A DNA stretch of 30,781 nt from Streptomyces cyaneofuscatus. GTDB lineage: Bacteria > Actinomycetota > Actinomycetes > Streptomycetales > Streptomycetaceae. A program made the position numbers and the translations under genes. The notes beneath the pieces were generated by a model. That model ran no database searches and had not been told where the DNA came from. It worked only from the letters and a program-made list of their open reading frames with translations. This document shows positions 1-30,781 of this stretch, one piece after another. The first letter of the stretch is position 1. Each line of letters begins with the position of its first letter. The DNA is taken from contig NZ_JOEM01000037.1 in NCBI RefSeq assembly GCF_000718135.1, positions 1-30,781 on the forward strand. Reading direction: 5' to 3'.

Positions 1-472
1 CGGACGCTTCCTTCGGTCCCGTTTCACCGGGGCCCTCCGGGCGCTTCCCTTCGTGTTTCTTTGTCTTGCTGTCCTGCGTTTCCGACTCTATCAGACTCTC
101 TCGTGTCCGACTTCCCGGTCGAAGCGGGTCAAGCGGTCTTGCTGTTTTCGCTTTCCAGGTTCTTCGCTTTCGCGTTTTCCCTTTCCGGCGAGTCCGACTC
201 TATCAGATCCTTTCGGGCCTGACTCCCAGTCAGCGGGGCTTGTCTTCTCGGCTGTTGTGCCGTTCCGACGCTCAAACTCTAGCGGATTCTCCCGGCGGCT
301 CATAATCGAGCCTTCGAAATCAATTCCGGCATGCCGAAATTCTCCCGACTGGGAGATCGTGCTGAAGTTTGGTTGCCGCGTGTGCGGCGGGATGGCTGCC
401 GCAGAACCGTTCCGGCCCCGTGACAACTCGAAGAACTTTACGGATCGGGCCGGGGCGTGTCAACCCCGCCCA
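1..472. other. Gene-free, lower-GC spacer
   Basis: No reading frame here has Streptomyces-like codon use, and the open frames on both strands are short and low in complexity. The GC content is visibly lower than in the rest of the window. The stretch holds degenerate internal repeats, a 10-bp palindrome CGGCATGCCG (327-336) and a small hairpin TCTCCC-GACT-GGGAGA (341-356). It lies downstream of the MarR gene and its left border is cut by the window edge. It could be a 3' region, an unannotated non-coding RNA or a decayed insertion. I cannot assign a function. Confidence 0.55.
63..240. repeat. Degenerate ~112-nt tandem repeat
   Basis: The 15-mer TCCGACTCTATCAGA occurs at 81-95 and again at 193-207, a 112-nt offset. 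The sequence after each copy stays loosely alignable (a CTGACTCCC/CCGACTTCCC block, then an AGCGG...TCTT...GCTGTT block). GTCTTGCTGT also recurs at 63-72 and 135-144. This looks like an old duplication within the spacer. Confidence 0.6.
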
Positions 473-488
473 GCCCCGGTTCCGGGGC
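473..488 (-). terminator. Hairpin after the MarR gene
   Basis: GCCCCG-GTTC-CGGGGC forms a 6-bp stem four bases beyond the MarR stop codon on the minus strand. It has no U-run, which is common for Streptomyces terminators. It probably ends the MarR transcript. Confidence 0.45.
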
Positions 489-491
489 CCC

Positions 492-1049
492 TCAGTCCAG
501 GTCGGTGAGGCGGCCGCCGGCGTCCGGCTGGGCGTGCTCCACGCGGCGCAGGAGGCGGACCAGGAGTTCGCCGAGGACCCCACGTTCGTCGCCGGAGAGG
601 TCCTGGAGGAGGTCCTCCTCGAAGTCGGAGGCCATGCGCATCGCCTCCAGCCACTTCGTACGGCCCACATCCGTCAGCTCGACGATGACGCGGACCCGGT
701 TGTTCTCGTCGCGGTCCCGGGTGACCAGGCCCTCAGCGGCCATCCGGTCGACGCGGTGGGTCATGGCGGCCGGGGTGAGGCCGAGGCGCTTCGCCAGTTC
801 GCCCGGGCCCAGGCGATAGGGGGCGCCCGACAGGACGAGGGTCTTGAGGACCTCCCACTCGGCGTTGCTGATGCCGAGGGCGGCGACCTGTCTCCCGTAC
901 GCGACGTTCATCCGGCGGTTCAGGCGGCCCAGCGCGGAGACGACCTGTTCGACCTGGGGGTCGAGGTCGCGGAACTCGCGCTGATAGGCGGCGATCTGTT
1001 CGTCGAGGCTCGGCTCGTGGGGGCCGGGCTCCTCGGTGCTCTCGGACAT
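492..1049 (-). CDS. MarR-family transcriptional regulator
   Basis: This 185-residue protein is a normal size for a MarR regulator plus a short acidic N-terminal extension. The winged-helix core runs from about residue 50 to 150: a helix with RRMNVAYGRQ, the GISNAEWEVLKTL helix, the recognition part LAKRLGLTPAAMTHRVDRM, and the wing with the typical RDRDENNRVRVIVELTDVGR. It starts at ATG with the MSEST reading. It is transcribed away from an MFS exporter, the classical layout of a MarR repressor controlling an efflux pump and itself, and three small palindromes sit in the gap. From memory, the S. coelicolor pair SCO4122/SCO4121 has this arrangement, with the MarR protein controlling a multidrug pump. 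The ligand cannot be read from the sequence. Confidence 0.93.
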   Translation of the reverse strand: MSESTEEPGPHEPSLDEQIAAYQREFRDLDPQVEQVVSALGRLNRRMNVAYGRQVAALGISNAEWEVLKTLVLSGAPYRLGPGELAKRLGLTPAAMTHRVDRMAAEGLVTRDRDENNRVRVIVELTDVGRTKWLEAMRMASDFEEDLLQDLSGDERGVLGELLVRLLRRVEHAQPDAGGRLTDLD

Positions 1050-1080
1050 GGCGGGCAGTATGGCACGCCCTCACCACCCT

Positions 1081-1164
1081 TGAAGTCCTTCATGCTGTAG
1101 TTTTCACCTTCTAAGTTTAGTGCTAAAGTCTTCGAGTCTGATTCGTTCAGGACCTTTGAGTCCT
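1081..1164. promoter_or_regulatory. Divergent MarR/MFS control region with palindromes
   Basis: The 138-base gap between the MarR and MFS starts is AT-richer than the flanks. It contains three short perfect inverted repeats: TGAAG-TC-CTTCA (1081-1092), TTTAG-TG-CTAAA (1116-1127) and AGGAC-N6-GTCCT (1149-1164). These are the right size for dimeric MarR operators. TTTAGTGCTAAA is the most MarR-like. No clear -10/-35 pair was assigned. Confidence 0.55.
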
Positions 1165-1187
1165 TCTAGACCTTGAGGCAGGTGAGT

Positions 1188-2558
1188 GTGACCAGGGAGA
1201 TGGGCGCAGCGCTGCGGCGGATCCAGCTGGGCAGCGCGCTGAGCGCGTTCGGGCTCGGGTTCACCGTTCCGTATCTGTACGTCTATGTGGCGCAGGTGCG
1301 GGATCTGGGTGCCGGTACGGCGGGAGTCGTGCTGGCGGTCTTCGCGATGGCGGCGCTGGCCGTTCTGCCGTTCACCGGGCGGGCCATCGACCGGCAAGGG
1401 CCGCTGCCCGTGCTGGTGGTGGCCGCCGGCCTCGCCGCCGTGGGCGCCGCGGCCCTGGGGTACGCGAGTAGCGTGCCGGCCGCCGTGCTGGCCGCCGCCG
1501 TCCTCGGTGCGGGCACCGCCGTGATGCAGCCCGCCCTGGCCACCATGCTCGTCTGGTGCTCCAGCACCGCCACCCGTACGCGCGCCTTCGCCATGCAGTT
1601 CTTCCTGCAGAACCTGGGCCTCGGGCTCGGTGGGCTGGTCGGCGGGCAGCTCGTGGACGTGAGCCGGCCCGCGAGCTTCACCATGCTGTTCCTGATCGAG
1701 GCCGGGATGTTCGTGGTGCTCGGTGTCGTCGCGGTGACCGTGAAGATGCCCCGTACCGCTTCCATCGGCGGAGCCCGGCCGACCGACGGGTCCGGCAAGG
1801 GCGGGATGCGGGCGCTGCTCTCGCACCGGGCCATGGTCCAGCTCTGCGTGCTCGGGTTCGTGCTCTTCTTCGCCTGCTACGGGCAGTTCGAGTCCGGGCT
1901 CGCCGCGTACGGCACCGAGGCCGCCGGGATCCAGCCCTCGACGCTCGGCTTCGCGCTGGCCGCCAACACCGCGGTCATCGTCATCGCCCAGTTCGTCGTC
2001 CTGCGGCTCGTCGAGCGGCGGCGGCGCAGCCGGGTCATCGCGGCCGTGGGCCTGATCTGGGCCTTCGCCTGGATCGTGGCGGGCTATGCGGGGCTCGGGC
2101 ACGGCAGCCAGACCATGGCGACGGCCGCGTTCATCTCGACGTACGCCCTGTTCGGGCTGGGTGAGGCGATGCTGTCGCCGACCGTGGCTCCGCTGGTCGC
2201 CGATCTGGCGCCGGAGTCGATGGTCGGGCAGTACAACTCGGCGTTCGCCCTGTGCAAGCAGCTCGCGCTCGCCGTCGGTCCGGCGGTCGGCGGGCCGATG
2301 GGGGCCTCGCTCCACGGTCCGTACATCGTGACGTTCGTGCTGTTCTCGCTGGGCATCACGGTGCTCGCGCTGCGGCTGGGGCGCCGGCTCACCCCCGTAC
2401 AGGATCAGCCGTCGCTGGCTCCCGCGCCCTCGCGGGTGGTGGCGGTGTCGCTGCCCGAGGGTGGGGACAGCGGTGCGGAGGCGGCCGACCGGGCCGTCTC
2501 GGTCACCGCGCCGACGGCCGCGGCCACCACGGCCGCTGCCGCCACCGCCGGTCGCTGA
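1188..2558 (+). CDS. MFS transporter (multidrug-efflux type)
   Basis: Hydrophobic protein of about 456 residues with twelve probable membrane helices in two halves, joined by a cytoplasmic loop around the TASIGGARPTDGSGKGG stretch. The first half has the MFS motif-A-like segment (LPFTGRAIDRQGPLPVLVV) after helix 2. The second half has a parallel one (ERRRRSRVIAA). It probably exports small toxic molecules by proton antiport. The Ala/Thr-rich C-terminal tail is cytoplasmic. I chose GTG at 1188, which has GAGG nine bases upstream. TTG 1173, GTG 1182 and ATG 1200 are alternatives. It is divergent from the MarR gene, its likely regulator, and ends 27 bases from the convergent phosphatase gene. 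The substrate cannot be told from the sequence. Confidence 0.88.
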   Translation: MTREMGAALRRIQLGSALSAFGLGFTVPYLYVYVAQVRDLGAGTAGVVLAVFAMAALAVLPFTGRAIDRQGPLPVLVVAAGLAAVGAAALGYASSVPAAVLAAAVLGAGTAVMQPALATMLVWCSSTATRTRAFAMQFFLQNLGLGLGGLVGGQLVDVSRPASFTMLFLIEAGMFVVLGVVAVTVKMPRTASIGGARPTDGSGKGGMRALLSHRAMVQLCVLGFVLFFACYGQFESGLAAYGTEAAGIQPSTLGFALAANTAVIVIAQFVVLRLVERRRRSRVIAAVGLIWAFAWIVAGYAGLGHGSQTMATAAFISTYALFGLGEAMLSPTVAPLVADLAPESMVGQYNSAFALCKQLALAVGPAVGGPMGASLHGPYIVTFVLFSLGITVLALRLGRRLTPVQDQPSLAPAPSRVVAVSLPEGGDSGAEAADRAVSVTAPTAAATTAAAATAGR

Positions 2559-2585
2559 GCCGCGCGGCCTGGCCTCAGCAGAGCC

Positions 2586-4325
2586 TCAGCGGGGCAGGGC
2601 GAACTCGCACCAGACCGCCTTGCCGCCGCCCGGGGTGCGGCGGCTGCCCCAGGAGGTGGCGATCGACGCGATGATCTCGATGCCGCGTCCTGCCTCGTCG
2701 GCCGGTTCGGCCTGGCGGCGGCGCGGCAGGTGGTCGTCGCCGTCGGTCACCTCGATGATCAGCCGCCGGTCCGTGCGGCGCAGGCCCAGGCGCATCGGCG
2801 GGGTGCCGTGCTGGAGCGAGTTGGCGACCAGCTCGCTGGCGGCCAGGACGCCGAGGTCGCGGAGCTCGACCGGGAAGCGCCAGGAGGTCAGGACCCCGGT
2901 GGCGAAGGCGCGGGCGCGCGGGGTGGCTTCGATGCCGCCGAGGAGGTCGAGCGCGGCGTTGTGGAACAGCTCCGCGTTCGTCCCCGTTCGGGCGGGGTGC
3001 TGGACCACCAGGACCGCCACGTCGTCGTCGTGCTCGGCGGTCACCCCCAGGGAGCGGATCAGCCGGTCGCAGACCACCTGCGGTGATCCCTTGGCGCCGG
3101 AGAGGGCGCGGGCGAGGGAGGCGACGCCCTCGTCGATGTCCTCGCTGCGGCGCTCGACCAGACCGTCGGTGTAGAGGACCGCGGTGGAGCCGGGCGGCAG
3201 CGCGATGGTGCCCGAGGTGTGGATCCAGCCGCCGGTGCCGAGCGGCGGGCCCGTGGGGTCGGCGGCCCGGCTGACCGTGCCGTCCTCGTCGCGGACGAGC
3301 ATCGGGAGGTGGCCCGCGGAGGCGTAGACGAGCTGTCCCTCGTTCGGGTCGTGGACGGCGTAGACGCAGGTGGCGATCTGGGTCGCGTCGATCTCCGAGG
3401 CGAGGCCGTCGAGGAGCTGGATCACCTCGTGCGGCGGGAGGTCCAGTCGGGCGTAGGCGCGGACGGCGGTGCGGAGCTGGCCCATGACGGCGGCGGCGCG
3501 GACGCCCCGGCCCATCACGTCGCCGATCACCAGGGCGGTGCGGCCGGCGCCGAGGGTGATCACGTCGTACCAGTCGCCGCCGACGGCCGCGTCGGTGCCG
3601 CCGGGCTGGTAGGTGGCGGCGATACGGAGGTCGTCGGGCTGCTCCAGCTCCTGCGGGAGAAGGGAGCGCTGGAGGGTGACGGCCGTTTCGCGGTGGCGGC
3701 GCTCGCTGGTGCGCAGGCGCTCGGCGGCTTCGGCGTGGTCGGTGACGTCGGCCGCGTAGACGAGGACGCCGCCCTCGCTCCTGGTCTCCTTGTCCTTCTC
3801 GTCCGCCTTCGCGTCGGTCTTCTTCTCGTCCTTGTCCGCCGTGCCGTCCCAGGCGGCGACCGGGGTGCAGGTCACGGTGTACGAACCGCCTCCGGCCGTT
3901 CGGCGGGACTTGACCGTACGGGCGGTGCCGCTGCGCAGGACCTGGTCCAGCAGGGGCAGCACGCTCAGCTCGGCGAGCTCGGGCAGGGCCTCGGCGGCGG
4001 GGACGCCGGAGGGGCGGGGGCCGAACGCGGTCTCGTACGCCTCGTTGACGTACGCGACGCGGTGGTCCGGGCCGTGCAGCAGGGCGACGGCGGCCGGGAG
4101 GCGCCCGAGGATCTCGCGGGCGGAGAGGTCGTCCAGGGCGGGCCCGGGGGCGGCGGGGGCGGGGGTGGTGTCGGGGGGTACCGGAAGGGGACCGTCCGGC
4201 AGGGTGGCCGCGGCCTGCGCCTGGGCGTACTCGGCCCGGGCCGCGGGGACGGGGGTGCGGTCGTCCCGCGCGGCGGCTCGACGCTGCGTTCCGGGAAGGC
4301 GGGCGCTCCAACGCGTGAAGTTCAC
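2586..4325 (-). CDS. PAS-SpoIIE phosphatase-HATPase signalling protein
   Basis: A protein of about 579 residues in three parts. First is a PAS domain (about residues 65-195, with HRVAYVNEAYETAFG), interrupted by a very charged linker containing KDEKKTDAKADEKDKE. Second is a SpoIIE/PP2C phosphatase domain (LQRSLLPQELE, VGGDWYDV, GDVMGRG, YTDGLVERR) with the expected metal-binding aspartates. Third is a C-terminal GHKL ATPase of the anti-sigma (RsbW/SpoIIAB) type (N-box ELVANSLQHG, VTDGD, GRGIEII). Such proteins can both dephosphorylate an anti-anti-sigma factor and bind or phosphorylate partners in sigma-B-like switches. No partner gene lies next to it. I chose GTG 4325, where the conserved-looking NFTRWSARLPG begins. 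An in-frame start at 4418 would add 31 residues but would place the coding region over the upstream end of a promoter-like region. Confidence 0.9.
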   Translation of the reverse strand: MNFTRWSARLPGTQRRAAARDDRTPVPAARAEYAQAQAAATLPDGPLPVPPDTTPAPAAPGPALDDLSAREILGRLPAAVALLHGPDHRVAYVNEAYETAFGPRPSGVPAAEALPELAELSVLPLLDQVLRSGTARTVKSRRTAGGGSYTVTCTPVAAWDGTADKDEKKTDAKADEKDKETRSEGGVLVYAADVTDHAEAAERLRTSERRHRETAVTLQRSLLPQELEQPDDLRIAATYQPGGTDAAVGGDWYDVITLGAGRTALVIGDVMGRGVRAAAVMGQLRTAVRAYARLDLPPHEVIQLLDGLASEIDATQIATCVYAVHDPNEGQLVYASAGHLPMLVRDEDGTVSRAADPTGPPLGTGGWIHTSGTIALPPGSTAVLYTDGLVERRSEDIDEGVASLARALSGAKGSPQVVCDRLIRSLGVTAEHDDDVAVLVVQHPARTGTNAELFHNAALDLLGGIEATPRARAFATGVLTSWRFPVELRDLGVLAASELVANSLQHGTPPMRLGLRRTDRRLIIEVTDGDDHLPRRRQAEPADEAGRGIEIIASIATSWGSRRTPGGGKAVWCEFALPR

Positions 4326-4366
4326 GGAATTTCTGGCCTCGTGTGTCGGTTCGGTGCGTCGCTGCT

Positions 4367-4443
4367 GGTCACTGTCGGTCACTGCCGGCCGGGTCACTCT
4401 GTGCAGGTGTGGGCCCACCTATGGTCACACGTCCAGTGTGACC
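4367..4443 (-). promoter_or_regulatory. Palindrome and direct repeats upstream of the phosphatase
   Basis: A perfect 8-bp inverted repeat GGTCACAC-N5-GTGTGACC occupies 4423-4443. Closer to the gene, GGTCACTG recurs at 4367 and 4379 and a GGTCACT follows at 4392. The repeated GGTCAC core suggests several copies of a binding site for one regulator. It lies in the 192-base gap between the NADH dehydrogenase stop and the phosphatase start. Confidence 0.5.
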
Positions 4444-4517
4444 GACCGTACTGACAGTCGCCGTCCGGCCGCTGTCCTGGCGGCGTCCGAACGGCGTACA
4501 CCGGGGAGCGGCCCTGG

Positions 4518-5984
4518 TCAGCGGGAGGGGTGGGGCGGCACTTCGCCCGGCGGGTCCTCCGGACTCTCGTCGGCGTCGGGGCGGGGCAGGGTCCCGGGGC
4601 GTTGCGGAGCCACCGAGCCGCCACCGGCCGCGAGTTCGAACTCGGCCCGGGGGTGTTCGAGCGAGCCCAGGGAGACGATCTCCCGTTTGAAGAGTCCGGC
4701 CAGGGTCCATTCGGCAAGGACGCGCGCCTTCCGGTTGAACGTCGGCACCCGGCTGAGGTGGTACGTACGGTGCATCAGCCAGGCGGGGTAGCCCTTGAGC
4801 TTGCGACCGTAGACGTGGGCGACGCCTTTGTGCAGGCCCAGGGAGGCGACGGATCCCGCGTACCTGTGGCGGTATTCCACGGGCGGGCGGCCCTCCAGCG
4901 TCGCGAGGATGTTGTCGGCGAGGACCTTGGCCTGGCGGACGGCGTGCTGGGCGTTGGGGGCGGTCTCCTTGCCCGGCTCGGCGGCGGTGAGGTCGGGGAC
5001 GGCGGCGGCGTCGCCGGCGGCCCAGGCGTGCGGCATTCCCTCGACGGAGAGGGTGGCGGTACAGCGGAGCCGGCCGCGTCCGGTGAGGGGGAGGTCGGTG
5101 GCGGCCAGGAGCGGTGCCGGTTTGACGCCCGCGGTCCACACCAGCGTGCGGGTGGGGAAGCGGGAGCCGTCGCTCAGGACGGCGACGCGGTCCTCACAGG
5201 TGTCGAGGCGGGTTTCGAGGCGTACGTCGACGCCTCGGCCGCGCAGCTCCCCGACGGCATACCGGCCCATGGCCTCACCGACCTCGGGGAGGATGCGGTC
5301 GGAGGCCTCGACGAGGATCCATCTCAGGTCCGTGGGCTTGATGTTGTGGTAGTACCGCGCGGTGTAGCGGGCCATGTCCTCCAGCTCGGCGAGCGCTTCC
5401 ACGCCCGCGTAGCCGCCGCCGACGAAGACGAAGGTGAGGGCGGCGTCGCGGATCGCGGGGTCGCGGGTGGCGGACGCGATGTCCATCTGTTCGATGACGT
5501 GGTTGCGCAGCCCGATGGCTTCCTCGACGGTCTTGAACCCGATGCCGAAGTCGGCGAGGCCGGGCACGGGGAGGGTGCGCGAGACGGATCCGGGGGCGAT
5601 GACGATCTCGTCGTACCCGATCTCCAGGGCGCCGGTGCCGTCCTCCGCGGTGGCGAGCGTGGTGACGGTGGCCGTGCGTTTGGCGTGGTCGATGCGTCCG
5701 GCCTCGCCGATGACGATCGTGCAGAGGTTCAGGACGCGGCGCAGCGGCACGACGACGTGGCGCGGTGAGATCGAGCCGGCGGCCGCTTCGGGGAGGAAGG
5801 GCTGGTACGTCATGTACGGCTCGGGCGTGACGACCACGATCTCGGCGTCCCCGCTCTTGAGTCTCTGCTTCAACTTCCGTTGGAGACGCAGCGCTGTGTA
5901 CATCCCGACGTAGCCGCCGCCGACGACGAGAATGCGCACACCTGGCCGGGTGCCGGGGGTCGTCCCCCGGGAATCTGGAGCCAT
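4518..5984 (-). CDS. Type II NADH dehydrogenase (NDH-2), FAD-dependent
   Basis: This enzyme of about 488 residues oxidises NADH and passes electrons to the quinone pool without pumping protons. Evidence: an N-terminal FAD-binding Rossmann motif (ILVVGGGYVGMYTAL), a second NAD-binding Rossmann motif (FVFVGGGYAGVEALAELED), the WTAGVKPAPL segment, the FAD-contacting AWAAGDAAAVPD, and a C-terminal region (PAWLMHRTYHLSRVPTFNRK) resembling the membrane-anchoring helices of NDH-2. A Pro/Glu-rich tail follows. ATG 5984 follows GGGGTGGTG. The annotated-length alternative at 6023 adds 13 residues without a better ribosome site. The gene is divergent from the AtrA-type regulator. From memory SCO4119 next to atrA is the same gene. 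Confidence 0.9.
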   Translation of the reverse strand: MAPDSRGTTPGTRPGVRILVVGGGYVGMYTALRLQRKLKQRLKSGDAEIVVVTPEPYMTYQPFLPEAAAGSISPRHVVVPLRRVLNLCTIVIGEAGRIDHAKRTATVTTLATAEDGTGALEIGYDEIVIAPGSVSRTLPVPGLADFGIGFKTVEEAIGLRNHVIEQMDIASATRDPAIRDAALTFVFVGGGYAGVEALAELEDMARYTARYYHNIKPTDLRWILVEASDRILPEVGEAMGRYAVGELRGRGVDVRLETRLDTCEDRVAVLSDGSRFPTRTLVWTAGVKPAPLLAATDLPLTGRGRLRCTATLSVEGMPHAWAAGDAAAVPDLTAAEPGKETAPNAQHAVRQAKVLADNILATLEGRPPVEYRHRYAGSVASLGLHKGVAHVYGRKLKGYPAWLMHRTYHLSRVPTFNRKARVLAEWTLAGLFKREIVSLGSLEHPRAEFELAAGGGSVAPQRPGTLPRPDADESPEDPPGEVPPHPSR

Positions 5985-6326
5985 CACCACCCCATGACGC
6001 AACGGAGTCGGTGGTTTGTCCACAGGCCCGGCAAATTGTGTGACCGGCGGGCGCCGCGGGGAAGTTCCGGCCGGTCGGCCGGGCGACAGGGAAGCGGTGC
6101 AGGTCAGGCGCCGTGCGGAGGGCGAATGGGCGGGGGTGGGGAGCGGATCGGCGCGCTCCTGCTCCGATCGGGGGGCGCACCATGCGGAACTTCCCCCTTC
6201 TGAATTGACGCAGGCTCAACTATGTTCGTAACCCGTCGGGAGTCGGGTGCGGATTTCGTTGTGCTCACTCACCGGCTGACACGGCGGGGAAGTCTCCGGG
6301 GGGAGACGTCATAACCGGGGGAAGTT
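5985..6326. promoter_or_regulatory. Shared control region, NDH-2 gene and atrA
   Basis: A 342-base divergent gap with no gene. It contains two GGAA-N-TTCC palindromes, GGAAGTTCC (6060-6068) and GGAACTTCC (6186-6194), and a half-site GGAAGTT (6319-6325) that runs into the atrA start codon. These are plausible TetR-family autoregulatory sites. TTGACG at 6205 is a possible -35 for atrA, but no good -10 follows at 17 bases. Confidence 0.5.
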
Positions 6327-7277
6327 ATGCAGATTCAGGATTCGCATGGGCAGTCCGCGCGCACGCACGCGGCCAAGGATCACGGACGTCTGGGCTCCGT
6401 GGGAGCGCTCGGTGTCATGAGCTCGGCCGACGCGGTGCGCTCCGCCGCGGCGATGAGCGCCGCGGCGATCGGAGCGCCCACGACAGGAGCGCCGACGACA
6501 GGAGTGCCCGCGGCAGGAACGGCTGCGGCCGGTCCCGCGGCGAGCGGGACGGCACCCACCTCACCTGCGGTGGCCACGCGTTCGGCTCCGCTGCGCGTCG
6601 ACGCGCAGCGCAATCTGGAGCATGTGCTGCGGGCCGCGCGTGAGGTGTTCGGTGAGCTGGGGTACGGCGCTCCGATGGAGGACGTGGCACGCCGCGCCCG
6701 GGTCGGAGTGGGCACCGTCTACCGGCGGTTCCCCAGCAAGGACGTGCTGGTGCGGCGGATAGCCGAGGAGGAGACCTCCAGGCTGACCGAGCAGGCGCGT
6801 ACGGCTCTGGGGCAGGAGGAGGAGCCCTGGTCGGCTCTCTCCCGCTTCCTGCGGACCTCGGTGGCATCGGGGGCGGGCAGGCTGCTGCCCCCGCAGGTGC
6901 TGCGGGTCGGGGTCGACGCGGAGGAGCCGGACGCACCGGTGAAGGGGGACGCGGGGGACGAGACCCGCGTTCCGCAGCAGCGGCAGGGCGTGGCCCAGGC
7001 CGACTTCCGTGTCGTCGGTCAGCGCACCGGGGGCGGGGACGAGCTCGAAGGCCTCGGGGAGGACTCGGGCGCGGGCGAGCTGCTGGAGGTCGTGGGCCGG
7101 CTGGTGGACCGGGCGAGGGAGTCGGGCGAGCTGCGCGCGGATGTGACGGTGGCGGATGTGCTGCTGGTCATCGCCACGGCCGCCCCGTCCCTGCCGGACG
7201 CCGCCCAGCAGGCGGCGGCCTCGGCCCGGCTGCTGGACATCCTGCTGGAGGGGCTGCGGTCCCGGCCTGCCGTCTGA
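6327..7277 (+). CDS. atrA: TetR-family regulator, AtrA-like
   Basis: 316 residues. The first ~90 residues are low-complexity Ala/Gly/Pro/Thr (tandem GAPTT units). A TetR helix-turn-helix follows at about 95-142 (AAREVFGELGYGAPMEDVARRARVGVGTVYRRFPSKDVL), given here in pieces: ...MEDVARRARVGVGTVYRRF... is the recognition part. The C-terminal ligand domain ends with the hydrophobic helices VTVADVLLVIATAAPS and ARLLDILLEGL. The middle (about 195-235) is Gly/Asp/Glu-rich and probably disordered. ATG follows GGGGGAAGTT. Facing an NDH-2 gene, it matches AtrA (SCO4118), known as an activator of the actinorhodin regulator gene and, in S. griseus, of strR. If the assignment is right, it is a global antibiotic-production regulator. 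Confidence 0.85.
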   Translation: MQIQDSHGQSARTHAAKDHGRLGSVGALGVMSSADAVRSAAAMSAAAIGAPTTGAPTTGVPAAGTAAAGPAASGTAPTSPAVATRSAPLRVDAQRNLEHVLRAAREVFGELGYGAPMEDVARRARVGVGTVYRRFPSKDVLVRRIAEEETSRLTEQARTALGQEEEPWSALSRFLRTSVASGAGRLLPPQVLRVGVDAEEPDAPVKGDAGDETRVPQQRQGVAQADFRVVGQRTGGGDELEGLGEDSGAGELLEVVGRLVDRARESGELRADVTVADVLLVIATAAPSLPDAAQQAAASARLLDILLEGLRSRPAV

Positions 7278-7470
7278 GGTCACCGTCCGGAGCTCGCTCG
7301 TATCGGTGAACGGGCGAGCGGGTTCCGGTGGGCGGACTCCGGTAGGCAGGTTCCGCAGGTCCCGGTAAGCGAAACAACCAGGTGTCATTCCCCGAAAGAG
7401 GGTTCTCTAGCACTCGCATTCGAGAAAACGCCCCGGATGAGTGGTTGGCAGGACTGAGGGTCCATCGCGA

Positions 7471-7499
7471 TTGAGCCATGTGGCACTCTTGGCCGGTAT
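7471..7499 (+). promoter_or_regulatory. Possible promoter of the sigma-factor gene
   Basis: TTGAGC (7471-7476) and CGGTAT (7494-7499) are separated by 17 bases and lie 33 bases before the chosen ATG. The -35 matches the housekeeping consensus well and the -10 only partly. The remaining 7278-7470 gap shows nothing else I can name. Confidence 0.35.
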
Positions 7500-7532
7500 T
7501 CGGGTCCGAGGGTGTATACGGGGGCTTCCGCG

Positions 7533-9635
7533 ATGAGCGGTAACGAGCAGCAGGAAGAGCCGCTCGACGAGATCGCTGCGGCGGGTGGGGGCACGAAGGC
7601 CGACGGGATGTCCTCCGGGCAGGTGCCTGCCCAGGCGGGGCGTGGATCGTCGGATGCTTCGGACGGTGAGGCTGGAGGCGGCACCGTCCTGCCCGGGCCG
7701 TGGCCGTCCGTCGCCGATGTCGAGTCCGAGTCCGGGGACCACTCCGGGGACAGCGCTTCCGGCAGCGTCGGTGCGTACGCCGTGCCTTCGCAGCGCGAGG
7801 GCCGCGTCGGGTCCCCGGACACCGGGCTCTCCGACGCCCAGTTGATCGAGGGCATGCGCGAGGGGGACAACCTCGCCTACGACGAGCTGTTCCGGCGCCA
7901 CTCGGGCGCGGTCCGGCGGTACGCCCGTACGTGCTGCCGGGACGGGCACACCGCCGACGACCTGACCGCCGAGGTGTTCGCGCGCACGCTCCAGGCCGTA
8001 CGGGGCGGCAAGGGGCCGCAGGAGGCCGTCCGGGCCTATCTGATGACCGCCGTCCGCCATGTCGCCGCCGCCTGGACGAAGAGCGCCAAGCGGGAGCACC
8101 TGGTCGACGACTTCGCGGTGTTCGCCGCGCAGGCTTCCCGTACGTCGGAGCTCTCCGACGACGACACCCTCGACCTCGGCGCCGATGTGCTGGCGATGCA
8201 CGAGGCCGAGCAGTCGATGGCGATGGAGGCGTTCCGGAGCCTGCCGGAGCGCTGGCAGGCGGTGCTCTGGCACACCACGGTGGAGGAGGAGTCGCCCAGC
8301 GAGATCGCCCCGCTCTTCGGCCTGACCGCCAACGCCACCGCCGTCCTGGCCAGTCGGGCCCGCGAAGGGCTCAAGCAGGCCTATCTCCAGGCCCATGTGA
8401 GCCAGGCGCTCACCACCGGGGGCGACTGCGCGCAGTACGCCGACCGGCTCGGCGCCTACGCCCGGGGCGGGCTGCGGATGCGGGCCGAGCGCGGGCTGCG
8501 CAAGCACCTCGACGAGTGCGCGAAGTGCCGGGTGGCGGCGGGCGAGCTGGAGCATGTGAACGCCGGGATCCCGGCGCTGCTGCCGATCGCGGTCATCGGC
8601 TGGTTCGCCGCCGGGTACTCGCTCAAGGCCGCAGGCGTCGTGGCAGGTGGTGCCGCCGGCGCCGCCGGGGCGGGAGCCGCCGCCGCGGCCACCGGATCGG
8701 GCACCACCGGTGCTGCTGCCGGGGGTGCCGCGGGAGGTTCCTCCTCCGGGGCCACGGGAGGTGCCGCCGGAGGTGCCGCCTCCGAAGGGCTCGGCGCGCC
8801 CGCCAAAGCCGGGATCGCGGCCGCCGTCGCCGTGGCGGCCGCCGCCGGTCTGGTGTGGGCGCTCGTCGGCGACGACCAGCCGAAGCCGGAGGCCAAGGCC
8901 GCGGCGAAGCCCCCGGCGGTGGCGCCCGAGGTACCGGCACCGGAGCCGCCCGCGCCGGAGCCCGAGCCTCCGGCCGCGCCCGCACCCGACCCCGTACCGC
9001 CCGCGTCGCCCGACCCGGCCCCCGAGCCGGAGCCGGAACCGGAGCCCCCAGCACCGGAGCCCGAGCCGACCCCGCCGCCGAGCGCCGAGCCCACGCCTTC
9101 CCCCGAGCCGCCGGAGCCCGCGCCGCCCGCGCCCAGTCCTCCGCCGCCTCCGGAGCCCGACCCCAGCCCGGAACCGCCGCCCCCGCCGCCGCCCGCCCCG
9201 ACCGTCTACCAGGTCAACGAGCTCGCGTACTCCCTGCTCGGCGACCACACCGAGCCGGAGGTCGTCACCGGGCGGAGCAGCTGGATCTGGCAGCGTACGA
9301 ACGTGGCGATCGCCGAGACGCGGTACGCGCACGGGGTCACCGTGCACGCCCGCTCCTCCGTCACCATCCAGCTGAACCGCCCGTGCACCCGCTACGAGGC
9401 GATGGTCGGCGTGGACGACCTGACGATGGGGCTCGGCGCCGTCCGCTTCTCCGTCTACAACGAGGACGGGGCGCGGCTGTGGCGCTCCCCGGTGATGGCG
9501 GGCGGCGCGCCCGCCATCCCGGTCAGCGTCGGGATCGCCGGGCAGTCGTCGATCCGGCTCGTGGTGGAGCCCGAGGGGCCGCTCGGCGGGGTGGCGCTGG
9601 CCGACTGGGCGGATTCCCGGATCAGCTGCGCCTGA
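7533..9635 (+). CDS. One-piece membrane ECF sigma factor with NPCBM domain
   Basis: A 700-residue multidomain protein. After an acidic, disordered N-terminus comes ECF sigma region 2 (about 100-175, LAYDELFRRHSGAVRRYAR, TADDLTAEVFARTL) and region 4 (about 230-285, LPERWQAVLWHTTVEEES, PSEIAPLFGLTANATAVLAS). A zinc-finger anti-sigma motif H-x3-C-x2-C (HLDECAKC, near residue 325) follows. Then come a hydrophobic stretch (ALLPIAVIGWFAAGYSL), a Gly/Ala region, a second hydrophobic helix (IAAAVAVAAAAGLVWALVG), a ~100-residue Pro/Glu/Ala spacer, and a C-terminal NPCBM-type carbohydrate-binding domain (GVTVHARSSVTIQL, VGVDDLTMGLGAVRFSVYN, ADWADSRISC). This suggests a membrane-held sigma factor that senses the cell wall. 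With two helices the topology of the NPCBM end is ambiguous. ATG 7533 has GGGGG eight bases upstream. Confidence 0.88.
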   Translation: MSGNEQQEEPLDEIAAAGGGTKADGMSSGQVPAQAGRGSSDASDGEAGGGTVLPGPWPSVADVESESGDHSGDSASGSVGAYAVPSQREGRVGSPDTGLSDAQLIEGMREGDNLAYDELFRRHSGAVRRYARTCCRDGHTADDLTAEVFARTLQAVRGGKGPQEAVRAYLMTAVRHVAAAWTKSAKREHLVDDFAVFAAQASRTSELSDDDTLDLGADVLAMHEAEQSMAMEAFRSLPERWQAVLWHTTVEEESPSEIAPLFGLTANATAVLASRAREGLKQAYLQAHVSQALTTGGDCAQYADRLGAYARGGLRMRAERGLRKHLDECAKCRVAAGELEHVNAGIPALLPIAVIGWFAAGYSLKAAGVVAGGAAGAAGAGAAAAATGSGTTGAAAGGAAGGSSSGATGGAAGGAASEGLGAPAKAGIAAAVAVAAAAGLVWALVGDDQPKPEAKAAAKPPAVAPEVPAPEPPAPEPEPPAAPAPDPVPPASPDPAPEPEPEPEPPAPEPEPTPPPSAEPTPSPEPPEPAPPAPSPPPPPEPDPSPEPPPPPPPAPTVYQVNELAYSLLGDHTEPEVVTGRSSWIWQRTNVAIAETRYAHGVTVHARSSVTIQLNRPCTRYEAMVGVDDLTMGLGAVRFSVYNEDGARLWRSPVMAGGAPAIPVSVGIAGQSSIRLVVEPEGPLGGVALADWADSRISCA

Positions 9636-9637
9636 GG

Positions 9638-9676
9638 CCGGTGCCGTGGTGCCTGGATCCGGTGCCGTGGTGCCTG
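9638..9676. repeat. 18-bp direct repeat, period 21
   Basis: CCGGTGCCGTGGTGCCTG occurs perfectly at 9638-9655 and 9659-9676 with GAT between. It fills most of the 69-base gap between the convergent sigma-factor and asparagine-synthetase-like stops. It looks like a local duplication. Confidence 0.9.
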
Positions 9677-9704
9677 AGCCCGGCCGCGCGGAACCAGTCG
9701 TACG

Positions 9705-11816
9705 TCACGGCTGGAGCGTGCGCCGGGACGGGACCACGCCGCCCGCCACCGCGCGCTGGCGCGGCGCCGCCGTCCCCGTCCAGCAGGTACCCCGGCGGGC
9801 CAGCAGCCGGCGCAGCCACAGCTCGGTGGAGGCCAGTTCCGCCAGGCCGTCGAGCGGGAGCGGCTCGCCCTCGGAGGCGGCGCGCAGGGCCTTGCGTACG
9901 GTGCGGGCCTCGACCAGGCCCGCGTCGGCGAGGAGCGGGGCGTCGAAGAGAGCCATCAGGTCGGGCAGCGCGGTACGCAGGCCGGTGCGGGTGACGGCGG
10001 TGGAGGTGGCCTGGGACGGGGTGCCCCAGCCGGGCGGCAGGTCGTGGATGCCCGCCCCGCCCAGCACCCGGCGCAGGATCGCGGCCCGGGCGCCGGGCTG
10101 GACGCGGAGGGATTCGGGGAGCGCGCGGGCGGCCCGGACGACCTGGTTGTCGAGGAACGGGGCGTGGAGGCGCTGGCTGCGGATCTCGGCGGCCTGCTCC
10201 AGGATGCGGTGGTCGGCGGCGCTGCGGGCGAGGGCGGCGCGGGCGCGGGCCTCTCCGGGGCGCTGGACCGAGGTGGGCCGGATCGCCGCCTCCTGGAGGC
10301 GAACCGATACTTCCGCCAACGCCTCGCCCGTCAGCCAGCGGGCCGCAGGACCCGGGCGCGACCAGGCGAGGGCGGCGAGCGAGGCGTCGGCGGGGGTGGC
10401 GAGGTCGGGGGCGTACCGGTTGGCGTCGGGGAGGAGCCCGGCGGCGGTCTCCAGGCCGGTGCGGTACGACGTACGGGCCAGGCGGCGGGCGGCGCGGTAG
10501 ACCGTCAGCGGGACGAACAGGGAGTGCGCCGAGGGGCCTTCGGCCTTGGTGAGGGCGGCGACCGGGCGCAGGAGGTGGCGTCTGCGCCGGTCCATCAGGA
10601 GGTCGGCGAGACGGGCCGGGTGGGCGTCCAGGACCTGCCGGGCGCCATGGCCCACCAGATGGTCGGCGCTCCCTGCGGCGAGGCGGCGGCGGTGGCGTTC
10701 GGCGACGACGAGGGAGGGGCCCGGCTCGTCGGTGAGCGCTCCCGTGCCCAACGAGGCGTACGGGAGGGCCTCTTCGCCGGCCGCGACGACCACGTGGTGC
10801 AGGCGCGGGTTGGCGGCGATGGCGCGGGCGCGCTCCAGCTCGTCCTCGTGGCCGCGCGTGGTGAGGTCGTTGAAGGTGACGGCGAGCAGCCGCTCCCCGG
10901 CGCCCGTGCCGTGGCCGAGGAGGGTGCCGGGCAGTCCGGGCAGCCCGGCGGCGAGCAGGGCGAGGGTGGCGGAGGCGCTCCCGCCGGAGAGGTCGGCACC
11001 GATTCCGGCCACCGGGCCGCCCCGGGCCGCGCGCCGGTCGGCGGGGCCCATGCCGGGGACGGGTCCCGGGTCCTGCGGCAGGGTCTCGGGGGCGTGGCGG
11101 GGCGCGGTGAGCCGGGCGCGTACGGCTTCGACGAGCGCGTCCCGTACGCCCTCCACCGCGTGCACCGGGTCGACCTGGGGCGCGGCGACGGCGAGGGAGG
11201 CGACGGCCTCGTACCCGGTGATCTCCCGCGAGCCCTCCCGCAGGATCAGCGCGTGACCGGGCGGGACCCGCTTCACCCCGGCGTACGGGGTGCCGTCGCC
11301 GAGCGCCTCGGGGCTCTCCGGGCAGGCGAGCAGGGCGGCGAGGTGGCCGATGTCGAGCTGGGCCTCGATGAGGTCGGCGAGCGGCAGGGCGGCGGTGGCG
11401 TAGGCGGTGCCGTTGGCCCACGGGGTGTGGAAGACGGGCCGGGCGCCGGCGAGGTCGCCCGCGACGGTGATGCGGCGGCCGATCTGGACGACGGCCGTGT
11501 AGCTGCCCGGCCAGGCGGTGAGGTGGCGCATCGCCCCGCCCCGCGCGGCGAGCAGCCCGACGCGCAGCTGCTCGTCGGTGGCCCCGCAGCAGCCGAGGAC
11601 GGCGAGGCGCGCGGTGGGGGCGCCTTCGGGCGTGGCGACCCCGATGACGCGGATCTCGTCGGGGCGCCAGTCGCCGACCGCCCAGAGCGGATCCGGGTCG
11701 CCCCACAGGAGTTGGGAGCCCACCGGGTGGACCGTGCGCCCCTCACCGCCGTTGCCGACGGCCCCTACCGTGCCGAAGCTCGCGGCGATACTGCTCCATC
11801 CCACCAACCAACGCAT
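9705..11816 (-). CDS. Asparagine-synthetase-like protein, probably degenerate
   Basis: 703 residues with the two-part layout of class II asparagine synthetases and lasso-peptide cyclases: an N-terminal glutamine-amidotransferase-like fold and a C-terminal ATP-pyrophosphatase-like domain with a conserved-looking tail (RLHAPFLDNQVVRAARALP). Key residues are missing. It begins MRWLVG, with no Cys2 for glutamine hydrolysis, and the PP-loop SGGxDS reads SGGSAS (near residue 277), so the loop Asp is Ala. It may have lost ammonia transfer or AMP-forming chemistry, or it may act on an unknown substrate. No lasso precursor, B1/B2 protein or peptide gene lies next to it. ATG 11816 has GGAGG five bases upstream. 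Streptomyces carry a similar gene at this place (SCO4115 from memory). Confidence 0.78.
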   Translation of the reverse strand: MRWLVGWSSIAASFGTVGAVGNGGEGRTVHPVGSQLLWGDPDPLWAVGDWRPDEIRVIGVATPEGAPTARLAVLGCCGATDEQLRVGLLAARGGAMRHLTAWPGSYTAVVQIGRRITVAGDLAGARPVFHTPWANGTAYATAALPLADLIEAQLDIGHLAALLACPESPEALGDGTPYAGVKRVPPGHALILREGSREITGYEAVASLAVAAPQVDPVHAVEGVRDALVEAVRARLTAPRHAPETLPQDPGPVPGMGPADRRAARGGPVAGIGADLSGGSASATLALLAAGLPGLPGTLLGHGTGAGERLLAVTFNDLTTRGHEDELERARAIAANPRLHHVVVAAGEEALPYASLGTGALTDEPGPSLVVAERHRRRLAAGSADHLVGHGARQVLDAHPARLADLLMDRRRRHLLRPVAALTKAEGPSAHSLFVPLTVYRAARRLARTSYRTGLETAAGLLPDANRYAPDLATPADASLAALAWSRPGPAARWLTGEALAEVSVRLQEAAIRPTSVQRPGEARARAALARSAADHRILEQAAEIRSQRLHAPFLDNQVVRAARALPESLRVQPGARAAILRRVLGGAGIHDLPPGWGTPSQATSTAVTRTGLRTALPDLMALFDAPLLADAGLVEARTVRKALRAASEGEPLPLDGLAELASTELWLRRLLARRGTCWTGTAAPRQRAVAGGVVPSRRTLQP

Positions 11817-12686
11817 CGCCGCCTCCACAGGCTGTGGACAAGCGGCGCACCGTACCGAGTCGCATCGCCGCTGCGGGACATGCTGCCACGACAGGGCCGC
11901 AGGAGAGGGGGTACGGGCAGCGCACGCCGGATGAGCATGCGCCCCTGGCAAAGGCCGGGCCCCCGGCTCGGCCCCGTCTTCACCGCATCACCGGCAACGG
12001 AAGTGCCGATTCCGGGAGTTAACACCGCAAGCACTGCCGTCGGTCACGCTCACCACCGCATCGGATTCCGCCGGCGCCGCCGGGGCCGCCGGCCCGGGAG
12101 AGCGGTCGAAATCCGGCCATAGCCGGACCGTTGGCCAGACCGTCACCGGACAGTCGATATTCAGCCATTCTCGTCGGGCTCCGCCGCTCGCGCACACCCG
12201 TCCGCGCCCCCCGCGGCGGACCCTCCCACGCACAGTCCGGGAGGTGGGCCTCACCTCCCGGACCGGTCCGCCGCCCGCGGGGAATGGAGCGGCGGTATCC
12301 CCCAGCCCACTGAGTCCAGTGCAGTGAGCCGACCCACGCGGTACCCAGCCAAGCCCCTCCCGTACGGGCCGGGCCAGAGCGCACGGCCGGGCGCACGGCC
12401 ACACGCCAGGGGCACGCCCCGCCCCGGCACGCGCACCCCCGGAGCGCGGACCCCGCCGCCCGCACGGACAACAATCCCGCCATACGGACGTCTGCCCCTT
12501 AACGGTAGGGATGGGGAGAACTACGCTGTGTTTACTGGTGTTCTCAGCAGGGGGGCATATTCCTCGGGGCTCGGCCACATGCGTGTGCAGGCGGAGTACG
12601 GGGGTTCGAACCTGGGGAGCATCGGTACGAATGCCGCGCGCCGTCCTCGGTGACGCGGCGGCTGTCTGTGTGTCGAGGGGTGGCGC
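11817..12686. other. 870-base divergent intergenic region
   Basis: Between the starts of the asparagine-synthetase-like gene and the sporulation regulator. No frame has convincing start, ribosome site and codon use. It holds a strong hairpin at 12235-12263, a CACTG-AGTC-CAGTG palindrome near 12308, and AT-richer DNA from about 12470 to 12560 that probably carries the promoter of the plus-strand gene (TAGGGAT and TACGCT are possible -10 boxes). It is long enough for a small RNA or a small protein gene. Confidence 0.5.
12235..12263. terminator. Strong hairpin inside a divergent region
   Basis: A perfect 12-bp stem (GTCCGGGAGGTG paired with CACCTCCCGGAC) with a 5-base loop GGCCT. It looks like a factor-independent terminator without a U-run, yet neither flanking gene ends here. 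It may end a short transcript or be an operator or mRNA leader structure. Confidence 0.5.
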
Positions 12687-14300
12687 ATGTCCAGGGAGCA
12701 ACGCGGGCCGAACGAGAAGCTCGGCACGGTTCTCGCCCTCGCGGGAATCAGTAACGCCGGGCTCGCCCGGCGGGTCAACGACCTCGGAGCACAGCGCGGT
12801 CTGACACTTCGCTACGACAAGACCTCGGTGGCCCGGTGGGTCGCCAAGGGGATGGTGCCGCAGGGTGCGGCGCCTCATCTGATCGCGGCGGCGATCGGGG
12901 CCAAGCTCGGCCGGCCGGTCCCGCTGCACGAGATCGGTCTCGCCGACGCGGACCCCGCGCCGGAGGTCGGCCTCGCCTTCCCCCGGGACGTGGGCGAGGC
13001 GGTGAGGTCGGCGACCGAGCTGTACCGGCTGGATCTGGCCGGGCGCAGGGGCGGCGGCGGGATCTGGCAGTCGCTGGCCGGTTCGTTCGCGGTGAGCGCC
13101 TATGCGACCCCCGCGTCCCGCTGGCTGATAACCCCCGCCGATCCGTCGGTCGCCCGCGACCCGACGGCGGCACAGGCGGCGATCCTCGGCGCCCGCAGCG
13201 GCGGCCAGGACTCCCCGGGCGCGCCCGGCCCACGCGGACCGCAGGGCGCTCCGGACGGCCGTGGCGCACACATCCTGCACACACCCGGGGGCGCGCCGGG
13301 CGGCTCCGGCCTCGGCTCCGGCCCCGTTTCCGGCTCCGTGCCCGTCCAGCCCGGCCCGGAGTCCGTCGCGGACGCCTCGCCGCTGCGGGTGGGCCACAGC
13401 GACGTCATGAAGCTGCGCGAGGCGGCCCAGGACGCCCGGCGCTGGGACTCCAAGTACGGCGGCGGCGACTGGCGTTCCTCCATGGTGCCGGAGTGCTTAC
13501 GCGTCGACGCCGCACCCCTGCTCCTCGGGTCGTACACCGACGAGGTGGGCCGCGCCCTGTTCGGCGCGTCGGCCGAGCTGACCCGGCTCGCGGGCTGGAT
13601 GGCGTTCGACACCGGCCAGCAGGAGGCCGCCCAGCGCTACTACATCCAGGCCCTGCGCCTGGCCCGCGCCGCCGCCGACGTACCGCTCGGCGGCTATGTC
13701 CTCGCCTCGATGTCCCTCCAGGCGACCTACCGGGGCTTCGCCGACGAGGGCGTCGACCTCGCGCAGGCCGCCGTGGAGCGCAACCGAGGGCTGGCGACCG
13801 CCCGCACCATGAGCTTCTTCCGGCTGGTGGAGGCCCGCGCCCACGCGAAGGCGGGCGACGCACCGGCCGCGGGGGCCGCGCTCAAGGGCGCCGAGAGCTG
13901 GCTGGAGCGGTCCCGGGCGGGCGACGCCGACCCGTCCTGGCTCGGCTTCTACAGCTACGACCGGTTCGCCGCCGATGCCGCCGAGTGCTACCGCGACCTC
14001 AAGGCGCCCCGCCAGGTGCGGCGCTTCACCGAGCAGGCGCTCTCCCGGCCGACCGACGAGTTCGTCCGCAGCCACGGACTGCGGCTCGTCGTCTCCGCCG
14101 TCGCCGAACTGGAGTCGGGGAACCTGGACGCGGCCTGCGCGGCGGGCACCCGGGCGGTCGAGGTGGCCGGCCGGATCTCCTCGGCGCGCACCACCGAGTA
14201 CGTACGCGATCTTCTCCACCGCCTGGAGCCGTACGGGGACGAGCCGCGCGTCGCCGAGCTGCGGGAGCGCGCCCGCCCGCTGCTGGTGACCCAGGTCTGA
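12687..14300 (+). CDS. Orf1590/NsdA-type sporulation regulator, TTA codon
   Basis: 537 residues (about 56 kDa). The N-terminal ~85 residues resemble a helix-turn-helix ([35 protein letters not shown]). A Gly/Pro-rich linker (about 160-230) follows. The C-terminal half is helical and TPR-like ([68 protein letters not shown]). I recognise the family as the sporulation-associated protein of S. griseus (Orf1590) and S. coelicolor SCO4114, related to NsdA. ATG has GAGGGG upstream. Leu271 is encoded by TTA (13497-13499), so translation should depend on the bldA tRNA. An internal ATG at codon 56 (12852), preceded by AAGGGG, could give a shorter form without the helix-turn-helix; two such products were reported for Orf1590 as I recall. 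Confidence 0.8.
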
Positions 14301-14418
14301 GCCGCCCGGCGGGTGCCTTTCGGCGCCCGCCGGTCACCGTGTGCGCCACGTCCTGCCCGGATCGGGTTTGAGCCCGTTGTCAGTGGGTCAGTGCACTATC
14401 GGGGTGGGAGGTGGCGTG

Positions 14419-15675
14419 ATGATGACGCACGCGGCGTACGACTGCGATGTGCTGGTGATCGGCGGCGGGATCGTCGGTCTGTCGACCGCGTACGCCCTCC
14501 AGCGGGCCGCTCCGGGCACCCGGGTGACGGTCCTGGAGAAGGAGCGCGGCCCGGCCCGCCACCAGACCGGACGCAACAGCGGAGTGATCCACAGCGGGAT
14601 CTACTACCGCCCCGGCTCGCTCAAGGCGCGGTACGCGCTGCGCGGCTCCGCCGAGCTGGCCGACTTCTGCGCCGAGCACGCGATCGCCCACGCCACCACC
14701 GGCAAGCTGATCGTCGCCACCGAGCGCTCCGAGCTGCCCCGGCTGCACAGCCTGGTCCAGCGCGGCCGCGAGCACGGACTGCCCGTGCGGGAGCTGGGCC
14801 CGGCACAGATCGCGGAGTACGAGCCCGAGGTGCGGGGCCTCGCGGCGATCCGGGTCGGCACGACCGGCGTCTGCGACTTCACCGCCGTCGCCACCCGCTT
14901 CGCGACCGAGGTCACCGCCGCCGGCGGCATCGTGCGGTACGGGGCGGAGGTCACCGCGATAGACCGGCGCGCCTGGGGCGTGGCGGTGCGCACGGCGGAC
15001 GGCCTGGTGGTCCGCGCCCGGACCCTGGTCAACTGCGCCGGGCTGCACTGCGACCGGGTGGCCCGGCTCGCGGGCGACGACCCGGGGGTGCGGATCGTGC
15101 CGTTCCGCGGTGAGTACTACGAGCTGGCCCGCCCCGAGCTGGTGCGCGGACTGGTCTACCCGGTGCCGGACCCGGCCTTCCCCTTCCTCGGCGTCCACCT
15201 GACCCGGGGCTTCGACGGCTCGGTCCACGTCGGGCCGAACGCGGTCCCCGCCCTGGCCCGCGAGGGGTACGGCTGGCCGGTGGTGCGCCCCGCCGAACTG
15301 CTGTCCACGCTGAGCTGGCCGGGCACCTGGCAGATCGCCCGCAGGCACTGGCGGTACGGGGCGGGCGAGGTGCACCGCTCGCTCTCGAAGTCCGCCTTCA
15401 CCCAGGCCGTACGCCGACTGCTCCCCGCCGTACGGGAGGAGGACCTGCGCCCATCACCGGCCGGGGTCCGGGCCCAGGCGGTGCTGAAGGACGGCACGCT
15501 GGTCGACGACTTCCTGATCCGCGAGGCCCCGCACACCGTGCACGTGCTCAACGCGCCCTCACCCGCCGCGACGGCGTGCCTGCCGATCGGGCGGGAGGTG
15601 GCGCGGCGGGCGCTGCGCCGGGCTCAGGAGACGGGGTGGAGGCCGCCCGCCGTAGAATCGGGTCATTGTGTCTGA
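14419..15675 (+). CDS. lhgO: L-2-hydroxyglutarate oxidase
   Basis: A FAD-dependent oxidoreductase of about 418 residues in the DAO/LhgO family, which oxidises L-2-hydroxyglutarate to 2-oxoglutarate. Evidence: an N-terminal FAD motif (VLVIGGGIVGLSTAYAL), the family signature HQTGRNSGVIHSGIYY, LVNCAGLHCDRVARLAG, the PFRGEYYEL segment, and the C-terminal LNAPSPAATACLPIG that closes over FAD. The enzyme removes a side product of central metabolism. I chose ATG 14419 with GGGAGGTG upstream. Longer frames from 14341 read through a region that looks non-coding. Its last eight bases overlap the trmB start, so the two are probably co-transcribed or coupled. Confidence 0.9.
   Translation: MMTHAAYDCDVLVIGGGIVGLSTAYALQRAAPGTRVTVLEKERGPARHQTGRNSGVIHSGIYYRPGSLKARYALRGSAELADFCAEHAIAHATTGKLIVATERSELPRLHSLVQRGREHGLPVRELGPAQIAEYEPEVRGLAAIRVGTTGVCDFTAVATRFATEVTAAGGIVRYGAEVTAIDRRAWGVAVRTADGLVVRARTLVNCAGLHCDRVARLAGDDPGVRIVPFRGEYYELARPELVRGLVYPVPDPAFPFLGVHLTRGFDGSVHVGPNAVPALAREGYGWPVVRPAELLSTLSWPGTWQIARRHWRYGAGEVHRSLSKSAFTQAVRRLLPAVREEDLRPSPAGVRAQAVLKDGTLVDDFLIREAPHTVHVLNAPSPAATACLPIGREVARRALRRAQETGWRPPAVESGHCV
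15653..15658 (+). promoter_or_regulatory. TAGAAT box just before trmB
   Basis: TAGAAT lies nine bases before the trmB GTG, inside the end of lhgO. It fits the -10 consensus and could give a transcript with a very short or no leader, independent of lhgO. No good -35 is visible. Confidence 0.3.
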
Positions 15676-16555
15676 GCAGCCCTTGAACCCCACCACCGCC
15701 GCGGCCCCCGAGCCGGAGGCGGCGACCACTGTGACCGGTTCCGCGACCGGCTCCACCGCCGCCGACGCCACCTCGGCCGACGAAGCCGCCGCGCTGCGGG
15801 CCGCCTCCTTCGAGCGCGCGCGCCGGCTGCGCCAGGAGCCCCGCTTCCCCGGCGGCCCCGCCGCCGACCCGGCCGGCTCGCACCACGAGCGCCGGATCCG
15901 CAGCTTCCAGCCGCGCCGCAGCCGGGTCACCACCGGCCAGCAGGACGCCCTGGAGCGGCTGTGGCCCAAGTGGGGCCTGGACATCGACGGCAAGCGCGTC
16001 CTGGACCTGGACCAGCTCTTCGACGGCCTGCCCGTCGTCCTGGAGATCGGGTTCGGCATGGGCGAGGCAACGGCCCGGATGGCGGCCGACGACCCGGGCA
16101 CCGGCATCCTCGCCGTGGACGTCCACACCCCCGGCCAGGGCAACCTGCTGGGCCTCGCCGACAAGGCGGGCTCCACCAACGTACGGGTGGCCAACGGCGA
16201 CGCGGTGATCCTGCTCCGCGAGATGCTGGCCCCCGAGTCGCTCGACGGCCTGCGGGTCTACTTCCCCGACCCGTGGCCCAAGGCCCGCCACCACAAGCGG
16301 CGGCTGATCCAGCCCGAGTTCCTGGACCTGGTGGCCCCGGTCCTCAAGCCCGGCGCCATCATCCACTGCGCGACGGACTGGGAGCCGTACGCGGAGCAGA
16401 TGCTGGAGGTGCTCACCGCGCACCCCCGCTTCGAGAACACGGCGGCGGACGGCGGATACGCGCCGCGCCCGGCGTTCCGGCCGCTGACCCGCTTCGAGGG
16501 CCAGGGGCTGGACAAGGGCCATGTCGTGCACGACCTGCTGTTCGCCCGCATCTGA
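15668..16555 (+). CDS. trmB: tRNA (guanine-N7-)-methyltransferase
   Basis: 295 residues. This SAM-dependent enzyme methylates G46 of tRNA. Evidence: SAM-binding motif VVLEIGFGMGEATARMA, the conserved catalytic segment VYFPDPWPKARHHKRRL, IHCATDWEPYAEQML, and the end TRFEGQGLDKGHVVHDLLF. The first ~65 residues are an Ala/Thr/Glu-rich extension absent from most bacterial TrmB proteins. IRSFQPRRSRVT begins the conserved core. GTG 15668 overlaps lhgO by eight bases; no convincing ribosome site precedes it. Confidence 0.95.
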   Translation: MSEQPLNPTTAAAPEPEAATTVTGSATGSTAADATSADEAAALRAASFERARRLRQEPRFPGGPAADPAGSHHERRIRSFQPRRSRVTTGQQDALERLWPKWGLDIDGKRVLDLDQLFDGLPVVLEIGFGMGEATARMAADDPGTGILAVDVHTPGQGNLLGLADKAGSTNVRVANGDAVILLREMLAPESLDGLRVYFPDPWPKARHHKRRLIQPEFLDLVAPVLKPGAIIHCATDWEPYAEQMLEVLTAHPRFENTAADGGYAPRPAFRPLTRFEGQGLDKGHVVHDLLFARI

Positions 16556-16586
16556 GACACCGCCTCCCGTATCTGAGACAACGCCT
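16550..16586. repeat. Duplicated trmB stop-codon segment
   Basis: ATCTGAGACACCGCCT (16550-16565, containing the stop TGA) recurs as ATCTGAGACAACGCCT (16571-16586), one mismatch, period 21. Confidence 0.85.
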
Positions 16587-16594
16587 GACGCCCC

Positions 16595-16617
16595 GCCGGG
16601 AACGGCCGCTTCCCGGC
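16595..16617 (+). terminator. Hairpin after trmB
   Basis: GCCGGGAA-N7-TTCCCGGC, a perfect 8-bp stem 40 bases after the trmB stop. Probable terminator of the lhgO-trmB transcript. Confidence 0.55.
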
Positions 16618-16673
16618 CGAACGGTGAGGTGTCCTGGCCGGATGCACCGTCGCCGGGTGTCGGTGGTCCTCGT

Positions 16674-16679
16674 TAGGGT
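16674..16679 (+). promoter_or_regulatory. Probable leaderless promoter of the PrsW gene
   Basis: TAGGGT fits the -10 consensus and ends six bases before the GTG at 16686, so transcription would start at the start codon itself. The -35 side is not clear. Confidence 0.45.
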
Positions 16680-16685
16680 CGAGGG

Positions 16686-18158
16686 GTGTCCGACGGTTCC
16701 GTGCAGTACCAGCAGCGGCAGCCGGCGGTCCCGGTCCTCCACGAGCAGCGGCCCGAGGAGGTGCTGGGCGCCGTGCCGGAGCGCGGCCGGTGGACGTACC
16801 GGCCGCGCCGCGTCGGCATGGTGTGGCGCAGCAAGGTGTTCCGCGCCGGAACGGTGATCGTGGCGCTCGCGCTGTGCTGGCTGGTGATCCTGGCCCTGGT
16901 CCGCGAGCAGACGGGCCCGGAGGGATTCGTGGTCGGCCTCGGCCTGGCGGTGCTTCCGGTACCGCTCCTGCTCGCCGCCTTCCGCTGGCTGGACCGGGTC
17001 GAGCCGGCCCCCTGGCGGAACCTGATCTTCTCCTTCGCCTGGGGCGCGTGCGCCGCCGCACTCGTCGCGATCATCGCCAACTCGTTCGCGATGCGCTGGA
17101 TCGCCACCGCGACGGCCGACCCGGCGAGCGCCGACACGCTGGGGGCGACGGTGATCGCCCCGGTCGTGGAGGAGAGCGCCAAGGCCGTCTCGATCCTGCT
17201 GGTCTTCATCTTCCGGAGACGGGAGTTCCGGGGCGTGGTCGACGGCATCGTGATCGCCGGCTTCACCGCGACCGGCTTCGCCTTCACCGAGAACATCCTC
17301 TACCTGGGCAACGCCTTCGACGAGGACCAGCAGCTCGGCAGCTCCGGGATCGCCTCGGTGACCGCCGGGACGTTCTTCGTACGGATCGTGATGTCACCGT
17401 TCGCGCATCCGCTGTTCACGGTCCTCACCGGCCTCGGCTTCGGCTTCGCGGCCATCAGCGCCCGCCACCACCGGGTCCGCCGGATCGCCCTGCCCGTGCT
17501 CGGCCTGCTCTTCGCGATGGGCCTGCACGCCCTGTGGAACGGCTCGTCGGCCTTCGGCCCGTACGGCTTCTACGCGGTGTACGGGATGGTGATGGTCCCG
17601 GTCTTCGCGCTGGTGACCTGGCTGGCGGTCTGGTGGCGCCGGCGGGAGCTGCGGACGCTCGCCGCCGAACTCCCCGCATACGCCACGGCCGGCTGGCTGA
17701 CCCCGGCCGAACCCCTGGCGCTCTCCTCGATGCGGACCCGGGGCGTGGCCCGCGACCTGGCCCGCCACTGGCACGGGAAGCAGGACCGGTCGCGGGGGCG
17801 GGCGGCGGCCCGCGCGGTGGCCGAGTACGAGTCGTTCGCGACGACCCTGGCCGGCCTGCGCCGCCGCGCCCGCCACGACGCGGTGGGCCCGGACTTCGCC
17901 GCCCGGGAGCGGGAGCTGCTGCACCACCTCTGGCAACGCCGGGCCATCGCGGGCCCGGCCCTCACGCACGCGGCCCAGATGACCGGCACCGGCCCCTGCC
18001 CGCACCCGTATCCGTACCGCCCGCCGATGCCGCCGTACGGACAGGGGCAGGGACACGGGTACGGCTACGGGTATGGCTACGGGTACGGGCAGGGGCACGG
18101 GACCGCGTACGGCAGCCCGCCCCCGCAGCCGTACCCGTACGGCCGACACAGCCGGTAA
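16686..18158 (+). CDS. PrsW-family intramembrane metalloprotease
   Basis: 490 residues with about eight membrane helices between residues 45 and 320. PrsW hallmarks are present: the EE motif in a helix (APVVEESAKAVSILL), FAFTENILYL, SPFAHPLFT and GLHALWNGSS, which supply the glutamates and histidines of the active site. In Bacillus, PrsW makes the first cut in the anti-sigma factor RsiW; in Streptomyces the substrate is unknown. The cytoplasmic tail is long and ends in an unusual Pro/Gly/Tyr-rich stretch with GYGYGYGYGYG (18000-18140). GTG 16686 is supported by the leaderless promoter pattern and GAGG. A membrane-bound sigma factor, a possible substrate, is encoded 7 kb upstream (inference only). 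Confidence 0.88.
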   Translation: MSDGSVQYQQRQPAVPVLHEQRPEEVLGAVPERGRWTYRPRRVGMVWRSKVFRAGTVIVALALCWLVILALVREQTGPEGFVVGLGLAVLPVPLLLAAFRWLDRVEPAPWRNLIFSFAWGACAAALVAIIANSFAMRWIATATADPASADTLGATVIAPVVEESAKAVSILLVFIFRRREFRGVVDGIVIAGFTATGFAFTENILYLGNAFDEDQQLGSSGIASVTAGTFFVRIVMSPFAHPLFTVLTGLGFGFAAISARHHRVRRIALPVLGLLFAMGLHALWNGSSAFGPYGFYAVYGMVMVPVFALVTWLAVWWRRRELRTLAAELPAYATAGWLTPAEPLALSSMRTRGVARDLARHWHGKQDRSRGRAAARAVAEYESFATTLAGLRRRARHDAVGPDFAARERELLHHLWQRRAIAGPALTHAAQMTGTGPCPHPYPYRPPMPPYGQGQGHGYGYGYGYGYGQGHGTAYGSPPPQPYPYGRHSR

Positions 18159-18188
18159 GGCCCCACCGCGCCTCCCCCGTGACTCACT

Positions 18189-19133
18189 TCAGGCCGACGC
18201 CTCCGTGAGCGCCGCCAGCTCCGCCTCCGTCAGCTCCAGGTCCGCGACGGCCAGCAGCGCGGGGAGCTGCTCGACCGTGCGGGCCGAGGCGATCGGGGCC
18301 GCGACCGTCGGACGGGCGGCGAGCCAGGCGAGGGCGACCGTGGCGATCTCGGCACCCCGTTCCGTGGCGACCCGGTCGAGGGCGGCGAGCACCTTCCGGC
18401 CGCGCTCCGACTCCAGGTGCTCGCCCGCCTTCGCGGAGCGGGCGCTCTCCACGCTCGTACCCGGGCGGTACTTGCCGGTGAGGAAGCCCGAGGCCAGCGC
18501 GTAGTACGGGACGGCGGCGAGGCCGGCGCGGGCGGCGGTCTCCTGGAGCGGGCCCTCGTAGGTGGCGCGGGAGACCAGGTTGTAGTGCGGCTGGAGCGCG
18601 ACGTACCGGGCCAGGCCCTCGCGCTCGGAGAAGTCCAGCGACGCCTGGAGGCGCTCCGGGCTGATGTTGGAGGCGGCGATGTGGCGCACCTTGCCGTCCT
18701 TCACCAGCCCGTCGAGGGCGGTGATGATCTCCTCGACCGGGACGGTCTCGTCGTCGAAGTGCGTGTAGTAGAGGTCGATGTGGTCGGTTCCGAGGCGGCG
18801 CAGCGACTGCTCGGCCGCGCCCTTGATGGTGGCGGCGGAGAGCCCCCTGTAGTCGGGGTGGGCGCCGACCTTGGTGGCCACGACGATGTCGGAGCGGTTG
18901 GCGCGGGAGGCGAGCCACTTGCCGATGACGGTCTCCGACTCACCGCCCTGGTTGCCCTCGACCCAGGCGGAGTAGGCGTCGGCGGTGTCGACGAAGTTGC
19001 CGCCGGCCGCGGCGTAGGCGTCCAGGACGGCGAAGGACCGGTCCTCGTCGGCGGTCCAGCCGAAGACGTTGCCGCCGAGGGAGAGGGGGAAGACCTGGAG
19101 GTCGGAGCTGCCGAGGGTGCGCAGAGAAGTCAT
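18189..19133 (-). CDS. Aldo/keto reductase
   Basis: 314 residues. NADPH-dependent (beta/alpha)8 reductase of the AKR family. Evidence: start motif LGSSDLQVFPLSLGGNVFGW, catalytic Asp/Tyr in FVDTADAYSAW, Lys in DIVVATKVG, His in YTHFDD, QPHYNLVSR, and the cofactor segment VAPIASARTVEQL. It probably reduces aldehydes or ketones of unknown identity. ATG 19133 begins the conserved N-terminus; a longer frame to 19181 lacks a ribosome site. It follows the M23 peptidase gene on the same strand but is separated by a strong terminator, and converges with the PrsW gene. Confidence 0.92.
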   Translation of the reverse strand: MTSLRTLGSSDLQVFPLSLGGNVFGWTADEDRSFAVLDAYAAAGGNFVDTADAYSAWVEGNQGGESETVIGKWLASRANRSDIVVATKVGAHPDYRGLSAATIKGAAEQSLRRLGTDHIDLYYTHFDDETVPVEEIITALDGLVKDGKVRHIAASNISPERLQASLDFSEREGLARYVALQPHYNLVSRATYEGPLQETAARAGLAAVPYYALASGFLTGKYRPGTSVESARSAKAGEHLESERGRKVLAALDRVATERGAEIATVALAWLAARPTVAAPIASARTVEQLPALLAVADLELTEAELAALTEASA

Positions 19134-19194
19134 GTCGGGGTTCAACGGCGGTGGCGGAGCCGCGTATTCCGTCCCCCGCACTTCGGCGGACAGA

Positions 19195-19236
19195 CCGGCA
19201 GCCCTGACGTCGGGGGGTGAGCGTCAGGGCTGCCGG
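19195..19236 (-). terminator. Terminator of the M23 peptidase gene
   Basis: A 15-bp perfect stem (CCGGCAGCCCTGACG with CGTCAGGGCTGCCGG) and a 12-base G-rich loop, between the M23 stop and the aldo/keto reductase start. Confidence 0.8.
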
Positions 19237-19271
19237 GGTATGCGGGGGGGGGACGACGACGAACGACGTCC

Positions 19272-19318
19272 GGGGTCTCAGACGGACGGGGTCTCAGACG
19301 GACGGGGCCTCAGACGGA
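19272..19318. repeat. Three 16-bp tandem repeats over the M23 stop codon
   Basis: GGGGTCTCAGACGGAC at 19272 and 19288, then a variant starting GGGGCC at 19304. Each copy contains the complement of the last codons and stop (Val-stop) of the peptidase gene, so the 3' end of the gene has been duplicated out of frame into the trailer. Confidence 0.9.
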
Positions 19319-20353
19319 GAGGCCCTTGCTGTTCAGCCAGGCCGCCGGGTCCATCGCCGAGCCGCCGGCGGTGCGGACCTCCAGGTGGAGGTGGACGCCG
19401 GTCACGTTGCCGGTCGCGCCCATGCGGCCGATGGTCTCGCCGGTGCTGACCTGCTGGCCGACCGAGACGTCGATCGAGGACTGGTGGGCGTACCAGATCT
19501 CCGTACCGTCCTCCAGCTGGAGGACCGTGCGGTAGCCGTACGAACCGGACCAGCCGGCCGACGTGATCGTGCCGCTGTGCACGGCCTTGAGCGGCGAACC
19601 GGCCGCCCCGGCGAAGTCCAGGCCGGTGTGCTGGCCGGAGGACCACATCGCGCCGGACTGGCCGTAGGTCGAGGTGAGCGTGTACGAGGAGGTCGGCAGG
19701 GTGTAGCTGGCGCGGAGCTTCGCGAGGCGCTCCTCCTCGGCCTTCTTCGCCGCCGCTTCCTCCGCCGCCTTCTTCTCGGCGGCGATCTTGGCCTTGACCG
19801 CGGCCTCGGCCTCGTCCTGCTGCTTCTTCGCCTCGGCGGCGGCCTTCTCGGCCGCGGCCTTCTCCTCGGCGGCCTTGGCCTCGGCGTCGGCGCTGGCCTG
19901 CTGCTGCTCGGCCTGCTGGAGGATGCGGGCGCGCAGGGCCTCGCCGGCGTCGGTGGCGCCCTGGTCGGCCTCGGCGGTCGTGATGCCCGCGGTGGTGAGC
20001 GGGGCGGCGGTGACCGGTGCGGCCTCGGCCTCCTCGGACATGAGGGACCCGACGCCGGGAAGGGACTTGGCGTCGGGGAGGTTGTCCGCGATGGAATCGG
20101 GAAGAGAGATGGAGACCGGCGGCTTGCTCTGGGCGGTGGCCATGCCACCCGCGCCGACGGCCGCTATGACGCCGACCCCGAGGACGGTGGAGCTGCGGGC
20201 GAGACCCCGCTGCTTGGCCACGCGGTGCTTGCCGCGCACGGGACGGATGGACTCCGCGGTGGGGTTCCACTCCTCCCACGTCCGCTCCGGACCACCGAGG
20301 CCATCGGCAGTGAAGGGTGACGGGGCCTCAGGGGCAGGCTTGTTGGACGCCAC
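19310..20353 (-). CDS. M23 (LytM) peptidoglycan endopeptidase
   Basis: 347 residues. A ~50-residue cytoplasmic start is followed by a hydrophobic export/anchor helix (STVLGVGVIAAVGAGGMATA). A long Ala/Glu/Lys coiled coil (about 130-225) leads to a C-terminal LytM domain with both zinc motifs, HTGLDF and HLHLEV, and YGYRTVLQLEDG. It should cut peptide crosslinks in the cell wall outside the membrane. GTG 20353 has AAAGGAG nine bases upstream. The transcript begins with a c-di-AMP riboswitch, as for other cell-wall hydrolases of Streptomyces. Confidence 0.93.
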   Translation of the reverse strand: MASNKPAPEAPSPFTADGLGGPERTWEEWNPTAESIRPVRGKHRVAKQRGLARSSTVLGVGVIAAVGAGGMATAQSKPPVSISLPDSIADNLPDAKSLPGVGSLMSEEAEAAPVTAAPLTTAGITTAEADQGATDAGEALRARILQQAEQQQASADAEAKAAEEKAAAEKAAAEAKKQQDEAEAAVKAKIAAEKKAAEEAAAKKAEEERLAKLRASYTLPTSSYTLTSTYGQSGAMWSSGQHTGLDFAGAAGSPLKAVHSGTITSAGWSGSYGYRTVLQLEDGTEIWYAHQSSIDVSVGQQVSTGETIGRMGATGNVTGVHLHLEVRTAGGSAMDPAAWLNSKGLSV

Positions 20354-20379
20354 GTGGGCGCACTCCTTTCCTTCCTTCT

Positions 20380-20520
20380 CGCCTACCGGGTTAGCTGACG
20401 GGTTCGGAGCAGGAAGGTCTCCTACGGGCCCCTCCGTCTCTCACGAGACACAGGCGTCCGATTCACCCCATGTAGGTGGTTCCCCGGTTCCCTTGCGGGA
20501 TTCGGCGCTCGCGCACGGCG
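20380..20520 (-). ncRNA. c-di-AMP riboswitch (ydaO-yuaA type)
   Basis: On the minus strand the leader of the M23 gene carries the conserved ydaO-type blocks in order: GCCGAATCCCGCAAGGGAAC, ACCGGGGAACC, ATGGGGTGAATCGG, then AGGAGACC, CGAACCCGTCAGCTAACC and GGTAGGCGAGAAGGAAGGA just before the ribosome site. This family senses cyclic di-AMP and normally turns off genes for cell-wall hydrolases in actinobacteria. Edges are approximate. The AT-richer 20521-20727 upstream should carry the promoter, but I could not assign boxes. Confidence 0.9.
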
Positions 20521-20727
20521 CCGTCTCTGACGACGGCTGGGACGACCGCGCTGCGTTATCGAACGTTAATAGACAGACGGGCTCGATTCCAAGCTGTTCC
20601 TGTTGATCATTAACGGCTCCGGCGGGGACTTACCGTCCACAAGCAGCGCGAATCGGACGACTTGACGATCCCTCGCCCACACCTCTTTTTCTGACGGTGT
20701 GTCAACTGTTATGCGGAGCGGTGCCCT

Positions 20728-21957
20728 TCAATTACGCACCGTGTCATCGCCCCGGCCGACGATCTTCACCGTCGTCCGCCGCGGCGGCTGCCCCTCCGCC
20801 GGCCGGCTGACCGCGAGCAGCGCCAAGTCGTCCGTCGACCGGCCCCCGGTGTGCAGCCGTACGTCGTCGGTGAGCGCCGAGAGCAGCTCCTCGGGGCCGG
20901 GGAAGATCCGGCCGCGCAGCCGGGCCGCCGGGTCGTAGAAGACTCCGTTGGCGTCCCGTGCCTCGGAGAGGCCGTCCGTGAAGGCGAGCAGCGTCGACCC
21001 CGGGGGCATCTCCCACTCGTCGGACCGGTCGGGCCACACCCCGAGGTCCATCCCCAGCGGCATCGCGGGCACGGACGGCGCGAGGACCTCGAGGGCTCCG
21101 TCGGCGTGCAGCAGGATGGGCTCCGGGTGACCCCGGTTCACCAGCCGCAGCGAAGCCGAACCCGGCGGGATCTCGGCCAGTACGGCGGTGATGAACCCCT
21201 CCATGGCGTCCAGCCCGTACCGCCGCGTCCCCTCCCGCGCGAGCGCCCGCTCCAGCCGCTGGGCCACCCCCTCCAGGGACCGTTCCTGCTCGGCGGCCTC
21301 CCGGAACGCCCCGATGATCACGGCCACCGCCTCCACGGCGTCCAGCCCCTTGCCGCGCACGTCGCCGACGACCAGGCGTACGCCGTACGGGGTGTCCGCC
21401 ACCGCGAACAGGTCCCCGCCGACGAACTCGTCCGCCTGCGCCGCCTCGTACCGCGCCGCCACCTGGAGCCCGCCGATCCGCTCCGCCGGGGTCGGCAGCA
21501 CGGCCCGCATGGCGGTCTCCGCGATGACGCGCGCCGAGGCCAGCTGCTCGTTGCTGCGGCGCACGACCCCGTTGATGACGAGGGCCAGGGCCGCGGCGGT
21601 GAGGACCGTGATCATCTCGATGACCGGGACGACCTGGGTGGACGTGCCGTCGGAGAGCCGCATCGCGATGACGGAGAGGACCGCGGCCACGCCCGTACGG
21701 ATCGTGCTGGCGAGCGAGAAGAAGGGGGCGGCGATCAGCGGCGCGGCCACGAACAGGGGCACGGCGGTGAAGTTGGGCGGGGCGAGCGAGTCGAAGAGGA
21801 GCCCGCCGCCGATCAGCAGCACGGGCAGCAGCCGGACGAACCGCCGGGTGCCGACGCTCCGGGCCACCACCGGCCTGCCCTTCCCGGTGGAGCCGGGCGC
21901 GGCACGCCCGGGGATCCCGAGGCTTGCCCTCACGAGCCCGCGCCCCTTCTCCGCCAT
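20728..21957 (-). CDS. Membrane PP2C (SpoIIE-type) phosphatase
   Basis: 409 residues. The N-terminal part has about four membrane helices (LLPVLLIGGGLLFDSL, FVAAPLIAAPFFSL, IRTGVAAVLSVIAM, MITVLTAAALALVINGVV). It is followed by a short helical linker and a PP2C/SpoIIE domain: GGLQVAARYEAAQADEFVGGDLFAVA, in short VGGDLF, then VVGDVRGKG, MPLGMD, LAFTDGLSEARD, STDDLALLAV. Conserved metal-binding aspartates are present. It likely dephosphorylates an anti-anti-sigma protein in response to a membrane signal. No partner lies beside it. ATG 21957 follows GGTGGTGGGG. Confidence 0.9.
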   Translation of the reverse strand: MAEKGRGLVRASLGIPGRAAPGSTGKGRPVVARSVGTRRFVRLLPVLLIGGGLLFDSLAPPNFTAVPLFVAAPLIAAPFFSLASTIRTGVAAVLSVIAMRLSDGTSTQVVPVIEMITVLTAAALALVINGVVRRSNEQLASARVIAETAMRAVLPTPAERIGGLQVAARYEAAQADEFVGGDLFAVADTPYGVRLVVGDVRGKGLDAVEAVAVIIGAFREAAEQERSLEGVAQRLERALAREGTRRYGLDAMEGFITAVLAEIPPGSASLRLVNRGHPEPILLHADGALEVLAPSVPAMPLGMDLGVWPDRSDEWEMPPGSTLLAFTDGLSEARDANGVFYDPAARLRGRIFPGPEELLSALTDDVRLHTGGRSTDDLALLAVSRPAEGQPPRRTTVKIVGRGDDTVRN

Positions 21958-22104
21958 CCCCACCACCTGTGCACTCCTGCTGCCCGGTCCGACCACGGCT
22001 GCGGACGGTACCTCGCCCCGTCCAGGCTTCCCGGAGCCGCGCCGTGCGGCGACCCGTCATCGGCCGAATAGGGGGAAGCGGGCCTGGTGCGCAGGCCTCC
22101 GCGG

Positions 22105-22854
22105 TCAGTCGGAGAGCCGGCGCTCGGCGTAGATCGTCAGTGCATCCCGTACGAAGGCGGCGGTGCCGTCCCCGTAGCGATCGTAGTTCTTTCCGAAGCG
22201 CGGATCGGCGACATACATCTCGCCGAGCCCGATGACGTAGGAGCGGCTGGGCTCCCCGGACGACGACGACAGCCACGCGCAGTGCCGCCGGGCGATCTCC
22301 TGGGCCCGCTCACCACCGGCCTCGGCCCCGGTCTCCCGGGCCCTGCCCCAGTCCCGCGCGATGGCCTCGTGCTCGCCGAGGAAGGCCTTCTTCCCGGCCT
22401 CCCCGAGCGAACGCCACCACCGGTCGCCCTCCTCGTACGCCTCGCGGCCCCAGCGCTCGGTCACCTCACGCTCATGAGCGGTGTGGTCGAACCCGTCGAA
22501 CACTTCCTCGGCCATGAGTTCCCTTCCCTCCTGCGTCTTGTGGAGAGTGGTCCGCACCGAGGCGATCTGCCGCCCGATGCGCGCCTGTTCCTGTTCGAGC
22601 AGCCGCAGGTGCGCCCGCAACGCCACGGCCGTGTCCCGCTGCCCTTCGAGCACACCCTTGATGGCGGGCAAGGACAGCCCGAGCTCCCGCAGCAGCAGGA
22701 TGCGCTGCAGCCGGACGAGGGCGTCCTGGTCGTAGTAGCGGTAGCCGTTGCTCCCGAGCCGGCTCGGCGCGAGGAGACCGAGGTCTCCGTAGTGCCGGAG
22801 CGTGCGGCTCGTGGTGCCGGCCTTTCGGGCGATTTCCTGGATGGACCACTCCAT
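22105..22854 (-). CDS. MerR regulator with TipAS-like domain
   Basis: 249 residues. An N-terminal MerR helix-turn-helix (IQEIARKAGTTSRTLRHYGDLGLL, GYRYYDQDALVRLQRIL, given in pieces) and a dimer helix are followed by a TipAS-type ligand domain (EVTERWGREAYEEGD, IARRHCAWL, LGEMYVADPRF, AAFVRDALTIYAERR). TipA responds to thiopeptides by covalent capture on a cysteine just before LGEMYV; here that place is Gly (IGLGEMYV), so a covalent reaction of that type is unlikely. It probably activates its own gene: the promoter has the 19-base spacer and dyad typical of MerR control. Confidence 0.9.
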   Translation of the reverse strand: MEWSIQEIARKAGTTSRTLRHYGDLGLLAPSRLGSNGYRYYDQDALVRLQRILLLRELGLSLPAIKGVLEGQRDTAVALRAHLRLLEQEQARIGRQIASVRTTLHKTQEGRELMAEEVFDGFDHTAHEREVTERWGREAYEEGDRWWRSLGEAGKKAFLGEHEAIARDWGRARETGAEAGGERAQEIARRHCAWLSSSSGEPSRSYVIGLGEMYVADPRFGKNYDRYGDGTAAFVRDALTIYAERRLSD

Positions 22855-22861
22855 GCCGGAA

Positions 22862-22892
22862 ACGCTAGATCTTTACGTTGCGTCAAGGTCAA
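22862..22892 (-). promoter_or_regulatory. MerR-type leaderless promoter
   Basis: On the minus strand, -35 TTGACC (22887-22892) and -10 TAGCGT (22862-22867) are 19 bases apart, the long spacer typical of MerR-controlled promoters. A near-palindrome CTTTACG-TTG-CGTCAAG (22871-22887) fills the spacer. The -10 ends seven bases before the ATG, so the mRNA is probably leaderless. Confidence 0.75.
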
Positions 22893-22916
22893 CCCGGAAC
22901 CCGCCGGGGAACGACT

Positions 22917-22947
22917 CGGGCCCGGCACGCTGTGCGTGCCGGGCCCG
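22917..22947 (-). terminator. Terminator of the initiator tRNA gene
   Basis: A stem of at least 12 bp (GGGCCCGGCACG with CGTGCCGGGCCC) and a 5-base loop, ten bases beyond the tRNA 3' end on the minus strand. Confidence 0.75.
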
Positions 22948-22956
22948 GATCTTCAG

Positions 22957-23030
22957 TAGCGGGGACAGGATTTGAACCTGCGACCTCTGGGTTATGAGCC
23001 CAGCGAGCTACCGAGCTGCTCCACCCCGCG
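22957..23030 (-). tRNA. Initiator tRNA-fMet (CAT)
   Basis: A 74-base cloverleaf on the minus strand. The anticodon loop is CTCATAA between GGG and CCC, the three G-C pairs typical of initiator tRNA. The first base C is unpaired with U72, the other initiator hallmark. The T arm reads GCAGGTTCAAATCCTGT; the discriminator is A. CCA is not encoded. Confidence 0.95.
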
Positions 23031-23088
23031 TCGGTGAACACAACTCTACGCCATCGGAGCGGCCGCCCCGACCACACCCCGTGCGGGG

Positions 23089-23658
23089 TCAGCCGGTCCG
23101 ATGGCGCTGGTAGTAGCGGGCGACGCGGGCCCGGTTGCCGCAGCGGGCGGCCGAGCACCAGCGGCGGCCGGGGTGCGCGGGCACGAAGAGCATCACGCAG
23201 TCCTCGGCTCCGCAGGCCCGCACCCGGCTCCCGGCCGGCCCGGCCAGCAGCGCGGCGGCGTCCTCGGCGAAGAGCGCGGCCAGCCGTACGCCGGGCGCCC
23301 CCTCCCTGCGGGGGACGAGCACGAGCCCCTCCCCACCCTCCCGGACCAGCTCACGGACGAGCGGAGCGGCGGCCAGCGCCCGGTTGATGCCCAGAACGGC
23401 CTCCGGCGGTACGGGCTCCCCGTCCCGGGCGGCGTACAGGGCGGCGGCGATGTGCTCCCGTACGCGACGAAGCTCGGCGAGATCGTCACCGCCGAGCGGA
23501 CCCACGGCTTCCTCGATCCGCCCGGCCTCCAGCGCCAGCCAGGCCCGCAGTCCGGCCACGTCCCCGATCAGGTCGACGGGACCGCTCGCCAGGCGCGGGC
23601 GGGTGTTGACCAGGTCGACGGCGAGGGGCTCACCGATCAGCGGCACGGGGTCGGTCAT
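23089..23658 (-). CDS. CGNR zinc-finger / ABATE-domain regulator
   Basis: 189 residues. The N-terminal ABATE-type domain (GEPLAVDLVNTRP, AELRRVREHIAAAL) is followed by a C-terminal CGNR zinc finger (CGAEDCVMLFVP, GRRWCSAARCGNRARVARYY) thought to bind DNA. It is divergent from an alpha/beta hydrolase gene, which it may control. ATG 23658 has the leaderless pattern TAGCGT-N7-ATG, the same as the MerR gene, so I preferred it to the longer frame at 23688. Confidence 0.9.
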   Translation of the reverse strand: MTDPVPLIGEPLAVDLVNTRPRLASGPVDLIGDVAGLRAWLALEAGRIEEAVGPLGGDDLAELRRVREHIAAALYAARDGEPVPPEAVLGINRALAAAPLVRELVREGGEGLVLVPRREGAPGVRLAALFAEDAAALLAGPAGSRVRACGAEDCVMLFVPAHPGRRWCSAARCGNRARVARYYQRHRTG

Positions 23659-23665
23659 ACCGCTA

Positions 23666-23715
23666 ACGCTACAGCTCCCCATTGACACATTAGCATCAGC
23701 CCGCTCAAACTAATG
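23666..23715. promoter_or_regulatory. Divergent promoter region, CGNR gene and hydrolase
   Basis: For the CGNR gene, TAGCGT (minus strand, 23666-23671) ends seven bases from the ATG. For the hydrolase, TTGACA (23682-23687) is a consensus -35, though its -10 is unclear. An inverted repeat CATTAG (23688-23693) / CTAATG (23710-23715), 16 bases apart, lies across both and may be an operator. Confidence 0.5.
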
Positions 23716-23742
23716 CCACATCTCATCCAGGAGGCATGTGAA

Positions 23743-24621
23743 ATGACGTTACGGACCGCTGTCCCCCGCACGCTTCACCGCCACGTCACCGTCGGAGGCG
23801 TCCAGGTCTTCTACCGCGAGTCGGTCCCCGCCCGCCCCGACGCCCCGGTCCTCCTGCTGCTCCACGGCTTCCCGTCGGCCTCGCACCAGTTCCGCCGCCT
23901 GATCGACGCGCTCGGCGCCCACTACCGCCTGATCGCGCCGGACTACCCGGGCTTCGGCCACACGGAGACCCCCGACGGCTTCGCGTACACCTTCGACCGC
24001 CTAGCCGACATCACCGAGGGCTTCGTGGAGCGGCTCGGCCTGACCCGCTTCGTGATGTACGTCTTCGACTTCGGCGCCCCCGTCGGCTTCCGGCTGGCCC
24101 TGCGCCACCCGGAGCGGATCGCGGGCCTGGTCGTCCAGAACGGCAACGCCTACGAGGAGGGCCTGTCGCCGGACGCCCGCGCCTTCATCGCCCTGCGCCC
24201 GGAGACGCCGGGCGCCGAGGACCGCGTACGGGACCTGCTGACCCTGCCGGCGACCCGGGGCCAGTACGAGGGCGGCACGACGGACCCGGAAGCGGTGTCC
24301 CCCGACGGCTGGACGCTCGACCAGCACTTCCTGGACCGGCCGGGCCGCAAGGAGGCGCAGGTAGCCCTGGCCTTCGACTATCACGGCAACGTCGAGCAGT
24401 ACCCGCACTGGCAGGCCTGGCTGCGCGAGAACACCCCACCCACCCTGATCACCTGGGGCCGCAACGACCCGTTCTTCCCGGAACCGGGGGCCCGCGCCTA
24501 CCTGAGCGACCTGCCCGACGCCGAACTCCACCTCTTCGACACGGGCCACTTCGCCTTGGAGGACCACCTGCCCGCCATCGCCCCGCTGATCGCGGACTTC
24601 CTGGACCGGGCGTGGGGGTGA
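23743..24621 (+). CDS. Alpha/beta hydrolase (dehalogenase/epoxide-hydrolase type), TTA codon
   Basis: 292 residues. The oxyanion motif LLHGFPSASHQFR is followed by a nucleophile elbow VFDFGAPVG, whose Asp suggests the haloalkane-dehalogenase/epoxide-hydrolase branch rather than a serine esterase. A lid, ITWGRNDPFFPEPGA (acid) and DTGHFALED (catalytic His) complete the fold. The substrate is unknown. ATG 23743 has CAGGAGG eight bases upstream; the frame from 23713 lacks a ribosome site. The third codon is TTA (23749-23751), so expression should depend on bldA. Confidence 0.9.
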   Translation: MTLRTAVPRTLHRHVTVGGVQVFYRESVPARPDAPVLLLLHGFPSASHQFRRLIDALGAHYRLIAPDYPGFGHTETPDGFAYTFDRLADITEGFVERLGLTRFVMYVFDFGAPVGFRLALRHPERIAGLVVQNGNAYEEGLSPDARAFIALRPETPGAEDRVRDLLTLPATRGQYEGGTTDPEAVSPDGWTLDQHFLDRPGRKEAQVALAFDYHGNVEQYPHWQAWLRENTPPTLITWGRNDPFFPEPGARAYLSDLPDAELHLFDTGHFALEDHLPAIAPLIADFLDRAWG

Positions 24622-24623
24622 CG

Positions 24624-24657
24624 GCGGCCGGTCCGCCCCTGGAGATCCACCGGCCGC
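24624..24657 (+). terminator. Hairpin after the hydrolase gene
   Basis: GCGGCCGGT paired with ACCGGCCGC, 9 bp, 16-base loop, beginning two bases after the stop codon. Confidence 0.55.
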
Positions 24658-24738
24658 GGATCCGCCGGACACGGTCGAGACGAGGCGCCCGCGGGGAGAA
24701 TGGCCGGCAGGAACCGGCACGCTGAGGAGGGGCACACC

Positions 24739-25848
24739 ATGCCGTTGGAGTTCGGGCTGTGGCGAGTGGACGACGGCAAGCCGAAGCGGGTGGCGACACG
24801 GCCGATGGCGCTGGAGTCACGCCTGGAGGACCTCATCGAGGCCGATCCGGAGATCCTGGGCAGGCGCCTTCTGCTGATCGGCCGGCAAGTGCCCACCGAC
24901 CACCACAAGTTCATCGATCTGCTGGCCATCGACGCCGACGGCGGCCTGCACGTGCTGGAGCTGAAGCGGGACCGCACACCACGGGAAGTGGTCGCCCAAC
25001 TGCTCGACTACGGCTCCTGGGTCCAAGACCTCGGCAACGAGGACGTACGGGAGAAGTACGCCACGTACGCCCGTACGCGCGGCCTCCCGGAGGAACTGGA
25101 CGAGGCGTTCGCGCTGCGGTTCGGCGGCGGACCGCCCGACGTACTGAACAACGCGCACACCCTCACGGTCGTCGCGAGCGAGGTCGACGCCGCGACCGAG
25201 CGGATCGTGACCTACCTCGCCTCGGGCTACCAGGTCCCCCTCAACGTGCTCTTCTTCCGCCACTTCGAGGAGGACGGGCGTTCCTATCTCGCCCGCACCT
25301 GGCTGATCGAGGACGTGGAAACGGCTGTGCCGGCGGGAACGCAGGGCCGCGGGAAGCGGGAACCGTGGAACGGCACCGACTGGTACGTCTCCTTCGGCGC
25401 CGAGCCGGGCAGCCGGAGCTGGGACGACGCCCGCCGGTACGGCTTCGTGTCGGCCGGCGGAGGCGATTGGTTCTCCCGCACACTGCGCGCGCTCCCCGTC
25501 GGTGCGCGGGTGTTCACCCATATCCCCAGGACGGGGTACGTCGGCGTGGGCACGGTCTCCGGCGAGGCCCTGCCGTTCGAGGACGCCGACCTCGTCGTCG
25601 ACGGCCAGAGCCGACGGATGACCGACCTGCCTCTTGAAGGGAACTACCGGCCCCACAGCGGTACGGCGGCGGACGGCGAGGACCGCGAGGACCGCCGCGA
25701 ATGGGTCGTACCGATCGACTGGGAGGCGGCCGTGCCGCGCACGGGGGCGCTGTGGCGGCCCGGCTTCTTCGCCAACCAGAACTCCGCGTGCAAGCTGCGC
25801 GCGCGCTTCACGATCGACGAGGTTTCCCGGCACTTCGGCATCGACTGA
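24739..25848 (+). CDS. NucS-like PD-(D/E)XK nuclease with EVE/PUA-like tail
   Basis: 369 residues. The N-terminal half fits an endonuclease NucS/DUF91-type PD-(D/E)XK fold: ESRLEDLIEADPEILG helix, Asp60 in FIDLLAID, Glu74 and Lys76 in HVLELKRD, and Gln88 in QLLDYGSWV. The C-terminal half (from about residue 215) looks like a PUA-superfamily EVE/ASCH-type reader (YVSFGAEPGSRSWDDARRYG, ALPVGARVFTHIP, GYVGVGTVSG). Together they suggest an enzyme that cuts DNA after recognising a base modification, a type IV restriction role. This is inferred. It stands alone, with its own terminator-like hairpins behind. ATG 24739 has GAGGAGGGG upstream. Confidence 0.75.
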   Translation: MPLEFGLWRVDDGKPKRVATRPMALESRLEDLIEADPEILGRRLLLIGRQVPTDHHKFIDLLAIDADGGLHVLELKRDRTPREVVAQLLDYGSWVQDLGNEDVREKYATYARTRGLPEELDEAFALRFGGGPPDVLNNAHTLTVVASEVDAATERIVTYLASGYQVPLNVLFFRHFEEDGRSYLARTWLIEDVETAVPAGTQGRGKREPWNGTDWYVSFGAEPGSRSWDDARRYGFVSAGGGDWFSRTLRALPVGARVFTHIPRTGYVGVGTVSGEALPFEDADLVVDGQSRRMTDLPLEGNYRPHSGTAADGEDREDRREWVVPIDWEAAVPRTGALWRPGFFANQNSACKLRARFTIDEVSRHFGID

Positions 25849-25869
25849 CACCACGATCTCCACCAGGCC

Positions 25870-25908
25870 AGCGGACCCCGCCGTCCGCTCTGCGGCACCC
25901 CGCCGCAG
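25870..25908. terminator. Two adjacent hairpins
   Basis: AGCGGAC-N6-GTCCGCT (25870-25889) is directly followed by CTGCGGC-N5-GCCGCAG (25890-25908). They probably end the nuclease transcript, but they also sit 59 bases before the TsaD-family start and could be an attenuator. Confidence 0.5.
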
Positions 25909-25917
25909 GCGAGTACC

Positions 25918-25940
25918 TTATTGCGCATAGGTCGCAGTAA
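25918..25940. promoter_or_regulatory. Inverted repeat before the TsaD-family gene
   Basis: TTATTGCG-N7-CGCAGTAA, seven of eight positions paired. It is the only AT-rich stretch in the gap and may be an operator or the promoter of the downstream gene (TACCTT at 25915 is a possible -10). Confidence 0.4.
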
Positions 25941-25966
25941 CGATGGATGTGCGAGAAGAGGGTGCC

Positions 25967-27040
25967 GTGCGGACTCCGGTGGTGCTGGGCATCGAGTCGT
26001 CGTGTGACGAGACGGGGGCGGGGATCGTCTCCGGCGGCCGGCTGCTCGCGCATGTCGTGGCGTCGAGCATGGACGAGCACGCCCGTTTCGGCGGGGTGGT
26101 GCCGGAGATCGCCGCCCGGGCTCATCTCCAGTCGTTCACCCCGGTCGTCCAGGAGGCCCTCGCGCAGGCGGGGCTCGGCCTGCGGGACATCGACGCCGTC
26201 GCGGTGACCACAGGACCCGGTCTGTCCGGCGCCCTCCAGGTCGGCCTGGCCGGTGCGAAGGCGCTGGCCTACGCGGCAGACGTACCGCTGTACGGGGTGC
26301 ACCACCTGGCCGGGCACGTGGCCGCCGACACCTTGGAGCACGGGCCGCTGCCCGACCCCTGCGTGGTCCTCATCGTCTCGGGCGGCCACACCTCGCTGCT
26401 GCTGGTCCGCGACCTGGTGCGCGACCCGATCCTGCACCTGGGCGACACCGTGGACGACGCCGCGGGCGAGTGCTTCGACAAGGTCGCCCGGGTCTTCGGC
26501 CTCCCCTATCCGGGCGGGCCGGCCATCGACCGGGCCGCCCGCGACGGCAACCCCTGCGCGGTCGCTTTCCCCAGGCCCCTGCTGGGGTCGAAGGACGACC
26601 CGTACGCGTTCTCCTTCTCCGGGCTGAAGACGGCCGCCGCCCGCTGGGCCGAGCAGCACCGGCAGCGCGGCGAGGACATCCCGCTGGCCGACGGGGCGGC
26701 TTCGCTCCAGGAGGCCGTCGCGGACGTCCTGACACGGAAGGCGCTGGCCGCCTGCCGCCGGTACGACGTCCGCACCCTGGTCGTGGTCGGCGGCGTCGCG
26801 GCGAACTCCCGCGTCAGGGCTCTGGCCGAGGAACGGTGCGCGGCGGCGGGGGTCGAGCTGCGGGTGCCTCCCCTGACACTGTGCACCGACAACGGGGCGA
26901 TGATCGCGGCGGTCGGCGACCTCCTGGTGCGGGCGGGCGCGGACCCGGCGCAGCTGAACGTGTCCATCGACCCGTCGGCACCGCTGGAGTACGCCGCTCT
27001 GCACCCGGTCGCCGAACGCGCCGTCGCCCTCCCCCGGTGA
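25967..27040 (+). CDS. tsaD: TsaD-family tRNA threonylcarbamoyltransferase subunit
   Basis: 357 residues. TsaD, with TsaB and TsaE, transfers threonylcarbamoyl to A37 of ANN-decoding tRNAs. All family hallmarks are present: [29 protein letters not shown], the metal-binding H-x3-H ([10 protein letters not shown]), [51 protein letters not shown] and [11 protein letters not shown]. So it should be active. In Streptomyces the usual tsaD sits with tsaB, tsaE and rimI; none of them is here, so this is probably a second copy, although a single relocated gene cannot be excluded. I chose GTG 25967 with GAGGG; ATG 25943 lacks a ribosome site. An AlaRS-like relic follows 42 bases downstream. Confidence 0.9.
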
Positions 27041-27082
27041 CCGCCCGAAGGACGTGAACCGAAGGACTGGAGAGGACTCCCT

Positions 27083-27136
27083 GTGCGTACCGCCGACATC
27101 CGCAGCCGTTTCCTGGGCTTCCTCGCCGCCCGCTGA
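27083..27136 (+). pseudogene. Alanyl-tRNA synthetase 5' relic (or leader peptide)
   Basis: An 18-codon frame with a good ribosome site (GGAGAGGA, six bases before GTG) encodes MRTADIRSRFLGFLAAR and stops. This closely resembles the first residues of bacterial AlaRS (pattern x-TAEIRxxFLxFFxxx before GHTxVPS), and the stop falls where GHT would come. Nothing after it in any frame continues the enzyme, so the rest is deleted. A short peptide of unrelated function is the alternative. Confidence 0.6.
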
Positions 27137-27176
27137 GGACGGACTGCCACTTGCCTGGTTGCTGACGCACGACAAA

Positions 27177-27214
27177 GGAGCGCCCCGACCGGTCAAACCC
27201 GGTCGGGGCGCTCC
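27177..27214 (-). terminator. Terminator of tRNA-Lys
   Basis: A perfect 16-bp stem (GGAGCGCCCCGACCGG with its complement), a 6-base loop, and on the minus strand the tail TTTGTC. It lies 38 bases beyond the tRNA 3' end. Confidence 0.85.
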
Positions 27215-27251
27215 ACCGCAGTTCAGGAGGCTTCCCCTGCCCTGCTGCCGG

Positions 27252-27325
27252 TAGGCCGTGTGGGACTCGAACCCACAACCAACGGATTAAAAGTCCGCTG
27301 CTCTGACCAATTGAGCTAACGGCCC
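27252..27325 (-). tRNA. tRNA-Lys (TTT)
   Basis: A 74-base cloverleaf on the minus strand: acceptor GGGCCGT/ACGGCCT, D arm GCTCAATTGGTCAGAGC, anticodon loop CTTTTAA (anticodon TTT), T arm GTGGGTTCGAGTCCCAC, discriminator A. CCA is not encoded. Confidence 0.95.
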
Positions 27326-27447
27326 CTGCAACATCACCCCCGAGCATAGCCCGCCCGGTCCCGGCAGCCGATCCGGTATCGGTCTTGGGCCCTGTCGCGC
27401 CCCCGCACTGTCCGTTTCGCGCCGGTTCACGCCCCCGGGGACAGCAA

Positions 27448-27493
27448 CAGGGCCCGTACGTCACCGAGTCGGTTCGGTGGCGTACGGGCCCTG
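27448..27493 (-). terminator. Terminator of the helicase gene
   Basis: A 13-bp outer stem (CAGGGCCCGTACG with CGTACGGGCCCTG) extended by an inner CACCG/CGGTG stem, 49 bases beyond the helicase stop. Confidence 0.8.
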
Positions 27494-27541
27494 CCGGTCT
27501 GTCAGGCGGACCTGCCCGGCCGGGGATCGGCCGGTGCGGGG

Positions 27542-29899
27542 TCAGCCGTTGCGCTTCCAGCGCGGCTTGTCGTCGCGGCGGCCGAAGGTGCCGGTGTTGG
27601 TGCCGGTGTTGGCGCCGCGGTGGTCGTCACGACGGCCGGTCGGGCGGTCGGTGCCACCCGAGCGGAAGCCGCCTGCGGGGCGGTCGTCGCGACGGTCACG
27701 GTTGAACGGGCGGTCGCTGCCGCCGGAGCGGAAGCCACCCGAGGGGCGCTCGTCACGACGGTCGCGGTTGAACGACGGGCGGTCGTTGTCACGACGCTCG
27801 AACGGACGGCCACCACGGTCGTCACGGCGGTCGCTGCTGCCGCCGGAGCGGAAGCCACCCGAGGGGCGGTCGCCGCCGGAGCGGAAGCCACCGGACGGGC
27901 GGTCGTCGCGACGGTCGCGGTTGAACGACGGGCGGTCGTTGTCACGGCGCTCGAACGGACGGCCACCACGGTCGTCACGGCGGTCGCCACCGCCGGAGCG
28001 GAAGCCACCCGAGGGGCGCTCGTCACGACGGTCGCGGTTGAACGACGGGCGGTCGTTGTCACGACGCTCGAAGGGGCGGCCACCACGGTCGTCGCGGCGG
28101 TCGCCGCCGGAGCGGAAGCCACCGGACGGGCGGTCGTCACGGCGGTCGTTGCCGCCGCGGTAGCCGCCACGGTCGCCACCGCGGTTGTCGCGGCGCTCGT
28201 AGTTGCCCCGCTCGTCGCGGCGCTGCTCGTCGCGGGCGGCCGGCTGCTCGGGGACGGAGATGGCGGCCACCAGGGCGGCCTCCGCCTCGGCGGTGACCTC
28301 GGCCACCGCCGCCTCCGGGTCGTCGCCCCGCTCGCGCGCGGCACGGGCGACCAGGCGGTCGGCCTCCTCGCGGAGCTCGACGGCGCGGCGCTGGACGCGC
28401 TCCAGCTGCTTCGTCAGGTCGGCGGCCTCGCGCTCGGCCTGCTTGGCGGCGTTGTTCGCGGAGTCGGCCTGGACCTCGGTGAGCGAGCGGGCGCCGGTGA
28501 TCTCGGCGACCTCCGGCTCGAAGACGCCCGCGCCCTGGACGATGTGGCGCGAGGCGTCGACGCCCGCGTCCTCCATCAGGCGGAAGATCTGGCGACGCTG
28601 GTGCGGGAGCGCCAGCGAGACGACGACACCGGACTTGCCGGCCCGGGCGGTACGGCCCGAGCGGTGCAGGTAGTCCTTGTGGTCACCGGCCGGGTCCACG
28701 TTCAGGACCAGGTCGATGCCGTCCACGTGGATACCGCGGGCGGCCACGTCGGTCGCGACGAGCGCGTTGACGTAACCCTTCTTGAAGTCCTCCAGGACCC
28801 GCGTACGGGCGCCCTGGGTCATGCCGCCGTGCAGCGCGTCGGCCTTCACGCCGGACTCGATGAGCTGCTCGGCGATGCGGTCGGCGCCCAGCTGGGTGCG
28901 GACGAAGATGATCGTGCGGCCCTTGCGGGCGGCGATCGCGGAGGTGACCGGCGCCTTGTCCTTCGGCTTCACGACGAGGACGTGGTGCGACATGGTCGTG
29001 ACGTTGCCCTGGGCGCTGTCGACCTCGTGCGTCACCGGGTTGGAGAGGTAGCGCTTGACCAGCGTGCCGATCTCGTTCTCCATGGTGGCGGAGAAGAGCA
29101 TCCGCTGACCGCCACCGGGGATCTGGTCGAGCAGCTCGGTGACCTCGGGCAGGAAGCCCAGGTCGGACATCTGGTCGGCCTCGTCGAGGACGGCGACCTG
29201 GACGTTCTCCAGCGAGCAGGCGCCACGGTTGATGATGTCGCGCAGACGGCCCGGGGTGGCGACGAGGACGTCGACACCGCGCTCCAGCGCGTAGATCTGG
29301 TTGCCCATCGACGTACCGCCGCAGACGACCTTCATCTTGAGGCCGAGCACGTCGCCGTACGGCTGCAGCGCGTCCGCGACCTGCATCGCGAGCTCACGGG
29401 TCGGGGTGAGGATGATGCCGCGCGGCTTCTTCTTCTCGGTGGTGCCACCGGAGAGCGAGGCCAGCAGCGGCAGGCCGAAGGAGAGCGTCTTGCCGGAGCC
29501 CGTACGGCCGCGGCCGAGGATGTCCTTGCCGGCCAGGGCGTCCGGGATGGTCGCCGCCTGGATCGGGAAGGGGGCGGTCACACCGTTCTGCGCGAGCTTG
29601 CGGACGATGCCGTCGGGCAGGCCCAGGTCACCGAAGGTGATGGTCGGCTCGGCGTCGGCCTCGGGAGCCGCGTCGGTCTCGACCTCGGCGGGAGCCTCGG
29701 CCGGCTGGTCCGCGATGAAGTCGGCGACGGACTTCTCGGCCACCGGAGCCTTCTCGTCGGCCTTCTCGTCGGAGACGGCGGCGGCTGCGGCTGCGGCGCC
29801 GGCGGGGGCCTCGGTCACAGCGGCCTCGACGAGCTCGGTGAGCTCGGCGTTGTCGATGTTCTCGGGCATGACGGTGTGGTCAGAACTGGAAATTGACAT
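27542..29899 (-). CDS. DEAD-box RNA helicase with Arg/Gly-rich repeat tail
   Basis: 785 residues. An acidic Ala/Glu-rich start (about 70 residues) precedes the helicase core: Q motif (PFPIQAATIPDALAGKD), Walker A GRTGSGKT, PTRELA, DEAD in AVLDEADQMSDLGF, SAT, RGIHVDGIDLVLN and HRSGRTARAG. A coiled-coil linker (AEREAADLTKQLERVQRRA) follows. The last ~190 residues are disordered and repeat units of the type DRRDDRGGRPFERRDNDRPS / FNRDRRDERPSGGFRSGG. Such proteins unwind structured RNA in ribosome assembly, mRNA decay and cold adaptation. I chose ATG 29899 (MSISSSDH); ATG 29869 is possible. From memory SCO4096 is the counterpart. Confidence 0.93.
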   Translation of the reverse strand: MSISSSDHTVMPENIDNAELTELVEAAVTEAPAGAAAAAAAVSDEKADEKAPVAEKSVADFIADQPAEAPAEVETDAAPEADAEPTITFGDLGLPDGIVRKLAQNGVTAPFPIQAATIPDALAGKDILGRGRTGSGKTLSFGLPLLASLSGGTTEKKKPRGIILTPTRELAMQVADALQPYGDVLGLKMKVVCGGTSMGNQIYALERGVDVLVATPGRLRDIINRGACSLENVQVAVLDEADQMSDLGFLPEVTELLDQIPGGGQRMLFSATMENEIGTLVKRYLSNPVTHEVDSAQGNVTTMSHHVLVVKPKDKAPVTSAIAARKGRTIIFVRTQLGADRIAEQLIESGVKADALHGGMTQGARTRVLEDFKKGYVNALVATDVAARGIHVDGIDLVLNVDPAGDHKDYLHRSGRTARAGKSGVVVSLALPHQRRQIFRLMEDAGVDASRHIVQGAGVFEPEVAEITGARSLTEVQADSANNAAKQAEREAADLTKQLERVQRRAVELREEADRLVARAARERGDDPEAAVAEVTAEAEAALVAAISVPEQPAARDEQRRDERGNYERRDNRGGDRGGYRGGNDRRDDRPSGGFRSGGDRRDDRGGRPFERRDNDRPSFNRDRRDERPSGGFRSGGGDRRDDRGGRPFERRDNDRPSFNRDRRDDRPSGGFRSGGDRPSGGFRSGGSSDRRDDRGGRPFERRDNDRPSFNRDRRDERPSGGFRSGGSDRPFNRDRRDDRPAGGFRSGGTDRPTGRRDDHRGANTGTNTGTFGRRDDKPRWKRNG
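27731..28113 (-). repeat. Three ~115-bp coding repeats in the helicase tail
   Basis: Near-identical units begin at about 27731, 27883 and 28001 (120, 118 and 113 bases apart including short insertions), each encoding one RGG/RDD-type block. The DNA identity is high enough for slippage or recombination. Confidence 0.85.
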
Positions 29900-30056
29900 G
29901 CGAAATGCGAAACCTTCCGGAGTCTCGGCACGCGCCCGTAACTCCGTGATTCGCAATTTCGACCGCCTCAATGCGGTCCAGCCACGGCAAGGGAGAGTAC
30001 GCGCCACACGGCGCTCTTCTGTGTCGGCGCCGGGCAATGGGATCAAACGATCTATA

Positions 30057-30086
30057 ACCATACGCACTCCCGCCCACATTGCGCAA
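30057..30086 (-). promoter_or_regulatory. Probable helicase promoter
   Basis: On the minus strand TTGCGC (30081-30086) and TATGGT (30057-30062) are 18 bases apart. Transcription from here gives a leader of about 150 bases that includes the hairpin GACCGC-N6-GCGGTC (29961-29978). Confidence 0.5.
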
Positions 30087-30108
30087 CTCGGTCCCTTCGG
30101 ACCCCTCG

Positions 30109-30714
30109 CTACACCGGCCCCACCTGCGGTGATGCCTCCGGCGTCCGCAACGGCCGGCTCTCCTCCGCACCGCCCATCGCCTGCGTCCGCAGCTGCGCGG
30201 CGGGCGACGCCGAGGGGGGCGGCTCGGGGGGTTCGGTGGGCTCCGGCTCGGGTTCCGGATCCGGGTCCGGGGCGGGCGGCGGGGCGGGCGGTTCCGGGAC
30301 GACCGGCGGCGGCTCCCCCGGGCCCGGCGTGGAGGGCGTCGGAGCCGGCGGCTGACCGGGGCGGGAAGGCTGCGGGACGCCGGGCTCGGGGCGCGGGCCA
30401 CCGCTCTTCGGTGTGGTGGAGGGCACAACGGCGCCGGACTTCTCCGGGCTCGGCGTGCCCTTGGGCTTCTTCCGGTCCGCGTCGGTGTCCGCGTCGGCGT
30501 CGGAGTGGGTGTGGGCGTCACCCCCGCGGTGCCCGGCGCCGCCGGATCCGGCCACCGTCTCACCGTTCGGCTCGACGACCCGGCCCTTCGAGTCGGTGGA
30601 GCCCGAGGGCCCCGGCCTGGTGCCGTCGTCGCCGACGCTCATACAGCCGGTGGACGCGGCGATCGTCAGCGCGGTGACGGCTGCCCAACGGGCTGGGACG
30701 GACAGTGTGCGCAC
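30109..30714 (-). CDS. Secreted proline-rich protein, possible lipoprotein
   Basis: About 201 residues. A signal peptide (RTLSVPARWAAVTALTIAAS) ends at STGC, a possible but imperfect lipobox, giving Cys after cleavage. The rest is disordered: an Asp/Thr/His part (HTHSDADADTDADRKK) and a Pro/Glu part (PEPEPEPTEPPEPPP). There is no known domain and I assign no function. I chose GTG 30714, with GGAGG eight bases upstream; GTG 30723 overlaps the ribosome site. The stop lies between it and the helicase promoter, so the two are probably separate units. Confidence 0.75.
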   Translation of the reverse strand: MRTLSVPARWAAVTALTIAASTGCMSVGDDGTRPGPSGSTDSKGRVVEPNGETVAGSGGAGHRGGDAHTHSDADADTDADRKKPKGTPSPEKSGAVVPSTTPKSGGPRPEPGVPQPSRPGQPPAPTPSTPGPGEPPPVVPEPPAPPPAPDPDPEPEPEPTEPPEPPPSASPAAQLRTQAMGGAEESRPLRTPEASPQVGPV

Positions 30715-30756
30715 GGGTGGCACCTCCGGGGCGGGGAGAGCGGGACGGAGAAGGGC

Positions 30757-30781
30757 GGGGGGGGCGGGGGGGGCGGGGGGG
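30757..30781. repeat. Poly-G run at the window edge
   Basis: Two G8 runs, each followed by a single C, then at least seven G, a period-9 pattern that ends exactly at the window edge. It may be a real G-quadruplex-forming tract before the lipoprotein gene or the frayed end of an assembled contig. Confidence 0.8.

Follow-up and report, generated by a model that had tools for sequence, protein, structure and literature searches.

An ECF52-type sigma factor of Streptomyces cyaneofuscatus with a fused zinc anti-sigma domain and a predicted carbohydrate-binding head

The stretch of DNA analysed here (the window, 30,781 nucleotides from Streptomyces cyaneofuscatus) carries on its plus strand a single unbroken frame of 700 codons that runs from ATG 7533 to the stop at 9635. 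An alternative start, GTG 7512, would give a product of 707 amino acids, and residue numbers for the sigma protein are those of this 707-residue version; protein P0001, which is 99% identical and seemingly the same protein, has 700 residues, corresponding to ATG 7533. The features of the locus are as follows.

6327..7277, plus strand: TetR-family regulator, atrA-like, the upstream neighbour and synteny marker
7533..9635, plus strand: gene for an ECF52-type sigma factor, the orthologue of SCO4117 as judged by architecture and synteny
7887..8093, plus strand: sigma-70 region 2, residues 126-194 (Pfam PF04542, Sigma70_r2, E 3e-10)
8223..8366, plus strand: sigma-70 region 4, residues 238-285 (Pfam PF08281, Sigma70_r4_2, E 9.8e-4, 19.2 bits against a curated cut-off of 25.7)
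8427..8531, plus strand: zinc anti-sigma (class I ASD) domain (zf-HC2, PF13490; ligands C306, H332, C336 and C339)
8559..8633, plus strand: conserved hydrophobic stretch, residues 350-374, with K372 as its one charged residue
8808..8870, plus strand: likely sole transmembrane helix, residues 433-453 (hydropathy, charge pattern)
8871..9200, plus strand: proline-rich spacer of 110 residues (454-563), 57 of them Pro
9201..9629, plus strand: NPCBM or CBM51-type beta-sandwich (profile, fold; two invariant cysteines, C625 and C706)
9705..11951, minus strand: asparagine-synthase-like protein, the conserved downstream neighbour
16686..18158, plus strand: intramembrane metalloprotease of the PrsW family (PF13367, E 3e-57), the strongest of the genome's three PrsW matches

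The first-pass annotation had read at 7533..9635 one frame with ECF regions 2 and 4, a zinc-finger anti-sigma motif, a proline spacer of about 100 residues, and an NPCBM-like domain, and each of these readings is borne out. Region 4 alone stays below its Pfam cut-off, and the NCBIfam model TIGR02937 (sigma70-ECF) covers residues 122-290 with 57.3 bits, above its cut-off of 42.9. The zf-HC2 match at residues 306-340 scores 24.8 bits against a cut-off of 22.2, and the Pfam NPCBM match spans residues 594-704 with an E value of 3.2e-27. The traits of group ECF52 are found in the protein: sigma regions 2 and 4, a zinc finger (pfam13490), at least one predicted transmembrane helix, and a proline-rich extension with an NPCBM-type domain, the last assigned with Pfam NPCBM rather than with the SMART model smart00776 named for ECF52. 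The ECF52 assignment is thus one by architecture.

By architecture and synteny, the protein is an orthologue of SCO4117 of S. coelicolor, which is known here from its published description. SCO4117 is presented in PMC5826349 as the first characterised ECF52 member, with an ECF domain, a zinc finger (pfam13490), a transmembrane region, a proline-rich stretch and a carbohydrate module (smart00776), encoded downstream of atrA; orthologues are reported there in S. griseus and other species. Two sequence-driven protein searches gave 2828 and 3073 matches, the best 120 of each being considered; among those of the first, the closest named proteins are from Streptomyces, the top one being a full-length S. 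cyaneofuscatus protein with 97% identity. The neighbourhood was compared in 80 named loci, the best of 361 confirmed ones; 79 are titled Streptomyces and one [Kitasatospora] papulosa. All 80 have an atrA-like TetR gene upstream in the same orientation (59-95% identity in the best segment), and 66 have the asparagine-synthase-like gene downstream; the 14 loci that lack the latter are mostly short contigs, and one (L033) looks rearranged. The order of TetR gene and sigma gene agrees with the SCO4118-SCO4117 order reported in PMC5826349, from which the name atrA was taken by position and not from the SCO4118 sequence.

The full fusion is intact in 61 of the 80 named loci, and a fragment of the sigma protein comprising the sigma4/zinc-finger part (residues 225-399) is matched at E 1e-6 or better in 143 of 394 genomes of the class; the fusion is therefore not a product of chance. 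The window's own genome contains one match to this fragment. Contig ends cut 11 of the 80 loci, and in eight others (L017, L023, L033, L054, L058, L059, L068 and L071) the NPCBM domain is absent or masked, lies in another frame or is encoded on the opposite strand. Runs of unknown residues occur in L023 and L068; in L033 the head is gone together with the gene that follows, and in L059 the strand of the head is reversed, arrangements that look like misassembly or rearrangement. In L017, L054, L058 and L071, the frame breaks before the NPCBM domain, within the proline-rich spacer or a Gly/Ala-rich linker; sequencing or assembly error in these GC-rich repeats is the likeliest explanation, and frame slippage may also be the source. 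A stop within the spacer is reported for S. clavuligerus in PMC5826349. In a divergent Streptomyces relative (L153, 9165-10934; 63% identity in the best segment), the frame ends at the expected position of the head and shows no NPCBM match.

The zinc ligands C306, H332, C336 and C339 are all four kept in each of the 46 proteins compared and in each of 38 trimmed domains from the same sources. Class I zinc anti-sigma domains have an upstream Cys or His ligand besides their HX3CX2C motif. Both are present in the window's protein, the motif being the one given for the class in PMC7406223. A profile built from these trimmed domains (38 of 43 anti-sigma stretches) matches the solved zinc anti-sigma chains RslA (E 2e-6), ChrR (E 6.2e-4) and RsiW (E 0.0086), with all three matches stopping short of the solved helix 4. 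In separate sigma/anti-sigma pairs, coevolution analysis places helix 1 of the anti-sigma domain in contact with region 4 and helix 4 in contact with region 2 (PMC7406223). The hydrophobic stretch 350-374 falls perhaps about where helix 4 would lie, and it is perhaps this helix, or a helix that dips into the membrane, rather than a full crossing. In an AlphaFold model of residues 104-461, a single helix spans 337-379, its confidence dropping from about 88 to 53, and another, detached from it, covers 432-451 at a pLDDT below 50; with a pTM of 0.45, the model does not settle how the zinc domain docks. Structure comparison of this model aligned model residues 1-196, that is, the sigma part, leaving the anti-sigma part outside the alignment, so that the absence of anti-sigma chains among its matches is meaningless.

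The side of the membrane on which the NPCBM domain lies depends on how many hydrophobic stretches cross it. ECF52 proteins are described with a variable number of transmembrane helices, and the first-pass annotation had counted two here. Two hydrophobic stretches do exist, at about 349-371 and at 433-453, but only the second resembles an ordinary membrane helix: its Kyte-Doolittle mean reaches 2.28 over 19 residues compared with 1.73 for the first, and on a crude biological insertion scale it scores -0.17, whereas the first scores 4.1 or worse. As the sigma part must be inside the cell, an external NPCBM domain requires an odd number of crossings; two would leave the domain in the cytoplasm, contrary to the sensing of an outside sugar that the same annotation had proposed.

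Charges flanking the last helix bear on this question. Across 40 distant relatives, K+R averages 1.7 before the helix and 0.43 after it, and D+E 0.28 before and 2.35 after; net charge falls across the helix in 35, stays equal in 4 and rises in 1, and K+R alone is higher before it in 24, equal in 12 and lower in 4. This pattern suggests that the linker is cytoplasmic and the spacer outside, and that 350-374 is cytoplasmic or dips into the membrane. Among 20 Streptomyces proteins the pattern is weak: net charge falls across the helix in 10, stays equal in 7 and rises in 3, whereas K+R alone is higher before it in 1, equal in 7 and higher after it in 12, because the spacer begins with lysines; the automatic finder misplaced the helix in two Streptomyces rows of these counts (L154 and L159). 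The sequence evidence, mainly from the distant relatives, thus favours one crossing at 433-453 and an external NPCBM domain.

If both stretches (about 353-371 and 433-453) were true membrane helices, sigma part and NPCBM domain would both be cytoplasmic and no outside sugar could be sensed. Both are hydrophobic in most members examined, residues 350 to 371 are free of charge with a low helical moment (0.07-0.11), and the Streptomyces K+R count lends no support to a cytoplasmic linker. Against this arrangement, a linker that looks cytoplasmic by net charge and by K+R in the distant set is hard to reconcile with a full crossing by the first stretch, and 350-374 contains a proline and is more conserved than the last helix, with a column entropy of 0.38 against 0.81 bits in 61 near relatives. 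In the 40 distant relatives the entropies are 1.68 and 2.27 bits, though the identity of 350-374 to the window is no higher there than that of the last helix (0.25 vs 0.30). The solved CBM51 relatives among the structure matches, which belong to glycoside hydrolases and the ZmpB protease, and the two invariant NPCBM cysteines, which suit an oxidising outside, also speak against two crossings, an arrangement that is accordingly quite improbable.

The NPCBM domain carries exactly two cysteines, C625 and C706, both kept in 62 of 62 sequences, the window's included, and the pair would suit a disulphide outside the cell. The model of the domain (pLDDT 93.6, pTM 0.89) has the Akkermansia alpha-1,3-galactosidase 8pvs as its top Foldseek match (27% identity), and it also matches the CBM51 structures 7jrl (with GlcNAc; E 2.5e-9) and 2vmg (with methyl-galactose; E 2.6e-8). 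Judged from this fold, the head is a predicted carbohydrate-binding domain of CBM51 type, and the ligands of structures such as 7jrl and 2vmg are not transferable to it because identity is only 12-23%. A second NPCBM domain in the genome lies within a 1344-residue open frame.

Outside the genus, the front half of the protein persists while its end changes. Sixty stretches were picked from the listed matches to residues 225-399, forty of them outside Streptomyces (39 genomes) and twenty inside; relatives found in this way may span more than one ECF group, the borders of which depend on the published models. None of the 40 loci outside the genus keeps the neighbourhood, and only isolated weak matches to it occur (PrsW near L139, SpoIIE near L140 and L148). 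The alignment comprised 45 of the 48 proteins of L113-L160 plus the window's, L114 and L155 being left out because they run off their contigs and L121 because it is nearly identical to L117. Domains were scanned in 46 proteins, namely 38 distant ones, seven from other Streptomyces and the window's: region 2 was found in 46, region 4 in 40 and zf-HC2 in 39, and the heads included ricin-type lectin (PF14200) in nine, Ig domains in three, F5/8 type C in one, DUF642 in one, and a few further Ig-like or unknown domains. An NPCBM domain was present in only two of the 46, the window's protein and, by neighbourhood comparison, L154; the remaining C-terminal ends matched no head family among the 25 domain families shown. 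These head counts are totals per family, given without assignment to individual proteins. The front half is thus constant and the end exchangeable. Variable ends are already in print, and the count of exchanged heads is added here; for some ECF52 and ECF53 proteins, predicted glycosyl hydrolase and carbohydrate-binding domains are described in PMC10766802, without experimental validation. It is quite possible, if not quite probable, that a single membrane-anchored sigma/anti-sigma chassis with interchangeable outside heads (CBM51, ricin-type lectin, Ig-like and discoidin) is used across the Actinomycetes, in which 350-374 would be a sigma-locking helix and not a crossing, leaving a single crossing. 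If so, different surface ligands would be plugged directly into a sigma factor.

The function of the Streptomyces form can be approached through its orthologue. The first-pass annotation had called this kind of sensing little studied, a view that does not hold: ECF52 is described by this very architecture, and SCO4117 has been knocked out, profiled by RNA-seq and truncated (PMC5826349, PMC8999054). According to PMC5826349, the SCO4117 knockout changed the expression of 56 genes, 46 of which were lower in the mutant, and the gene is required for timely development and normal antibiotic production. The window's domains are real, well conserved and correctly read, and they belong to a described kind with a studied orthologue; the crossing-parity argument on topology, the invariant cysteine pair and the exchanged-head count are the additions made here.

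On balance, the best explanation is probably that of an ECF52 SCO4117 orthologue that unites in a single chain a sigma factor, a zinc anti-sigma domain, one membrane helix and a CBM51-type head outside the cytoplasm, with ligand-driven release. For ECF52, ECF48 and ECF53, activation by proteolysis is expected according to PMC8999054. The release or shape change put forward in the first-pass annotation agrees with the published proposal of how activation would occur. At rest, by analogy with homologous anti-sigma domains, the fused zinc domain would mask regions 2 and 4 at the membrane, while the proline-rich arm would hold the head out through the wall, where it might meet a wall, mycelial-surface or environmental glycan. 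Glycan binding, or a change in it, would then either bring about proteolytic release of the sigma part or shift the protein so that the zinc domain loosens, as proposed in print. The freed sigma factor would finally act on development and antibiotic genes, for which the need for SCO4117 is shown by knockout and RNA-seq.

The fused domain may also be more than a simple inhibitor: without any proteolysis, the membrane part could serve as a scaffold or positive cofactor that sustains the activity of the membrane-bound sigma factor. In favour of such a role, fused extensions are required for activity in other ECF groups, ECF41 among them. The main contrary fact for simple inhibition is the sigma-only SCO4117 strain of S. 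coelicolor described in PMC5826349, which was partly defective and not hyperactive: actinorhodin was delayed and CDA lower, sporulation lay between that of wild type and knockout, and its own transcript rose 1.3-fold. Since the strain was not hyperactive, activity may also require the extension, or the sigma part may be unstable once free. A positive role of the extension is thus a serious rival to the simple inhibitor, but the invariance of all four zinc ligands and the match of the zinc domain to the solved anti-sigma domains of RslA, ChrR and RsiW weigh against a cofactor acting without proteolysis, which appears rather unlikely.

Ligand-driven release by proteolysis would call for proteases, and the genome has matches to Peptidase_M50 (site-2 protease homologues) at three places, besides those to PrsW. 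The PrsW gene of the window could encode a dedicated site-1 protease that releases the sigma factor, and B. subtilis PrsW cuts the anti-sigma factor RsiW. The family match is strong and the gene is kept close by in Streptomyces, being found in 16 of the 80 named loci, and in all 5 of those with a flank extending well beyond the gene that precedes it. Yet at least four other genes intervene between the sigma gene and prsW, the entire block is conserved in Streptomyces, so that closeness may be mere inheritance, and a PrsW match lies near only 1 of the 40 distant relatives (27% identity, E 1.7e-9, weak), two of whose stretches are only 4.8 and 6 kb long. A dedicated role for this protease is therefore highly improbable, and PrsW was set aside as the partner, given its single occurrence among distant relatives despite its conservation in Streptomyces.

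Several known systems resemble this one in part. SCO4117 shares the domain order, the TetR gene upstream and the single copy per genome, being the only ECF52 of S. coelicolor (PMC5826349). ECF48 and ECF53 of Actinobacteria likewise carry a zinc-finger anti-sigma part fused to the C-terminus, together with one or two membrane helices, and IutY of Pseudomonas putida (ECF243) likewise joins a sigma factor and a membrane anti-sigma factor in one chain, activated through Prc and RseP cleavage (PMC8999054). IutY differs in that it responds to aerobactin, a siderophore, via cell-surface signalling, and a carbohydrate domain goes unmentioned in the passages of PMC8999054 that deal with it. The CBM51 domains of Clostridium perfringens GH95, GH98 and ZmpB have the same fold as the head, but they are attached to enzymes and share only 12-23% identity with it. 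In the SigI/RsgI system of Clostridium thermocellum, sigma and anti-sigma factors are separate proteins, and the sigma factor is not of ECF type. There, the membrane anti-sigma factor senses outside substrates and RseP cuts its membrane helix (PMC12203970).

With sensor, inhibitor and anchor within one chain, a sigma factor would be about as simple as membrane signalling devices of its type get. In Streptomyces, the gene adjoins that of the antibiotic regulator atrA, and SCO4117 has effects on both development and antibiotics; surface glycans could thus be linked, via its ligand, to antibiotic production. The findings on topology and exchanged heads make the bound ligand and the membrane side of the head directly testable questions.

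Upstream of the sigma gene, 74 aligned sequences, the window's included, show conserved blocks at about 7430-7450 and at 7500-7535, up to the start codon. The published SCO4117 motif CSGY-N17-SRHA is absent from both strands of the 255 bases before ATG 7533, but it is so loose that 0.84 matches are expected by chance, and its absence says little. Downstream, about 3.5 kb separate the sigma and asparagine-synthase genes in L018 (9388-12829) and also in L012, L021 and L027; the insert holds a minus-strand open frame of about 1100 codons from stop to stop, which looks on reading like an AfsR/SARP-type regulator. Farther along the window, a 537-residue protein encoded on the plus strand at 12687-14300 gives no Pfam match at E 1e-3, and most named loci with a flank of sufficient length match it strongly.
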